From an uncultured Actinomycetes bacterium (lineage in GTDB: Bacteria > Actinomycetota > Acidimicrobiia > Acidimicrobiales > RAAP-2), in contig CAIKUQ010000048.1 of the NCBI GenBank assembly GCA_903830655.1, positions 16,845-80,844 on the forward strand: 64,000 bases of DNA, read 5' to 3'. Both the position numbers and the translations under genes were made by a program. Positions 1 through 64,000 of the stretch are shown here, piece after piece. The notes under the pieces are model-generated. The model saw only the letters and a program-made list of their open reading frames with translations. It did no database searches and had not been told where the DNA came from. How positions within the stretch are numbered: the first letter of the stretch is position 1; each line of letters begins with the position of its first letter.

Positions 1-57
1 GCTGGTCACGTCCGTGTGATCTGTGAGAACCCGCGCCACAAGCAGCGTCAGGGCTAG
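1..57 (+). CDS. rpmJ: 50S ribosomal protein L36, C-terminal end (partial)
   Basis: The window opens inside a reading frame whose last 18 residues read [18 protein letters not shown] before a TAG stop. This is the conserved tail of the small zinc-binding protein L36, including the Cys and His zinc ligands and the basic HKQRQG end. The start lies upstream of the window. It sits directly ahead of rpsM, the usual order in the infA-rpmJ-rpsM-rpsK-rpsD-rpoA-rplQ operon. It is too short for the ORF track. Confidence 0.93.
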
Positions 58-68
58 GAGAAAAAAAG

Positions 69-446
69 ATGGCCCGTATTTCTGGTGTTGACATCCCACG
101 CGAAAAGCGCACGGTGATTTCATTGACCTACATCTTTGGTGTTGGTCCAACCACTGCTAAAGAGATTTGTGCCGCAACTGGCGTTGACGAGTCAACTCGT
201 GTCAAGGACTTGACCGAAGCTGATGTTAACAAGATGCGTGCGTACATTGATCAGAACGTCACCGTAGAAGGTGACTTGCGTCGTGATGTCCAACAAGACA
301 TTAAGCGCAAGATGGAAATTAACTGCTTGCAGGGAATCCGTCACCGTAAGGGCCTGCCCGTTCGCGGACAACGCACTCGCACCAACGCACGAACTCGTAA
401 GGGACCCAAGCGCACTGTCGCCGGTAAGAAGAAAGTAACCAAGTAA
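69..446 (+). CDS. rpsM: 30S ribosomal protein S13
   Basis: This 125-residue protein has the full length of S13, which sits in the head of the small subunit and contacts the P-site tRNA and the intersubunit bridges. The N-terminus [14 protein letters not shown], the central helix-two-turn-helix region, and the C-terminal [18 protein letters not shown] segment with its lysine-rich tail are all typical. An AGGAGAAAAA ribosome-binding site precedes the ATG. Its stop codon overlaps the rpsK start by one base (TAATG), which points to translational coupling within the operon. Confidence 0.98.
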
Positions 447-850
447 TGGCCACCAAGTCCGCTGCTGGAGCTGTCCGTAAGCCTCGCAAGAAGGAACGTA
501 AGAACGTTGCCTTCGGTGTGGCTCACATCAAGAGTTCCTTCAACAACACCATCGTTTCAATCACCGACCCCGAGGGCAACGTTGTTGCCTGGGCCTCATC
601 GGGACAGGTTGGATTTAAGGGTTCGCGTAAGTCAACCCCCTACGCCGCTCAGCTCGCTGCTGAGAAGTGTGCCCGTGCCGCTATGGAGCACGGTGTGAAG
701 AAAGTCGACGTACTAGTACGTGGTCCTGGATCAGGTCGCGAAACCGCGATTCGCTCTATCGCCGCGGCCGGTATCGAAGTTGTTGCCATCAAAGACGTGA
801 CGCCGTTGCCCCACAACGGTTGCCGTCCCAAGAAGCGCAAGCGCGCTTAA
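446..850 (+). CDS. rpsK: 30S ribosomal protein S11
   Basis: S11 lies on the platform of the small subunit and helps shape the mRNA exit region. The 134-residue product has a basic N-terminal extension and then the S11 core: [10 protein letters not shown], a [15 protein letters not shown] helix, and the C-terminal [16 protein letters not shown] tail. It overlaps rpsM by one base and ends 12 bp before rpsD, with a GGAGTTAGGAAA ribosome-binding site in between. Nothing unusual is visible. Confidence 0.98.
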
Positions 851-862
851 GGAGTTAGGAAA

Positions 863-1507
863 ATGGCTCGTTATACCGGACCCGTTTGCCGACTCTGTCG
901 TCGTGAGCGCACCAAATTGTTCTTGAAGGGTGAGCGTTGCTTCACCCTGAAGTGCCCAGTAGCTGAGAACTCAGACCGACAGAAGCGCGCCTTCCCACCA
1001 GGGATGCACGGCCGCGACCGTCAGCGTCAGGGATCGGAGTACTTGGGTCAGCTGCGTGAAAAGCAGAAGGCTCGTCGTATCTACGGTCTCTTGGAGCAGC
1101 AGTTTCGCAACCTCTACGAAGAGGCCAGCCGTCGTCCCGGCATGACCGGTACCAACCTGTTGCAGTTCCTCGAGCTGCGTCTAGACAACGTCGCCTACCG
1201 TGCCGGTTGGGGTGCTTCACGTGCTCAGGCTCGTCAGTTCGTTCGTCACGGTCACGTCACCGTGAACGGCAAGCGCGTAACGATTCCCTCGTACCGCGTT
1301 CGCCCCGGTGAAGTAGTGGCCCTTAAGCCCATCACCCGCGAGAACGCCTTTGTAAAGCGCAACCAAGACATGCTCGACCGTACCGTTCCTGGTTGGCTCG
1401 AGACGGGCGAGAACGGCTTTGCTGTTACCATCCGCGTTGTCCCACAGCGTGAGCAGATTGACGAATCGATTAAAGAGCAGCTCATTGTTGAGTTGTACTC
1501 CAAGTAA
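863..1507 (+). CDS. rpsD: 30S ribosomal protein S4, zinc-ribbon type
   Basis: S4 nucleates assembly of the 16S rRNA 5' domain. The 214-residue protein carries an N-terminal zinc-binding site (C9-x2-C12 and C26-x4-C31), so this is the zinc-containing paralogue type rather than the C-minus type that many actinobacteria keep for zinc shortage. The S4 RNA-binding domain follows around residues 103-165 (LELRLDNVAYRAGW, then VTVNGKRVTIPSYRV). It lies in the ribosomal/rpoA operon, 30 bp before rpoA. No second S4 copy is in the window. Confidence 0.97.
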   Translation: MARYTGPVCRLCRRERTKLFLKGERCFTLKCPVAENSDRQKRAFPPGMHGRDRQRQGSEYLGQLREKQKARRIYGLLEQQFRNLYEEASRRPGMTGTNLLQFLELRLDNVAYRAGWGASRAQARQFVRHGHVTVNGKRVTIPSYRVRPGEVVALKPITRENAFVKRNQDMLDRTVPGWLETGENGFAVTIRVVPQREQIDESIKEQLIVELYSK

Positions 1508-1537
1508 TAGAACTTAAGAAAACCCCGAGGAGTTTGT

Positions 1538-2482
1538 ATGTTGATTATCCAGCGCCCCACCATCGAAGCACTAGGCAATGAGGTCTCGAACCGTCAGAGC
1601 TTCGCTATTGGACCACTCGACCCAGGATTTGGGCACACGCTTGGCAACAGCCTGCGTCGCACCCTGTTGTCGTCGATCCCTGGCGCCGCGGCTACGCGCG
1701 TCAAGTTCGACGGTGGCGTAGTCCACGAGTTCGGCACCATCGAAGGCGTGAAGGAAGATGTCCAGGACATCTGCTTGAACCTGAAGGACCTGCTCATCAC
1801 TTCCGTGAGCGACGAGCCAGTTGTTGTTCGCCTTGACAAGAAGGGCGAGGGCGACGTAACCGCCGCTGACCTCGTCTTGAGTTCGGATGTTGAAGTTCTG
1901 AACCCCACCTTGCACCTCGCATCACTCACCAGCGCTAAGAGTGCGTTGAGCTTCGAGCTCACCATTGAGCGCGGCAAGGGATACGTTGGCGCCGAGGGCA
2001 ACAAGGGTGCTGGCACCATTGGTGTCATTCCTTTGGACGCAATCTTCACCCCCGTTCGTCGTGTGAGCTTCGAAATTGAGCCAGTACGCGTTGAGCAAAG
2101 CAAGGACTTTGACCGTCTCGTTATCGAAGTTGAGACTGACGGCACCATCACTCCACGCGAAGCCTTGGCTTCAGGTTCTAAGACTCTTGGTCAGCTCATT
2201 GGCTTGATTTCAGAGATGGACTCCGAGGCTCCTTCACTGGAACTTGGTGACGTAGGAACCGCTCAGGCGGCCGCCAGCGAGCTCGACATTCGCATCGAAG
2301 AGTTGGGCCTAACCGAGCGTTCACGAAACTGCTTGAAGCGCGCTGGTATTAACACCATCGCTCAGCTCGTTAACGCAACGCAGCAGGATCTGACCTCGAT
2401 CACTAACTTTGGTCAGACCTCGCTCAAGGACGTAACCGACCGTCTCGCCGAGCGCGGACTGTCACTGCGAGTAGAGGAATAA
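1538..2482 (+). CDS. rpoA: DNA-directed RNA polymerase subunit alpha
   Basis: This 314-residue product is a complete alpha subunit. The N-terminal dimerisation and assembly domain spans about residues 1-225 (GFGHTLGNSLRRTLLSSIPG is the signature). The C-terminal domain that contacts activators and UP elements spans about 250-310 (EELGLTERSRNCLKRAGI). The ATG follows a CCGAGGAG ribosome-binding site. It sits between rpsD and rplQ, the standard bacterial order. The length matches other actinobacterial alpha subunits. Confidence 0.98.
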   Translation: MLIIQRPTIEALGNEVSNRQSFAIGPLDPGFGHTLGNSLRRTLLSSIPGAAATRVKFDGGVVHEFGTIEGVKEDVQDICLNLKDLLITSVSDEPVVVRLDKKGEGDVTAADLVLSSDVEVLNPTLHLASLTSAKSALSFELTIERGKGYVGAEGNKGAGTIGVIPLDAIFTPVRRVSFEIEPVRVEQSKDFDRLVIEVETDGTITPREALASGSKTLGQLIGLISEMDSEAPSLELGDVGTAQAAASELDIRIEELGLTERSRNCLKRAGINTIAQLVNATQQDLTSITNFGQTSLKDVTDRLAERGLSLRVEE

Positions 2483-2485
2483 AGC

Positions 2486-2848
2486 ATGCGCGGAGCACCC
2501 ACTAAAGGCAAACGTTTCGGCGGATCAAGCGCTCACCAGAAGGCCATGTTTGGCAACCTGGTATCGCAGATGATCGCGGCTGAAGGAATTGTCACCACCG
2601 AGGCCAAGGCTAAGGCCCTTCGTCCGGTTCTTGAAAAGGTTGTAACGGCCGCGAAGAACTCTCCTGAGGGTTCTGTTCACGCTCAGCGTCGCGTCGTGGC
2701 ACTTATTCGTGACAAGGACATGACTCACAAGTTGTTCACCGAGATTGCTCCTCGTTACAAGGAGCGTCCTGGTGGCTACACCCGCATCTTGAAGCTCGGA
2801 CCGCGTCAGGGCGACAACGCTCCAATGGCGCGCATTGAGTTCGTCTAA
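2486..2848 (+). CDS. rplQ: 50S ribosomal protein L17
   Basis: The 120-residue L17 has its conserved N-terminus (MRGAPTKGKRFGGSSAHQKAM) and the RPGGYTRILKLGPRQGDNAPMARIEFV ending without the long acidic tail seen in streptomycetes. L17 lies near the peptide exit tunnel. The start is 3 bp after rpoA, and the AGAGGAATAA at the end of rpoA probably serves as its ribosome-binding site. The 3' end overlaps the proposed TTG start of truA by 14 bp. Confidence 0.97.
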   Translation: MRGAPTKGKRFGGSSAHQKAMFGNLVSQMIAAEGIVTTEAKAKALRPVLEKVVTAAKNSPEGSVHAQRRVVALIRDKDMTHKLFTEIAPRYKERPGGYTRILKLGPRQGDNAPMARIEFV

Positions 2849-3698
2849 ACCAACTCACTCAGCCAGTCAACGCTGGCGTCTCGACCTCGCTTACGACGGT
2901 CGTGGCTTTAACGGTTTTGCTTATCAGCCCCGTCACGAAACCGTGGTGGGGCTTTTACGCGAAACACTGCAAACCACCTTGCAACTCGATGTTCCACCAG
3001 TAATTGTGGGCGCCGGTCGCACCGACACCGGTGTGCACGCCCTGGCCCAAACGATCAGTCTCGATCTGCCCGCACCGCTGTTCAAGTCGGTACGCGAGCC
3101 CGAAGCCGAGCGACTCATTAAGTCACTGAATAAGCAGTTACGTGGCCGAATCAAGATTTTGCGTGCCGAACCGGTCAGCTATGGCTTTCACGCTCGTTAT
3201 TCCGCCACGTGGCGGGAGTATCGATATTTGGTCTTTGAAGAGGCTCGACCTAACTTGAGCTTCGCCTCGGACTGGTCTTGGGCGATTGCCGGGAGTTTGA
3301 ATATACGCGCCATGAATCGCGCCGGCAAGGCCGCCGTGGGCACCCACGACTTTCGGGCCTTTTGTCGCAAGAAGGCGGGTAGTAGCGGGGAAGACCCCAT
3401 TATGCGAAAAGTCCTCGCCATTAAGTGGGAGCGAGTCGCCGACCGGTGGGAATTGACCCCCAACGCTCAAGAGGTCACGAAATTGACCATTCGGGCTGAG
3501 TCTTTCTGCCACAACATGGTCCGCTGCCTGACCTCGACCATGGTGGAGATTGGGCTGGGGGAATTGCCCGAAAACACCATCGCTGAGCGCCTAGAGAGCC
3601 TTTCTCGGGACTTTTTGCCACCCCCCGCCCCACCACAGGGCCTAGCCCTGGTTGGCGTGGGTTACCCAAATTTGCCTAAACCGGTCAGAAAATCCTAA
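2835..3698 (+). CDS. truA: tRNA pseudouridine(38-40) synthase TruA
   Basis: TruA isomerises uridines 38-40 in the anticodon arm of many tRNAs. The 287-residue protein has the catalytic aspartate in GAGRTDTGVHALAQ, the substrate-binding YHARYSA-type segment (here FHARYSATWREYRYLVFE) and the late SFCHNMVRCLTSTM helix. The start used is TTG, 14 bp inside rplQ; no ATG lies near the conserved N-terminal RWRLDLAYDGRGF, so a non-ATG start is needed. Following rplQ is the common genomic order and implies cotranscription with the ribosomal operon. Confidence 0.94.
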   Translation: MSSSKPTHSASQRWRLDLAYDGRGFNGFAYQPRHETVVGLLRETLQTTLQLDVPPVIVGAGRTDTGVHALAQTISLDLPAPLFKSVREPEAERLIKSLNKQLRGRIKILRAEPVSYGFHARYSATWREYRYLVFEEARPNLSFASDWSWAIAGSLNIRAMNRAGKAAVGTHDFRAFCRKKAGSSGEDPIMRKVLAIKWERVADRWELTPNAQEVTKLTIRAESFCHNMVRCLTSTMVEIGLGELPENTIAERLESLSRDFLPPPAPPQGLALVGVGYPNLPKPVRKS

Positions 3699-3710
3699 GA
3701 TAGTTATCCC

Positions 3711-3736
3711 TTCGGAAGGCCCCTGGGAATTCCGAA
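3711..3736 (+). promoter_or_regulatory. Inverted repeat in the rplM-rpsI leader
   Basis: Perfect 7-bp arms TTCGGAA and TTCCGAA are separated by 12 bases (GGCCCCTGGGAA), between truA and the GTG start of rplM. As RNA this would form a hairpin about 20 nt ahead of rplM. Ribosomal-protein operons are often controlled by such leader structures, but I do not recognise a named L13 leader, so regulation is inference. It has no T-tract, which argues against a terminator. Confidence 0.4.
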
Positions 3737-3757
3737 AAGTTCGCTGAAGGAAATATT

Positions 3758-4204
3758 GTGCGCACCTACACCCCAAAAGTTGAAGAGATCACACGCGAGT
3801 GGCACGTCCTCGACGCCGAAGGACTTGTCCTTGGTCGTCTCTCGACCGTTGCCGCTACCTTGCTCCGTGGCAAGCACCGCACCTTTTACGCTCCCCACAT
3901 CGACACTGGTGACAATGTCATTGTGATCAACGCTGAGAAGATCGTCGTGACCGCTAACAAGCTCGCTCAGAACAAGCACTGGCGTCACTCGGGCTACCCC
4001 GGTGGTATCCGTTCGACGTCTTGGCAGAAGATGTTCGACGAAGACCCCGTCGAGCTGGTGACGAAGTCAATTCGCGGCATGGTCCCCAAGAACCGTTTGG
4101 GCCGCGCTCAGATGGACAAACTATTCGTTTACAAGGGCCCTGAGCACCCACACATCGCGCAGCAGCCAAAGAAGTATGACACCTCGGCAGTCCGCCGCGG
4201 TTAA
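3758..4204 (+). CDS. rplM: 50S ribosomal protein L13
   Basis: L13 is an early-assembling large-subunit protein. The 148-residue product contains the diagnostic stretch [20 protein letters not shown], the [10 protein letters not shown] motif and [20 protein letters not shown] near the C-terminus. It starts with GTG after an AAGGAAAT ribosome-binding site and is followed 11 bp later by rpsI, the near-universal rplM-rpsI pair. A leader hairpin lies directly upstream. Confidence 0.97.
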
Positions 4205-4215
4205 GGAGAAAATTC

Positions 4216-4608
4216 GTGTCTAGCCCAATCACTCAGACCACTGGACGTCGTAAAGAGGCGGTTGCTCGCGTACGCCTTCGCCCCGGTACTGGCACCATCA
4301 CGATTAACTCTCGTGCCTTCGACAACTACTTCACCTCACCAACTCACCGCATGATGGTGATGGAGCCCCTTCGCCTGCTCGACGCTCAGCAGACCTACGA
4401 CATTGACGCCACCATCGAAGGTGGCGGCATGGCCGGACAAGCTGGCGCACTCCGTTTGGGAATCTCACGCTCACTGCTTGAACTCGCCGAAGAGTCTCGT
4501 GGCACCTTGAAGAAGGCCGGCCTCTTGACCCGTGATGCGCGCAAGAAAGAGTCCAAGAAGTACGGTCTCAAGAAGGCTCGTAAAGCGCCTCAGTACTCGA
4601 AGCGGTAG
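4216..4608 (+). CDS. rpsI: 30S ribosomal protein S9
   Basis: S9 has a C-terminal tail that reaches the P-site tRNA. The 130-residue protein shows [17 protein letters not shown] at the N-terminus, [19 protein letters not shown] in the middle and a basic ending [17 protein letters not shown] with the invariant terminal Lys-Arg. It starts at GTG after AAGGAGAA. glmM begins right after its stop. Confidence 0.97.
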
Positions 4609-4614
4609 TTGTCC

Positions 4615-5922
4615 ATGCCCGTGCACTTTGGCACGGACGGTATTCGTGGGCTGGTGCCTGACGAAATCAACGTCAAGTTGGCTTATCGACTTGGTCGTGC
4701 CGTCGCGGAGGTTTTTGTAGCCCCCGTCTACGTTGGCTACGACACCCGTGAATCCTCGCCCTCGCTCGCTCAAGCGGTATTAGCGGGTCTGGCTGATGGT
4801 GGCGCCAGCGGAGTGAACCTGGGGATCTTTACCACTCCCGGCGTGGCGGTCATTGCCCAACAGCGCAACGGAGTCGGCATTGTCGTTTCCGCTTCGCACA
4901 ATCCGTATCACGACAACGGACTGAAGGTTCTAAACCTTGGTGGGGGAAAGCTCGACCGCACCACCGAAGAGGCGGTAGAAAACGCCTTGAGCAACACCGA
5001 TGCGCCAACGACTCTCGATTTTCTCGAGGTCGAAGTCGATGAGTCCGCACAGCACGACTACGCCCACCACCTTCGTAAATTGGTGCCTAATGATCTGACG
5101 GGTTTGCACATCGTCCTCGACTGTTCCAATGGAGCGGCCAGTTACGTGGCCCACGAACTCTTTGAAGCAACGGGCGCACGAATCACCGCTATCAATGACC
5201 AACCCGATGGCCAAAATATCAACCTCAACTGTGGCTCGACCAAGCCCGCGGGACTCAGCGCCAAAGTCTTAGAGCTAAAAGCAGACCTCGGTCTCGCCTT
5301 TGACGGAGATGCCGATCGCCTAATTGCGGTGGACGCCAACGGCGTCGTGCGCGATGGCGATGACATTATGGTCCTCTTGACTCTGGACCGGATTAACTCG
5401 GGTACCTTGGGCGGGGGACTTGCCGTTACCCAAATGAGCAATCTCGGACTGCACCGCGTGATGCGCGAAGCCCACGTTGAGGTCGTAGAGACAGAGGTGG
5501 GCGACCGCAATGTTTTGCTCGCGCTCGAAGAGCGAGCCTGGATCTTGGGTGGTGAGCAAAGTGGTCACATTATCTTCCGCGAACTAGCCCCTACGGGTGA
5601 CGGAATGTTGACGGGACTCTTTGTGGCAGACCTAGTGATGCGTCACGGCCCCTTGTCCGAACAAGCCGATCGTGCGTGGTTGCGTGTGCCCCAGGCGCTC
5701 ATCAACATCGCCAAAGATGAATTCAATACCGTGCAAGTTGAGTCGATCTTTAGTCGACTGATGACGGAGTACGCAGTAGACCCCGCTGATGTTCGCTTAC
5801 TGATACGCCCTTCAGGGACCGAACCAGTTGTGCGGGTGATGATTGAGGCACTGAACGCTGAATTCGTAACGACCTTTGGTCAAGAACTACATGCTCTCTT
5901 TGGAGATTCCTCCGAAAGCTAA
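4615..5922 (+). CDS. glmM: Phosphoglucosamine mutase
   Basis: GlmM converts glucosamine-6-phosphate to glucosamine-1-phosphate on the route to UDP-GlcNAc. The four alpha-D-phosphohexomutase landmarks are present: the phosphoserine loop SASHNP (Ser94), the magnesium loop DGDADR, the sugar-binding GEQSGH and the C-terminal phosphate-binding RPSGTEP. I place the start at ATG (MPVHFGTDGIRG), since family members begin close to FGTDGIRG; the ORF track uses a TTG 6 bp upstream. It runs directly into glmS, the preceding step in the same pathway. Confidence 0.96.
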   Translation: MPVHFGTDGIRGLVPDEINVKLAYRLGRAVAEVFVAPVYVGYDTRESSPSLAQAVLAGLADGGASGVNLGIFTTPGVAVIAQQRNGVGIVVSASHNPYHDNGLKVLNLGGGKLDRTTEEAVENALSNTDAPTTLDFLEVEVDESAQHDYAHHLRKLVPNDLTGLHIVLDCSNGAASYVAHELFEATGARITAINDQPDGQNINLNCGSTKPAGLSAKVLELKADLGLAFDGDADRLIAVDANGVVRDGDDIMVLLTLDRINSGTLGGGLAVTQMSNLGLHRVMREAHVEVVETEVGDRNVLLALEERAWILGGEQSGHIIFRELAPTGDGMLTGLFVADLVMRHGPLSEQADRAWLRVPQALINIAKDEFNTVQVESIFSRLMTEYAVDPADVRLLIRPSGTEPVVRVMIEALNAEFVTTFGQELHALFGDSSES

Positions 5923-5949
5923 AGTGACCACCCGAGTAGGCTGGTTACT
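5923..5949 (+). promoter_or_regulatory. Imperfect hairpin covering the glmS ribosome-binding region
   Basis: The whole 27-bp gap between glmM and glmS is an inverted repeat. Arms AGTGACCA and TGGTTACT match at 7 of 8 positions and flank an 11-base loop CCCGAGTAGGC, whose GAGTAGG is the only Shine-Dalgarno-like sequence for glmS. The 3' arm touches the ATG. A translational effect on glmS is plausible but inferred; it is not the glmS ribozyme. Confidence 0.35.
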
Positions 5950-7791
5950 ATGTGCGGCATTATTGGAGTTGTCGGCTCAACCTCGACCCTCGACACTTTG
6001 CTGGAGGGCTTGTCACGCCTCGAATACCGCGGATACGACTCGGCCGGCATTGCGCTGGTGCGTCAGGGAGAAACATGGAGAGCCCGCACCGCGAGTGGTA
6101 CCGAATCGGTTGAGGCACTCGTTCGCGCCTGCGCCGAGGCCCCAACTGGGTTGACCACCGGCATCGGCCACACCCGATGGGCGACCCACGGTGCCCCCGA
6201 GGCCATGAACGCCCACCCGCATCTCGATTGTTCGGGCCACATCGCCATTATCCACAATGGAATCATTGAAAATCACCTCGCCCTGAAAGAAGACCTAAAG
6301 GCTCGAGGTCACCAGTTCACTTCAGTCACCGACTCAGAGGTGCTCGCCCACCAGATTGAAGAACTCCGCGCCACGGGCCATAACCTTCTCGATTCAGTTC
6401 GCCTGAGTTTGGCCAGCGTACGGGGGGCCTTTTCCTTAGCCGTGGTCGACGCCAATGAGCCCAATACCATCGTGGCGGCTCGACGGGTTTCGCCACTTAT
6501 CGTGGCGACCGCTCCGGGTATGACCTATCTCGCCAGCGACATTCCCGCTATCTTCGATCGCGCCACCTCCTTCTATGGCGTCGATGACGACCAAGTCGTG
6601 CAATTAACTCCAGAGGGTTTTCACGCCGTTGACTTAGAGGGGGTCAGTGTTCAGCTCGCGCCCCTCACCGTTGAGTGGGACCTCGAGACCGCCCAAAAGG
6701 GTGGCTACGACGACTTCATGGCCAAGGAGATTGCCGAGCAACCACAAGCTCTTCGTGCCACTTTGATGGATCGCCGCCGCGCGGATGGGACGTTCACCTT
6801 TGACGAAATGCGCGTTAGTGACGAGGAACTCAAAGAGGTTCGTCGCGTTGTTCTGGTCGCGGCGGGAACCAGTTTTCACGCGGCCCTGGTTGCGAAATAC
6901 GCCATCGAGAAGTGGGCGCGACTGAGTGTTGACGTTGAGATCTCATCGGAGTATCGCTATCGCGACCCCGTTGTTGAGATTGGCACGTTAGTAATTGGGG
7001 TCTCGCAAAGTGGCGAGACCATCGACACCATTCAGGCCTGTCGCGAAGCGAAGCTCCGTGGGGCTCGCGTTATTGGAATTTCTAATATCGTTGACGCCTC
7101 GTTGGCTCGAGAATCAGATGCTGTTCTGTACACCCGAGCGGGACTTGAGGTTTCGGTGGCTTCTACTAAGGCCTTCGTGGCTCAGGTGGCGGTCCTCGAA
7201 CTCTTGGCCCTGCACCTGGCCCAATTACGAGGGACGCTCGAACCGGGAGTCATTGATGAACTCTTTACTCAACTCACCAGCGTGGCTGACCACGTCGCCA
7301 CCGTTCTCTCTCGAACCGACCGAATCACCCTGGTTGCTAATGAACTTCGCAATACCCACGACTTCTTCTATCTGGGGCGCAATGTTGGATTCCCCACCGC
7401 TCTCGAAGGCGCATTGAAGTTGAAGGAACTTACCTACCTTCACGCTGAGGGTTACGCGGCTGGCGAACTCAAGCACGGTCCGCTCGCGTTAATTGAGCCC
7501 GGTGTAGTTGTGGTGGCGGTCGTTACTGACGCGAGTTTGCACGAGAAGATACTTTCAAACTTGGCTGAGGTCAAGGCCCGCGGCGCCTCGGTTGTTGCGA
7601 TCGCCAGCGATGACGACGATGTCATCGACGCCGTGGCTGACTATGTTCTGCGGGTGCCATCAACCGACCCGTTACTGGCCCCAATCGTGGACATCATCCC
7701 TTTACAACAGTTTGCCTACGCTATGGCTCGCGGCCTAGGCCGCAACGTTGACCGCCCGAGAAATCTCGCCAAGACGGTGACGGTCGAATAG
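5950..7791 (+). CDS. glmS: Glutamine-fructose-6-phosphate aminotransferase (isomerizing)
   Basis: GlmS makes glucosamine-6-phosphate from fructose-6-phosphate and glutamine, the committed step to amino sugars for peptidoglycan. The 613-residue protein has the class II glutaminase domain with the nucleophilic Cys2 (MCGIIGVVG) and GHTRWATHG, then two SIS sugar-isomerase domains (SQSGETIDT; EGALKLKELTYLHAEGYAAGELKHGP), ending in PRNLAKTVTVE, the usual conserved tail. It follows glmM by 27 bp and overlaps acpS by one base. Confidence 0.97.
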   Translation: MCGIIGVVGSTSTLDTLLEGLSRLEYRGYDSAGIALVRQGETWRARTASGTESVEALVRACAEAPTGLTTGIGHTRWATHGAPEAMNAHPHLDCSGHIAIIHNGIIENHLALKEDLKARGHQFTSVTDSEVLAHQIEELRATGHNLLDSVRLSLASVRGAFSLAVVDANEPNTIVAARRVSPLIVATAPGMTYLASDIPAIFDRATSFYGVDDDQVVQLTPEGFHAVDLEGVSVQLAPLTVEWDLETAQKGGYDDFMAKEIAEQPQALRATLMDRRRADGTFTFDEMRVSDEELKEVRRVVLVAAGTSFHAALVAKYAIEKWARLSVDVEISSEYRYRDPVVEIGTLVIGVSQSGETIDTIQACREAKLRGARVIGISNIVDASLARESDAVLYTRAGLEVSVASTKAFVAQVAVLELLALHLAQLRGTLEPGVIDELFTQLTSVADHVATVLSRTDRITLVANELRNTHDFFYLGRNVGFPTALEGALKLKELTYLHAEGYAAGELKHGPLALIEPGVVVVAVVTDASLHEKILSNLAEVKARGASVVAIASDDDDVIDAVADYVLRVPSTDPLLAPIVDIIPLQQFAYAMARGLGRNVDRPRNLAKTVTVE

Positions 7792-8165
7792 TGGCCACAA
7801 TCGGTGTTGGCGTTGATGTAGTAGATGTAGTTCGCTTTAGCGAACTACTCGAAAGACGTGATGGACTCGCGGACCGCCTTTTTACGGCTCAAGAACGAGA
7901 GGACGCCAGTGAAGCTCCTGAGCGGTTGGCCGCACGTTTTTGTGCCAAGGAGGCCACTCTCAAAGCATTAGGCGTTGGACTCGGACACGCTTGGCACGAC
8001 ATTGTGGTGCACCGTCTACCCAGTGGCGCACCAACTTTGGTACTTTCGGGTGAGGTTCTAGAGCTCGCCACCGCTCGCGGGGTGCGAAACTGGCACCTGT
8101 CGTTGAGTCATTCGGATTCAACCGCCATTGCCTATGTAGTCGCAACCGATGAGGAGGGCCAGTGA
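7791..8165 (+). CDS. acpS: Holo-[acyl-carrier-protein] synthase
   Basis: AcpS transfers the 4'-phosphopantetheine arm of CoA onto acyl carrier protein. The 124-residue protein is the usual AcpS size and carries the magnesium-binding pair: the Asp of GVDVVDVVRF near the N-terminus and the Glu of ARFCAKEATLKALG. The C-terminal HLSLSHSD motif is also present. It starts with GTG overlapping the glmS stop by one base and itself overlaps alr by 4 bp, so the three are probably cotranslated. Confidence 0.94.
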   Translation: MATIGVGVDVVDVVRFSELLERRDGLADRLFTAQEREDASEAPERLAARFCAKEATLKALGVGLGHAWHDIVVHRLPSGAPTLVLSGEVLELATARGVRNWHLSLSHSDSTAIAYVVATDEEGQ

Positions 8166-9313
8166 CCGCTGAAGGAATTCACCGTCCCGCCTACGTCGAA
8201 GTTTCCTCTTCGGCCATGGCGCACAACATCGCAGTGCTTCGCTCCCTCGTACACGACTCGAAGATTTGTGCCGTGGTGAAGGCCAACGGGTACGGGCACG
8301 GCGCAATCGTGGCCGCTCGCGCGGCCCTCGCTGGGGGTGCCGATTCGTTGGCCGTTGCGATCGTGGATGAGGGCATCGAACTCCGAGAAAACGGATTTAC
8401 CACCGAGATTCTCGTTTTGGCGGAGATTGACGGGGCCGCTCTTCCCGTAGCGCTGCAATACGGATTAACCCTGACTATCGGTTCTCTCGCTGGCGCGAAA
8501 GAGACCGTCGGTGCCGCCGCCAAGGTTGGCGGCTCGCACAAGGTGCATCTCAAAGTAGATACGGGCATGGGTCGCATGGGAGTTCAGCCACTTGAGGTGA
8601 CCGAGGCCATCCGGATTCTGCACGCCAGCGAACACATTGAGGTCGAAGGAATTTTTACGCACTTTCCAGTTGCCGATGGGGCCAGTGAGGAAGATCGATC
8701 TTTCACTACCGCTCAGATTGAATTATTCAACGGAATTGTTGAAGAGCTGACCAATGAAAATCTCTGCCCTCCCGTTCGCCACCTGTCTAATAGCGCGGGT
8801 GCGGTCGCGTATCCTGACGCACAGCAATCATTGGTCCGAGCCGGACTCGCACTCTATGGATATGCGCCCAGCGATTGGTTAGTGGGCAAGCTGGCCGCTA
8901 AGGGTGAAAAGCTCCAACCAGTGATGACAATTCGCGCGCAAGTGTCTGCCGTGCGCCGAGTGCCCGCGGGATCTCGCCCCAGTTATGGACGCCGCCGGCC
9001 AGTGACCAAAGAGTCGCTCATCGCCACTGTTCCATTCGGATACGCCGATGGTTTCCCTCGTCGTTTCTTTGAGGCCGGAGCTGAGGTGCTGATTGGCGCA
9101 AAACGCTACCCCCTCGCTGGAATGGTAACGATGGACCAGCTCTTGATCGATTGTGGCGATGATGAAATTCAACGTGGTGATGAAGTCATCTTGATGGGCA
9201 CGCAGGGAAGCGAAACAATCTCCGCTGAAGAATGGGCCCAGCGCCTAGGCACCATCACCTGGGAAGTGATGTGTGGCATTGGCGCCCGCTTGCCTCGAGT
9301 TGCCACCAAGTAA
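8162..9313 (+). CDS. alr: Alanine racemase
   Basis: Alr interconverts L- and D-alanine for peptidoglycan and depends on PLP. The 383-residue protein has the PLP lysine Lys40 in AVVKANGYGHGA, the LKVDTGMGRMG segment, RAGLALYGYAP, and the C-terminal domain segment AGMVTMDQLLID. It starts at GTG within a 4-bp overlap with acpS. The acpS-alr-(udg)-tsaE-tsaB-rimI-tsaD order is common in actinobacteria. Confidence 0.95.
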   Translation: MTAEGIHRPAYVEVSSSAMAHNIAVLRSLVHDSKICAVVKANGYGHGAIVAARAALAGGADSLAVAIVDEGIELRENGFTTEILVLAEIDGAALPVALQYGLTLTIGSLAGAKETVGAAAKVGGSHKVHLKVDTGMGRMGVQPLEVTEAIRILHASEHIEVEGIFTHFPVADGASEEDRSFTTAQIELFNGIVEELTNENLCPPVRHLSNSAGAVAYPDAQQSLVRAGLALYGYAPSDWLVGKLAAKGEKLQPVMTIRAQVSAVRRVPAGSRPSYGRRRPVTKESLIATVPFGYADGFPRRFFEAGAEVLIGAKRYPLAGMVTMDQLLIDCGDDEIQRGDEVILMGTQGSETISAEEWAQRLGTITWEVMCGIGARLPRVATK

Positions 9314-9315
9314 CA

Positions 9316-9858
9316 GTGGATCTCAACGCACTGCTCTCGTGCACCAGGTGCGACCTTTCACAGAACCGACAGCGAGTAGTTGTGGGTTCCGGCCCGAGCC
9401 GTCCAACTCTGCTGGTGGTGGGTGAAGCACCCGGCAAGACCGAAGACGAAGGTGGCGAGCCCTTCATTGGACGTAGTGGACAACTACTTTTTAAATTGAT
9501 TGAAGAAGAGGTGGGGATCACCCGCGCCGATTGTTTCGTAACCAATATCGCTAAGTGTCGCCCTCCGAATAATCGCCCACCCACCGCAAAAGAGTGTGAG
9601 GCGTGTCGACCCTGGTTGCTCGAGCAGCTTGATTCGTTGAGCCCTGACGCGGTCTTGAGCGTGGGCAATACCGCCACCCGACAACTATTTGGAGTCAGTG
9701 AAGGCATAAGCACAATTCATGGGCAACGCTTTGAGTTAAATGGGGTTTCGGGAATTGCGACGTACCACCCGGCAGCGGGTTTACGAAGTCCCAATAGCGT
9801 CATACCCATGATTCGAGAAGATCTCCGCATCTTAAAATCTCAGTTGTCACTCGCATGA
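9316..9858 (+). CDS. Uracil-DNA glycosylase, family 4 (iron-sulfur type)
   Basis: This is a family 4 UDG, which removes uracil arising from cytosine deamination. I place the start at GTG 9316, right after alr, giving 180 residues; the ORF track start at 9232 adds residues from within alr that do not fit the family. Motifs: the Cys pair C9-x2-C12 and a later pair in CRPPNNRPPTAKECEAC, together the 4Fe-4S ligands; motif A GEAPGKTEDEGGEPFIGRSGQLL; and the HPAAGLR loop near the C-terminus. It overlaps tsaE by 4 bp. Confidence 0.92.
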   Translation: MDLNALLSCTRCDLSQNRQRVVVGSGPSRPTLLVVGEAPGKTEDEGGEPFIGRSGQLLFKLIEEEVGITRADCFVTNIAKCRPPNNRPPTAKECEACRPWLLEQLDSLSPDAVLSVGNTATRQLFGVSEGISTIHGQRFELNGVSGIATYHPAAGLRSPNSVIPMIREDLRILKSQLSLA

Positions 9859-10334
9859 CTACGGCCCGTACCTGTTTTAATGACGAGGCCACTCAGAGTG
9901 CGGGGGAGGACTTCGGGAAACTGTTGCGAGCCGGCGACATTATTTTGCTCACCGGTCGCCTCGGAGCCGGCAAGACCACCTTTACCAAGGGAATTGCTCG
10001 GGGATTGGGGGTTACCGAGAGAGTGACCAGTCCAACTTTCACCATGGTTCGTCAGCACCATTGTCATAACCAACAGGGGATCGAAATGCTGCACCATGGG
10101 GACATGTACCGCATTGAAAGCGCGGGGGAGGTCGCCGATCTCGCCCTCGGTGAACTCGTCGAAGAAAATGGAGTTGCCATTGTGGAGTGGGGAGAGTTGG
10201 CCGCGGAAATTTTTGGACCACGGGCAATCTCCATTCATTTCGAGGTTCACGAAGATGAATCCCGTACCCTGAGCGCACATGGCGACTTCGATGAAGACCG
10301 ACGCTCGGAGTTTGCGAAGTGGGCGAGACTATGA
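9855..10334 (+). CDS. tsaE: tRNA t6A synthesis ATPase TsaE
   Basis: TsaE is the ATPase that resets the TsaB-TsaD complex making N6-threonylcarbamoyladenosine at position 37 of ANN-decoding tRNAs. The 159-residue protein has a Walker A loop at residues 34-42 (GRLGAGKTT), a TSPTFTMV switch and the LVEENGVAIVEWGE segment. It overlaps the UDG gene and tsaB by ATGA-type 4-bp overlaps. Its partners tsaB and tsaD follow; tsaC, which makes the threonylcarbamoyl-AMP substrate, is not in the window. Confidence 0.94.
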   Translation: MTTARTCFNDEATQSAGEDFGKLLRAGDIILLTGRLGAGKTTFTKGIARGLGVTERVTSPTFTMVRQHHCHNQQGIEMLHHGDMYRIESAGEVADLALGELVEENGVAIVEWGELAAEIFGPRAISIHFEVHEDESRTLSAHGDFDEDRRSEFAKWARL

Positions 10335-11005
10335 CGGTCTTGCTTATCGAAACGGCCACGACAACCTGTGGTGTAGGAATCATGATTGATGGTGTTACCG
10401 AAGGCGTCGTCGTTGACCGCAATCGAAACCACACAGAGTTTTTGACAGGGGGTATTGATGAAATACTCACGAAACATGGACTTACTCCTAGAGACTTAAC
10501 CAGAGTGGTGGTTGACCGCGGCCCAGGTCTCTATACCGGTCTGCGCGTGGGTATTGCTACAGCAACCGGACTAGCGAATGGTCTCGGCATCGATCTAGTA
10601 GGGGTCACCTCTTTACAGATGCTGGCTCGTGGAGCCCTCGAAGCCGGTGTTCGTGGTGACATGGTGGCGCTGATTGATGGAAGGCGCGGCGAGGTGTTCG
10701 CTCAGCACTTCATCTTGGGTGAGACCGCCGTAGCTCTGGACGAACCTATTGTGGCGACCCCACTAGAAATCGTTGAAAGAATGACGGGCTTGGAGTCCGT
10801 CTCACTCTGGGGCGATGGCGTCTCGCGGTATCGTGAGCACTTCCAAACCTTGGTCAATGCCACGCTGGTGCCATTGGAGATTCCACCCTTGGAAGCCGGC
10901 TTGCGCTTGGGGGCTGAAGCACCGCCGGAGTTGGTGGTGACACCGCTCTACCTGCGAGACCCCGATGCGGTGGCGAATTTCACCACGCGCGAGCAACGCT
11001 CATGA
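10331..11005 (+). CDS. tsaB: tRNA threonylcarbamoyladenosine synthesis protein TsaB
   Basis: TsaB is the scaffold subunit of the t6A transferase, an inactive relative of TsaD with an ASKHA fold. I use ATG 10331 (MTVLLIETATTTCGVG), which overlaps tsaE by ATGA; the track start at 10319 adds four residues. The protein of 224 residues contains VVDRGPGLYTGLRVGIATATGLA and LALIDGRRGEVFAQ-type sequence (here VALIDGRRGEVFAQ). It lies between tsaE and rimI and overlaps rimI by 4 bp. Confidence 0.93.
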   Translation: MTVLLIETATTTCGVGIMIDGVTEGVVVDRNRNHTEFLTGGIDEILTKHGLTPRDLTRVVVDRGPGLYTGLRVGIATATGLANGLGIDLVGVTSLQMLARGALEAGVRGDMVALIDGRRGEVFAQHFILGETAVALDEPIVATPLEIVERMTGLESVSLWGDGVSRYREHFQTLVNATLVPLEIPPLEAGLRLGAEAPPELVVTPLYLRDPDAVANFTTREQRS

Positions 11006-11469
11006 GCAACTTTGAAGTTCGTCGGGCTGAACGCCGCGACCTAGAGATTTTGATGGAAATTGAGCGAACGCAATTTCCCGAACCATGGACTCAAGGAATG
11101 ATGCTGGACGAACTCGATCGCACCGATTCTCGGCGATACACGGTTTGCATAGATGGCGAACAAGTTGTCGGATATCTCGGCGTGATGTTCACCGATGAGG
11201 GCATGCATATCAACACCATCGGCGTTGTTCCGGGGAACGAACGAAGAGGTATTGCCAAAACTCTCATGGATGAGTGTTGGGCCGACCTGGTGGTGAGAGG
11301 CGTAACGAAGGCCTCGCTCGAGGTGGCGGTATCCAACGCCCCAGCTATTGCTCTCTACTACGCCTATGGCTTTGCCCCAGTGGGAATTCGTAAGAACTAC
11401 TACCAAGCAACGGGTGAAGACGCCCTTGTACTAGTTGCCGAAATCCCCTCTACGATGGCGGCAGGATGA
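11002..11469 (+). CDS. rimI: Ribosomal protein S18 alanine N-acetyltransferase RimI-like (GNAT)
   Basis: This 155-residue GNAT-fold protein has the acetyl-CoA loop VVPGNERRGIAKTLM (a Q/R-x-x-G-x-G/A type) and the late ALYYAYGFAPVGIRKNYY motif typical of RimI. In the family it acetylates the N-terminal alanine of S18, though RimI-like enzymes can be broader. It sits between tsaB and tsaD, the common order, with 4-bp overlaps on both sides, so dosage is probably tied to the t6A genes. Confidence 0.9.
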   Translation: MSNFEVRRAERRDLEILMEIERTQFPEPWTQGMMLDELDRTDSRRYTVCIDGEQVVGYLGVMFTDEGMHINTIGVVPGNERRGIAKTLMDECWADLVVRGVTKASLEVAVSNAPAIALYYAYGFAPVGIRKNYYQATGEDALVLVAEIPSTMAAG

Positions 11470-12470
11470 AAGTTCTTGGCATTGAGACGAGTTGTGACGA
11501 AACAGCCGCATCGGTCGTTGACGACCAGTTGCACGTTCACTCCTCAGTAATCGAGTCCTCGCTCGACGAGCATCGTGCCTTCGGCGGAGTAGTGCCAGAA
11601 CTTGCCGGCCGCGCTCACGTCATGATGATTTCTTCGGTCGTTGAACGGGCGTTAGTTGAGGCGGGTCTCGATCCACATAACCCTGCTATTGACGCCATCG
11701 CGGTAACGAGTGGGCCTGGCTTAATTGGGTCTCTCTTGGTCGGTCTAGCGGCCGCTAAGGGGTACGCCTTGGCGTGGGGCAAGCCCTTTGTCGGCGTGCA
11801 TCACCTCGAGGGTCATCTCTTTGCCCCACTTCTCGAAATGCCCAACCTTCCTTGGCCCATGTTGACCCTGCTGGTTTCGGGCGGACACTCGATGCTCGTC
11901 CTGCAAAGCGGTCCGGGCTCTCATGAGATTCTCGGTGAAACGATTGACGACGCAGCGGGAGAGGCCTACGACAAGGTGGCCCGCTGGCTGGGACTGGGGT
12001 ACCCCGGTGGGCCAGAGATTGACAAGCTCGCCCAAAGGGGAAACGCCAAGACCTTGCAGCTCCCCAAGTCAATGACCGGTGAGGGTTACGACCTTTCATT
12101 CTCAGGACTAAAGACGGCCGTTGTGCGGGCTACTGAAAAGCAGGGGGACTTAGCAGTGGAAGATGTCGCGGCATCATTCCAGGGCGCGGTGGCCGAGCAA
12201 CTTTTGCGTAAAGTTCGCCAAGCGTTAGAAAAGAATGAGGTCAAGGCGCTTTCGCTCGCCGGAGGAGTTGCGGCGAACTCCGCACTTCGTCAAGGTATTT
12301 CGAAGTTGGCCGAAGAATTCGGAATTCCAGCACTCTTGCCGTCAATGCAAATGTGTACCGACAATGCCGCGATGATTGCCGCTGCGGGTATTTATAGATT
12401 TCAACACCAAGGAGCAAGCCACATGAACCTGTCCGCCAATCCCAACTGGCAGTTAGTCGACGTCTCATGA
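11466..12470 (+). CDS. tsaD: tRNA N6-adenosine threonylcarbamoyltransferase TsaD
   Basis: TsaD transfers the threonylcarbamoyl group to A37 of tRNA. The 334-residue ASKHA-fold protein has MKVLGIETSCDETAASVV at the start, the metal-binding His113 and His117 in VHHLEGHLFAP, the nucleotide-binding LTLLVSGGHSMLV and GEAYDKVARWLGLGYPGGP, and SLAGGVAANSALR near the C-terminus. With TsaB and TsaE it completes the transferase complex. It overlaps rimI and pdxH by 4 bp each. Confidence 0.97.
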   Translation: MKVLGIETSCDETAASVVDDQLHVHSSVIESSLDEHRAFGGVVPELAGRAHVMMISSVVERALVEAGLDPHNPAIDAIAVTSGPGLIGSLLVGLAAAKGYALAWGKPFVGVHHLEGHLFAPLLEMPNLPWPMLTLLVSGGHSMLVLQSGPGSHEILGETIDDAAGEAYDKVARWLGLGYPGGPEIDKLAQRGNAKTLQLPKSMTGEGYDLSFSGLKTAVVRATEKQGDLAVEDVAASFQGAVAEQLLRKVRQALEKNEVKALSLAGGVAANSALRQGISKLAEEFGIPALLPSMQMCTDNAAMIAAAGIYRFQHQGASHMNLSANPNWQLVDVS

Positions 12471-13078
12471 GTGATCGCTGGATTCCCTTTGACATCGCCG
12501 ACGCGCACGAGGATCCCTTTGAGCAATTTTCTACTTGGTACAACGAGGCTCTCGGTGAAATGCGAGAGCGCGAGGCCATTGCGTTAGTGACCGCCACCGC
12601 GGATGCTCACCCGACTGCCCGCATGGTGCTCTTGCGTTACATCGGTGACGGGGGTTTTGGTTGGTATTCAAACTACGAATCTCGCAAGGGCCGTGATCTC
12701 GAGGAGAACCCCAATGCGGCAATCCTCTGGTACTGCGAACCGCTCGGTCGCCAGATTCGCATTGAGGGCACTGTCGCCAAGATGAACTCGGCGAATTCGG
12801 ATGAGTACTTCGCTTCGCGTCCCCGAGGCCATCAGGTCGGCGCCCATGCTTCGCAACAGAGCCGTCCAATCGCCACTCGTAAAATCCTCGAAGAGCAAGT
12901 CGAAGCGGCGGCGTTCCGGTTCGAGGGGACTGAAATCCCCCGTCCGGGATACTGGGGTGGGTATCTGTTGACCCCCACCGCCTTTGAGTTCTGGCAGCAT
13001 CGCAAGGACCGGCTCCACGATCGACTCCTCTACACCCAAGTGGGTGAGGGCTGGCATCGAGAGCGCCATTGCCCGTAA
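12467..13078 (+). CDS. pdxH: Pyridoxamine 5'-phosphate oxidase
   Basis: PdxH oxidises pyridoxamine- or pyridoxine-5'-phosphate to PLP with FMN and oxygen. The 203-residue protein has the FMN-binding segments ARMVLLRYIG and YSNYESRKGRDLEENPNAAILWYCEPLGRQIRIEG, the SRPRGHQVGAHASQQS motif, and the substrate-binding RLHDR near the end. The usual C-terminal R-L-x-P is RHCP here, a small deviation. It shares a 4-bp overlap with tsaD; its PLP product is the cofactor of Alr nearby. The heat-shock operator follows downstream. Confidence 0.93.
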   Translation: MSDRWIPFDIADAHEDPFEQFSTWYNEALGEMREREAIALVTATADAHPTARMVLLRYIGDGGFGWYSNYESRKGRDLEENPNAAILWYCEPLGRQIRIEGTVAKMNSANSDEYFASRPRGHQVGAHASQQSRPIATRKILEEQVEAAAFRFEGTEIPRPGYWGGYLLTPTAFEFWQHRKDRLHDRLLYTQVGEGWHRERHCP

Positions 13079-13116
13079 TTCTGGGCCGGTAGCACTCTCT
13101 GGGGCTTCCTGCTAAA

Positions 13117-13143
13117 TTGGCAGTCTAAAGTTTCGAGTGCCAA
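13117..13143 (+). promoter_or_regulatory. CIRCE operator for groES-groEL
   Basis: TTGGCAGTC, 9 bases, then GAGTGCCAA: an inverted repeat with 8 of 9 arm positions paired and exactly the 9-bp spacer of the CIRCE element (consensus TTAGCACTC-N9-GAGTGCTAA) bound by the heat-shock repressor HrcA. It ends about 20 bp before the groES ATG, the usual place. An extra half-site-like GTAGCACTC lies at 13089-13097. hrcA itself is not in the window. Confidence 0.85.
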
Positions 13144-13164
13144 ATTGGCACCAGAGAGGAAAAT

Positions 13165-13458
13165 ATGAAGCTGCAACCCCTTGAGGACCGCATCGTCGTT
13201 CGTCCAGACTCGGCAGAGGCTACGACCGCCTCTGGCCTCGTTATCCCCGACACCGCCAAAGAGAAGCCCCAGCAGGGAGAAGTCTTAGCCGTGGGGCCCG
13301 GACGTCGTGCTGAGTCAACTGGCGAAGTAATTCCCACCGGCGTCAAAGCTGGCGACACCGTTGTCTACTCCAAATACGGCGGAACTGAGATCACCGTTGA
13401 CGGTGAGGACCTTTTGATCCTCTCGGGCCGTGATGTACTCGCCACCATTACTAAGTAA
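13165..13458 (+). CDS. groES: Co-chaperonin GroES
   Basis: GroES is the 10-kDa lid of the GroEL folding chamber. The 97-residue protein begins [14 protein letters not shown], has the mobile loop ([19 protein letters not shown]) and the conserved [20 protein letters not shown] and C-terminal DVLATI segments. The ATG follows an AGAGAGGAAAAT ribosome-binding site and a CIRCE element. groEL follows 19 bp later in the same transcript. Confidence 0.98.
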
Positions 13459-13468
13459 CTCACACTAA

Positions 13469-15103
<1,635 letters not shown>

Positions 15104-15122
15104 CGTCGCTTCTGCGAACTTG

Positions 15123-15158
15123 AAACCCCGGGCCATCTGGCCCGGGGTTTTTGTTTTG
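15123..15158 (+). terminator. Rho-independent terminator after groEL
   Basis: Perfect 12-bp stem AAACCCCGGGCC / GGCCCGGGGTTT with a four-base ATCT loop, running into TTGTTTTG. It starts 19 bp after the groEL stop. It separates groESL from the convergent sulfatase operon, and its A-rich 5' side could also stop transcription arriving from the other strand. Confidence 0.93.
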
Positions 15159-15251
15159 TCCTTGGAATCGGGGAAGCGTGCTGCGACTTCAGATCGTCGA
15201 AGATTCGGTATCGAGACGATGAGTGGCCTGGCCCAGAGAAAAAAGCTAGGT

Positions 15252-15265
15252 GGACTAATTAGTCC
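15252..15265. repeat. Perfect 14-bp palindrome over the sulfatase stop codon
   Basis: GGACTAATTAGTCC is a perfect palindrome. The minus-strand TAA stop of the sulfatase gene lies inside it. Without a loop or T-tract it would make a poor terminator; it could be a protein-binding site or chance. The remaining 90 bp up to the groEL terminator show nothing else convincing. Confidence 0.4.
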
Positions 15266-16689
15266 GGCTCACCAACTAACCGAGGAGAAAGTGGCCTGTG
15301 TAAGGGATACGGCAACATCTCTGCTTCGAATTGGACCAGCTCGGAAGAAAGTTCCGCCACAATGTCGGGGTGCTGAGCCGAGACATCGGCCCACTCTCGT
15401 CCGTCAGTAGCGATGTGGAACAAGCGAGTTCGAGGTCCTTCTATTCCCGCTTCATCACTCCAATATGGTTTGGCCTGCCTATCGAGAAGCAGCTTCCATC
15501 CGCCACGGCGAACCGCGCCTTGTCGCCTGGTACGCCAAAGCAGACTTCGATCCGGGTTCCTTTGACCTTGGGTCAACCATGGGAGGAGCGAGCATCCATC
15601 GAGTGGATAATCGGGGTGAGCAGAAACCCCACACGCTTCGAGCAAGGTCGCAGTCCAGTCCATGGTTGTCGAGATCTCTTCTGAGCTCATGCCACGGTTC
15701 AGTACTTCAGGCCAGCGAATAATAAAGGGGACCCTGATTCCGCCTTCTTCTAAGTCGCCCTTCTCGCCAACGAAAGGCCAGAGGAATGCGTAGCGCTCTC
15801 CACCATTATCTGAGGTGAAGATGAAAATCGTGTTATCGCGCTGTCCGGTTTCATCGAGCGCACGAACAATTTCGCCGACCCCGTCATCGAGCGCTTTCAC
15901 CATGGAGCGATAAGTTTCGAGCGAGCCACCTTCATAATCGAAGATGCCTGTGAACTTGCCTTCTACCTGAGCCTTCGTTACTCGGCGAGAGGTCTCCTCG
16001 TCATTTGGACCTTCCCAAGGCCAGTGAGGTGCGGTGTAATTCACCTGGAGGTAAAAGGGTTCTCCAGCGTGATCACGGATGTACTGCGCTGACTTTCTTG
16101 ACACAATTTGGGTGTAGTAACCAACCTCTTCGACTTCAGTCTCACCTTCGTAGAGATCGTGCACACCGGCGGTGTCAATATGGCTGAAGTAGTCCATCGC
16201 ACCATCAAGATTGCCAAAGAAGGTCTCAAATCCGCTCTTAATAGGACTAAACCAGGGCAGCCACCCGCAGTGCCACTTCCCGAACATGGCGGTCCGATAT
16301 CCCGAATCACGCAACAGCGAGGGGAGGGTGGGGTGGTCATGAGGGATGCCGTGCTGGTCATCGCGCGTGGTGAGTGGCTCTTCGGTTCCGGCGACTATTC
16401 GGCCAGGATAACGACCGGTGTAGAAACCAATGCGAGTCGGTGAACAGGTTGATGAAGTTGAATAGGCGTGCGTTAGACGCAAACCGTCTGCGGCAAGCTG
16501 GTCGAGAACTGGTGTTTCGTTGTGCAAGGAGCCGAAGCAACCAACATCACCCCAGCCCAGGTCATCGGCGAAGATGAAGACGATGTTCGGCCGACCAGTG
16601 GGTTTGCGTCCAGAGGATGCGAATGGGGCAAACTCCGGTAGCCACTGCATCCGGCGGTCCGGCACCCCACCGAGAAATTCTTTAGCCAT
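15259..16689 (-). CDS. Sulfatase (arylsulfatase family, formylglycine-dependent), cytosolic
   Basis: This 476-residue type I sulfatase hydrolyses sulfate esters. It has the metal-binding DD near residue 42 (FIFADDLGWGDVG), the C-x-P-x-R signature C82-S-P-T-R followed by TGRYPGR, whose Cys must be converted to formylglycine, the GKWHCG Lys/His segment and the SDNGG metal ligands. No signal peptide is seen, so it should act in the cytoplasm on an imported substrate. It is the last gene of a five-gene minus-strand unit, 2 bp after the ABC ATPase. The maturation enzyme (FGE) is not in the window. The exact substrate is unknown. Confidence 0.9.
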   Translation of the reverse strand: MAKEFLGGVPDRRMQWLPEFAPFASSGRKPTGRPNIVFIFADDLGWGDVGCFGSLHNETPVLDQLAADGLRLTHAYSTSSTCSPTRIGFYTGRYPGRIVAGTEEPLTTRDDQHGIPHDHPTLPSLLRDSGYRTAMFGKWHCGWLPWFSPIKSGFETFFGNLDGAMDYFSHIDTAGVHDLYEGETEVEEVGYYTQIVSRKSAQYIRDHAGEPFYLQVNYTAPHWPWEGPNDEETSRRVTKAQVEGKFTGIFDYEGGSLETYRSMVKALDDGVGEIVRALDETGQRDNTIFIFTSDNGGERYAFLWPFVGEKGDLEEGGIRVPFIIRWPEVLNRGMSSEEISTTMDWTATLLEACGVSAHPDYPLDGCSLLPWLTQGQRNPDRSLLWRTRRQGAVRRGGWKLLLDRQAKPYWSDEAGIEGPRTRLFHIATDGREWADVSAQHPDIVAELSSELVQFEAEMLPYPLHRPLSPRLVGEPD

Positions 16690-16691
16690 GC

Positions 16692-17480
16692 CTAGTCCTC
16701 GTACGGGTCGCGTCGAACCATAGTAAGGACGTGGTTGCGTAGTTGAGCGAAGGCGGGGTTTTCCTTAGTGGTTGTTTGGTGCCGGTTGGGGGGAAGGTTA
16801 ATTTCAACAATTTGTGAAACGGTGGCGGGTGGCTTAGAGAGGACCACGACGTGGTTCGCTAAGTAAATCGCCTCGTCGATGTCGTGAGTCACAATGAGGA
16901 CCGTGGTCGCGAACTCCTTGTGGATGTGAAGAACGAGATCTTCAAGGTCCATGCGAGTTTGAGCGTCAAGGGATGCGAAGGGTTCATCCATGAAAAGCAG
17001 GCGTGGATTGCAAGCTAGAGCGCGGGCCAGGGCCACGCGTTGCTGCATACCGCCCGAAAGTTGCCACGGGTGCGACCCTTCTCGTCCCTCGAGACCAACC
17101 GAGGCCAGTGCGGCATCAGCCTTTTGTCGCGCCTCAGTGCGTGAGAGCCCACGTGAGCGAAGGGGAAGCATGACGTTGCTGCGCGCACTTAACCAAGGGA
17201 GAAGCGAACGGCTGTAGTCCTGGAATACTGCGGCAACATCCTGAGGGGTCTCGGTAATACTCTCACCTTCAAAGATGACTGATCCGCTAGTGGGCGCCAA
17301 TAACCCAGCGAGACAGCGCAACACGGTGGTTTTGCCCGCACCCGAAGGGCCAACAACCGCAACTATTTCGCCGTCGGCTACTTCGAAGCTGATGTTATCT
17401 AAGGCGGTGTAACTCCCACCCTTAGGCAGGGTGAATGTTTTATGTAAATTTTCAACCTTCAAGATTGGCACTGTACTCAT
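16692..17480 (-). CDS. ABC transporter ATP-binding protein (SsuB/TauB type)
   Basis: The ATPase of a nitrate/sulfonate/taurine-type importer. From the ATG at 17480 (MSTVPILKVENLHKTF) it has 262 residues, with Walker A at 44-52 (GPSGAGKTT), Q-loop, signature LSGGMQQRVALARALA, Walker B LLFMDEPFASLD and the switch His in VTHDIDEA. The ORF-track start at 17603 lies inside the upstream permease gene and adds 41 unlikely residues. It sits 5 bp after one permease and 2 bp before the sulfatase. Confidence 0.93.
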   Translation of the reverse strand: MSTVPILKVENLHKTFTLPKGGSYTALDNISFEVADGEIVAVVGPSGAGKTTVLRCLAGLLAPTSGSVIFEGESITETPQDVAAVFQDYSRSLLPWLSARSNVMLPLRSRGLSRTEARQKADAALASVGLEGREGSHPWQLSGGMQQRVALARALACNPRLLFMDEPFASLDAQTRMDLEDLVLHIHKEFATTVLIVTHDIDEAIYLANHVVVLSKPPATVSQIVEINLPPNRHQTTTKENPAFAQLRNHVLTMVRRDPYED

Positions 17481-17485
17481 ACTAT

Positions 17486-18268
17486 TTAAGCCCCCGTCGT
17501 GGTTTGTAGAAGTCCGGCACGTCGCAAGTAGGGTCGCTCGGCGAGACTGAAGAGGCCATTGAGGCCAATCCCGATAATCGCGGTGAAGACCATACCGGCC
17601 CACATCGTTGGAAAATCGAAACTTGATTGAGCTGAGAGTGTCACAGCGCCAATTCCAAATCGCGTGTTGAAGAGCTCGCTCACAATCATGACCAGTACAC
17701 CTAAGGATAAGCCCGCACGTGCTCCCGCGAGGATCTGGGATCCAGCACCGGGAAGGTCCACTAAGAACAAGCGGCGAAAGCCGCGGATTTTAAACAGATC
17801 GGCAGACTGGGCCAAGGTTGGGTCAAGGGTACTGAGTCCATCAATAACGTTCACGAGGACCTGGAAGAAAACCGCTTGCGCAATGATCAATTGTTTGGTG
17901 CCAGGGCCAGGGCCAAAGAGCACAATGAAAATTGGAACGATTGCCACTGAAGGCAGCGCGAGAAAAAAGGCGATGATTGGCTCTGAAGCAACACGCAAGG
18001 CTTTCAGACGAGCTACCAAAATTCCGAGCAAGACTGCGCTGAGAAGCCCAGCGGGGTAGCCAAGTAACAGATTGGACAGGCTGGGCCAAGCATTGAGTCG
18101 AAGCCCGTGAGGGCTCCACGTGGTCTTAAAGGCCGAGTAGATCCGCGGCAGGCTGGGGAAGTAGAGATTACTTTGCCAGTGGGCGAAGAGAACATAGCCG
18201 CCCAAGAGAACTACCGGCATCAAGAGGGGCGCGACAAAGCGAATTGTCCACGAGGTGTAGCGACGCAT
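17486..18268 (-). CDS. ABC transporter permease (SsuC/TauC type)
   Basis: The 260-residue membrane protein has about six hydrophobic segments and the EAA-type cytoplasmic loop (DPTLAQSADLFKIRGFRRLFLVDLPGAGSQILAGARAGLSLG) that docks on the ATPase. This is the BPD_transp_1 fold of sulfonate, taurine and nitrate importers. Its start overlaps the stop of the other permease by one base (TAATG-type junction on the minus strand). It forms a heterodimeric channel with the 18268-19059 product. Confidence 0.91.
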   Translation of the reverse strand: MRRYTSWTIRFVAPLLMPVVLLGGYVLFAHWQSNLYFPSLPRIYSAFKTTWSPHGLRLNAWPSLSNLLLGYPAGLLSAVLLGILVARLKALRVASEPIIAFFLALPSVAIVPIFIVLFGPGPGTKQLIIAQAVFFQVLVNVIDGLSTLDPTLAQSADLFKIRGFRRLFLVDLPGAGSQILAGARAGLSLGVLVMIVSELFNTRFGIGAVTLSAQSSFDFPTMWAGMVFTAIIGIGLNGLFSLAERPYLRRAGLLQTTTGA

Positions 18269-19059
18269 TACGAGCTCACCTTCCAGCGATTGAGTCGGCG
18301 CTCAACAGAACTAAAGATGCTGATCACCACAACCCCAAAAAATCCAATGGCCATAGTGAGAGCAAAAAGGGTAGGCAGGTCATTCGCCTGGCTGGCTAGT
18401 CCCAGCAGTTGGCCAAGCCCGGGTGCGCCCCCAACTAATCCAGCCATGATTGCTACGGCGAACGCGATGGCGGCGGCGAGTCTGACCCCCGAACCAATAA
18501 GCGGAAGTGCTTGGGCTAGCCGTACGAAGAAGAGGCGGCGGAAAAAACTGAAGCGAAAAACGGTGGCGGTATCGAGAGCAACCTGGGGGACGGTAGCGAC
18601 GCCGTAGCTGGTCATAATTAAGAGTGGCCACATGGCGCCTTGAGCAATCAGTAGTGCGCTTAAGTTAAAGCCGTAGCCAACCGCCACTAGGACGACCGGC
18701 AAGATCACGATCGGCGGGATGGGTCGAACGGCTTCAATAGTCGGGCGACTCAGACGGTAGACAACCTTGTTCGATCCAAGCAGTAATCCGAGTGGGATTC
18801 CGATGACGATACTCACGAACATGCCGTAGGCCCATGCTCTAAAGGTGTTGGCCGTTCCCGCCCAGAAACTACCGGTATGAATTACCTGCCAGAGGCCTGA
18901 AATGGTTTCAAAGAATGATGGCGCAACCGCTTTGGGGAGCCATCCAGCGAGCGAGGATATTTGCCACAGTGCGGCGAGTACCAGTACGCCCGTGCACTGT
19001 AGGGCAAAACGAGCCCAACGGCCGTAGGAAGTTTCCTCCCTACGGCCGTTGGTCCCCAT
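18268..19059 (-). CDS. ABC transporter permease (SsuC/TauC type), second subunit
   Basis: This 263-residue permease resembles its neighbour but is not a recent duplicate by eye. It has six or so membrane segments and a coupling loop (LDTATVFRFSFFRRLFFVRLAQALPLIGSGVRLAAAIAFA). It starts 4 bp after the binding-protein gene. Two different permease genes are less common in SsuABC-type systems, which often use one, and suggest a heterodimer. Confidence 0.91.
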   Translation of the reverse strand: MGTNGRREETSYGRWARFALQCTGVLVLAALWQISSLAGWLPKAVAPSFFETISGLWQVIHTGSFWAGTANTFRAWAYGMFVSIVIGIPLGLLLGSNKVVYRLSRPTIEAVRPIPPIVILPVVLVAVGYGFNLSALLIAQGAMWPLLIMTSYGVATVPQVALDTATVFRFSFFRRLFFVRLAQALPLIGSGVRLAAAIAFAVAIMAGLVGGAPGLGQLLGLASQANDLPTLFALTMAIGFFGVVVISIFSSVERRLNRWKVSS

Positions 19060-19063
19060 TCTT

Positions 19064-20104
19064 CTAGTGGAAGAAAGCAGCTAGTTGGTTCGCGGATGGA
19101 ACCGACCAGCCAATGTTTGACATCTGTGTTACGACACCGGCGATTGAGCCGGCGGTGATGGTCGCGTTAAATGGCACGCGTGGTGTCAATGAGGCGTTGG
19201 TAGCCAAGGTAACTGGCGAGTGGGTCGCAGCAGCGCCGTAGGCGTACACCTGAGCTAGGTGCTTGTTACCGTAGGTAATGGCCATCTTCATAGCCGCCGC
19301 GAAGTTGCGAAGTGCAGCCTTCTTGGCCCCGGCATGGGTCCACAGCGAACTCGATGTGAAGAACATCGCGTACGGGGTTCCAACGGGGAATACGTAGGCA
19401 AGCGGGTCGCCCAAGCTCACCAAGCTAGTGGTGTCTTTAATTTCGGCAGCTTGAGGGTAGAAGGCGGCAACAACACTGGCGACGCCAGTTAGTGCGTCTT
19501 CGCCCATCAAGTTGAGGCTGGCGGCACCGCTCACTACGGCACCATCGGGACAAGCTCCACCACAGATATTGCTCATCTGGCTGGGGTTCGCCTTGTAGGC
19601 CGCTGCGAGAAGGGCAAGAGCACCCATTGAGAATGGGGCGTTGCTCTCAAGAGTCACACCGGTGTTGGCACCGATGTTGGCCCAACTAGTGATGCCCGTT
19701 GAAGCCTTCGTGAAAGCAACCAAGTTACCCGCCCGACCAATGGTGTCTTGACCAACCACGAAGTGGAGTGGAGCGCCTCCGGCTAGAGCCTTCAGCGGAG
19801 GGGTGTCGGCGGTGTAACCCAAGTCGGCGGATCCACCAACAACGGCAGCCACGACAGCTGAGCCACCCTGTGCGTCGGTCCAATTGACCTTGATGTGGTA
19901 CTTAGCGAAGTAGCCCATCTTTCGTGCGACGGTAATGAGACCTTCGGTGAGGCTTGGAACACCAGTGATGTTCAAAGTCACCGTAGGTGTGGTTGCTGAT
20001 GCAGAAACACCTGCAGTCAATGGCACCACAGTGGCGCCAACAACTACTAGTGGTGCGGCAATCGCGGCGAACAGCTTTGTTCGTCTACGAATTGTCTTGG
20101 TCAT
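19064..20104 (-). CDS. ABC transporter substrate-binding protein (SsuA/NMT1-like), exported
   Basis: From ATG 20104 the protein has 346 residues and begins with a clear Sec-type signal: KTIRRRTK followed by a hydrophobic LFAAIAAPLVVVGATVV stretch and an AGVSASA cleavage region. The mature part (ITGVPSLTEGLITVARKMGYFAKYHI, GGSADLGYTADTPPLKALAGGAPLHFVVG) is typical of periplasmic binding proteins for sulfonates, nitrate or thiamin precursors. An AAGGGGG ribosome-binding site precedes this ATG. A second in-frame ATG at 20245, also with a good ribosome-binding site, would add 47 residues before the signal peptide. It is the first gene of the transporter-sulfatase unit. Confidence 0.88.
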   Translation of the reverse strand: MTKTIRRRTKLFAAIAAPLVVVGATVVPLTAGVSASATTPTVTLNITGVPSLTEGLITVARKMGYFAKYHIKVNWTDAQGGSAVVAAVVGGSADLGYTADTPPLKALAGGAPLHFVVGQDTIGRAGNLVAFTKASTGITSWANIGANTGVTLESNAPFSMGALALLAAAYKANPSQMSNICGGACPDGAVVSGAASLNLMGEDALTGVASVVAAFYPQAAEIKDTTSLVSLGDPLAYVFPVGTPYAMFFTSSSLWTHAGAKKAALRNFAAAMKMAITYGNKHLAQVYAYGAAATHSPVTLATNASLTPRVPFNATITAGSIAGVVTQMSNIGWSVPSANQLAAFFH

Positions 20105-20261
20105 GAATTCCCCCTTGTTGGAAATAGAATCGTTTGATTCCAAACGGACTTTAGAGCCTTTACCCGCTTGACGCAAGTGATGTCCGAGAGTTTTTAGGCT
20201 GGGGTATGTACCGAAGCGTAAAGCGCTCAATGGGCCAGTATTCATGGTGCTCCTTAGTTAT

Positions 20262-20285
20262 CTATAATTACTAGTGAAATTATAG
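20262..20285. promoter_or_regulatory. Inverted repeat upstream of the transporter-sulfatase operon
   Basis: CTATAATT and AATTATAG form perfect 8-bp arms around an 8-bp spacer (ACTAGTGA), 17 bp upstream of the distal ATG at 20245. The AT-rich arms contain TATAAT-like -10 sequence. Location and symmetry fit an operator overlapping the promoter; the regulator is unknown. Confidence 0.45.
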
Positions 20286-20290
20286 TATAT

Positions 20291-20312
20291 AACACCGATC
20301 GGGCTCGGTGTT
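20291..20312. promoter_or_regulatory. Second inverted repeat upstream of the transporter-sulfatase operon
   Basis: AACACCGA and TCGGTGTT form perfect 8-bp arms around TCGGGC. It lies between the AT-rich repeat and the MMPL terminator. It could be a regulator site or an extra hairpin after the MMPL gene; no T-tract favours the former. The rest of the 266-bp gap holds only the possible 47-codon N-terminal extension of the binding protein. Confidence 0.4.
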
Positions 20313-20320
20313 GAGAGAGC

Positions 20321-20358
20321 AAAACGCCCCCTTTCGGCTCGTAAACCGAAAGGGGGCG
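20321..20358 (-). terminator. Rho-independent terminator after the MMPL gene
   Basis: A perfect 13-bp stem (CGCCCCCTTTCGG / CCGAAAGGGGGCG) with an 8-base loop is followed, reading on the minus strand, by TTTT. It starts 12 bp beyond the stop of the MMPL gene and insulates it from the transporter-sulfatase operon transcribed the same way. Confidence 0.92.
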
Positions 20359-20370
20359 ATGCGCGAGGAC

Positions 20371-22503
20371 CTAAGCGGCGGAGTCGACCGCGACGTGGGG
20401 GACGACTTTATCGAGCCACTTCGGCATGAACCAATTGGCCTTTCCAATGAAGTGCATGAGGGCCGGAACGAGAATGGTGCGGATGACGAAAGCGTCCAAC
20501 AGTACCGCGCCACCGAGACCCACTCCGAATTCGTCGATTACACGCAGGCCCCCTAGGGCGAAGGAAACGAAGACTGAGATCATAATCAACGCGGCGGCGG
20601 TGATAATTCGTCCGGTGTTCGCCTGACCACGTTCGATGGCCTGCTCATTGTCACCGGTGTGTAGCCACTCCTCGTGCATTCGAGAAACGAGGAAGACCTG
20701 GTAGTCCATCGAAAGTCCAAAGAGCACCGCAATCATGATCACCGGCAAGAAGGGCTCCACTGGGCCAGTACCGGCGCCGAGCAACGATGCCCCCCAGCCC
20801 CATTGGAATACGGCCACGACGATACCGAAGGCCGCGGCGGCGGCGAGCAAGTTCATGAAGGCCGCGACAATTGGGATGATGATTGAGCGGAAGGCCACCA
20901 TTAGCAGCAGAGAACCGAGCAGGACAATGACGCCAATGAATCCAGGAATCTTGGAGCTCAAGGTCGACGAGAAGTCCTCATAAATTGCTGTCGCGCCAGT
21001 GACGTTGATCTGCGTATTTGACAGGTTGACTGCCGGAATGTACTTGGTGCGAATGGCATCAATTAGGTCCGTGGTTTTTGAGTCTTGGGGACTGGACTTG
21101 GCAACGACCGCAATGATCGCCACGGAACGGTCTTGGCTCATCTGAACGGGGCTTACGGCCAAGACATCGGGCTGATTCTTCAAACTGGCGTCGAGCGACT
21201 GCATTGTCGTGAGGTCAGCGACGGTATTGATTTTGGCGACAACAGTGGTATCGCCATTAAAGCCCGCGCCAAAGCCAGTACTCAGAAGGTCATAGGCGTG
21301 GCGGGTAGTGGAAGTAGCAGGGTCGGTGCCCTGGTCCGCATTTCCCAAGTGAAGTGAGAAATAGGGAACGGTGACCAGCGCCATAATAAGAATGGCCAAG
21401 AGGGACAGAATCCGTGGGCGCCGTGCCACCGTCTGGGCCCACTTGTGCCAACCTGGAGAATCAAACTCACTAGTGGCCGTTGAGATCTGAAGGGCCTTAC
21501 GCTCACGACGGCTTAACACTCGCTGCTTTTGGAAAGCCAGCAAGGCGGGGAGCAGAGTAACGGCCGCAATCATGGTGATGAGAACGGTCAGTGAAGCCGA
21601 CACCGCCACACCATTTAGAAAGCCCAACCGCAAGACAAACATACCCAGCAGCGCAATCACTACCGTCGAACCGGCGAACATGACGGCGCGACCCGAGGTG
21701 TTCATCGCGGTCACGATGGCCTCTTCGTAGGAGGCACCCTTTTTTAGTTCTTGTCGCGTTCGTGTCACGATAAATAAGGCGTAGTCAATTCCCACACCCA
21801 AACCAATAAGCGACCCGAGGATTGGCGCAAAGTTGGCAATAGTAAGGCCGTGACTCAAGAGCACCGTTACCGCGGTGGCGATTCCAATAGCGAAAAGCGC
21901 GACACCAAGAGGCAGGAGAGCTGCGAAGAGCGATCCAAAGGCGAGTAACAAGATAATCAGGGTCGCTAAAAGCCCATACTCGGAGCTCGACGAACCTGGT
22001 TGCCCCGCTGCTTGGGCGATGGCGTTGCCGCCGAAGTCGACAGTCAAGGTCTGACTTGCGACCTTGCTGGCGAGGTGCATCACTGGAGTGACATCGTGGG
22101 GCTTAAGTAAGAAACCACTCTTAGTGAAATAGATTGTGGCGTAAGCAATGGTGCCGTCGGCGCTGATTTGGTGAGTGCCCGGTGTGAAAGGCGAGACGAC
22201 CTGGCCAATCAGGTGACTGTTACGCACGAGAGCCAAGTTCGCTTCAATAGCGGCTTGGTCTTGGGCGATGGTGGTGCCATGGGTGGCGTGGTACACGATG
22301 TGGTCAATATCGCCGCTGGTACTGGGAAATGCCTTAGAGAGCAAAGCAAGACCGCGGGTGGAGTCGCTACCGGGTAAGGAGAAGGAGTTGGAATAGGCGG
22401 CGCCAACTGACTGCGAGGCCATGTTCAAGCCAATGAACGCCACGACCCAAAGGGCCAAGACCAGCCAGCGACGGCGCACGGAGAAGCGAGCGAGAGATTT
22501 CAT
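20371..22503 (-). CDS. MMPL-family membrane transporter
   Basis: A 710-residue RND-superfamily protein of the MMPL type, which in actinobacteria export lipids or hydrophobic compounds using the proton gradient. I start it at ATG 22503 (MKSLARFSVRRRWLVLALWVVAF), preceded by a GGAG ribosome-binding site, not at the track's 22539. It has about 12 membrane segments in two repeats, each with an extracytoplasmic loop, and the proton-relay motifs GVGIDYALFIVTR and FGLSMDYQVFLVSRMHEEW. It stands alone between the sulfatase operon and divergent guaB3. The cargo is unknown. Confidence 0.92.
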   Translation of the reverse strand: MKSLARFSVRRRWLVLALWVVAFIGLNMASQSVGAAYSNSFSLPGSDSTRGLALLSKAFPSTSGDIDHIVYHATHGTTIAQDQAAIEANLALVRNSHLIGQVVSPFTPGTHQISADGTIAYATIYFTKSGFLLKPHDVTPVMHLASKVASQTLTVDFGGNAIAQAAGQPGSSSSEYGLLATLIILLLAFGSLFAALLPLGVALFAIGIATAVTVLLSHGLTIANFAPILGSLIGLGVGIDYALFIVTRTRQELKKGASYEEAIVTAMNTSGRAVMFAGSTVVIALLGMFVLRLGFLNGVAVSASLTVLITMIAAVTLLPALLAFQKQRVLSRRERKALQISTATSEFDSPGWHKWAQTVARRPRILSLLAILIMALVTVPYFSLHLGNADQGTDPATSTTRHAYDLLSTGFGAGFNGDTTVVAKINTVADLTTMQSLDASLKNQPDVLAVSPVQMSQDRSVAIIAVVAKSSPQDSKTTDLIDAIRTKYIPAVNLSNTQINVTGATAIYEDFSSTLSSKIPGFIGVIVLLGSLLLMVAFRSIIIPIVAAFMNLLAAAAAFGIVVAVFQWGWGASLLGAGTGPVEPFLPVIMIAVLFGLSMDYQVFLVSRMHEEWLHTGDNEQAIERGQANTGRIITAAALIMISVFVSFALGGLRVIDEFGVGLGGAVLLDAFVIRTILVPALMHFIGKANWFMPKWLDKVVPHVAVDSAA

Positions 22504-22584
22504 AGTGACTCCAGATAGGGGGTAGTGCCCGAAAGGCACGGTGACATTCTAAAGGGCAATCTCATAGCCACGGCGGAAAACCAA

Positions 22585-22618
22585 GGGTTTGCACCCGATA
22601 GATTAGAAGGACAAACCC
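22585..22618. promoter_or_regulatory. Inverted repeat upstream of guaB3
   Basis: GGGTTTG and CAAACCC are perfect 7-bp arms separated by 20 bp in the 144-bp divergent region between the MMPL gene and guaB3, ending about 30 bp before the guaB3 ATG. A small GTGCC-CGAAA-GGCAC stem-loop lies at 22525-22539. An operator or leader hairpin for the purine genes is possible; I recognise no known riboswitch. Confidence 0.3.
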
Positions 22619-22647
22619 CCACTTCATGGTGGCCCGGAGAGGAAAAA

Positions 22648-23811
22648 ATGGCCGAAGTAGAGATCGGAATCTTCAAGTCAGCGCGTCAGGCTTACGGCTT
22701 TGACGACATTGCGATTGTGCCTTCGCGCAGAACCCGCGACCCGGAAGATGTTGATATCTCTTGGCAAATTGACGCCTACAAGTTTGAACTCCCCGTCTTA
22801 GGTTCGGCAATGGATGGCGCAATCTCGCCGAAGACCGCAATTGAAATGGGTCGACTCGGCGGATTAGGTGTACTTAATCTCGAAGGCCTGTGGACTCGGT
22901 ACGAAGATCCGACTCCGCTATTCGAAGAGATTATGGAACTTGACGATGACAGGGCGACTTCACGTATGCAGCAGATGTATCTTGAACCCATCAAGCTCGA
23001 ATTAGTGGGCGAGCGCATCCGTCAAATGAAAGCAGCGGGTATTCGCACCTCCGCGGCCGTGACCCCTGCGCGCACCGAGTGGATGGCCAAGACCATACTT
23101 GACGCGGGCCTAGACATTCTTGTTATCCAGGGCACCGTTGTTTCGGCTGAGCATGTTTCACAAACCACCGAACCTCTTAATTTGAAGAAGTTCATTCGCG
23201 ACTTCGAACTCCCCGTCATCGTTGGTGGAACCGCGAGTTACCAAGCCGCACTACACCTCATGCGTACTGGCGCTGCTGGCGTGTTGGTGGGTGTTGGGCC
23301 CGGAAATGCCTGTACCTCACGCGCGGTGCTGGGCATTGGTGTTCCTCAGGCCACCGCCATCGCTGACGTTGCTGGTGCACGTATGCGGCACCTTGATGAG
23401 ACCGGTGTTTACGTCCACGTCATCGCCGATGGTGGCATGAGTAAGGGTGGCGATATCGCCAAGGCGATTGCTTGTGGCGCTGACGCGGTGATGATCGGCT
23501 CACCCCTCACCAGTGCGGTCGAAGCACCCGCCCACGGTTTCCACTGGGGCATGGCTACTTTTCACCCAACCCTCCCTCGCGGCACTCGTGTCCGCACCAA
23601 AATCCGTGGAACGCTCGAAGAGGTATTGGTTGGACCAGCGAACGAAAATGATGGTCGACTGAACCTCTTTGGCGCACTTCGTACTTCGATGGCCACCTGT
23701 GGCTATGAGACTCTCAAAGAGTTTCAGAAGGCCGAGATCATGTTGGCCCCTTCACTTCAAACTGAGGGCAAGCAATTGCAGCGCTCTCAGGGCGTGGGCA
23801 TGGGCCATTGA
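22648..23811 (+). CDS. guaB3: IMP dehydrogenase-family protein GuaB3
   Basis: This 387-residue IMPDH/GMPR-fold barrel is the GuaB3 type found beside the true IMPDH in actinobacteria and cyanobacteria. It starts at ATG 22648 ([32 protein letters not shown]) after GAGAGGAAAAA; the track start at 22525 is too far upstream. The catalytic loop [11 protein letters not shown] holds the nucleophilic cysteine, and [29 protein letters not shown] is the phosphate-binding region. CBS domains are absent. It overlaps guaA by 4 bp, linking it to GMP synthesis; its exact reaction is less certain than that of GuaB. Confidence 0.88.
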
Positions 23812-25349
23812 GCTCAAGCGTCTTAGTAGTTGATTTTGGTGCCCAGTACGCGCAACTAATTGCTCGCCGTGTTCGCGAGGCGCACGTCTACTCCGAAATT
23901 GTTCCACCCACCATTACCGCCGCGCAGGTTCGCGACAAGAATCCGGGTGCCATCATCTTGTCGGGTGGGCCCAAGTCGGTCTACGAAACCCCGGCACCTT
24001 CGCTAGACCCAGCGATTTATGAATTAGGAATTCCGATTCTCGGAATTTGCTACGGCGCTCAACTCATGGCCCAGCAACTCGGTGGCGAAGTCGCCAAGAC
24101 TGGTGGCGCCGAGTACGGACGCACGGAAATGACCCGGACCGGTGACTCAGTTCTCTTTAACGGATGGGATAACGAAAAGAACTGCTGGATGAGCCACGGT
24201 GATGCCATCACCAAGGCCCCGAAGGGATTTCACGTCAGTGCGTCCACTCCCGGAGCGCCAATTGCGGTGATGGAGAACCCGGACCACAAACTCTTTGCAG
24301 TGCAGTTCCACCCCGAGGTAGCGCACTCAGAATTTGGGCAACAACTCATCGAGAATTTTCTCCACCGGCAAGCGGAACTCAAGCCGGAGTGGACCAACGA
24401 ATCGATTATTGACACGCAAGTTGCCCTGATCCGTAAGCAAGTTGGACAGGAGCGAGTTTTGTGCGCGTTGAGCGGGGGTGTCGACTCCGCCGTCGCGGCG
24501 GCGCTGGTTACGGCCGCCATCGGTACTCAATTGACCTGCGTATTCGTTGACACGGGTCTGATGCGACTCAATGAAGGCGAGCAAATTGAGGCCACGTTCA
24601 CCAAACAATTTGGTGTCGAACTTATTCACGTCAAAGCCCAAGATCGTTTCTTTGCCGCGCTGTCTGGAGTATCCGAACCAGAAGCGAAGCGCAAAATTAT
24701 CGGTGAACTCTTCATTCGCATCTTCGAAGAGGTCGCGCGTGAACTCACCGAACACGGGGATGGACCGCGATTCTTGGTTCAAGGAACTCTCTATCCCGAC
24801 GTCATTGAATCTGGCGAGGGGCATGCGGCCAACATCAAGAGTCACCACAATGTCGGGGGACTACCCGATGATCTCTCCTTTGAGCTAATCGAGCCACTGC
24901 GGGCACTCTTTAAAGATGAGGTGCGTGCCGTTGGATCACAGCTGGGCCTGCCCGACTCGATCATCTGGCGCCAACCATTCCCCGGTCCCGGACTCGGAGT
25001 TCGCATCATTGGAGAGGTCACTCCTGAAAGAGCGGAGATCTTGCGCAACGCCGATGCGGTTGTGGTGGATGAGATTAAGAAGGCTGGTTTATACCGTGAA
25101 CTCTGGCAAAGCTTTGCCGTGTTACCAGCGGTGCGTACGGTGGGGGTCATGGGAGACGGTCGCACATATGAGTATCCAATAGTCATTCGAGCGGTCACCA
25201 GTGATGACGCAATGACCGCTGACTGGGCGCGCCTGCCCTATGACCTCGTCGAGACGATTGCGAACCGCTTGATTCGTGAAGTCGATGGCGTGAACCGAGT
25301 TGCGCTGGACGTCACCTCAAAGCCACCCGGCACGATTGAGTGGGAATGA
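23808..25349 (+). CDS. guaA: GMP synthase (glutamine-hydrolyzing)
   Basis: GuaA aminates XMP to GMP with glutamine and ATP. The 513-residue protein has a class I amidotransferase domain (nucleophile Cys81 in GICYGAQ; His-Glu pair in [11 protein letters not shown]), an ATP-pyrophosphatase domain (P-loop [10 protein letters not shown]) and the C-terminal dimerisation domain ending [13 protein letters not shown]. The TTG start overlaps the guaB3 stop by 4 bp. The next gene (pcrA) overlaps its end by ATGA. Confidence 0.96.
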
Positions 25350-27622
25350 GCCCCGCTTCATCCTTTGACGACTCACTGTGGGAAAACGCACCGCAAGGGT
25401 CAAAACTCGAAAGTGATCCGCTCTCACTGCTCGATGGACTGACCGAACCCCAACGCCAATCGGTGATCCAGCGTGGTGGACCACTACTTGTAGTCGCGGG
25501 TGCGGGGTCTGGTAAGACCAGAGTCTTGACACGCCGTATTGCGCACCTCTTGGCCACGGGTGACGCACGCCCACACGAAATCATGGCCATTACCTTTACC
25601 AATAAGGCCGCTGACGAAATGCGTCGTCGTGTCGTGGATCTAGTTGGACCCGAAGCAAACAAGATGTGGGTTTCAACATTCCACTCGGCATGCTTACGAA
25701 TGTTGCGCTCGCACGCGGACGTCTTGGGTTACGAGCGGGGCTTCACTATCTATGACGCGGGAGACGCCGAAACTGCCGTTGAGCGAATCATGAAAGAGAT
25801 GAATATCGACACCAAGCGCATCTCCCCGCGCTCGGTAGCAGCGGCAATCTCGGCGGCGAAGAACGAAATGTTGACTCCAGATGCCTACGCCGCCGGTGGG
25901 TACGGTGATGACCCCCATCGCAAACGTAACGCCCAGATCTACGGTGAGTACCAAAAGCGACTCAAATTGTCTAATGCCATGGACTTTGATGACCTCTTGC
26001 TCAACGCCGTGGCCATGTTGCGCACCGATGAAGCTGTTCTGCACTCCTACCAAGACCGCTTCAAGTACTTACTAGTTGACGAGTTCCAAGACACCAACGG
26101 CGTACAGAACGCACTCGTGATATTGCTCGCTGATCGCCACCGCAACCTGTGCGTGGTGGGGGATTCGGATCAGTCCATCTACCGCTTTCGTGCGGCGGAC
26201 GTGCGAAACATTCTCGAATTTGAAGAACGGTTTCCTGACGCTGATGTTGTCATGCTCGAACAGAACTTTCGCTCGACCCAGACGATTCTTGATGCGGCGA
26301 ATGCCGTTATCGCTAAGAACGCTTCACGTCACGCCAAGAATCTTTTTACCGATGGGCTGGAAGGTGACAAAATTCGCCTCTACCGTGCCGGTGACGAATA
26401 TGACGAAGGTCGTTGGGTGGCGAGTGAAGTAAGAAGGCTTCGTAACGAACAGTCCCTGACGTGGGGTCAGATGGCAATTTTCTATCGAACCAATGCGCAA
26501 AGTCGTGTTCTCGAGGAAGAGATGTTGCGAGCCAATGTTCCCTACAAGGTGATCTCCGGCATGCGCTTTTATGACCGCAAGGAAATTAAAAACGCCCTGG
26601 CTTACGCGCGACTCATTGTTAATCCCCGAGACGAGGCTTCGGCGCGTCGAGTGATCAATGAACCTAAACGCGGTATTGGTGATGGGGCGCAAGCAAAGAT
26701 TGGCGCCTACGCCGCGGAAAATGGGCTCTCCTTCGCCGAGGCGGTTTCTTGGGCCAAGGAAGCCGGCCTGACCGGCAAGGCTTTGACGGGGGCCCAAACC
26801 TTCGCACTCATGGTCGAAGATCTCCGCCACCTCGCGCAAGAGGCGAGTCCTCGAGAGATGATCGATCATATTGTTCGCCAATCGGGGATGGGTGATGCAC
26901 TCCGGGCGGAGAATTCGGATGAAGCGACCTCTCGCCTTGAGAACCTCGGCGAACTATCCTCCGCCGCGGCTCAGTATGAGACTTTGATGGACTTTGTTGA
27001 GCGCATGGCCCTCGTTGCCGAATCGGACCACTTAGATTCTGAGCTGGGTGCGGTGTCATTGATGACGATGCACGTAGCGAAGGGCTTGGAGTTCCCGGCG
27101 GTCATTATTACCGGTCTGGAAGAATCCATCTTTCCCCACCAGCGAGCACTCGCCGATGATGCGGAGTTAGAAGAAGAACGCCGGCTTTGTTACGTGGGGA
27201 TTACTCGCGCGATGGAAAACCTAGCCCTGACTCATGCCTGGAGTCGAACCCGATGGGGTCAACATATGGACGGAATCCCTAGTCGATTTCTCCAAGAGAT
27301 TCCGGCTGAGTTAATTAATGACATCTCAGCGACTGCCCCCTTGCGCCGATCTACATTCAGGGGGGAAGAGGGTTTCACCGGACGCGGTGGAGATTTCACA
27401 TCCGGCCGCGCATTTGGAGCGGGAACCGCTCCGCCGGCACGCTCAACGGGTGCAGAAAAACTAGATCTCTCGATTGGTGAAGAGGTCGTGCACGATCGCT
27501 ACGGTCGAGGGACAGTCGTTTCGGTCGATGGCCAGGGTGGGCACGCTCGAGCGACCGTAGATTTCATCGAACATGGCCGAAAGCAGTTGGTTTTAGCCAT
27601 GACACCGTTGCGGCGCGCATAA
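25346..27622 (+). CDS. pcrA: ATP-dependent DNA helicase UvrD/PcrA
   Basis: This superfamily 1A 3'-5' helicase acts in nucleotide excision repair, replication restart and removal of RecA. From ATG 25346 it has 758 residues. Motifs in order: Walker [13 protein letters not shown], Ia [55 protein letters not shown] and [12 protein letters not shown] Tudor-like C-terminal region ([22 protein letters not shown]) is present, as in PcrA. It overlaps guaA by 4 bp (ATGA). Confidence 0.95.
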
Positions 27623-27697
27623 GAATTTTCTTAACTCAGCCAATTCACTGAAAGTTCGGCGTTTTCCAGATTATTTGAAGTGGCAGAATAGATATTC

Positions 27698-28909
27698 ATG
27701 GAATCGCGCCGCCCTGTTTATCGACCGCCCGCCCCGCCGCCGGCGCGTCGTCATCGCCGCAGGGTCTACATACGCCGCCGCATCCTGGTTGGACTGGTGC
27801 TGGGATTTTTTGTCTTTCTCTTGTACTTAGGTGTCTCTCTCGGATTCGCCCTCACAAACCAGGGGCTCGGCGCCTCCTACAGTGCGCGTGCGGCTGAGTG
27901 GGGACGCACTAATGGCCTGGGCTGGGCCGTCACTTGGGTGGAGACCGAGTGGTACAAGCTAAACCCCGCCCCGAAGGGTGGTAAGCCACAGTCCAACGCA
28001 TTCAAAACCAACCCCGACCGCATCAAGATCCCCAAGGGTGTCGTACACACACCTTGGCCTAAGCGCGTGGTCTCTCCCGCGGGCACCTGGCTACCGGGCG
28101 AGGGTGTTTGGCACCCCGTCGGGCGAGTGACCACTAGAGGTGTTCCGGCAGTCTTTGTTACTCACGTGCGAGTCGACAAGATTCACACCAGTCAAGTTGC
28201 GGGTATTGCGTGGATGGATTCCACCTTGCTCCGGGCACAGCTGTATTCGGGCTCATTCATCCCCGGGCCACTTCCCGGCGGCAAGAAGTTTCAATATTCA
28301 GCGCCGATCTCTCCTGCAGATTCCAAGACCATGGTCGCCGCCTTTAACGCCGGGTTCCGAATTCAAGACGGCAATGGCGGCTACTTCACACAGGGCATCA
28401 CTGTAAAGCCCTTACGCAAGGGAGCCGCGTCAATTGTTGTTTACAGAAACGGCGTGATGACCGTGGGAATGTGGGGACGTGACGTGTACATGACGAACCA
28501 AGTCGTCTCCGTTCGTCAAAACCTAGATCTGATTGTTGATCATTCGAAGGCCGTTGCGGGTCTGGATGCAGCCAACTCACTGAAGTGGGGCAAGGTGCTC
28601 GGGGGGTCTTACAACGTGTGGCGGTCAGGAATTGGTGTCACCAGCACCGGAGCCTACGTCTACGTCGGTGGTCCCGCTCTTTCAATCACCTCACTCGCCA
28701 ATCTCTTAGTACTGGCAGGTGCCGTACGGGGCATGGAGCTTGATATCAACACCGACTGGGTTCAGTACGCCTACTACCAGGGCGCCGCGGGTAAGGCTAT
28801 TAATGGAGGCAATGGCACGAACCTATTGACCCAAATGTCGTACTCGCCGTCGCGATTCTTTTCGACGTGGATGAACCGAGACTTCTACGTAATGCAGCTC
28901 GTTAAGTAG
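27698..28909 (+). CDS. Membrane-anchored phosphodiester glycosidase-like protein (NAGPA/DUF2233)
   Basis: The 403-residue protein has a basic, proline-rich cytoplasmic tail, one membrane helix (about residues 30-52) and an extracytoplasmic domain resembling the phosphodiester glycosidase family (GINAGF-like AAFNAGFRIQDGNGGYFTQG, then DLIVDHSKAV and GMELDINTDWVQYAYY). Family members cleave sugar-phosphodiester links, and bacterial ones are often tied to envelope polysaccharides. It faces the DPA operon convergently, its stop abutting that of dprE2. No clear ribosome-binding site precedes the ATG, so a leaderless message is possible. Confidence 0.75.
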   Translation: MESRRPVYRPPAPPPARRHRRRVYIRRRILVGLVLGFFVFLLYLGVSLGFALTNQGLGASYSARAAEWGRTNGLGWAVTWVETEWYKLNPAPKGGKPQSNAFKTNPDRIKIPKGVVHTPWPKRVVSPAGTWLPGEGVWHPVGRVTTRGVPAVFVTHVRVDKIHTSQVAGIAWMDSTLLRAQLYSGSFIPGPLPGGKKFQYSAPISPADSKTMVAAFNAGFRIQDGNGGYFTQGITVKPLRKGAASIVVYRNGVMTVGMWGRDVYMTNQVVSVRQNLDLIVDHSKAVAGLDAANSLKWGKVLGGSYNVWRSGIGVTSTGAYVYVGGPALSITSLANLLVLAGAVRGMELDINTDWVQYAYYQGAAGKAINGGNGTNLLTQMSYSPSRFFSTWMNRDFYVMQLVK

Positions 28910-29680
28910 TTACGTGCGATCCATTACGGCGCGCCACAGGCTGTTGGGCAGGTGGCGCAAGATAAAGAAGACGTAACGAAGAATTGGTGGGGACCAGATG
29001 ATGGTCGAATCGTTGGCAATGCCACGCATGACGTAATCGGCAACCTCGTTAGGACCGGTTGTAAAGGGCGCTTCTTTTAGTCCAGCGATCATTTTGGTCC
29101 GGACGTAGCCGGGACGGAGAATCTGCATTTTGACGCCGGTGCCTTCGAGCCCTTGGCTAAATCCAAAGGCGAAGCGGTCCAGTCCAGCTTTAGCGGCACC
29201 GTAGTTATACATCGTGCGGCGTACTCGAACCGAGGCCACTGAGCTAATGACCAAGATGCGCCCATGTCCTTGGGCCACCATCAATTTACGAAGTTGCGCT
29301 AATGCGGTGACGGGCCAGGCGTAATTAACCGCGGCCATTCGCCACGTTGCTTCAGGATCGTTTTCATCCTCTTCTTGCTTACCCAATAGCCCAACCGCAA
29401 TGATGACCAAGTCAACGGGTTCACCGGCTGCGGCGAAGGCCTCGTCGATGGTCTTGGCGGCGTTTTCGGGTTGTTCCGCGTCGAACAGGACGGTCGATAC
29501 CGTGGTAGCTCCGTAGTCTTTTGCTTCGTCGCCCGCTGCATCCAAGGCCTTCTGACTTCGCCCTGCGAGCACGACGTTTGAGGTTCGTGCAGCGCACAAC
29601 TTGCGAGTGATAGCACGAGCGATGTCGGAACTTCCACCAAGTACAACGACGTTCTGGGGTTGGCCGAATGCGTTTTCCAT
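28910..29680 (-). CDS. dprE2: Decaprenylphospho-beta-D-ribofuranose 2'-epimerase, reductase subunit DprE2
   Basis: An SDR reductase of 256 residues that, with DprE1, converts decaprenyl-phosphoryl-ribose to -arabinose, the arabinan donor. It has the Rossmann motif VVLGGSSDIARAI and the active-site YNYGAAK with a preceding SSVAS. The N-terminus MENAFGQPQNVVVLGGSSDIA is close to mycobacterial DprE2. The ATG has a TAGGAG ribosome-binding site and lies 2 bp after dprE1. The start at 29680 is well supported. Confidence 0.9.
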   Translation of the reverse strand: MENAFGQPQNVVVLGGSSDIARAITRKLCAARTSNVVLAGRSQKALDAAGDEAKDYGATTVSTVLFDAEQPENAAKTIDEAFAAAGEPVDLVIIAVGLLGKQEEDENDPEATWRMAAVNYAWPVTALAQLRKLMVAQGHGRILVISSVASVRVRRTMYNYGAAKAGLDRFAFGFSQGLEGTGVKMQILRPGYVRTKMIAGLKEAPFTTGPNEVADYVMRGIANDSTIIWSPPILRYVFFILRHLPNSLWRAVMDRT

Positions 29681-29682
29681 AA

Positions 29683-31017
29683 TTATTCTCCTACTAGGCG
29701 AAGTCGACGTGCGAGATCACTCGTCAACTTGTGTTCTGGATCAATGCGGTTTTTTAAGGTGCGGAATTCACCTAAACGGGGGTACATCACTTGAGCCTTC
29801 TCGGGGCTTAGTCGAGAGTCCTTCGCGAAGTACAAACGCCCGCCGGCGGCCACCACCATATCGTCGAGCTCATCGAGAATTCCCGGCAGTCGCGGCGATC
29901 CGATTGGCAGGTCCAAAGCCAGGGTCCAGCCCGGAATTGGAAATGACAGGGGTGAGGCGTTCCCTGCACCAAATCGTTTCAGCACAGCCAAGAAGCTCGC
30001 CACCCCAGACTCGGAGAGTCGTTTGATGGCGTTGACGACAGTTTCAGAATGGTCATCACTCACGGCAAACTGATACTGCAAGAAACCACGCTTACCGTAC
30101 ATGCGGTTCCAGTTGCTCACCCCATCAAGTGGGTGGAAGAAGGTGGAAAGTGATTGCACCTCTTTTTCGCGATGCTGAGGGGCTACGCGAAACCAGGCTT
30201 CATTAAAGAGTCGAACACTCGCGCGGTTAAGTAGACCACTCGGCGGCATAAAGGGGACCGAGATTTTTGGTGGTTGTGGGCCAACCAGGGTGGGCTTGGT
30301 GACTTGATCCACTCCCGCGTGGTCACCACGGGTAAGAATCGCCCGACCCATGTTTTTGCCTTTAGTCATGCAATCAACCCACGCCACGGAATAGCGATAG
30401 TTGGCGTCACCTTCGAACATGGCGGTCATCACCCCTTCGAGGTTGGAGTACCGATCGGTGTCGACAAGGACCGAATCGGTGGTGATTGGAGTCATCTGAA
30501 TAGTGGCTTCGGTAATAACACCAGTGAGTCCCATAGCGCCCACAGTTCCCCAGAACAGTTCCGGTTGTGAGTTAGGGGAGATGGTGTGAGCACCGGTTGG
30601 AGTCACCAGACGCATCGAGAGAACATGATTGGCGAAGGAGCCATCAACGTGGTGGTTCTTGCCGTGCACGTCTGCGGCAATCGCCCCACCAATTGTTATC
30701 TGGCGGGTTCCCGCAGTTACGGGAACGAACCAGCCCAAGGGAATGGAGAGTTGCAAGAGTTCGTCAATCGACGCGCCGGCACCCACGGTGACTACGCCCT
30801 CGTCGCTTATTCGACCAATTTCGCAGAGCCCTCGGTTGTTGAGCACGACGCCACCGCTTACTTGCGCGGGGTCACCGTAGCTCCGCCCCAAACCTCGAGC
30901 GATGGTGTGAGTAGTTTTGCTGAGCTGATCGAGAACTTGAGCTTCGTCGTATACCGTTCTCAGTTCACAGTTTCCAGGTGCCGTGAGGCCCCATCCGTAC
31001 AGCAACTCGCGACTCAT
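29683..31017 (-). CDS. dprE1: Decaprenylphospho-beta-D-ribofuranose 2-oxidase DprE1
   Basis: The FAD-dependent oxidase that makes the keto intermediate of the DPR to DPA epimerisation. From ATG 31017 (MSRELLYGWGLTAPGNCELRTV) it has 444 residues. It shows the PCMH FAD-binding segments ARGLGRSYGDPAQ and GGAIAADVHGKNHH, the latter containing the catalytic His region, and the C-terminal GGRLYFAKDSRLSPE...MYPRL. At the site of the benzothiazinone-reactive cysteine of M. tuberculosis (PGWNICVD from memory) this protein reads PGWTLALD, alanine instead of Cys. It overlaps the ubiA gene by 4 bp. Confidence 0.92.
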   Translation of the reverse strand: MSRELLYGWGLTAPGNCELRTVYDEAQVLDQLSKTTHTIARGLGRSYGDPAQVSGGVVLNNRGLCEIGRISDEGVVTVGAGASIDELLQLSIPLGWFVPVTAGTRQITIGGAIAADVHGKNHHVDGSFANHVLSMRLVTPTGAHTISPNSQPELFWGTVGAMGLTGVITEATIQMTPITTDSVLVDTDRYSNLEGVMTAMFEGDANYRYSVAWVDCMTKGKNMGRAILTRGDHAGVDQVTKPTLVGPQPPKISVPFMPPSGLLNRASVRLFNEAWFRVAPQHREKEVQSLSTFFHPLDGVSNWNRMYGKRGFLQYQFAVSDDHSETVVNAIKRLSESGVASFLAVLKRFGAGNASPLSFPIPGWTLALDLPIGSPRLPGILDELDDMVVAAGGRLYFAKDSRLSPEKAQVMYPRLGEFRTLKNRIDPEHKLTSDLARRLRLVGE

Positions 31018-31922
31018 GCGTAAATACCAATGGCCAGGAGGCCGGCCCACAAGACAATAAGGACTTGGACAACACGGTCGTGCAAGATTAAATCTTCAGG
31101 AGCCGCGCCATCGCCGGCGTCAGCCGAGCGCATGATGAAGAGCATTGCGAGAACAACCATGACCACCGAAAGCCGAATCGGCACCTGGTGGTGGAGCTTG
31201 TTCGAGAGTCCCGTGTGCGAGGTGTCGAACGCCCATAAGCAATATCCGGTGACAACTACGGTGGCGCTCATTGTCAGAGCCGAGTTCAGAAACCCCTGGG
31301 TATATTCCTTCAGGACTTTGCGAGTTGAACCTGCGCCAACTTTCTTTAATTCACTTGAGCGTTTTCCAATGACCAAGAACAGCGCACCAAAGGAGATCAC
31401 CACAAGGAACCAGGTGGATACGTAGATATGGGACGCAACGGCGCCGCCGTACGCGCGCAAGAAAAAGCCCGCTGCCACTAACGCCAGTTCAATCACCGCT
31501 ACGGACTTGAGGAAGTAGACGTACGCGAGAGTCTCGATGACGTAAATAGCGAGCACGGCGTACAGTGCGCCAGGACTGGGAATAAGAGCGGGAAGAGAGA
31601 AGCCGCACAAGGCTAGGACGATTGAAGCGAAGACCGCTATCTGAGGCGAAAGATCGCCGTTGGCGATGGCGCGGAATTTCTTAGTGGGGTGCTTGCGGTC
31701 ACTTTCAACGTCCTTGAGGTCGTTTAGGAGATACATCGATGAGGCCACCAGCGAGAAGGAAATGATGGCCAAGAGGGTGTGGATGAATACGGAACGGTGA
31801 AAGAAGGTCCCGGCGGCTACTGGAGCGACCACTAAGAGGCCATTTTTCACCCATTGATGGACTCGCATGCCCGAAATAAGGGCGCGTAGTGGGGGGCGGT
31901 GCCTGGGGGCAGTACTTGTCAC
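31014..31922 (-). CDS. ubiA: Decaprenyl-phosphate phosphoribosyltransferase (UbiA family)
   Basis: This UbiA prenyltransferase-fold membrane protein would transfer 5-phosphoribose to decaprenyl phosphate, the first step to DPA. The 302-residue ORF starts at GTG; an internal ATG at 31868 (MRVHQWVKNGLLVVAP) is equally compatible with the family. Key sites are NDLKDVESDRKHPTKKFRAI, the magnesium-prenyl-phosphate motif, and about nine membrane helices. It heads the ubiA-dprE1-dprE2 operon, an order that supports the specific function over ubiquinone-type prenylation. A 132-bp divergent region without recognisable sites separates it from sucC. Confidence 0.9.
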   Translation of the reverse strand: MTSTAPRHRPPLRALISGMRVHQWVKNGLLVVAPVAAGTFFHRSVFIHTLLAIISFSLVASSMYLLNDLKDVESDRKHPTKKFRAIANGDLSPQIAVFASIVLALCGFSLPALIPSPGALYAVLAIYVIETLAYVYFLKSVAVIELALVAAGFFLRAYGGAVASHIYVSTWFLVVISFGALFLVIGKRSSELKKVGAGSTRKVLKEYTQGFLNSALTMSATVVVTGYCLWAFDTSHTGLSNKLHHQVPIRLSVVMVVLAMLFIMRSADAGDGAAPEDLILHDRVVQVLIVLWAGLLAIGIYA

Positions 31923-32054
31923 ATATCTACGGTACTAGGCACGGTTGCTTTCCATTCTCATTCATACTCCTTAGATTTCCCATTCACACCACCCTCGGCG
32001 GGGTCATTACGCTAGAAGAAGACCAAATGCGTCGCCCCAACGGAAAGTTGCGTC

Positions 32055-33197
32055 ATGGATTTATTTGAATATCAGGGCAAGCAGTATTTCTCTCGTTACG
32101 GAATTGCGGTGTCCCCAGGCGATATTGCCGACACGGTAGAAGAAGCAGTGGCGGTAGCTGAACGCGTCGGGTACCCCGTTGTTATTAAAGCTCAAGTAAA
32201 GGTCGGCGGCCGCGGCAAGGCTGGTGGAGTACAGCTCGCCTCCACGAGTGAAGAGGTCAAATTTCACGCGGGCAATATCCTCGGCCTTGATATCAAGGGC
32301 CATATTGTCCACCGCGTATGGGTTGAGCGTTCGAGCGATATCGCCAAGGAGTACTACGTATCATTCACGCTGGATCGCCCGAACAAGGTTCACCTAGGAA
32401 TGCTGAGCGCACAAGGTGGCGTGGAAATCGAAGTCGTAGCTGAAGAGAACCCCGACGCTATTTCCTTTCTCTCAATCGATCCGCTTCGTGGTTTAGACCT
32501 GGCGGCCGCGCGCAAGTGGGTAGATGAGGCACAACTTGACGAAGTGGCGCAAGAACAAGCGGCCCAACTGTTGGTGAAGCTCTACGAGTGCTACACCAAG
32601 GGCGACTGCGACCTGGCAGAAATTAATCCTCTGATTTTGACTCCGGAAAATACCGTGCACGCTCTCGACGCCAAGGTAACTCTGGACGAGAATGCCTCGT
32701 TCCGTCACCCCGAATGGGAAGAGTTTCGTGCCACCGAAACCGAAGATCCTCGCGAGAAGATGGCCAAAGAAAAGGGACTTAACTATATTGGGCTTGATGG
32801 CACCGTGGGCATTATCGCCAATGGTGCGGGACTGGCCATGTCAACACTCGACGTCGTTAACCAAGTGGGCGGTACGGCCGCAAACTTCCTCGACATTGGT
32901 GGCGGAGCAAACGCTGACGTGATGGCTTCGGCCCTGGAGGTCATCAACGCTGATCCCAAGGTCAAGGCAATCTTTGTCAACATCTTTGGCGGTATCACTC
33001 GCGTGGACGAGGTTGCTAAGGGCGTGCTCGAAGCACTACAGCGTGTTTCTATCTCCTCGCCGATCGTGCTGCGCTTGGATGGAACCAATGCGGTTGAGGG
33101 CCGAGCAATCTTGGCACCTCACGAAAGTGACACTTTGATTACCGAACCCACCATGCTCGAGGCCGCGCGTCGCGCCGTTGCGTTAGCGAACGCGTAA
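32055..33197 (+). CDS. sucC: Succinyl-CoA synthetase beta subunit (ADP-forming)
   Basis: The beta subunit of the TCA-cycle enzyme that links succinyl-CoA cleavage to ATP synthesis. The 380-residue protein has MDLFEYQGKQYFSRYGIAV, the ATP-grasp domain (VIKAQVKVGGRGKAGGVQLA), AEINPLILTPE and the C-terminal VNIFGGITRVDEVAKGV ligase domain. GGAAAG serves as ribosome-binding site. sucD follows 9 bp later. Confidence 0.97.
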   Translation: MDLFEYQGKQYFSRYGIAVSPGDIADTVEEAVAVAERVGYPVVIKAQVKVGGRGKAGGVQLASTSEEVKFHAGNILGLDIKGHIVHRVWVERSSDIAKEYYVSFTLDRPNKVHLGMLSAQGGVEIEVVAEENPDAISFLSIDPLRGLDLAAARKWVDEAQLDEVAQEQAAQLLVKLYECYTKGDCDLAEINPLILTPENTVHALDAKVTLDENASFRHPEWEEFRATETEDPREKMAKEKGLNYIGLDGTVGIIANGAGLAMSTLDVVNQVGGTAANFLDIGGGANADVMASALEVINADPKVKAIFVNIFGGITRVDEVAKGVLEALQRVSISSPIVLRLDGTNAVEGRAILAPHESDTLITEPTMLEAARRAVALANA

Positions 33198-33206
33198 GGA
33201 ATAAAT

Positions 33207-34091
33207 ATGGCAATTTTTGTTGATAAAAATACGAAGGTAATCGTCCAAGGACTCACCGGTGGGCAGGGTCGTTTCCACGGACTGCGCAACCGCGACTACG
33301 GAACCAAAATCGTTGGTGGGGTCACTCCCGGCAAGGGTGGAGAGAATGTCGAAGGGATTCCCGTGTACAACTCGGTGAAAGAGGCGGTGGCCGCTACTGG
33401 TGCGACCGCGTCGTTCATAGTGGTGCCCCCGAAGTTCGCGCCAGCCGCCATTATGGAAGCGGCCGAGGGCGGCATTACATTTATTGTCTGCATCACCGAA
33501 GGAATTCCCGCCCACGATGAAGCCGTGACCTACAACCGTCTCGTCGAAGAGTTTCCCGGTGTTCGCCTACTTGGACCCAACTGCCCGGGCATCATCACTC
33601 CGGGTCAGTGCAACATTGGCATTACCTCAGGTGACATTGCCCTACCCGGGGGACCGGTGGGCATAGTTTCTCGATCGGGCACCTTGACCTACCAGGCCCT
33701 GCACGAGCTTTCCAAACAGGGGATTGGGCAAACGACCTGCGTCGGCATTGGCGGAGACCCTGTACCGGGTACGAACTTTATTGATTGTCTCGCGGCCTTC
33801 GAGGCCGATCCAGAAACCAAAGCGGTCATGATGATTGGAGAGATTGGCGGCTCCGAAGAAGAGCGCGCTGCCGAGTGGATAAAAACCAACATGACTAAGC
33901 CCGTCGTTTCGTACATCGCGGGCGGCACCGCTCCCGCGGGGCGCAAGATGGGTCACGCTGGTGCAATTATCTCCGGCTCTAAGGGAACCGCCCAAGCCAA
34001 GATGGACGCTCTCGCAGCGGCTGGAGTTCACGTTTGCTTGAACCCCACTGAGGCTGGCGAAAAGATGGTTGAGATTGTTAGAGGACTGTAA
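33207..34091 (+). CDS. sucD: Succinyl-CoA synthetase alpha subunit
   Basis: The alpha subunit binds CoA and carries the phosphorylated histidine, here in [18 protein letters not shown]. The 294-residue protein also shows [21 protein letters not shown] at the start, the [13 protein letters not shown] segment and [28 protein letters not shown]. It is preceded by AAGGAATAA. With sucC it forms a two-gene operon; folD starts 44 bp downstream. Confidence 0.97.
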
Positions 34092-34135
34092 GTTCTTGAT
34101 CTCGAGCAACGACGGTATGCGAAACGATAGGTGAC

Positions 34136-34990
34136 ATGAGCGCAGAACTACTTGACGGTGCGAAACTCGCGGGCCGGATGAATATGGAATCAGCCGATCG
34201 CATTGGTCGCTTACTTTCAGCCGGACGTACGGTGGGGCTCGGGACAATTTTGATTGGCGACAATCCTTCGAGTGCGAAGTATGTGGCGATGAAACATGCG
34301 GACTGTGCCGAGCTGGGTATTAATTCATTTCATGAACACTTGGCGGAATCAGTTTCGCAGAGAGAGGTCGAAGAAGTAATTGATCGCATGAATACGAATC
34401 CAGAGATTCACGGAATTTTGGTTCAGCTCCCACTCCCCGAAGGGATGAATCAAGAAGAGGTGCTCTTGCGAATCAGCCCAGATAAGGATGTTGATGGACT
34501 CCATCCACTTAATCTGGGCAAGTTGGTGATGGGTCAACCAGGACCCTTGCCCTGCACGCCAGCTGGCATTGTTGAACTGCTTTTAGCTCACCGCGTTCCC
34601 GTGGAGGGCCAGCATGTTGTCGTCATCGGCCGCGGATTGACCGTGGGGCGTCCACTCGCCCTCTTGCTGGCGTTACCCCGCAGGGGCTGTAACGCGGCGG
34701 TCAGCGTGGTGCACCGGGGAGTAGAAAACTTTTCTGAGATTGTGCGCAGTGGTGATGTCGTCGTGAGCGCGGCCGGATCTCCAAGTTTGGTCGTCCCGGC
34801 GATGATTAAGCCCGGGGCGGCGGTTGTGGGAGCCGGAACGAGCTTCGCCAATGGTAAATTGCTCAGCGATATCGCCGATGGTGTGGAAAACTTGGCAGGA
34901 TGGATTACCCCTCGTATTGGTGGGGTAGGCCCAATGACTCGTGCGATGCTTGTGCGTAATACGGTCTTAGCAGCAGAAAAGGTTCGATGA
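34136..34990 (+). CDS. folD: Methylenetetrahydrofolate dehydrogenase / methenyltetrahydrofolate cyclohydrolase
   Basis: FolD interconverts 5,10-methylene-, methenyl- and 10-formyl-THF. The 284-residue protein has the catalytic lysine in SAKYVAMKHADCAELGI, HGILVQLPLPEG, the D-x-D-G-L motif DKDVDGLHPLN, and the NADP loop VIGRGLTVGRPLALLL. It overlaps the cupin gene by 4 bp, and metF two genes later uses its methylene-THF product, so this is a C1-folate cluster. Confidence 0.96.
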   Translation: MSAELLDGAKLAGRMNMESADRIGRLLSAGRTVGLGTILIGDNPSSAKYVAMKHADCAELGINSFHEHLAESVSQREVEEVIDRMNTNPEIHGILVQLPLPEGMNQEEVLLRISPDKDVDGLHPLNLGKLVMGQPGPLPCTPAGIVELLLAHRVPVEGQHVVVIGRGLTVGRPLALLLALPRRGCNAAVSVVHRGVENFSEIVRSGDVVVSAAGSPSLVVPAMIKPGAAVVGAGTSFANGKLLSDIADGVENLAGWITPRIGGVGPMTRAMLVRNTVLAAEKVR

Positions 34991-35358
34991 GTACAACAGA
35001 TAACAAAGGCCGCGAATACGACGAGCGCCCGTGGGGCAGCTTCACGGTCCTCGATGACGAAACGTCAGATCACAAGGTCAAGCGCATTGTCGTCGCTCCC
35101 GGTAAGCGCTTGAGCTACCAAACGCACTCACAGCGCGCAGAACACTGGTTTATCGTTTCAGGTATAGCCACCGTCACGCTCGATGGAGATGAACTCACCT
35201 GCACCGCCGGTCAAGGTGTGGACATTGGCCTGGGTGTGGCGCACCGCTGTGAGAACCGCGGCACCGAGCCCGTTGTTTTTATTGAGGTGCAAACCGGTAC
35301 ATACTTCGGCGAGGACGACATCGTTCGTTTAGAAGACGACTTCGGTCGAGCCAACTAA
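34987..35358 (+). CDS. Stand-alone cupin related to type II phosphomannose isomerase
   Basis: The 123-residue protein matches the cupin part of bifunctional ManC-type enzymes: ERPWGSFTVLDDETSDHKVKRI, then the metal-binding SYQTHSQRAEHWFIVSGIATV, and VFIEVQTGTYFGEDDIVRLEDDFGR. It could isomerise mannose-6-phosphate to fructose-6-phosphate for GDP-mannose synthesis. It lies between folD (4-bp overlap) and metF, an odd place for a sugar enzyme. The family is clear; the function as a lone domain is inference. Confidence 0.8.
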   Translation: MSTTDNKGREYDERPWGSFTVLDDETSDHKVKRIVVAPGKRLSYQTHSQRAEHWFIVSGIATVTLDGDELTCTAGQGVDIGLGVAHRCENRGTEPVVFIEVQTGTYFGEDDIVRLEDDFGRAN

Positions 35359-35364
35359 ATACTC

Positions 35365-36213
35365 GTGAGAATTGATGCACTGCTCCAAGCGGGGCTCACT
35401 CGTTCCTTTGAGTTTTTCCCGCCCAAGAGTGAAGCCGAGTCCGTAACGCTCGATGAGACTTTTTCAGATCTCGAAATACTCAAACCATCTTTTGTTTCGG
35501 TGACCTATCGCGGCGGCGCTGAGTCGCGTCAACGCACCTACGACTTGGTATCTCGAATACAGGGAGATCACAACATCACCTCGATGGCGCACATGATTTG
35601 TGTGGGGCACAAGCAAGATGAGGTCGAACGAATCTTGCACAACTACGCCGAAGCCGGCGTGGAAAATATTATGGCCCTGGGGGGCGATGTTCCTTCAGGT
35701 AGTGAGGACAGCTCCGACTTCGCCTACGCCATTGACCTCGTTTCTGAGATCCGTCACGCGGGAACTTTCGCCATTGGGGTCGCGGCTCACCCGTTGGGCC
35801 ATCCCAAGAGCCCAACGCTGGACTCGGACCGTGAGTTCTTGGCACTGAAACTGGAGTTGGCGGACTTTGCGGTCACCCAGTTCTTTTTCCAAGCCGACGA
35901 GTGGAAGTCACTGGTTAATGACCTCGCCGATCGCAACTGCCATAAGCCAGTACTACCGGGCATTATGCCAGTCACCAGTCTCAGCTCAATTCCTTCGATG
36001 GCCCGGATGGGCTCGACCGTTCCACCCGAGCTGGTGGTTCGTTTGGAAGCAGCAAACGAAAGTGGTGGCCCCGAAGCGGTGCGCGAGGCGGGAATAAGCG
36101 CCGCCGTTGAACTCTGCCGGGATCTCTTGGCCGAACACGCCCCCGGTTTGCACTTTTATACCCTGAACCGTTCAACGGCGACAAGAGAGATTCACGACGC
36201 ACTTTTCAACTAG
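35365..36213 (+). CDS. metF: Methylenetetrahydrofolate reductase
   Basis: MetF reduces 5,10-methylene-THF to 5-methyl-THF for methionine synthesis, using FAD. The 282-residue TIM barrel starts at GTG 6 bp after the cupin. It has SFEFFPPKSEAE, SVTYRGGAESRQRT, the HMICVGHK segment, ENIMALGGDVP and FFFQADEW, all characteristic. It uses the product of folD two genes upstream. Confidence 0.94.
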   Translation: MRIDALLQAGLTRSFEFFPPKSEAESVTLDETFSDLEILKPSFVSVTYRGGAESRQRTYDLVSRIQGDHNITSMAHMICVGHKQDEVERILHNYAEAGVENIMALGGDVPSGSEDSSDFAYAIDLVSEIRHAGTFAIGVAAHPLGHPKSPTLDSDREFLALKLELADFAVTQFFFQADEWKSLVNDLADRNCHKPVLPGIMPVTSLSSIPSMARMGSTVPPELVVRLEAANESGGPEAVREAGISAAVELCRDLLAEHAPGLHFYTLNRSTATREIHDALFN

Positions 36214-36257
36214 TTAGCCCTTAAAAACTCTGGGTTACTTAGGCGTAAGATGGTGGT

Positions 36258-37454
36258 ATGGCTGAAAAAATCACAATGAGCGCCGCTGGTGTTCTCTCCG
36301 TTCCCGAGAATCCAATTATTCCGTTCATTGAAGGTGATGGAACGGGAGTGGACATCTGGCCCGCGGCCAAGCTCGTTCTTGACGCGGCCGCCAAGAAGCA
36401 CGGCAAGACCATTGAGTGGAAGGAAGTGCTCGCCGGCGAAAAGGCCTTTAATGAAACTGGAGAATGGCTTCCCGAACAAACCATCATCGACTTTCGTGAG
36501 TACCTCATTGGCATCAAGGGCCCACTCACCACTCCAATCGGTGGGGGATTTCGTTCGCTAAACGTCGCCCTGCGACAGATTCTGGATCTCTACGTATGCC
36601 TACGCCCAGTGCGTTGGTTCCAAGGAGTCCCTTCACCCGTCAAGCACCCCGAACTCGTTGACATGGTGATTTTTCGTGAGAACACCGAGGACGTTTACGC
36701 CGGTCTCGAAGTTGAAGCTGGCACGCCGGGTGCGGAAAAGCTGCGCGCGTTCTTGAAAGACGAATACAACTGGGACATTCGTGAGATGAGCGGAATCGGC
36801 ATTAAGCCAATTTCGAAAGAAGGCTCTGAGCGATTGATTCGCGCTTCAATCGAATACGCACTACATCACAAGAAGGCTTCGGTCACGCTTGTTCACAAGG
36901 GCAATATTCAGAAATTTACCGAAGGCGCTTTCATGAAGTGGGGCTATCAGCTCGTTCGTGATGAGTTCGCCGACCGCGTGGTTGGCTGGGATGACTGTGG
37001 AGGCAAGCCTGAGGGCAAGCTCCTAGTCAAAGACGCCATTGCCGACATCACCTTGCAGCAAGTACTGACCCGACCAGCCGAGTTCGACGTCATCGCTACG
37101 ATGAACTTGAACGGCGACTATCTGTCGGACGCACTCGCCGCCCAAGTTGGTGGCATTGGAATTGCCCCGGGTGCCAATATCAACTACGTCACGGGCCACG
37201 GAATTTTTGAGGCGACCCACGGAACCGCACCTAAGTACGCCGGTCAGGACAAGGTGAATCCCGGCTCAGTTCTCTTGAGCGGTGTATTGATGTTCGAGCA
37301 CCTCGGGTGGACTGAAGCTGCGGCAGATATCGTGCGCGCGCTCGAAGCCACCATCGCCGACAAAATCGTTACCTACGATTTTGCTCGCCAGATGGAGGGC
37401 GCAACTGAAGTTAAGTGTTCCGAGTTCGCCTCGGCCATTGTCGATCGCCTCTAG
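36258..37454 (+). CDS. icd: Isocitrate dehydrogenase (NADP), prokaryotic homodimeric type
   Basis: Icd oxidises isocitrate to 2-oxoglutarate and generates NADPH. The 398-residue protein is of the E. coli-like dimeric type: [16 protein letters not shown], the substrate loop [20 protein letters not shown] (with the Ser equivalent to the phosphorylated Ser113), [13 protein letters not shown], and [22 protein letters not shown]. Many actinobacteria instead use a monomeric Icd, so the type is a useful lineage marker. mdh follows 14 bp later, so the two TCA genes are probably cotranscribed. Confidence 0.95.
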
Positions 37455-37468
37455 AGGAAAGGTACATC

Positions 37469-38458
37469 ATGACTACTCCTATCAACGTCACCGTCACCGG
37501 AGCTGCTGGCCAGATTGGTTACTCGCTCTTGTTCCGTATTGCCTCCGGTGCACTCTTTGGTCCTAGCCAGCCCGTGGCCCTTCGTTTGCTCGAGATTGAG
37601 CCAGCGATGAAGGCACTCGAAGGTGTTGTCATGGAGCTCGATGACTGTGCCTTCCCACTGCTTTCGAGCATCGAAGCCACCAGCAATTTGGCTACCGCAT
37701 TTGACGGGACGAACTGGTCCTTGCTGGTCGGATCGGTTCCGCGCAAGGCGGGTATGGAGCGAGGCGACTTGCTTAACGTCAATGGCGGCATCTTCAAGCC
37801 CCAGGGGCGGGCAATCGCGGAAAACGCCGCCAGTGACGTTCGAGTTCTCGTGGTGGGTAACCCCTGCAATACCAACTGTTTGATTGCTCGGGCGAACGCG
37901 CCCGAAGTTCCCGCCGACCGTTGGTTCGCCATGACTCGTTTGGACCAAAATCGTGCTGAGACCCAGATCGCTAAAAAAGCGGGAGCCGCGGTGAGTTCCG
38001 TGAAGAATCTGGCAATTTGGGGCAACCACTCGGCTACTCAGTTCCCCGATTTCGCTAACGCGACCGTCGACGGCAAGGCCGTAACCGCAGCGATTAGTGA
38101 CCACGCTTGGCTCCAGGGTGAGTTCATCACTACCGTTCAAAAGCGCGGCGCGGCCATTATTGAAGCTCGTGGTGCGAGTTCAGCCGCGTCAGCGGCGAAC
38201 GCCGCAATCGACACGGTAGTGAGTCTCGTGAATAAAACCGCGGCTGACGACTGTGCATCCGTTGCGGTCACCAGCTCCGGTGAGTACGGGGTGCCCGAAG
38301 GCTTGACCTTTGGATTCCCTGTCTCGGCCGATGGTCAAGGTGCCTGGAAGGTCAAAGAGGGTTTCGAAATTGATGGCTTCGCCGCCGAGCGAATCAAGAT
38401 CACCACTGATGAACTCATCGCTGAGCGCGATGAAGTTCGCGCACTAGGCCTAATTTAA
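37469..38458 (+). CDS. mdh: Malate dehydrogenase
   Basis: Mdh interconverts malate and oxaloacetate with NAD. From ATG 37469 ([25 protein letters not shown]) it has 329 residues, with Rossmann loop [35 protein letters not shown], the MTRLDQNRA substrate loop and the catalytic His in [13 protein letters not shown]. This is the cytosolic-type MDH usual in actinobacteria. The track start at 37415 lies inside icd. Its 3' end lies 7 bp from the convergent cyclase gene. Confidence 0.96.
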
Positions 38459-38465
38459 ATTCTTT

Positions 38466-39122
38466 CTAGCGCGAGCTAAGCGAAGAAAGCGCTACTGCAC
38501 GCACTGGGCCACCGTCACTGGCGCCCATGTTGAGAGGCAGCAGCGAGATAAATGGCGTGGCCCCGGTAAGTTTGCCCAAGTTGGTGAAGTTCTCACCGAT
38601 TATTCCATTGGCCTTGCTCCACAGGTAGTGGTTCTCGAGTTTCGCGTCGGCGGGATTCTCTGGAGTCATGTCGAGCGACAAAAAGTCCAAGACGATTGTT
38701 CGCACCCCTTGGTCTAATAAGTACTGCAGACTTTCGAGCGTTGGGTAGGGGTGCGCTAGATATTCAGCCGTGCCGAAGTGCCGCGACCAATCAGTCCGCA
38801 CTAAGACTATGGAGCCATCTTCATAAGCTGCTTTGGTAAAGCGTTCATGAGGTATTGCTTCGCGGGGGCTAAGGCCGGTGGCATCAACGAGGGACCAGCA
38901 CCCGATAAAGCGCTGTAGGGGAATCTGATCCAAAGTTGCGAGTTCGTTAAGCACGTGAAATGGGGAATCAATATGTGTTCCCGACTGTGAACCCATATGA
39001 ACGGAAAGAACGTTCACCCAATCCGTCTCGGCGTGGAGAATCGGCTCAATGACCACAGGGGGGTCACCCGGATACACCTGCATGCCAGTGTGGAGCTGGT
39101 GGGAAAGATCAATAATTTCCAA
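38466..39122 (-). CDS. Cyclase-family metal hydrolase (kynurenine formamidase/isatin hydrolase-like)
   Basis: The 218-residue protein belongs to the cyclase/KynB family, zinc or manganese hydrolases of cyclic amides and N-formyl amides. It has DLSHQLHTGMQVYPGDPPVV and the metal motif SQSGTHIDSPFH. The only plausible start is TTG 39122, 10 bp after AGAGG. It is divergent to the NCS1 permease and faces mdh. With the neighbouring permease, amidase and ureohydrolase it may open an imported N-heterocycle, but tryptophan catabolism genes that would make it KynB are absent here. Confidence 0.82.
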   Translation of the reverse strand: MEIIDLSHQLHTGMQVYPGDPPVVIEPILHAETDWVNVLSVHMGSQSGTHIDSPFHVLNELATLDQIPLQRFIGCWSLVDATGLSPREAIPHERFTKAAYEDGSIVLVRTDWSRHFGTAEYLAHPYPTLESLQYLLDQGVRTIVLDFLSLDMTPENPADAKLENHYLWSKANGIIGENFTNLGKLTGATPFISLLPLNMGASDGGPVRAVALSSLSSR

Positions 39123-39172
39123 AGTGACACATCCTCTTAGAAACTGCCAAAAGTCAAATACTGATTACTCGT

Positions 39173-39209
39173 AAGTTATCTATTAACTTTGAGCCTAGAG
39201 CAAGTGCTC
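39173..39209. promoter_or_regulatory. Paired inverted repeats between the cyclase gene and the NCS1 permease gene
   Basis: In the 113-bp divergent promoter region two symmetric elements lie side by side: AAGTTA-TCTAT-TAACTT (39173-39189) and GAGCA-AG-TGCTC (39198-39209). Both are perfect inverted repeats. Their position between divergent genes fits binding sites for a regulator controlling both sides; none is encoded nearby. The permease ATG follows after a GGGGGAAGC ribosome-binding site. Confidence 0.45.
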
Positions 39210-39235
39210 ATAGATGTATCCATTTAGGGGGAAGC

Positions 39236-40666
39236 ATGGCAAAGCAAGGCAGTCTTAGCGAGATTGAATCTCGCCACATTGATTACATTCCACTTAGTGA
39301 ACGCAAAGGAAAAGTCTGGCGTCAGGGGCCGTTCTGGTTCTTGGGCAACTTCCAGCCATTTACCGTAGCGATCGGCCTTACCGGACCCTTGGTCGGCGTA
39401 AACATGTTGTGGTCAACCGTTGCCGCTGTTCTCGGCGTTTTGTTCGGAACCATTTTTATGGCCGCTCACGCTGCGCAGGGCCCTCGTCTGGGTATGCCCC
39501 AGATGATTCAATCCCGTGCGCAGTTTGGTTACGTTGGCGTTATTGTGCCGCTTTTGGCCTCAACGTTTACTTTTTCGGCCTTCCTAGTCGTGGACACCGT
39601 TATCTTGAAGGTCGGTATTAACAGTCTGTTCGGATGGAATATGAACTGGACTGCTGTGGGTTTGATGGCCCTGACCGTGCTTATTGCGATCTATGGTCAC
39701 GATTGGATTCACCGCGTGTTCATCGTCTTGTTCTGGGCTTCCGCGCCATTCTGGATTCTTACGACTATTGGTATGGCCACGGGCCACGCTGGCGTGAATC
39801 ACATGGTGCCTCACCTGGGCTTCAACTGGGCGGGCTTCTTCGTGATGTTCACCCTGGCCGCGTCCTACAACATCACCTATGCGCCCTATGTCTCGGACTA
39901 CACCCGTTACTTGCCCAACACGACTTCTCAAGCTGGTCTCATTTGGTCGGTGTTCATTGGTGGATCGCTCTCGCCAATCTGGCTAATTCCGATGGGCTCA
40001 TGGCTTGGTACCTACCTTGGTGTTAGTGACCCTCTCAGTGGTCTACACAATGCTGGTAATAACTTCATTGGTGGCGTAGGCACTACCTTGGTCATTCTTT
40101 CGACCCTGTCACTTGTGGCGACAATGGGAATGGGTGCGTACTCGGGGATGCTCTCGGTGATCACGGCCGTTGACTCTTTCCGCCCAGTGGCCACGGGCGC
40201 CAAGGTTCGAATCATTACCATCGTACTCTTAGGTGCTGGATCCCTCTGGTTCGGTCTCGTGATTCAAACGCCGAGCCAGGCTTTGTACAACGCGTTGACC
40301 ATTATGTTGTACATCTTGGCTCCATGGACCGCCATTAACTTGATGGACTTCTACTTTGTTCGTAAAGAGAAGTTCGCCATCACCGACATGTTTAGGCCCG
40401 ATGGCGTATACGGTCGCTGGGGCGTCATCGGACTGTTGGTGTACTTCATTGGTATTGCCGTTGAAGTGCCCTTCATGTACTTACCTAATACCTACACCTC
40501 ATGGGGTGCTCAGCAGTTGTCGTTAGTTGACATCTCGTGGGTGCTTGGTCTTGTAGTTTCAGGTGTCCTCTACTTGGCACTGACTCGCAACATTGATAAG
40601 GCTGCTGAAGCTACGGCCATCGCAGCCTCAGAGGCCACTCTTGCTAAAAACGAGGAAGTCCGATAA
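39236..40666 (+). CDS. NCS1-family nucleobase/ureide permease (purine-cytosine permease type)
   Basis: A 476-residue membrane protein with about 12 helices, of the nucleobase-cation-symport-1 family that imports cytosine, uracil, allantoin, hydantoins or thiamin-type compounds. N-terminal IDYIPLSERKGKVWRQGPFWFLGNFQPFTVAIGL and AASYNITYAPYVSDYTRYLP support this. It heads a plus-strand run with the SnoaL-like, amidase and ureohydrolase genes and is divergent from the cyclase gene. The substrate cannot be read from sequence; the context suggests a nitrogen-rich ring compound. Confidence 0.9.
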   Translation: MAKQGSLSEIESRHIDYIPLSERKGKVWRQGPFWFLGNFQPFTVAIGLTGPLVGVNMLWSTVAAVLGVLFGTIFMAAHAAQGPRLGMPQMIQSRAQFGYVGVIVPLLASTFTFSAFLVVDTVILKVGINSLFGWNMNWTAVGLMALTVLIAIYGHDWIHRVFIVLFWASAPFWILTTIGMATGHAGVNHMVPHLGFNWAGFFVMFTLAASYNITYAPYVSDYTRYLPNTTSQAGLIWSVFIGGSLSPIWLIPMGSWLGTYLGVSDPLSGLHNAGNNFIGGVGTTLVILSTLSLVATMGMGAYSGMLSVITAVDSFRPVATGAKVRIITIVLLGAGSLWFGLVIQTPSQALYNALTIMLYILAPWTAINLMDFYFVRKEKFAITDMFRPDGVYGRWGVIGLLVYFIGIAVEVPFMYLPNTYTSWGAQQLSLVDISWVLGLVVSGVLYLALTRNIDKAAEATAIAASEATLAKNEEVR

Positions 40667-41067
40667 GTACGGTCGATGACGTAAAGGCGGCAGCTGCTGC
40701 GGTGGTTGCCGCCTTTGCACGTCACGACCGTGACGCTTATTTCGACACCTTTGCGCCCGACTGTAGTTTCATGTTTTATAACGCTCCGACTTTTTTGGAA
40801 AATCGCGCAGCCTACGAGGCCGAATGGGATCTGTGGTCCAAGGATGGTTTTCACGTGTTGGGGTGCGAATCGATTGGTGCAACGGTCACCATGGCTAGTG
40901 ACACGGTAGGAATTTTCACCCATACTGTTCGCACGACCCTAGCTGAGGGCGATGGCTCAATTATCACCGGAGAACGCGAAACCATTGTCTTTGCACTTCG
41001 CGATGGGCGCTGGGTAGGTGTTCATGAACACCTCAGTCCAGACCCGACCTACAATAATGACTTATGA
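40663..41067 (+). CDS. SnoaL-like/NTF2-fold small protein with a probable ATA start
   Basis: The conserved-looking frame reads STVDDVKAAAAAVVAAFARHDRDAYF, DCSFMFYNAP and a late RDGRWVGVHEHLS, as in SnoaL-like/NTF2 proteins. The frame is open from 40648, but the codon at the expected start is ATA at 40663, within CGATAAGTACG and 4 bp after GAGGAAG. The first track start, GTG 40702, would cut the first helix. The pattern is what a G-to-A change in an ATGA overlap with the permease gene would leave. Function unknown; family members include polyketide cyclases, isomerases and binding proteins. It overlaps the amidase gene by ATGA. Confidence 0.7.
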   Translation: MSTVDDVKAAAAAVVAAFARHDRDAYFDTFAPDCSFMFYNAPTFLENRAAYEAEWDLWSKDGFHVLGCESIGATVTMASDTVGIFTHTVRTTLAEGDGSIITGERETIVFALRDGRWVGVHEHLSPDPTYNNDL

Positions 41068-42467
41068 CATCTCCAATCGCCGCCATTGCGGCGTCAGTTC
41101 GCGCTAAAAAAGTCAGTGCGGTAGAAGTAGCCGAAGAAGCCATTCGAAGAGTTTCGGCCGCGAACCCAACACTTAATTTTCTCTCGGATGAGTATTTTGA
41201 CGATGGGCGCAAGGACGCCAGCACTGTTCCGATGGGACCGTTGGCGGGGGTGCCTCTCTTGGTCAAGGATCTTGAAGATCGCCAGGGTTGGCCCACACGC
41301 AAGGGATCGCTTCTGTACAAAGACGCAAAGCCGGCTACCGAAAATAGTCCTTCGGTGCAGCGACTACTTGATGCGGGCTGTATAGCGATTGGCAAAAGCA
41401 CTCTCCCTGAATTCGCCATTGAAGGCTTTACCGCAAATCGCCAGTCGGGCATCACACGTAACCCATGGAATGTTGACTATTCACCAGGCGGCTCCTCGGG
41501 TGGTTCTGCTGCTGCGGTGAGCGCAGGAGCGATTGGCATTGGCACTGCGACTGATGGCGGTGGCTCCGTTCGAATTCCCGCATCGCTTTGCGGCCTAGTT
41601 GGGCTGAAGCCAACAAACGGTGTTATCGGACGTTGGCCTGCTCACGACTGGATTGACTGCTCCACCGATGGCGTTTTTACGACAACGGTTGAAGACCTTG
41701 AACTGGTCATGAGTGTGCAGGCGGGACCAATTGCTGGAGATCCGAATGCCCTTTCTCCAGTCGCTCTCGCCGACGCCTTAACGGTCCGCAAGCCACAGAA
41801 TGTCCATCTCATCGCCGCCACCCGCACTTCTGATTTCGGGCCACTGCCGGTGGACGTGGAGCGTGAATTTCGCAAGGCGGTCGATCAAATGGAAGGTCTT
41901 CTTGGCGTTTCATCAACGTGGAAAAATCCCGGCACCTTCACTCCCGGTGGCGATCCAGACCTAGATTGGTTCACTATTTGCTCAACGGAACACATGTTTC
42001 GTGTTGGGCGGGAGCTGTTAACGGCAAAGTGGGATGTGCTCGATGTGGCCTCACAGGCTTTTATGGAGCAGGGACTTAAGACCAGCGTTGATGAATACAT
42101 GGCGGCTCGTATTCGACGATTTGAGTACGTGCGCAACTATGACGAGCTCTTAGGTCAAGACACCTTCTTATTAACTCCCGCTGTCGCGGCCGCTGGATGG
42201 TTGGCGGATGGGCGAGTAATTGAGGATGCACCAGTCGGGCAGTTGCCTCCAGAGGTCTATTCCACCGCAGTCCAGAACATTCTGGGGCTACCGGCCATCT
42301 CGTTACCCGCAGGCATGCTTGATTCGGGTGTGCCATTCGGTATTCAAATAACTGGACCACGTTGGAGTGACGGTCAACTACTAGCGCTTGCTCGCGAATG
42401 GGAAGCGCAGTTCCCGTGGCCCCTGAACGCCCCGGGTTATGAACCCCTCGATGCATTTTTGAAATAG
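41064..42467 (+). CDS. Amidase-signature family hydrolase
   Basis: The 467-residue enzyme has the Ser-cisSer-Lys triad of amidase-signature hydrolases: Lys in PLLVKDLED, the glycine-serine-rich [19 protein letters not shown], and [23 protein letters not shown] with the nucleophilic Ser. Members include allophanate hydrolase, 6-aminohexanoate hydrolase and aryl-acylamidases. It overlaps the SnoaL-like gene and is 7 bp ahead of the ureohydrolase, which points to a shared pathway. The substrate is not evident. Confidence 0.9.
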
Positions 42468-42474
42468 GTGGACC

Positions 42475-43434
42475 ATGTCACGTGAAGATACTCCTCGTAT
42501 TGTTGCTAACGGCAAGATTGGCCAAGTTGACGCGACCAAAATTCCACGCTTTGCGGGGATTGGCACTTTCGCTCGGCTACCTCAGATTGATGACGTGAGT
42601 GATGTGGATATATCCGTTATGGGCGTTCCTTTCGACTCGGGTGTCAGTTACCGGCCTGGTGCACGCTTTGGTCCAACGCATGTTCGCGAGTCGTCGCGCC
42701 TGCTTCGACCCTATAACCCAGCGGTCGACGTACTGCCATTCGAGAAATACCAAGTAGCTGACGCGGGCGACATTGGGGTTAATCCGTTCAACTTGGAAGA
42801 AGCGATTCAAGATATTGAGTATGGGTCACGAGCCTTGCATGAACGCGCGAAGCGCATCTTGACCATTGGTGGGGATCACACTATTGCTCTTCCGCTTTTG
42901 CGCACAATGCACGCCAAGCACGGACCAATATCGGTGGTTCACTTTGACGCCCACCTCGATACCTGGGATACCTACTTTGGTGCGCGCTACACCCACGGAA
43001 CACCATTCCGTCGCGCCTCAGAAGAGGGTTTGATTGATCGCGATGGATCGATGCACGTCGGCACCCGTGGACCTCTGTATTCCTCGAAGGACCTTTCAGC
43101 GGACGCCGACCTAGGCTTCGATATTTTCTCCACCACCGAATTTGACTCCATCGGTTTGCAAGGAGCGATTGATCGTATTGCTGCTCGAGTAGAGGATCGG
43201 CCGATGTATGTTTCAATTGATATTGACGTTTTAGACCCCGCCCATGCGCCAGGCACTGGAACTCCCGAAGCGGGTGGACTGACCAGCCGCGAGCTGTTGT
43301 CGGTGATTCGATCCTTCTCCAAGCTGAACATCGTTGGTGCAGATGTTGTGGAAGTGGCGCCCGCTTATGACCTCGCTGAGATCACGGGTATTGCTGCGAG
43401 CCACGTTCTCTACGAGCTGCTCTGCGCGATGTAA
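42475..43434 (+). CDS. Agmatinase/ureohydrolase family protein
   Basis: The 319-residue enzyme is a manganese-type ureohydrolase (arginase/agmatinase fold) that releases urea from guanidino compounds. All metal motifs are seen: [20 protein letters not shown] and [22 protein letters not shown]. The substrate may be agmatine, guanidinobutyrate, guanidinopropionate or guanidine. Its context with permease, cyclase and amidase favours a scavenged guanidino compound over polyamine synthesis, as no other polyamine genes are near. AGGTGG precedes the ATG. Confidence 0.9.
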
Positions 43435-43809
43435 TTAGTCGGGGCTTTGCCCCGCGTAAGCGGCTTGAAACCACTTCATAAGTGGAATCAAATTATTTAC
43501 ATGTCCTCGAACTTTGATGCGACCCTCACGCAGCGCCGTTCCAGAGTCGAAACTTCCTGAGTAGAGACCTGAGGCATCAGCGAAGTTCAAGCGAATAATT
43601 GTGTCGGCGTCGAATGCGTCAATGGGACTAATCGATCCACCAGCCGGCTTCATCGTGATGGTGAAGGCGTGGGGAAGACCTGGCGGGGCATCTTCAATTG
43701 AAAATACGACGCTGTAGGTCGAAACCCCTTCGGGCATTTCCACGGGGCCGGCGACTGCGAGCGTATTTGAGACGGTGGCGAACCACTCTTCACTCAAAAA
43801 ATCTTCCAT
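43435..43809 (-). CDS. SCP2 sterol-carrier-like domain protein
   Basis: The 124-residue protein resembles a stand-alone SCP2-type lipid-binding domain: YSVVFSIEDAPPGLPHAFTITMKPAGG, then DTIIRLNFADASGLYSGSFDSGTALREGRIKVRGHVNNLIPLM, in which the loading helix and strands are recognisable. Such proteins bind fatty acyl chains or other hydrophobic ligands. Its ATG overlaps the sdhB stop by one base, so it is part of the sdh operon, an unusual partner. Its stop directly abuts that of the convergent ureohydrolase. Confidence 0.72.
   Translation of the reverse strand: MEDFLSEEWFATVSNTLAVAGPVEMPEGVSTYSVVFSIEDAPPGLPHAFTITMKPAGGSISPIDAFDADTIIRLNFADASGLYSGSFDSGTALREGRIKVRGHVNNLIPLMKWFQAAYAGQSPD
43440..43454. 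other. GC-rich stem-loop at the convergent ureohydrolase/SCP2 junction
   Basis: CGGGGC-TTT-GCCCCG, 6 bp after the ureohydrolase stop and inside the last codons of the SCP2 gene. It could pause RNA polymerase at the junction, but there is no T-tract on either side, so I do not call a terminator. Confidence 0.3.
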
Positions 43810-44588
43810 TAAGGGGCTGGCTGTACCGCAGCTTCAGTGGCTGAAGTCTTGGTCTTCCGGCGAATTTTGCGACCGAGCCAAGCAACGGGGTCATAGTGAG
43901 CGTCAACAACACGTTCCTTTAACGGAATAATTGCGTTATCTGTGATCTTGATGTGTTCAGGGCAGACCTCAGTACAGCACTTGGTGATGTTGCAGAATCC
44001 CAGACCCGCCTCTTCACGCACATACTCGCGACGGTCGTTCGTATCTAGGGGGTGCATCTCCAATTCCGCGTGTCGGATGAAGAAGCGAGGGCCCGCGTAG
44101 TGCTGCTTGTTCTCTTCGTGGTCGCGAATGACGTGGCACACGTCTTGACACATGAAGCATTCGATGCACTTGCGGAATTCTTGCGAACGCTCCACATCTT
44201 GCTGGAACATGCGGTATCCATCAACCGGCATTGGTGGTGGCAGAAGGGCTGGTACCTTCGCGGCTTGTTCATAGTTAAAGGAGACATCCGTAACGAGGTC
44301 ACGGATGATGGGGAAGGTTTTCATCGGGGTCAGCGTTACCGGTCCCTCGGGAAGGGTGTCCATGCGGGTCATACACATGAGGCGTGGCTTCCCGTTGACC
44401 TCTACGGCACAGCTTCCGCACTTGCCGGCCTTACAGTTCCAACGACAGGCGAGGTCTGGGGCCTCGGTCGCTTGGATGCGGTGAACAACGTCAAGAACAA
44501 CCTCTCCCTCGTTGCGCTCAATTGTGTAACTTTCGAAGTCGCCGCCAGTCGAGTCACCTCGCCACACTCGCATTGTGATGTCAGACAT
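43809..44588 (-). CDS. sdhB: Succinate dehydrogenase iron-sulfur subunit
   Basis: SdhB carries electrons from the flavoprotein to the membrane anchor. The 259-residue protein has the 2Fe-2S ligands in CRWNCKAGKCGSC plus a later Cys (RLMC), then CIECFMCQDVCH and CNITKCCTEVCPEHIKIT for the 4Fe-4S and 3Fe-4S centres. Start and stop overlap sdhA and the SCP2 gene by one base each. The gene order anchor-sdhA-sdhB resembles mycobacterial Sdh1. Confidence 0.95.
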   Translation of the reverse strand: MSDITMRVWRGDSTGGDFESYTIERNEGEVVLDVVHRIQATEAPDLACRWNCKAGKCGSCAVEVNGKPRLMCMTRMDTLPEGPVTLTPMKTFPIIRDLVTDVSFNYEQAAKVPALLPPPMPVDGYRMFQQDVERSQEFRKCIECFMCQDVCHVIRDHEENKQHYAGPRFFIRHAELEMHPLDTNDRREYVREEAGLGFCNITKCCTEVCPEHIKITDNAIIPLKERVVDAHYDPVAWLGRKIRRKTKTSATEAAVQPAP

Positions 44589-46399
44589 TATTTAGCCTCC
44601 TCGAGAAGAGTTTTGAGTTCTGGGGTTATTTTGGGGATGGGTTTGCCTTCAATCTGATACTTACCATTCCATTTGCCATCGGACGAGGACTGAGTGAAAT
44701 TAACTGAACCCATTTCGGCGACCGCTTCGGGAAAGTCAAGTCGAGTGTGTCCACCACGCGATTCCTTACGATTCAGCGCACCCATCGCAACGCACCGTGA
44801 AACAGTAATCATGGCGGGCAGATCGGTCGCGAGGTTCCAGCCTGGGTTGTAGGCACGCCCACCCTTAACCTTGATGTTTTGTACCCGACTGGTCAACTTG
44901 TCAAGTTCGCTGAGTGCAAACTCGAGTTCAGTACCGGTGCGAATGATGCCGACGTTCGCTTGCATCATGTCTTGCAGGTCACGTTGGATATCGTAGGGGT
45001 TCTCACCCTCAACCCGGTCAAATGGTGCCAGCGCTTCTGCAATGGCGGCGTCCACGTCACTCTGCTTGAATTTGCCAGACCCGCCACCCGCGGCGATGTA
45101 ACTCGCAGCCCCTTCACCGGCGCGCTTACCAAAGACAATTAGGTCACTCAGGGAGTTACCCCCGAGACGGTTAGCACCGTGGAGTCCGGCGGCGACTTCA
45201 CCGGCAGCAAAAAGCCCGGGGGTTTTAGTAGCAGTCGTTTCCGCATCGACCTTGACGCCGCCCATGATGTAGTGGCAGGTTGGGCCGATTTCCATGGGCT
45301 CGCGGGTGATATCCACTCCCGCTAGTTCCATGAACTGGTGGTACATCGAAGGGAGGCGGCGGCGGATGAATTCAGCACTTCGACGCGATCCAATATCTAA
45401 GAACACCCCACCGTGAGGGCTACCCCGTCCGGCTTTGACTTCAGCGTTAATTGCCCGAGACACTTCATCTCGAGGGAGCAGTTCTGGTGGTCGACGTCCA
45501 GCGGAGTGATCGTCGTACCACTTGTCGGCCTCTTCCTCTGTTTCGGCGGTTTCCGCTCGAAACATAGGTGCGACGTAATTAAACATAAAACGCTCACCGA
45601 GCGAATTTCGAAGTACCCCACCATCACCACGGACGCCTTCGGTAACCAAGAGTCCGCGTACGGACATTGGCCACACCATGCCGGTGGGGTGGAATTGGAT
45701 GGCTTCCATATCGATTAGTTCGCTGCCGGCCCACAGAGCCATGGCGTGGCCATCCCCCGTACCTTCCCAAGAGTTCGAGGTGAACTTCCAGGACTTTCCC
45801 GCTCCACCGGTAGCGAGAATGACCGTTTTTGAACTGAAGGTAACGAATTCACCGGTGTGGCGCCAGTAGGCCGCGGCCCCGGCAATGTGGCCATTGGAGT
45901 CTTTGAGCAATTGAAGAACTTTGCACTCCATGTACACGTCGATGCCCATGGAGACAACTTTTTGTTGGAGGGTACGAATTAATTCGAGACCAGTTCGGTC
46001 ACCCACGTGGGCCAAACGGGCGTAGCGGTGGCCACCAAAGTCACGCTGCAAGATCTTTCCGTCCTTAGTGCGATCAAAGAGGGCACCCCACTGCTCAAGC
46101 TCGAGTACACGTTCGGGGGCTTCCTTAGCGTGAAGTTCAGCCATGCGGAAGTTATTTAGGTACTTGCCACCGCGCATCGTGTCACGGAAGTGCACCTGCC
46201 AGTTGTCCTCGGAGTGGACGTTACCCATAGCGGCGGCCATGCCACCTTCAGCCATCACGGTGTGGGCCTTGCCCAATAGAGATTTGGTGATGATGCCAAC
46301 CCGTAAGCCCTGCTGCTTAGCCTCGATGGCGGCGCGAAGTCCGGCCCCCCCGGCCCCAATTATTAGGACGTCGTAATCGTGATTTTCAATGGTGGTCAT
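44588..46399 (-). CDS. sdhA: Succinate dehydrogenase flavoprotein subunit
   Basis: SdhA oxidises succinate with covalently bound FAD. From ATG 46399 (MTTIENHDYDVLIIGAGGAGLRAAIEAKQQG) it has 603 residues. Features: the dinucleotide fold GAGGAGLRAA, the flavin-linking and substrate region HTVMAEGGMAAAMGN, MEAIQFHPTGMVWPMSVRGLLVTEGVRGDGG, the catalytic Arg region and GLHGANRLGGNSLSDLIVFGKRAG. The track start at 46501 lies in the anchor gene. It is 14 bp from the anchor stop and overlaps sdhB by one base. Confidence 0.95.
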   Translation of the reverse strand: MTTIENHDYDVLIIGAGGAGLRAAIEAKQQGLRVGIITKSLLGKAHTVMAEGGMAAAMGNVHSEDNWQVHFRDTMRGGKYLNNFRMAELHAKEAPERVLELEQWGALFDRTKDGKILQRDFGGHRYARLAHVGDRTGLELIRTLQQKVVSMGIDVYMECKVLQLLKDSNGHIAGAAAYWRHTGEFVTFSSKTVILATGGAGKSWKFTSNSWEGTGDGHAMALWAGSELIDMEAIQFHPTGMVWPMSVRGLLVTEGVRGDGGVLRNSLGERFMFNYVAPMFRAETAETEEEADKWYDDHSAGRRPPELLPRDEVSRAINAEVKAGRGSPHGGVFLDIGSRRSAEFIRRRLPSMYHQFMELAGVDITREPMEIGPTCHYIMGGVKVDAETTATKTPGLFAAGEVAAGLHGANRLGGNSLSDLIVFGKRAGEGAASYIAAGGGSGKFKQSDVDAAIAEALAPFDRVEGENPYDIQRDLQDMMQANVGIIRTGTELEFALSELDKLTSRVQNIKVKGGRAYNPGWNLATDLPAMITVSRCVAMGALNRKESRGGHTRLDFPEAVAEMGSVNFTQSSSDGKWNGKYQIEGKPIPKITPELKTLLEEAK

Positions 46400-46413
46400 G
46401 GCGAATCCTTGAA

Positions 46414-47226
46414 TTAAAAGAGGCGGAAGTCGGTCCACGCGCCCGAGGCGACGAGACGAACATAAACATCGGTGAAGGCTACGAAGAGCAGAGAGGCCCA
46501 AGCGAAATTCATGTGCTTGGCGTTAAGCGGGGTGAGGAACTTCCAGAAACGGTACCGAATGGGGTGCGCCTTAAAAGACTTGACCTGACCCCCGCAGAGG
46601 TGACGACAGGCGTGGCATGAGAGTGAATAGGCCCACAACAATCCAGCGTTGACGGTTAGGACAATCGTTCCGACGGTGACACCAAAGCCGAGTCCGGGCT
46701 GGTTGAAGGCCCGGAACGCGTCGTAGGTCAAGAGCGCGTTAAAGACTAAACCGGCGTAGAAGAAGTACCGGTGAATGTTCTGCATGATGAGAGGAAAGCG
46801 GGTCTCCCCGGAGTAGGAGCTGTGAGCGTCAGCGACAGCACAAGCGGGGGGAGACCACCAGAATGCGCGGTAGTAACTGCGACGGTAGTAGTAGCAAGTC
46901 AGACGAAAGCCCAGTGGGAAGATGAGAATAAGCAATGCGGGCGACAGGGTCCAGCCATTAAGTGCGAAGCCGGACTTTGCTCCCGCTACACAGTCACTGG
47001 CGATGCAGGGCGAATAGAAGGGCGAAATGAGGTCACGGTGCACCTGAGCCCCCACGTAATAGTTCTTACCTTGGAAGGCGGCCCAAGTTGAGTAGATGAT
47101 GAAAGCGGTGAGGATTGAAACGGTAACTACCGGTTGGATCCACCAACGATCCTGGCGAAGAGTCGCAACGTCGGGGCCACCACGGGTGCCTCCAAGTTGG
47201 ACTTTGGTCTCTGAGACTGACGTCAC
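46414..47226 (-). CDS. sdhC: Succinate dehydrogenase membrane anchor, Sdh1-like
   Basis: This 270-residue membrane protein has about five helices and starts at GTG after AAGGAG. Its length and position before sdhA fit the single large anchor of mycobacterial Sdh1 rather than separate SdhC and SdhD. A Cys/His cluster lies at residues 204-211 (CHACRHLC), with C74 and C79 in an extracytoplasmic loop. A membrane-embedded Rieske-type iron-sulfur cluster has been reported in mycobacterial Sdh1, and this motif is a candidate for its ligands here. It would pass electrons to menaquinone. Confidence 0.82.
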   Translation of the reverse strand: MTSVSETKVQLGGTRGGPDVATLRQDRWWIQPVVTVSILTAFIIYSTWAAFQGKNYYVGAQVHRDLISPFYSPCIASDCVAGAKSGFALNGWTLSPALLILIFPLGFRLTCYYYRRSYYRAFWWSPPACAVADAHSSYSGETRFPLIMQNIHRYFFYAGLVFNALLTYDAFRAFNQPGLGFGVTVGTIVLTVNAGLLWAYSLSCHACRHLCGGQVKSFKAHPIRYRFWKFLTPLNAKHMNFAWASLLFVAFTDVYVRLVASGAWTDFRLF

Positions 47227-47264
47227 GGGAACTCCTTGTTTGGTTTAACTGCAACCCCCGAACC

Positions 47265-47270
47265 ATCATA
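47265..47270 (-). promoter_or_regulatory. Candidate -10 element of the sdh operon
   Basis: On the minus strand TATGAT lies 38 bp upstream of the GTG start of the anchor gene. The -35 box 17 bp further up (TAAGAC) is poor, which would fit a promoter needing an activator at the palindrome just beyond it. Confidence 0.35.
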
Positions 47271-47297
47271 GGCAGGGAAAAACAGAAGTCTTACGGG

Positions 47298-47313
47298 CAA
47301 TACCTAGGTATTG
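47298..47313. promoter_or_regulatory. Perfect 16-bp palindrome upstream of the sdh operon
   Basis: CAATACCTAGGTATTG reads the same on both strands. It lies in the 134-bp gap between ctaF and the sdh anchor gene, about 30 bp upstream of a TATGAT -10 candidate. This is the place for a dimeric regulator next to or over the -35 box. It does not match CIRCE, Rex, LexA or IdeR consensus sequences I know. Confidence 0.55.
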
Positions 47314-47360
47314 GGGTGGGAATCCAGCCATCGAGGTTTCGGCCCGCTCGGTGGTCAGAC

Positions 47361-47753
47361 TTAAATTTTGCCGCCGCGACGACCCTCGGCGGTACCGCCT
47401 AAGAGGGCCCACACGGCGAGGGCGAGTCCTGGAATTAAGAACCAGATACCAAAGACGAGGGCCAAAACCACGAGGAACGCACCCATGCCCATGAGGAATG
47501 GAAAGATTGAGCTTCCGGGGAAGGATCCAACGACGCCCGCGCCACCTTCGGTGGTCGCGGTGGGGTCATCTTCTGGACGCATCTTCATGCGACGGCTCCA
47601 CCACAAGTAATAGCTACCAGGTAAGAAGCAGAGCAACATGCCAGAGAACATCATCACGCCTCCGGCATTCTCCAAGCTCCAGGTCCAATACACGGCACAC
47701 ATGGCTCCGAAGAAAAGGCCTAAGAACAAAAGCAGCTTGGCTTCAACTCGCAT
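47361..47753 (-). CDS. ctaF: Cytochrome c oxidase subunit IV (CtaF)
   Basis: A 130-residue membrane protein with four predicted helices, matching actinobacterial aa3-oxidase subunit IV. It reads MRVEAKLLLFLGLFFGAMCAVYWTWSLENAGGVMMFSGMLLCFLPGSYYLWWS, with the conserved PEDDPTA-type loop between helix pairs. The ATG lies 2 bp after ctaD, and the track start at 48023 is an artefact inside ctaD. ctaE (subunit III) and the qcr genes are not in the window. Confidence 0.9.
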   Translation of the reverse strand: MRVEAKLLLFLGLFFGAMCAVYWTWSLENAGGVMMFSGMLLCFLPGSYYLWWSRRMKMRPEDDPTATTEGGAGVVGSFPGSSIFPFLMGMGAFLVVLALVFGIWFLIPGLALAVWALLGGTAEGRRGGKI

Positions 47754-47755
47754 AA

Positions 47756-49420
<1,665 letters not shown>

Positions 49421-49422
49421 GA

Positions 49423-50274
49423 TTAGTTCGCCTTGCTCTTAGTGGACTTAGAAGGAACATAGGTATTGCTTTGGAGAGCGGTAGCACTCGCCGCAGCAGC
49501 AGCCGCTGAAACGTCACGGTTGGCACTAAGCCAGTGGTCGTAGGTCGCGCGATCGACCACCTTGACCTTGAAGTACATCAAGGAGTGGTAGAGACCGCAG
49601 AGCTGCGTGCATTGCCCGGCGTAGGTACCAGTTTTCACGGCGTTGAAGGTGAATTGGTTGGTCACGCCAGGGAGTGCGTATCGAGAGAAGTTGAATTCCT
49701 TCACGTAGAAACCGTGCACAACGTCAGTCGAGGTCAGGTTTACGTGCACGTTGGTGTTGGCGGGAATTACCATGGTCGGGCTTTGGGTGGTCTGACCAAT
49801 CACAACCACCGAGTGTCCAGGGTACGCAAACTTCCAGCCCCATTGGAACGCATTGATGTTGACGACCACGTCGGTGCGGGGGTTCGCGACCTCGGGGTTT
49901 TCAACAATCAGAGTTCCAACGAAGAGGGCGATGACGATGATGATTGGTACGACGGTATAGAGCACTTCGAGTGGAATGTGGTACTGGCTCTGCTTAGGAA
50001 TGGCCTTGTCGTCTTTGCGGCGGTAACGCAAGAATGCGTAAGCCAAAAGCAACACAACGAGTAATCCAATAAGCGCCGCACCGAGTGAGAACCATTGCCA
50101 CAGGTGGTACACGTTCACCGAACTCTTAGTTACACCCTTCGTTACGCCAAAGTTTGGCAAGGTGCAACCCGAGAGGAGCACCCCGGATAGGGGAAGTAGT
50201 AACAGGGCACGAAGACGGCGCCATGTACGACCAGAGGTCGTGGCACCCTGAGGGGGCAGGGTAGTTGAATCCAC
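49423..50274 (-). CDS. ctaC: Cytochrome c oxidase subunit II
   Basis: Subunit II accepts electrons at the CuA centre. I start it at GTG 50274 (283 residues) because the track start at 50373 would overlap tatA. The N-terminus has a lipoprotein-type signal LLLLPLSGVLLSGC, two membrane helices follow, and then the cupredoxin domain with CTQLCGLYHSLM, the C-x3-C-x3-H-x2-M CuA motif; the usual Glu between the cysteines is Gln here, where the backbone carbonyl is the ligand. It is first in the ctaC-ctaD-ctaF operon. Confidence 0.94.
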   Translation of the reverse strand: MDSTTLPPQGATTSGRTWRRLRALLLLPLSGVLLSGCTLPNFGVTKGVTKSSVNVYHLWQWFSLGAALIGLLVVLLLAYAFLRYRRKDDKAIPKQSQYHIPLEVLYTVVPIIIVIALFVGTLIVENPEVANPRTDVVVNINAFQWGWKFAYPGHSVVVIGQTTQSPTMVIPANTNVHVNLTSTDVVHGFYVKEFNFSRYALPGVTNQFTFNAVKTGTYAGQCTQLCGLYHSLMYFKVKVVDRATYDHWLSANRDVSAAAAAASATALQSNTYVPSKSTKSKAN

Positions 50275-50338
50275 GCTAGAAACCTTACTAAGAAGCGGAA
50301 CTTTTACGTTCAGGTTCCTCGGTCTCAAGGAAGAAGGG

Positions 50339-50524
50339 CTACTTTTCCTCGGAATCGGGGCCCTTGGCCTCATCTTTTGCTTGCTTCAATCCTTTTTCGA
50401 ACTCGTTTTTGGCCGAGCCGAGATTGCGCGCAAACTTAGGAATTGCCTTTCCTCCAAATACGAGAACGACAATGACCACGAGAACGATCACTAGGTCAGT
50501 ACTGGCAAATTCACCAAAAATCAT
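50339..50524 (-). CDS. tatA: Sec-independent protein translocase TatA/E
   Basis: The 61-residue protein has the TatA plan: a short N-terminus, one membrane helix (TDLVIVLVVIVVLVF), the FGGKAIPKFARNLG hinge, an amphipathic helix and a charged tail. It forms the pore of the twin-arginine pathway with TatC, absent here. It is 64 bp upstream of ctaC on the same strand. The DoxX-Rieske protein encoded 3.4 kb downstream carries a twin-arginine-like segment that could use it. Confidence 0.92.
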   Translation of the reverse strand: MIFGEFASTDLVIVLVVIVVLVFGGKAIPKFARNLGSAKNEFEKGLKQAKDEAKGPDSEEK

Positions 50525-50606
50525 TATGCGCTCCTTGCGATTAAGACATCTTTATCGTAGTGGCTAGTCCGGCACTTTTTTCGTGATTTTGAGTAAGACT
50601 GGAGAA

Positions 50607-51284
50607 ATGCCAACTATCGACCCCAGGGTGCTTAGGTATTCGCTCAGCGTTTCACTCACGGTGGGGCTCTACGGTATTGCCTTCGGGGCGGCCTCGATTG
50701 CGTCTGGATTCAGTGTCTTGCAGAGCTGTCTCTTTTCGCTGCTCACCTTTACCGGCGCGAGTCAGTTTGCGGCGGTCGGAGTTGTGGCTTCAGGGGGAAC
50801 GGCCTTCGCCGCTATATCCGCGGCGACTCTGCTGGGCACGCGCAACGCCCTCTACGGCATGCAAATGGCTCCATTGCTCGAAAACCGGGGCCTAAACAAA
50901 CTGATTGCCGCACACATCACTATTGATGAATCCACCGGAGTGGCCCTTTCGCAAATTGAACAAGGCGCCTCTTCAATGCGTCAAGGCTTCTGGTTAACCG
51001 GCCTCGGCGTTTTCTTGTTTTGGAATCTCTTTACCTTGCTGGGCGCCCTCGGTGCCAAGCAACTGGGAACTCCCGCCTCCTGGGGACTGGATGCTGGAGT
51101 CCCCGCGGCGTTCCTCGGCTTGTTATGGCTGCGTTTGACCTCGAACTTTCTTCGACTCGTCGCGTTAGCGGCGATGATCTTTACGGTAGTAGTGACCCCC
51201 TGGATGCCAGCGGGTCTGCCAATCATTTCTGCGACCTTGGTCGCGGTGGTCGCGGGTTGGAGCGAGAGGTCCAGTCAATCGTGA
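50607..51284 (+). CDS. azlC: AzlC-family branched-chain amino acid exporter, large subunit
   Basis: A 225-residue membrane protein of the AzlC family, the large subunit of a branched-chain amino acid or azaleucine exporter. Typical sequence: LYGIAFGAASIASGFSVLQSCLFSLLTFTGASQFAAVGV and AATLLGTRNALYGMQMAP. I use ATG 50607; the track GTG at 50583 has no ribosome-binding site. It overlaps azlD by one base, the usual pair. Confidence 0.9.
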   Translation: MPTIDPRVLRYSLSVSLTVGLYGIAFGAASIASGFSVLQSCLFSLLTFTGASQFAAVGVVASGGTAFAAISAATLLGTRNALYGMQMAPLLENRGLNKLIAAHITIDESTGVALSQIEQGASSMRQGFWLTGLGVFLFWNLFTLLGALGAKQLGTPASWGLDAGVPAAFLGLLWLRLTSNFLRLVALAAMIFTVVVTPWMPAGLPIISATLVAVVAGWSERSSQS

Positions 51285-51583
51285 TGTGGGTGGTCTTGTT
51301 TTGCACGAGTGCATTAGCGCTGCTCACCAAACTGGGTGGGCACTACGTTCCGGCGAGCTGGCTCTCAAATCCTCGCTTGCAACGTATTAACGCGCTTATT
51401 CCAATCGCGCTCTTGAGTGCGCTCGTGGTGGCCGAAGCGCTCACTAACAAAACGAAACTCGTACTTGATCATCGACTCGCTGGTGTCGCAGTTGCGTTAG
51501 TGGCCCTTATGGCGAAGATGCCATTCCCCGTTGTGGTTCTCAGCGCCGTTTTTACCTCGGCGTTCATTTACCACTGGCACTGA
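51284..51583 (+). CDS. azlD: AzlD-family exporter small subunit
   Basis: A 99-residue membrane protein with three or four helices beginning MWVVLFCTSALALLTKLGGHYVPASWLSNPRLQRI, the AzlD signature region, and ending FTSAFIYHWH. It is the small partner of AzlC. The ATG overlaps the azlC stop; a GTG 3 bp upstream is an alternative. The track start at 51020 lies inside azlC. Its TGA is directly followed by the stop of the convergent crotonase gene. Confidence 0.87.
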   Translation: MWVVLFCTSALALLTKLGGHYVPASWLSNPRLQRINALIPIALLSALVVAEALTNKTKLVLDHRLAGVAVALVALMAKMPFPVVVLSAVFTSAFIYHWH

Positions 51584-52348
51584 TTAGTGGCCAGTCCACT
51601 GGGCGGACCGCTTTTCGGCGAACGCGGTAGCACCTTCGTGGGCGTCGGTCGAGTCTGCCACTTTGGCAAAGAGCTCATCATTAAGGGGCCAGGTGGCCTC
51701 CACCCCGCGCTCAATCACTTCACGGAGCACTCGCTTCGAAGCTCGAACAGCGAGTGGAGCATTGCTGGCAATTCGGTCGGCAATGGCGCGAGCGCGCGGT
51801 ACTACCGCCTCGATAGGAAGTACGTGGTTCACTAACCCAAGTTGAAAAGCGCGCTCAGCACTTATTGGTTCGGCGGTGAGGGCCATCTCGCTCGCGATGG
51901 CGGGAGAGAGTCGGGTGGGAAGGCGAAGCAGTCCGCCGGCACCAGCGAAAAGACCGATCTGCGTTTCCGGGATACCAAATTTTGCGTGTTCGCTAGCCAC
52001 GATGATGTCGCACATCAAAAGCATTTCAAATCCACCGGCAAAGGCCGCGCCATTCGCCGCGCCCACCAGAGGCTTTATGAAGTTGCGCCGGGTCATACCG
52101 CCAAAACCATGTTCATTGAATGGGCGCTCACCTTGGGCGAAGGCCTTCAGATCCATACCGGCACTAAAAGCTTTGTCGCCCGCACCGGTAAGTACGATGA
52201 CGCGGCAATTGTCGTCGGCTTCACACTGATCCAATATCTCACTCAAGCGCGTCATGAGAGCCAGATTGATGGCGTTGCGTGCATCGGGGCGGTTCAAGGT
52301 GACGACACTGACGTGACCATGTTGTTCAAGTAAAACTTCGTCTGCCAT
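51584..52348 (-). CDS. Enoyl-CoA hydratase/isomerase family protein (crotonase)
   Basis: The 254-residue crotonase-fold enzyme acts on acyl-CoA thioesters. It shows VTLNRPDARNAINLALM, the first oxyanion-hole segment KAFSAGMDLKAF, and FAGGFEMLLMCDIIVASEHAKFGIPETQIGLFAGAGG, the second with the catalytic region (AGAGG in place of the PGAGG of hydratases), then LTAEPISAERAFQLGLVNHV. The substrate could be a fatty, amino acid or steroid acyl-CoA. It is monocistronic between azlD and the GH1-like gene. Confidence 0.9.
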   Translation of the reverse strand: MADEVLLEQHGHVSVVTLNRPDARNAINLALMTRLSEILDQCEADDNCRVIVLTGAGDKAFSAGMDLKAFAQGERPFNEHGFGGMTRRNFIKPLVGAANGAAFAGGFEMLLMCDIIVASEHAKFGIPETQIGLFAGAGGLLRLPTRLSPAIASEMALTAEPISAERAFQLGLVNHVLPIEAVVPRARAIADRIASNAPLAVRASKRVLREVIERGVEATWPLNDELFAKVADSTDAHEGATAFAEKRSAQWTGH

Positions 52349-52420
52349 AGCGACCTTCCCGTGCTGCCTGTAATAAAACGCTAGTGGAGTTATCGTTCGC
52401 CGACGTGCGAAACTAGAGAG

Positions 52421-53200
52421 ATGACTTCCGGGCCCCGATTACTCGCCACCGTCGAGGGCTACGCCGTCGAGGGCGGGTACGACCTGCCCTACGCCCCCAC
52501 CACCTGCTTTGCCCCCGCCATCTCGCTTAAGCACTTCGACGGTCCGGGGGAAGCGGCCAACCTCTGGGTGGAATTCGAATCAGCGGTTCGCCACTTACCA
52601 GGATTGGGTTTTGACGGTATTCGCCTCACCGTGGAGTGGGCCCGCATTGAACCTCGTCAGGGACAGATTGACCAGCTTGCGCTTTTGCGATACCTCGAAA
52701 TGGCGCGCTTTGCGAAATCGCTGGGATTACACGTCACGGTTGTCATCATTGATCAGGCCTGGCCTTCGTGGTTGGGCCAGGAGGCGTGGCTCTTGCCCTG
52801 GGTGGTGCCTCACTTCGTCGAGCATGTCAAACGAGTGGTAACCACCATGGCGGGGTCAATAGATAATTTTATTCTCTTTGCTAACTGGGCGCATCTCTTG
52901 AATGGTTTTACCGAAGCGAGTTGTCCACCGTGGCGGCGTCGCGCGAGTGATGACGCATTTCGAGCACAGGTACAGTTACGTAAAATGACCGACTTGATTT
53001 TGCGTGAAGAGGCCGTCGCGCCATTGCTCGTTAACGAATGGTACGTGGTTGATGCCGACGACGTCAAGGGTCTCGCGACACTACGCAGCGAAGGGGTGCG
53101 TGACGAAATTCACGTTCGCTCAATCCTCGAAGGCTTTGGTCCAACAAAATGTAACGCAGGAATTCTGATTCGCGTCGGGAATGAATTCCAGCCTCGTTAG
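52421..53200 (+). CDS. Short GH1-like (alpha/beta)8 protein lacking catalytic residues
   Basis: The 259-residue product resembles the first half of family 1 glycosidases: GFDGIRLTVEWARIEPRQGQID matches the GH1 'G.DGYRFSISWPRI.P' region, and WLGQEAWLLPWVVPHFVEHVKRVV the helix before the acid/base strand. Where GH1 enzymes have the acid/base N-E-P, it reads NWA (residues 155-157), and no ENG nucleophile is seen. It is about 200 residues shorter than a normal GH1. It may be a degenerate or non-catalytic sugar-binding protein. No signal peptide. Its stop overlaps that of dedA by 4 bp. Confidence 0.65.
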   Translation: MTSGPRLLATVEGYAVEGGYDLPYAPTTCFAPAISLKHFDGPGEAANLWVEFESAVRHLPGLGFDGIRLTVEWARIEPRQGQIDQLALLRYLEMARFAKSLGLHVTVVIIDQAWPSWLGQEAWLLPWVVPHFVEHVKRVVTTMAGSIDNFILFANWAHLLNGFTEASCPPWRRRASDDAFRAQVQLRKMTDLILREEAVAPLLVNEWYVVDADDVKGLATLRSEGVRDEIHVRSILEGFGPTKCNAGILIRVGNEFQPR

Positions 53201-53838
53201 TCGGGGTGTTTTGCCTCCCAGGCAATCTCTTCACTCGTTTCACGCCGCTTGGCGCGAATGTGATGGAAGGTAACGAAAGATGCGAAGAGCACCAGCAAAA
53301 CAATCCCGACCCAGCTCGCGGCCTTCTCAATTCGGTGCAAGGCATGACCAGCGAGAAAACCAATCAAAGTGAAGCCAGTGCCCCAGAGAATGCCACCTAT
53401 GGCGTTGGCAATCAGGAATCGGCGGTAGTGCATCTTGGATATACCGGCCAGGCCTGGCATTACCGCGCGCAAGAATGCGGTGAATCGACCAGCGATTACG
53501 TAGACCGGTCCACGTTTGCGTAAACCCTCGAGGGCGCGGTCCAGAGCGGCGCGGCGCTTACGCAGAATTTTGAGCTCAAGAATTTGAGTTCCGTAGCGTT
53601 TACCGATGGCGTACCCCACCGAGTCTCCAATGATTGCCGCGAGCACGACAGCGCCACACAAGCCAACAATGTTGATACGGCCTTGTGAGGCGATCACACC
53701 ACCGACGATGACTGCCGTTTCGCCAGGAATGACGAAGCCAATAAACAGGGCAGCTTCACCAAAGACCAAGAAGGCCACCAACAGGTAGACCCACACGCTG
53801 GGCAGACTATGTAACTGCTGCAAAACCCAATTAATCAC
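53197..53838 (-). CDS. DedA-family membrane protein
   Basis: The 213-residue integral membrane protein belongs to the DedA/VTT family, several members of which flip undecaprenyl phosphate or lipids and keep membrane potential. It has PGETAVIVGGVIASQGRIN, RFGKR-type GYAIGKRYG, and the family motif IAGRFTAFLRAVMPGLAGISKMHYRRFLIANAIGGILWGTGF. It starts at GTG after GGGGG. Divergent to the DoxX-Rieske gene, with 97 bp between. Confidence 0.9.
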   Translation of the reverse strand: MINWVLQQLHSLPSVWVYLLVAFLVFGEAALFIGFVIPGETAVIVGGVIASQGRINIVGLCGAVVLAAIIGDSVGYAIGKRYGTQILELKILRKRRAALDRALEGLRKRGPVYVIAGRFTAFLRAVMPGLAGISKMHYRRFLIANAIGGILWGTGFTLIGFLAGHALHRIEKAASWVGIVLLVLFASFVTFHHIRAKRRETSEEIAWEAKHPD

Positions 53839-53935
53839 TTGAACCCCCAGAGAGAATTAGTCGCTTCATTTTGTAGATAAATGTTGCTTAAGAGAGCCTA
53901 CTTTTTAGATCTCCCTGCGCCCGACTTCTGCGAGA

Positions 53936-55135
53936 ATGTTTGCTATGTCAACGCCCGCTACTTCTACTCTTCGACGCCTTCCCTTTAACGCCCCCGTGCG
54001 AGCCTGGGCTTTAAGTGAGTGGGCACTACTTCCACTGCGCCTTTTTCTGGGGGTCACTTTCATCTACGGAGGCCTCATGAAGTTGGCTAACCCCAACTTC
54101 TTAAACCCCAAGAGCCCCATCTCCATTCAGCAGTCGCTGGTGGCTTCAATTCGCATTAGCCCAATTCACTCACTGATTACGCCACTGACTCACTTCGCTA
54201 AGCCGCTGGGAGTCTTTCTCGCCTTTGCGGAGCTGGCCGTGGGACTGGGCGTCCTCTTTGGTTTTTGGACTCGTATTGCCGCGATTGGCGGGGCCTTCTT
54301 GTCGCTCAACCTGTTCTTGACGGTTTCATTCCATTCTTCTCCCTACTTCGTTGGATCGGACATTGTCTTTCTCTTTGCTTGGTTGCCATTTATTATTTCG
54401 GGATCGGGATCTCGATTCAGTCTTGACGCATTTATTGCGAATCGAGTGGCAAAAGAGAGAAATCTCCCGGACCCAACGTTGGTGCCGATCGCCTTTTCGA
54501 CGGTGCAAAACATCTGTGGAAACTTTGACAATGGAAAGTGCAAAGTTCAAAACGGTGCTGCCTGTAACGCCGATTTGTGTCCAGTGCTCCTTGGCGCACG
54601 CGCCCCGCGCGTAACTCGCGTCGGTGGCGATTCAATTGATCGTCGCACTCTCGTCACCGGGGGCATCGCAGCAGCTTCGCTTGGTGGGGTGGCATTGGTG
54701 CTCGGTGGAGCGACCGCCGACATAGGTCGAATGATTGGTGGTGCTAAGGCACCAGTGACTGGCCCTGCACTGGGCACCACTACTACTAGTGGGACTGGCT
54801 CAACTACCACGACGGCGGCGGGAGCTGCCAAAGGGACCAAGTTGGGAGCAGCGGTACAAGTACCCGAGGGCCAAGCGGCCACCTTTACGATTCCCGCCAA
54901 TGGAGACACCGGCATTGTGCTGCACAAGGGCGGCAAATTCTTGGCCTATGACGCGATCTGTCCCCACGCGGGATGTCCAGTCGGTTACTCGAGTTCAGCC
55001 AATGAATTTCAGTGCCCCTGCCACGGTTCAACTTTTAATGTTGAGACTGGAGCGGTTTTGGCTGGGCCGGCCCCTCGTGGACTAACGGCCTTGAAGGTTG
55101 TTGAAGGCAGTGACGGTAACCTCTACCTACAGTGA
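53936..55135 (+). CDS. DoxX-Rieske fusion protein with internal twin-arginine segment
   Basis: A 399-residue protein with three parts. Residues 30-160 form a DoxX domain of four membrane helices (PLRLFLGVTFIYGGLMKLANP). A short linker follows with four evenly spaced cysteines (C194, C202, C210, C215). An RR pair (236-237, DRRTLVTGG) leads into a hydrophobic helix (241-260), then a Thr/Gly/Ser linker and a Rieske domain with CPHAGC (342-347) and CPCHGS (360-365). The layout suggests Sec insertion of DoxX and Tat export of the folded Rieske cluster, as known for actinobacterial QcrA. An ATG at 53945 is an alternative start. The response-regulator gene overlaps its end by 4 bp. Confidence 0.88.
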   Translation: MFAMSTPATSTLRRLPFNAPVRAWALSEWALLPLRLFLGVTFIYGGLMKLANPNFLNPKSPISIQQSLVASIRISPIHSLITPLTHFAKPLGVFLAFAELAVGLGVLFGFWTRIAAIGGAFLSLNLFLTVSFHSSPYFVGSDIVFLFAWLPFIISGSGSRFSLDAFIANRVAKERNLPDPTLVPIAFSTVQNICGNFDNGKCKVQNGAACNADLCPVLLGARAPRVTRVGGDSIDRRTLVTGGIAAASLGGVALVLGGATADIGRMIGGAKAPVTGPALGTTTTSGTGSTTTTAAGAAKGTKLGAAVQVPEGQAATFTIPANGDTGIVLHKGGKFLAYDAICPHAGCPVGYSSSANEFQCPCHGSTFNVETGAVLAGPAPRGLTALKVVEGSDGNLYLQ

Positions 55136-55818
55136 GCACTACACAACGTCGAGCCCTGGTTGTTGAAGACGACCACGCCTTAGCCCAGACGATTGCTGAA
55201 CTGCTGAATAGTGAAGGTTTTATTTCCGAGACCCAACACGACGGGGACGCTGGCTACCACGCGGCAATTACGGGTGCTTACGACGTCATAATTCTTGATG
55301 TCATGTTGCCTAAGCGAAATGGATTCAAGGTGTGCGCGGATATCCGCGATGTTGGAATCAACACCCCACTTTTGATGCTCACCGCTAAGGACGGGGACCT
55401 CGACGAGATTGAGGGGCTCGAAGCCGGTGCGGATGATTTTCTGCGTAAACCCTTCGAACGAGCAAAGCTCATGGCTCACATCAACGCGTTAATTCGCCGT
55501 TACGATCGCCACTCGCGAAATCAGTTCAGTGTTGGTGAACTCCAGGTTGACTCCGCTCAACGAGCGGCGTCGTTAAATGGCGTAGTGCTGAGCCTTACCC
55601 CGAGAGAATTTTCGCTCTTGGAATTTTTGGTTTCGCGACCTGGCGAAACTATGGCTAAGAAAGAAATCCTTCACGCCGTGTGGGGAGAGGACTTTGACGG
55701 GGACCCTAATATCATCGAAGTGTACGTTGGATACCTTCGACGAAAAATTGATCAACCTGGTCAAGAGTCCCTGATTCAAACAGTTCGTGGGATTGGCTAC
55801 AACATTAGAAAGCCCTAA
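55132..55818 (+). CDS. OmpR/PhoB-family response regulator
   Basis: The 228-residue regulator has a receiver domain (acidic pocket VEDDHA, phospho-acceptor Asp56 in VIILDVMLPKRNG, Lys in FLRKPF) and a winged-helix DNA-binding domain (LTPREFSLLEFLVSRPGETMAKKEIL, then EVYVGYLRRKID and RGIGYNIR). It starts at GTG overlapping the DoxX-Rieske stop by 4 bp and overlaps the kinase gene by one base, so the three are one translational unit. Its targets are unknown; autoregulation of the unit is likely in this family. Confidence 0.94.
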   Translation: MSTTQRRALVVEDDHALAQTIAELLNSEGFISETQHDGDAGYHAAITGAYDVIILDVMLPKRNGFKVCADIRDVGINTPLLMLTAKDGDLDEIEGLEAGADDFLRKPFERAKLMAHINALIRRYDRHSRNQFSVGELQVDSAQRAASLNGVVLSLTPREFSLLEFLVSRPGETMAKKEILHAVWGEDFDGDPNIIEVYVGYLRRKIDQPGQESLIQTVRGIGYNIRKP

Positions 55819-57200
55819 TGACGCATCAACGCAGACTCTCTGTTAGAGCACGGCTTACTATTTCATTCGTGGTCGCCGTAGCGGCAATTTTGATTGTTGC
55901 GAGTCTTGGCCTGTTTTACGTAGTGCACCGGTCGCTCTCCGCGCAGGCCCAGAGTCAAGTGGACGCGGCACTGAGTGCAGCTCAATCGAAGTTGACGCTT
56001 AATTCGAATCCAAATTCTTCAGTTCGCGTGCTGCAGCCCAATGGCTACGTTGTCTTGCAACTCACCAATTCGACCGGCACCAAAGTGTGGGCGGCCACCT
56101 CGACAATTTCGAATGCTCCCGTACTCGCTCGCACCTCACTTAACTTTGCCTCTCCTAATGGATTGGTCCCCAAGATCGTTTCGGTTTCTGGCATGGGCGG
56201 GATTACCGACCAATTGAGTTTTCCAACGGTGGTCGCAATCGGAACCGATAAGGGCCCCGGCCTGTTGTTTGGCTTCGTCTACGGGGATGTCATCACCCAC
56301 AGTGATCGTCTTTTGCTCGCGGGTATTTTGGCTTCGGCTCCACTTCTCCTGTTCTTGATGAGCGGCATGTTTTGGTTAGGTATTGGCCGGGCCCTAGCGC
56401 CGGTGGGCTCAATTCGTCGTCGAGCCGACGCTATTGCGTCCGCCAAACTCGGAGAGCGCATCGAAGTCACTCCGGGACGAGATGAGATTGCGCTCATGGC
56501 CACGACAGTCAATGAAATGCTCGACCGACTCGAGGCATCGGCCACTTCACAAAAAGAGTTCATCTCCAACGCTTCGCACGAGTTACGGAGCCCCTTGACC
56601 ACGCTCCTCGCCACCCTCGAACGAGCCCAGGCCAATCCGGAGAAAGAAGACTGGGTGGTCACCTCTGAACGACTGTTGCGGGAAAGTCGACGTCTCGAGG
56701 CAACTATTAACGATCTTTTCTGGTTAGCTAAGAACGACGAACGTCACCAACTAGAAAATCTGACTGATGTAGATCTCGATGACATTTTGTATGACGAAGC
56801 TGCGCGTACCAAATCACTGAGCAAACTTCGAGTGGACGTCAGCCACGTCCAGCCGGCCCGGGTGCGCGGAAACGCTTCGATGCTGAATCGAATGGTCCGC
56901 AACGTGGTGGACAACGCAATGCGGCATGCCACGAGTGATTTGACTCTTGCGTGTTACTACGAAGGCGACGAAGCGGTGGTTTTGATAAACAATGATGGCG
57001 CCGCTGTTGATGTGGCAACGAGTGACGAGTTCTTCATGCGATTTATTCGAGCTGACGAAGCACGGGCGCGTGATAGCGGAGGAACGGGACTCGGGCTTTC
57101 TATTGTTCAAGAAATCTGTCAGTTGCACGGTGGCCACGCGAGATTCATTGAATCCCCAGTTGGTTCGACGATTGAATTACGCATCCGGCGTCAGAGCTAG
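55818..57200 (+). CDS. Membrane sensor histidine kinase
   Basis: The 460-residue kinase has an N-terminal helix (about 11-35), an extracytoplasmic sensor region of some 120 residues, a second helix (about 155-180), a HAMP domain, the phospho-acceptor H-box SNASHELRSPLTTLLATLERAQ, the N-box NVVDNAMRHA and the G-box GGTGLGLSIVQEI. It pairs with the regulator upstream. The signal is unknown; coupling to a DoxX-Rieske protein suggests redox, thiol or envelope stress. Its stop overlaps that of convergent ogt by 4 bp. Confidence 0.94.
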   Translation: MTHQRRLSVRARLTISFVVAVAAILIVASLGLFYVVHRSLSAQAQSQVDAALSAAQSKLTLNSNPNSSVRVLQPNGYVVLQLTNSTGTKVWAATSTISNAPVLARTSLNFASPNGLVPKIVSVSGMGGITDQLSFPTVVAIGTDKGPGLLFGFVYGDVITHSDRLLLAGILASAPLLLFLMSGMFWLGIGRALAPVGSIRRRADAIASAKLGERIEVTPGRDEIALMATTVNEMLDRLEASATSQKEFISNASHELRSPLTTLLATLERAQANPEKEDWVVTSERLLRESRRLEATINDLFWLAKNDERHQLENLTDVDLDDILYDEAARTKSLSKLRVDVSHVQPARVRGNASMLNRMVRNVVDNAMRHATSDLTLACYYEGDEAVVLINNDGAAVDVATSDEFFMRFIRADEARARDSGGTGLGLSIVQEICQLHGGHARFIESPVGSTIELRIRRQS

Positions 57201-57667
57201 TACTTCGTAATTCCTTCGAGTTCAAGTAAAAATCGCTTTACCGCCACGCCACCGCCGTACCCGCCGAGACCACTGCTCGCCACTACCCGATGACAAGGAG
57301 TGATGATGGGCCAAGGGTTATTTCCGTTGGCGGTGCCCACGGCGCGAAAAGCGAGGGGGTGACCAATAGCTGCGGCCACCTCACCGTACGTGCGAGTGTG
57401 TCCGAAGGGGATGTCATCAATGGCCCTCCACACTGAATGGCGAAACTCAGAAGTTTGCACCGCGCAGCGTTGCAGGGCGAATTTCTTACGCTGGCCCGCA
57501 AAATACTCTTCGAGTTGGCGCTTGGCCTTTTGGGCGTGCAGCTCACCCTCACCCTTTCGGGCGGGCAGCCTTCGACCGGGCATGTGAATTTCGCAGATGC
57601 CGTTAGCGCACGCTTCGATGGTCCAGGTGCCAATTGGGGAGCGCACGGGGGTCAACGAGACGGCCAT
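57197..57667 (-). CDS. ogt: Methylated-DNA--protein-cysteine S-methyltransferase
   Basis: Ogt removes methyl groups from O6-methylguanine onto its own cysteine. The 156-residue protein has the acceptor motif PCHRVV, the helix-turn-helix GHTRTYGEVAAAIGHPLAFRAVGTANGNNPWPIIT and the following SSGLGGYGGGVAVKRFLLELE. It is single-domain without the Ada N-terminus. It is monocistronic; the kinase gene overlaps its end and pntA lies divergent, 70 bp away. Confidence 0.95.
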   Translation of the reverse strand: MAVSLTPVRSPIGTWTIEACANGICEIHMPGRRLPARKGEGELHAQKAKRQLEEYFAGQRKKFALQRCAVQTSEFRHSVWRAIDDIPFGHTRTYGEVAAAIGHPLAFRAVGTANGNNPWPIITPCHRVVASSGLGGYGGGVAVKRFLLELEGITKY

Positions 57668-57737
57668 GAATAAGTTTTAGCCGATTTGCATTGGGCGAGC
57701 GACACCTCCCCGCCGGACTAAACGGTACGCTGACTAG

Positions 57738-58886
57738 ATGAATATTGCTCTCTACAAGGAGTCACGATCGGGTGAAACTCGCGTCGCGCTCACTCCAGAT
57801 GCCGTCAAAGCCTTTGTGGCCGACGGCTGGCAAGTCCAAGTCCAAAAGGGTGCCGGAGCGCTGGCGCACTTTGTCGATGAGGAGTACGCCGCCGCCGGTG
57901 CCACGGTGGTCGATACTCCCAGTGGCGAGGTCAATGTCCGTGTGAACGCGCCAACTCTCGCCGAGGCCCAGGCCCTACCCGAGGGATCACTGCACCTGAG
58001 TTTTCTCTCCCCGGTGTTAAATCAAGATGTGGTTCGCACTTTGAATGATCGCAAGATCACAATTTTAAGTTTTGACCTCTTGCCTCGAATCTCGCGTGCG
58101 CAGTACATGGATGCACTCTCGTCGCAGGCCACGGTCTCGGGTTACCGCGCCGCTTTGGCGGGGGCTGAGTACTTCGACCGCTTCTTCCCGCTTCTCACCA
58201 CCGCCGCGGGAACCATTCGTCCCGCCAAAGTGCTGGTCATGGGTGTGGGCGTGGCTGGATTACAGGCCATCGCCACCGCCAAGCGACTTGGTTCGAAGGT
58301 TCGCGCCTATGACGTTCGTTCCGCCGCCAAAGAGGAGGCGGAGTCCGCTGGCGCAGTATTCGTTCAACTGGGTGTCACCGCCGACGCAGCTGGTGGTTAT
58401 GCACGAGAACTCACCGAGGCAGAAAAAGCAGAACAACAAGCGGCTCTCGTTAATGAGGTTGCGGCGGCCGACGTAGTCATTACGACCGCCGCCGTCCCCG
58501 GCCGCAAGGCCCCGATATTGGTTACTAAAACCATGGTTGAGGCGATGGGCGAGGGCTCGATCATTATTGACATGGCCGCCGATGGTGGCGGGAACTGCGA
58601 ACTCACCAAGGCCGGCGAGACCGTCGTGCACGGGGGCGTTCGCGTAATCGGACTAAGTAATCCTCCGGCCGAGATGGGCGCGAGCGCCAGTTTCATGTAC
58701 GCCAACAATGTGGTCAAACTCTTGGGGCTATTTGGAGCCAAGGGGACTCTCGCACCGGACTGGAATGACGAAGTGGTTATTGGAGTCACTGTGGCTCGTA
58801 ATGGCCAGGTCAACCACGCACCAACCGCCGAAGCTCTCGGAGTTGCCCACGTGGCAATTTCGCCACAACCAAAGGAAAACGCCTAA
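57738..58886 (+). CDS. pntAA: NAD(P) transhydrogenase alpha subunit 1 (NAD(H)-binding domain I)
   Basis: The 382-residue soluble domain I binds NAD(H) in the proton-translocating transhydrogenase. Motifs: MNIALYKESRSGETRVALTPDAV at the start, SFDLLPRISRAQYMDALSSQATVSGYRAAL, the nucleotide fold VMGVGVAGLQAIATAKRLGSKV, and TAAVPGRKAPILVT followed by IIDMAADGGGNCE. The alpha chain is split into two genes, as in Rhodospirillum and actinobacteria. It overlaps pntAB by one base. Confidence 0.96.
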   Translation: MNIALYKESRSGETRVALTPDAVKAFVADGWQVQVQKGAGALAHFVDEEYAAAGATVVDTPSGEVNVRVNAPTLAEAQALPEGSLHLSFLSPVLNQDVVRTLNDRKITILSFDLLPRISRAQYMDALSSQATVSGYRAALAGAEYFDRFFPLLTTAAGTIRPAKVLVMGVGVAGLQAIATAKRLGSKVRAYDVRSAAKEEAESAGAVFVQLGVTADAAGGYARELTEAEKAEQQAALVNEVAAADVVITTAAVPGRKAPILVTKTMVEAMGEGSIIIDMAADGGGNCELTKAGETVVHGGVRVIGLSNPPAEMGASASFMYANNVVKLLGLFGAKGTLAPDWNDEVVIGVTVARNGQVNHAPTAEALGVAHVAISPQPKENA

Positions 58887-59200
58887 TGGGAAATGTCCTC
58901 TTGCAATACGCCACCGTCTTGATGCTCAGCATCTTTATCGGTATTGAAATTGTGGCCAAAGTGCCATCAATCCTGCACACCCCACTGATGAGTGGCTCTA
59001 ACGCCATTCACGGCGTCATTTTGGTGGGATCGATGATCGTCTTAGGTAACGCGAACACCAATCTGGAAGAGGTTCTAGGTTTCCTCGCCGTTTTACTGGC
59101 GACGCTAAACGTCGTTGGGGGCTTCGTTGTAACGGACCGCATGTTGGAGATGTTCAAGCCCAAGAAAAAGGTTGAGAAGAAAGAAGAGGCCGCACAATGA
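58886..59200 (+). CDS. pntAB: NAD(P) transhydrogenase alpha subunit 2 (membrane part)
   Basis: The 104-residue protein supplies the first membrane helices of the proton channel: EIVAKVPSILHTPLMSGSNAIHGVILVG, a hallmark of this subunit, then NVVGGFVVTDRMLEMFKPKKK at the C-terminus. It lies between pntAA (1-bp overlap) and pntB (4-bp overlap) and completes the split alpha chain. Confidence 0.95.
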   Translation: MGNVLLQYATVLMLSIFIGIEIVAKVPSILHTPLMSGSNAIHGVILVGSMIVLGNANTNLEEVLGFLAVLLATLNVVGGFVVTDRMLEMFKPKKKVEKKEEAAQ

Positions 59201-60591
59201 GTCGCGATACCCTCATCAACCTGATTTATCTTTTTTCAGCGACCACCTTTCTCCTCGCCCTTAAGGGGCTCGGTTCACCTAAGCGTGCTCGACGTGGGAA
59301 TGTCATCGCCGCCATTGGTATGACCGTTGCTATTGGAGCCACCTTCTTTAAGTACGTGGACGGACACCCACTACGCCACGTAGGACTCATCGTCTTGGCC
59401 ATGGTCATTGGGGTCATTGTGGCCGTTCCCACCGCACGGTTGGTTCAGATGACCGCTATGCCGCAGCTCGTGGCCATCTTTAATGGTGTGGGTGGTGGTG
59501 CCGCTGCACTCGTTTCTATTACCGAGTTCATGCATATTCACTCGAGTAATCCCGCGACCTACATAACCCTCGAGGTGTTGTTGGGTGTGCTTATTGGAAC
59601 AGTTTCGTTCTCGGGTTCGGCTATTGCCTACGCCAAGTTGCAAGAATTGATGACCGGTCGCCCCGTGACATATCCCGGCCAGCAGATCTTCAATGGGCTG
59701 ATGGGCATCGCCGCACTTGGCTTTATCGTGACGATGTTGGTTACCGGATCGATGGTTCTTCTATGGGCGCTACTCGCAGTGTCCTTTGTCCTTGGCATCG
59801 CCTTTGTACTCCCCATTGGTGGCGCTGACGTTCCGGTCTTGATTTCATTGCTGAACTCATTTACTGGACTCGCGGTGGCCGCATCTGGATTTACTTTGGG
59901 TTCGAACCTACTTATTGTTGCCGGTACCTTGGTGGGCGCTTCGGGTATTTTGCTCACTCGCTTGATGTCTAAAGCAATGGGTCGCAGTTTGGCCAACGTA
60001 CTCTTCTCCGCTTTTGGTTCGGCGACCACCGCCGGTGGCGCAGCGGCGGGCGAAGAGCGCCCCGTACGCTCAGCCTCACCAGAAGATGTGGCTGTCCTCT
60101 TGGGGCTGGCCACGAAGGTTGTCATCATCCCGGGATATGGCTTGGCGGTAGCGCAAGCCCAGCACATACTTCGCGAACTTGCCGAAGTGCTCGAGAGCAA
60201 GGGCATTGAGGTGGACTACGCCATTCACCCAGTAGCGGGTCGAATGCCCGGTCATATGAATGTCTTGCTCGCCGAGGCGAATGTGCCCTACGAACAATTA
60301 AAGGAAATGGACGAGGCAAATATCGAACTGCAAACGGCCGACGTGGCCATTGTGGTCGGAGCCAACGACACTGTTAACCCCGCGGCGAAAGACGATCCAG
60401 GCTCGCCGATCTATGGCATGCCGATCATCAATGCCGACTTAGCGGAGAACGTCTTGTTCTTAAAACGGTCTATGCGCCCTGGCTTCGCGGGGATTGAAAA
60501 CGAGTTGCTCTACAACCCCAAGACCACTTTGGTCTTCGGTGATGCCAAAGACACCCTGACCAAGATGGTTGCTGCCGTTAAGCAGAACTAA
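59197..60591 (+). CDS. pntB: NAD(P) transhydrogenase beta subunit
   Basis: The beta subunit holds the remaining membrane helices and the NADP(H)-binding domain III. The 464-residue protein shows the membrane region LVAIFNGVGGGAAALVSITEF, GADVPVLISLLNSFTGLAVAASGF, and in domain III IIPGYGLAVAQAQH, HPVAGRMPGHMNVLLAEA, GANDTVNPAA and KRSMRPGFAGIENELLYNPKT. The complete enzyme uses the proton gradient to make NADPH. Its stop overlaps that of the convergent aldo/keto reductase by 4 bp. Confidence 0.97.
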   Translation: MSRDTLINLIYLFSATTFLLALKGLGSPKRARRGNVIAAIGMTVAIGATFFKYVDGHPLRHVGLIVLAMVIGVIVAVPTARLVQMTAMPQLVAIFNGVGGGAAALVSITEFMHIHSSNPATYITLEVLLGVLIGTVSFSGSAIAYAKLQELMTGRPVTYPGQQIFNGLMGIAALGFIVTMLVTGSMVLLWALLAVSFVLGIAFVLPIGGADVPVLISLLNSFTGLAVAASGFTLGSNLLIVAGTLVGASGILLTRLMSKAMGRSLANVLFSAFGSATTAGGAAAGEERPVRSASPEDVAVLLGLATKVVIIPGYGLAVAQAQHILRELAEVLESKGIEVDYAIHPVAGRMPGHMNVLLAEANVPYEQLKEMDEANIELQTADVAIVVGANDTVNPAAKDDPGSPIYGMPIINADLAENVLFLKRSMRPGFAGIENELLYNPKTTLVFGDAKDTLTKMVAAVKQN

Positions 60592-61511
60592 GCCGTTAAT
60601 CGGTTCAACTCGGTAACGACGTCGGCGCTTAGAGCTATGGCCGCCGCTGCGTTGGCCTGAATCTGAGCGCGTGATGACGCGCCAGCGATAACTGACGATA
60701 CCTCTGGGTGGCTCAAGAGCCAACTGAATGCGAGGGTGAGTAAGGGAGTGTTTATCTCACCGGAGTAGTTCAATAACGAACTCACCTTCGAGCGAATGGC
60801 CTCGGAGTGCCAGTGCGCTTTGCGATCATCGGACATTGAACCAAGCCGAATGTTCTCGGGCATCGGTGCACTCGGGTCAACTTTTCCCGTAAGCCAGCCG
60901 TTGGCGAGTGGGTAGTAGGGGAGAAAGCCCACGCCCACTTCATCACACACTGCTAATACTCCGTCATGCTCGGGGTCACGAGCGAGTAATGAATACTGGT
61001 TCTGCACCGAGACGAATGACTTCTTCGAGCCCGCAGCAATCTTGAACTCGCGTAGTTGATCAACGTTGAGGTTTGAACAACCAATCTCGCGCACCTTTCC
61101 CTCATCGATGAGCGTGTGGAGGGCAGCCATCGTGTCTTGCGCTGCGGTAACGCCATCGGGAAAGTGCAGCTGGTACAGATCGATGTAATCGGTACCCAGA
61201 CGTGAGAGTGAGGCTTCACAAGCACGGCGCACATAGTCGGGGGCCGAGGAGAATTCGGTGTCGCCCGCTCCGCCCATACCGAACTTGGTGGCAATGACCG
61301 CTTGATCACGCCGGTTGCGTAGTGATACGCCCAAGAGCACTTCTGACTGGGTGCCGCCGTAGATGTCGGCGGTATCAAAGAAATTCACTCCGGCATCGAG
61401 GGCACCGTGGACAACCTCGTCAGTCCCCGCCTGGTCGAGGCGAGCTCCGAAGTTATTGCAGCCGACACCGACCACCGAGACTTGTAATGACCCGAGTGAA
61501 CGCTTTTCCAT
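60588..61511 (-). CDS. Aldo/keto reductase
   Basis: The 307-residue protein is an NADPH-dependent (alpha/beta)8 reductase of the YajO/general-stress-protein-69 type. It has VVGVGCNNFGARLD, the catalytic Asp-Tyr region GVNFFDTADIYGGTQSEVLLG, Lys in VIATKFG, and YIDLYQLHFPD with the catalytic His. The substrate is unknown. AAGGA precedes the ATG. It is monocistronic and divergent to the ferredoxin gene, with an 87-bp gap that holds a TACGAT box but no convincing -35. Confidence 0.91.
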   Translation of the reverse strand: MEKRSLGSLQVSVVGVGCNNFGARLDQAGTDEVVHGALDAGVNFFDTADIYGGTQSEVLLGVSLRNRRDQAVIATKFGMGGAGDTEFSSAPDYVRRACEASLSRLGTDYIDLYQLHFPDGVTAAQDTMAALHTLIDEGKVREIGCSNLNVDQLREFKIAAGSKKSFVSVQNQYSLLARDPEHDGVLAVCDEVGVGFLPYYPLANGWLTGKVDPSAPMPENIRLGSMSDDRKAHWHSEAIRSKVSSLLNYSGEINTPLLTLAFSWLLSHPEVSSVIAGASSRAQIQANAAAAIALSADVVTELNRLTA

Positions 61512-61598
61512 ATTTATCCTTTAACCCTGACAGCCTAGGCAAATCAAATTGGTTTTTGGTGAAGCGTTGGAGGGTACGATAGAAGAAAAGGAGTCCGT

Positions 61599-61790
61599 AT
61601 GCGAGTAAAAGTGAACTACGACCTCTGCAGTTCTAATGCAGTGTGCATGGGTATTGCCCCGGAAGTCTTTGAAGTCCGCGACGATGGATATCTCTACCTG
61701 CTTACCGAAACGCCTGGTCCTGAACTTGCCGACAAGGTGAAGTTGGCCGCTCAGGCGTGCCCCAACGGGGCAATCTCAGTTGAGGAGTAA
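61599..61790 (+). CDS. Small 3Fe-4S ferredoxin
   Basis: A 63-residue ferredoxin with C10-x5-C16 and C54-P, the three cysteines of a 3Fe-4S centre; the position of the missing fourth ligand is Asn13 (CSSNAVC). Acidic C-terminus. In actinobacteria such proteins are electron donors of cytochrome P450s and are usually next to them, but no P450 or ferredoxin reductase is near. It has a strong AAAGGAG ribosome-binding site and lies 3 bp before gltX, so it is cotranscribed with it. Confidence 0.9.
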   Translation: MRVKVNYDLCSSNAVCMGIAPEVFEVRDDGYLYLLTETPGPELADKVKLAAQACPNGAISVEE

Positions 61791-61793
61791 GAA

Positions 61794-63242
61794 GTGAGCG
61801 GACCTCGGGTCCGATTTGCTCCCTCGCCGACTGGTTTTTTCCACGTCGGCTCGGCGCGATCGGCGCTTTTCAATTGGTTTATCGCTCGACAGAGCTCGAC
61901 CGGATTCTTTATTCTGCGCATCGAAGATACTGACGCGGAACGTAACCGTGAAGAGTGGGTCGACGGAATCGTTTCGGCCATGGCCTGGTTGGGGCTCACG
62001 CTCGATGCCGGACCCTTTCGGCAAAGCGATAACGATGCCGCGCACCAAGCAGGCGTGGCATCTCTCATCGCAAGTGGTGACCTCTACTACTGCGACTGCT
62101 CCGGAGAGCTTGTCGCTGCGCGCAAAGGAGACAACAAGACCCCCGGCTACGACGGTTTTTGTCGTGATCGCGGACTGGCCAAAGGGCCGAGCACCGCACT
62201 TCGGTTTCGCACGCCCGATGCGGGCACCATCGTTGTGCATGACTTAATTCGCGGCGAAGTGGAGTTTGCCTATTCGGTCATTGACGACTTTGTCGTCGCG
62301 AAGTCTTCCGGTGCAGTGCTCTACGCATTGGCCAACGTTGTCGATGACCGCAATGACCGAATTACCCACGTCATTCGCGGCGAGGAGCACTTGCCGAATG
62401 CCCCAAAGCAGATGATGCTCTGGGCAGCGCTTAACCAGGCCCTCGGTGAGGAGGTTGCGATTCCGACCTACGCCCACCTGCCGCTCTTGGTGAATAAGGA
62501 CCGCAAAAAGCTCTCCAAGCGCAAAGACCCGGTCGCTACTGAGTCCTACCGTGATCAGGGGTTCCTTCCGGAAGCATTTGTGAACTACCTCGCGCTTTTG
62601 GGCTGGAGCCCGCGAGGCGAAGAGGAGATTGTTCCGCTTGCGCAAATGATTGAACAATTCCGCTTGGAGGATGTTTCGCACTCTCCAGCGTTCTTTGACG
62701 TGGCCAAACTTACTCATATGAATGGTGAATATATTCGCGCTCTTTCGCCCGAAGCGTTCCTTGAGCGCTCGAAGCCGTGGGTTAGCCCGTGGCAGAGTGA
62801 CTGGAAGCCCACCGATAGGGGAGTGCCCTGGAGTGAGTCAGAATTCAATCAGGATCTCTTTGCCAAGGTCGGCCCGTTAGTGCAAGAGAGGATTTCGCTC
62901 CTCGGTGATATCCCAGCCATGGTTGCCTTCTTTTTCTTGCCCGAAGTTCCGTTTATCGATGTGGACTTTGACAAGGCCATTCGTAATGACAGCAAAGGTC
63001 GCGAGATGCTGACCAGTGCAATTGAGCACTTCGCCACAGTTGATTGGGACTCGGCGTCTCTCCACGAGGCGACTGTCAAGGTGGGCGAAGGACTCGAACT
63101 CAATCTTCGAAAGGGTCAGGCCCCAATTCGTTGTGCGGTGACTGGATCACTCGTAGGACCACCCCTATTTGAGTCACTGGAAATACTTGGTCGCGATGAG
63201 GTGCTCAAGCGTCTACGAGGCGCACTCGAGAGGGCTTCATGA
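61794..63242 (+). CDS. gltX: Glutamyl-tRNA synthetase
   Basis: The 482-residue class Ic synthetase has the HIGH motif as HVGS (residues 17-20) in FAPSPTGFFHVGSARSALFNW, LRIEDTDAERN, and the KMSKS equivalent KLSKRKDP. It charges tRNA-Glu and, in bacteria without GlnRS, also tRNA-Gln, corrected by GatCAB; the tRNA-Gln gene 680 bp downstream fits that, though no GlnRS or gatCAB search is possible here. GTG start 3 bp after the ferredoxin gene; it overlaps the YdcF-like gene by 4 bp. Confidence 0.95.
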   Translation: MSGPRVRFAPSPTGFFHVGSARSALFNWFIARQSSTGFFILRIEDTDAERNREEWVDGIVSAMAWLGLTLDAGPFRQSDNDAAHQAGVASLIASGDLYYCDCSGELVAARKGDNKTPGYDGFCRDRGLAKGPSTALRFRTPDAGTIVVHDLIRGEVEFAYSVIDDFVVAKSSGAVLYALANVVDDRNDRITHVIRGEEHLPNAPKQMMLWAALNQALGEEVAIPTYAHLPLLVNKDRKKLSKRKDPVATESYRDQGFLPEAFVNYLALLGWSPRGEEEIVPLAQMIEQFRLEDVSHSPAFFDVAKLTHMNGEYIRALSPEAFLERSKPWVSPWQSDWKPTDRGVPWSESEFNQDLFAKVGPLVQERISLLGDIPAMVAFFFLPEVPFIDVDFDKAIRNDSKGREMLTSAIEHFATVDWDSASLHEATVKVGEGLELNLRKGQAPIRCAVTGSLVGPPLFESLEILGRDEVLKRLRGALERAS

Positions 63243-63892
63243 TTTTTGGACCATTCAAATTGGTCCTAAAGATCATTAGCTCGCTCTTCTCGCTAGCGCT
63301 CCTGTATTTCGGATTTACCGTCTTTCAGATCTGGAACACCAGCCATGATCACGCTACCGGTGATGCTCAGGCCATTTTGGTTTTCGGCACAGCTGAGATG
63401 AACGGAACGCCATCACCAGCTTTGGCGGCGAGACTCAATCAAGCGGCCGCACTATACCGAGCGCAACGCGCTCCTTGGGTAGTTGTGACGGGTGGCAATC
63501 GTCCCGGTGACCTCTACACCGAATCGGGTGTTTCAAAGGTCTACCTCGAGCATCACGGCGTTCCCGCCACTCGAATCCTTCAGGGATTTGGTGATGACAC
63601 CTGGCAGAATGTAACAACCTCGCTTGGGGTCATGAATAGTCATCACATCCACACCGTGCTCACGGTCACCGATCCGTTTCATGAATATCGGGCAATGGCA
63701 ATTGCTTCATCCAATGGCCTTTCCCCTCAAGCCTCACCAGTACCAACCTCCCCAACACTAAAAGGTGGCTTGTGGGGTTATTACTTAAAAGAGGGTCTAG
63801 ACGTCAGCGTGGGGCGCATCGTTGGCTACGGCACCCTCAGTTCATGGACCACGGGAGTCGCCAAGGTCTACCCGGCGGTTGGCGGGCAATAA
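63239..63892 (+). CDS. YdcF/SanA-like DUF218 protein
   Basis: The 217-residue protein has one N-terminal membrane helix (about 9-28) and a DUF218 domain (DAQAILVFGTAEMNGTPSPALAARLNQAAALYRAQRAPWVVVTGG, ESGVSKVYLEHHGVPATRIL, and DDTWQNVTTSLGVM). The family is linked to envelope barrier functions (ElyC, SanA); the exact role is not established. It overlaps gltX by 4 bp and is followed 28 bp later by tRNA-Gln. Confidence 0.88.
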   Translation: MIFGPFKLVLKIISSLFSLALLYFGFTVFQIWNTSHDHATGDAQAILVFGTAEMNGTPSPALAARLNQAAALYRAQRAPWVVVTGGNRPGDLYTESGVSKVYLEHHGVPATRILQGFGDDTWQNVTTSLGVMNSHHIHTVLTVTDPFHEYRAMAIASSNGLSPQASPVPTSPTLKGGLWGYYLKEGLDVSVGRIVGYGTLSSWTTGVAKVYPAVGGQ

Positions 63893-63920
63893 GGCTTTGT
63901 CGGTAAGATGGTCCAGCCCT

Positions 63921-63992
63921 TCGGGGGTGGTGTAATTGGCAACACAAGTGGTTCTGGTCCACTTATTCAGGGTTCGAGTCCTTGCCCCCGAG
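63921..63992 (+). tRNA. tRNA-Gln (anticodon CTG)
   Basis: The 72-base cloverleaf folds fully: acceptor TCGGGGG/CCCCCGA, D stem GTG/CAC with GG in the loop, anticodon stem AGTGG/CCACT with loop TTCTGGT and anticodon CTG, T stem CAGGG/CCTTG with TTCGAGT loop, discriminator G. CCA is not encoded. It lies shortly after gltX, which probably charges it with glutamate in this lineage. Confidence 0.95.
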
Positions 63993-64000
63993 CGAAGTAG

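Follow-up and report, generated by a model that had tools for sequence, protein, structure and literature searches.

A gene on the forward strand (53936–55135) of the window, the whole 64,000-nucleotide stretch of actinobacterial DNA analysed here, encodes a protein in which a DoxX/DoxD membrane domain is fused to a Rieske [2Fe-2S] domain. It is followed by the genes of a response regulator and a histidine kinase, the association of such fusions with two-component pairs recurs in other families, and an operator-like repeat lies upstream of the operon. The best explanation, for which belief and doubt are about evenly balanced, is that the fusion transfers electrons in the envelope, is assembled jointly by Sec and Tat, and is autoregulated by a dedicated OmpR-type system.

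Domain architecture and predicted topology

The first-pass annotation described a single 399-residue chain. The single open reading frame stands, but the length is probably 396 residues with the start at 53945, because the second ATG is the start in orthologues from close species (three aligned) and is immediately preceded by a conserved −10-like element. The domain content read from the sequence was borne out in each part. Four DoxX helices, seen by hydropathy as TM1–TM4, fall within residues 30–174 (54023–54457), a region matched by Pfam DoxX (PF07681; E 7e-11, 43 bits against a cut-off of 23.6) and DoxD (PF04173; E 4e-11, 43.7 bits against 22.7). The CX7CX7CX4C segment (hereafter Cys4) occupies residues 194–215 (54515–54580) with the spacing C194-X7-C202-X7-C210-X4-C215. 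The twin-arginine motif DRRTLVTGG (residues 235–243; 54638–54664) leads into the fifth transmembrane helix (residues 239–257 by hydropathy; 54650–54706), and the C-terminal Rieske domain spans residues 304–399 (54845–55132), with a PF00355 match over residues 304–383 (E 7e-14) that exceeds the Pfam cut-off. All these features are on the forward strand. DoxX, DoxD and Rieske profiles all matched in 32 of 32 aligned fusions.

The full Rieske motif, CPHAGC…CPCHGS at residues 342–365, reads C342-P-H344-A-G-C347 and C360-P-C362-H363-G-S365. The cluster ligands and disulfide cysteines (C342, H344, C347, C360, C362 and H363) are invariant in the 32 aligned fusions, the serine of CHGS is retained, and phenylalanine (F367) always occupies the position of the bc1 tyrosine; by these sequence features the domain is of the bc type and not of the dioxygenase-ferredoxin type. 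The combination of this serine with phenylalanine at the tyrosine position points to a Rieske potential that is rather high, if lowered to some extent. The best sequence matches among solved structures are Rieske proteins of b6f, bc and arsenite oxidase, and a Foldseek search with a model of the fusion agrees. That AlphaFold model, built from a four-sequence alignment, has a pLDDT of ~90 over residues 301–399. The DoxX part of the same model is unreliable (pLDDT mostly <55), which ruled out a comparison of the DoxX fold.

The Cys4 segment is present in most of the window's genus, in families f21 and f32, in most of f45 and in part of f47, and is absent from f22, f31, f61, f73 and f107. Judged from the sequences compared, it is an optional and dispensable part of the fusion.

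Prediction of the topology from hydropathy and positive charges, a check suggested with the first-pass annotation, places the N-terminus inside, TM1–TM4 in the DoxX domain, the Cys4 loop between TM4 and TM5 in the cytoplasm, and TM5 after the twin arginine, with the Rieske domain outside. The twin arginine is present in 68 of the 68 fusions examined, with a classical motif of the GRREFLRGG type in f73 and f107, and lysine or arginine follows TM5 in 66 of 68. An even number of helices, then the twin arginine, then one last helix is the layout defined for dual Sec/Tat substrates by Tooke et al. 2017 (PMC5449189). The N-in topology, the invariant arginines and the five helices thus fit such a substrate, and the fusion is probably a five-helix envelope protein assembled by both pathways, with a predicted Tat-dependent TM5. 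On a crude scale the hydrophobicity of TM5 does not fall below that of the DoxX helices, in contrast to the published substrates. A tatA gene lies in the same conserved block as the fusion, and tatC is present in the genome. The published list comprises Rieske proteins (three transmembrane helices), a molybdenum protein and a polyferredoxin (five each) and YkuE-like proteins; DoxX does not occur in that paper, nor is a DoxX-Rieske protein named there. The fusion resembles its Sco3746 and polyferredoxin families, in which the fifth of five helices likewise follows a twin arginine and a cofactor domain is exported, but which carry a molybdenum or polyferredoxin domain where the fusion carries a Rieske domain.

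Distribution of the fusion and its linkage to two-component pairs

Genus, order and phylum scans, with one peptide-pattern scan outside the phylum, showed that the architecture is conserved. The fusion occurs in nearly all genomes of the window's genus, in two more genera of its family (f1), in f21, f22, f31, f32, f45, f47 and f61 of the order and, at the level of the phylum, in f73 and f107; it is thus found in at least eight families beyond the window's own, two of which belong to another class. An Acidimicrobiaceae MAG and uncultured actinobacteria are the named relatives from the peptide-pattern scan, so that the window is itself probably acidimicrobial. A close stand-alone DoxX was found in f84, a family of actinobacteria with large genomes, and no match spanning most of the fusion was found in a plasmid collection. 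In domain trees the f73 and f107 Rieske domains group apart from the acidimicrobial ones, a pattern compatible with either one or two origins of the fusion.

In the window, the response regulator gene (55132–55818, forward strand) begins with a GTG that overlaps the fusion stop by 4 nt, and its TAA overlaps the ATG of the kinase gene (55818–57200, forward strand) by 1 nt, as the first-pass annotation had it. The regulator consists of a receiver and a winged-helix domain (Response_reg and Trans_reg_C), and the kinase has two transmembrane helices followed by HAMP, HisKA and HATPase domains (Pfam and hydropathy). These domains are common to OmpR/PhoB-EnvZ systems, from which the pair differs in that it seems to serve only its own operon, which opens with the gene of a redox fusion. 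The extracytoplasmic sensor region of the kinase comprises ~128 residues without a cysteine, and Pfam recognised no cofactor domain in it.

The first-pass annotation would have regarded the functional link as chance if homologues never sat with such a pair. At 34 fusion loci outside f1, the 150 kb of sequence up to 2.5 kb from a fusion contain 15 response regulators, against 2 in the 228 kb further out; 1.3 would be expected within the shorter distance. The linked loci number 6/6 in f73, 2/3 in f107, 1/1 in f22, 2/3 in f47, 2/4 in f31 and 2/7 in f45, and none of the 10 loci of f21, f32 and f61 has a pair adjoining the fusion. The arrangement varies: on the same strand the pair lies downstream of the fusion (f1) or upstream of it (L117), it is divergent in f73, f107, L099, L100, L123 and L046, and it is tail to tail with the fusion in L095 and L115. 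Five members of the window's genus (L050, L053, L116, L127 and L052) lack the pair, and in one locus, L060, the Rieske and Cys4 parts have been lost while the DoxX part and the pair are kept. Homologues therefore repeatedly adjoin a pair in rearranged contexts, but since three families and some genus members carry the fusion with no adjacent pair, the coupling recurs and is not obligatory.

Orthology of the pairs across families was mostly rejected. When genomes of other families were searched with kinase and regulator profiles of the genus, the fusion-adjacent pair was the clear best match in G127 only, and the best kinase match lay elsewhere, away from the fusion, in G081, G153, G057 and G042. 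Since pairs of different families are mostly non-orthologous, repeated independent association seems more likely than inheritance of one operon.

These results bear on whether the pair adjoins the fusion merely through synteny. Across the genus the block reads coxAB-(tatA)-azlC-ECH-GH1-VTT-fusion-RR-HK-…-ogt-pntAB, and other families have orthologues of this pair in the vicinity of pntAB or VTT genes with no fusion present, as would be expected if the adjacency were a by-product of the coxAB-pntAB block. Linkage in six other families in differing arrangements and in excess of expectation speaks against this, as does the fact that the 11-bp repeats described below largely track the presence of the pair. 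Chance adjacency is accordingly the least credible of the explanations considered.

The operon promoter and its operator-like repeat

The motif search was confined to the intergenic region between the fusion and the divergent VTT gene; an earlier motif candidate was discarded because it coincided with the point where the VTT coding sequence starts. Within this region, an 11-bp direct repeat, ATAAATnTTnnnTAAGAG, precedes the operon in 17 of the 28 genus loci with a pair (shuffled mean 0.28, maximum 2 in 500; the sequences are related, so that shuffle figures are not strict probabilities), and the other 11 have no recognisable repeat. When spacings of 7–16 were scanned, 16 loci had a spacing of 11 and each other spacing occurred in at most one. 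In the window the putative site is ATAAATGTTGCTTAAGAG (53877–53894, forward strand), with two TAA half-sites 11 bp apart, and the −10-like element is TTCTGCGAGAATG (53926–53938, forward strand; three-species alignment), for which the genus consensus is CTGTGGCAnnATGG. The information content is 11.5 bits for CTGTGGCAnnATGG (best shuffled values 7.3–7.7) and 11.0 bits for ATAAATnTTnnnTAAGAG (7.0–7.4). The spacing of the −10-like element suggests that the transcript is possibly leaderless, starting at or near 53945; the repeat is centred ~59 bp before this position, which would be a usual position for an activator.

Exact matches to the repeat occur in 5 of 10 genomes, one in each and always at the promoter of the fusion operon, and ATAAATGTTGCTTAAGAG is the only exact match in the 1.4-Mb genome of the window. 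Matches with two mismatches elsewhere were rejected as targets: they look like chance occurrences, some lie in open frames, a reversed-pattern control gave similar numbers in several genomes, and no shared target was seen among them. Four of the genus members that lack the pair also lack the repeat; L052 retains it. The shared divergent region of f73 and f107 contains tandem 11-bp repeats with different cores, and lag 11 scored highest of 13 lags there, at a value reached in 0 of 300 shuffles. The groups that lack a pair gave no lag-11 peak.

The boxes of ArcA and PhoB are likewise direct-repeat operators with an 11-bp spacing (PMC3798270), a resemblance seen here at the level of sequence alone. 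The adjacent response regulator probably binds at the repeat, whose presence suggests that this regulator controls the operon, which lends support to the first-pass proposal that expression is set by the adjacent sensor.

The same evidence could be accommodated if the fusion were the redox input subunit of the kinase, signalling the quinone or thiol state through the membrane. DoxX-Rieske would then be part of a new three-component module that recruited different pairs several times and controlled mainly its own operon. Linkage to non-orthologous pairs, the confinement of the exact repeat in five genomes to the fusion's own promoter, and a kinase sensor region devoid of cysteine or a recognised cofactor domain are all consistent with this arrangement. 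The L060 locus cuts both ways, as the DoxX part alone is still linked to the pair, yet loss of the Rieske part implies that the linkage does not depend on the cluster. In addition, fusions persist with no adjacent pair in f21, f32, f61, L050, L053 and L127. A role as sensor input is thus considered improbable, though it deserves more weight than chance adjacency.

Redox context and relation to known systems

The window's neighbours of the fusion recognised by Pfam are the VTT protein, the regulator, the kinase and ogt. Respiratory genes lie near the fusion in the window (coxAB and pntAB) and in L046 (coxAB), and a cupredoxin and a cytochrome b are encoded near the fusion in L147. In f31, f45 and f47 the fusion stands beside c52, a membrane protein with conserved histidines that is possibly a b-type cytochrome. 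Together with the bc-type motif, c52 and the L147 cytochrome b would agree with a variant Rieske subunit of a bc1 complex working with a cytochrome b. Actinobacterial QcrA, the bc1 Rieske protein with three transmembrane helices that is assembled by Sec and Tat, shares with the fusion the C-terminal extracytoplasmic bc-type Rieske domain and the order of an even number of Sec helices, twin arginine and last helix. The fusion differs in having four DoxX helices instead of two, phenylalanine in place of the bc1 tyrosine and a regulatory pair of its own. It scores 52 bits with the NCBIfam QcrA model (cut-off 275), and among the window neighbours scanned with Pfam there is no adjoining cytochrome b, no qcrB or qcrC and no qcrCAB operon. 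Since a separate QcrA-like Rieske protein is encoded on another contig of the same genome, the fusion is unlikely to serve as the Rieske subunit of bc1, and a variant of that role has only a slim chance of being correct.

DoxD and mycobacterial DoxX are thought to handle thiosulfate or a thiol. The fusion might correspondingly act in sulfur or thiol chemistry, the DoxX part handling such a compound and the Rieske domain carrying the electrons off. The DoxD match and the predicted cytoplasmic Cys4 segment of many members are in keeping with this, as is the complex that M. tuberculosis DoxX forms with SodA and SseA (PMC6930017). In f73, moreover, the fusion lies just upstream of a SelD-JAB-ThiF-ThiS operon (JAB Mec-like, ThiS CysO-like) with a cysteine synthase nearby. 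But the sulfur genes are found in f73 only, f73 itself lacks the Cys4 segment, the window's neighbourhood is respiratory, and neither DoxA nor a rhodanese was found among the Pfam-scanned neighbours. Such a role is unlikely overall, although it is the strongest of the competing explanations. The f73 context remains an observation that points to sulfur rather than respiration, against the preferred explanation.

In the preferred explanation, an envelope electron-transfer protein under autoregulation, the four DoxX helices would be inserted by Sec as the membrane module, and the fifth helix, after the twin arginine, would be passed to Tat, which would place the folded Rieske domain outside the membrane. 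The DoxX part may exchange electrons with a donor that is either soluble in lipid or a small molecule. A quinol would be the most likely one, favoured by the respiratory neighbours (coxAB and pntAB, and the cupredoxin and cytochrome b of L147); a thiol or sulfur compound would come second, favoured by JAB, ThiF and ThiS in the f73 operon and by mycobacterial DoxX. The cluster may then hand electrons to an extracytoplasmic carrier or oxidase. As first gene of the operon, the fusion would be expressed together with its own regulator and kinase; the kinase would sense an envelope signal, and the regulator, bound to the upstream repeat, would render the operon autoregulated.

The first-pass annotation knew of no described system of this composition, and no literature on a DoxX-Rieske protein was found in a search whose scope left out preprints and most subscription journals. 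The fusion shares the DoxD/DoxX membrane domain with thiosulfate:quinone oxidoreductase (TQO), in which no Rieske domain is fused, and like QcrA the other models fell below cut-off: TQO DoxD at 27.5 bits (cut-off 300) and HvfX, the DoxX protein of copper RiPPs, at 17.6 bits (cut-off 80). M. tuberculosis DoxX (Rv3005c) is likewise an actinobacterial integral membrane protein with a DoxX domain; the fusion departs from it by the fused Rieske domain, the linked two-component pair and the lack of a SodA or SseA neighbour. What is new is the combination, the Rieske, DoxX and OmpR/EnvZ parts each being of a known kind.

With the fusion, two well-known redox families gain an architecture that is widespread and seems not to have been described before, and the five-helix proteins assembled by Sec and Tat gain another candidate class. 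DoxX is a domain with few firm functions, and here the EPR signal of the Rieske cluster provides a built-in spectroscopic reporter. The recurrent linkage and the repeat make the sensing and adjustment of envelope redox state directly testable in these mostly uncultured actinobacteria.

Reduced and alternative DoxX contexts

The DoxX-Rieske fusion of one genus member (locus L060, 8085-8549, minus strand) has lost its Rieske domain and CX7CX7CX4C segment, leaving a DoxX-only remnant of 154 aa that is still adjoined by the response regulator and histidine kinase genes. DoxX is the only assigned part of a protein of roughly 550 aa in Streptomyces-like genomes (L158, 6928-8568, minus strand), in which a stand-alone DoxX is present as well.

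Redox-type and Tat-type neighbours

A gene encoding a 61-aa TatA-type protein (PF02416; window 50342-50524, minus strand) is flanked by coxB and azlC inside the conserved block, ~3.4 kb from the fusion, which itself carries a Tat-type motif. At L046, from family f22 of the same order, the fusion is immediately preceded upstream by a YNCE-like beta-propeller gene (8364-9842); a further, small Rieske frame (9677-9922) is close by, and coxAB are found at a distance of a few kb. Cluster c52, a four-helix protein whose histidines are conserved, recurs near the fusion in L095, L096, L097, L099 and L117 and is found there across three further families of the order (f31, f45 and f47). Pfam gave no match for this protein, which is possibly a b-type cytochrome.

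Proteins encoded beside the two-component and fusion genes

Small secreted proteins ending in NVDHQF.G.E are encoded in two families, adjoining genes for a kinase or a regulator (L046, 12189-12515; L165, 7227-7529), and are possible candidate partners of the kinase. Phosphodiester-glycosidase-like proteins (cluster c23; window 27698-28909, and L095, L099, L100 and L117) are repeatedly encoded near the fusion, the L095 member having an NAGPA match; a similar protein adjoins orthologues of the window's two-component pair. In f73, a family of another actinobacterial class, the fusion is the first gene in a row continued by SelD, Prok-JAB, ThiF and ThiS (L145, L150). Together with a nearby cysteine synthase gene, this row resembles the actinobacterial CysO/Mec cysteine route.
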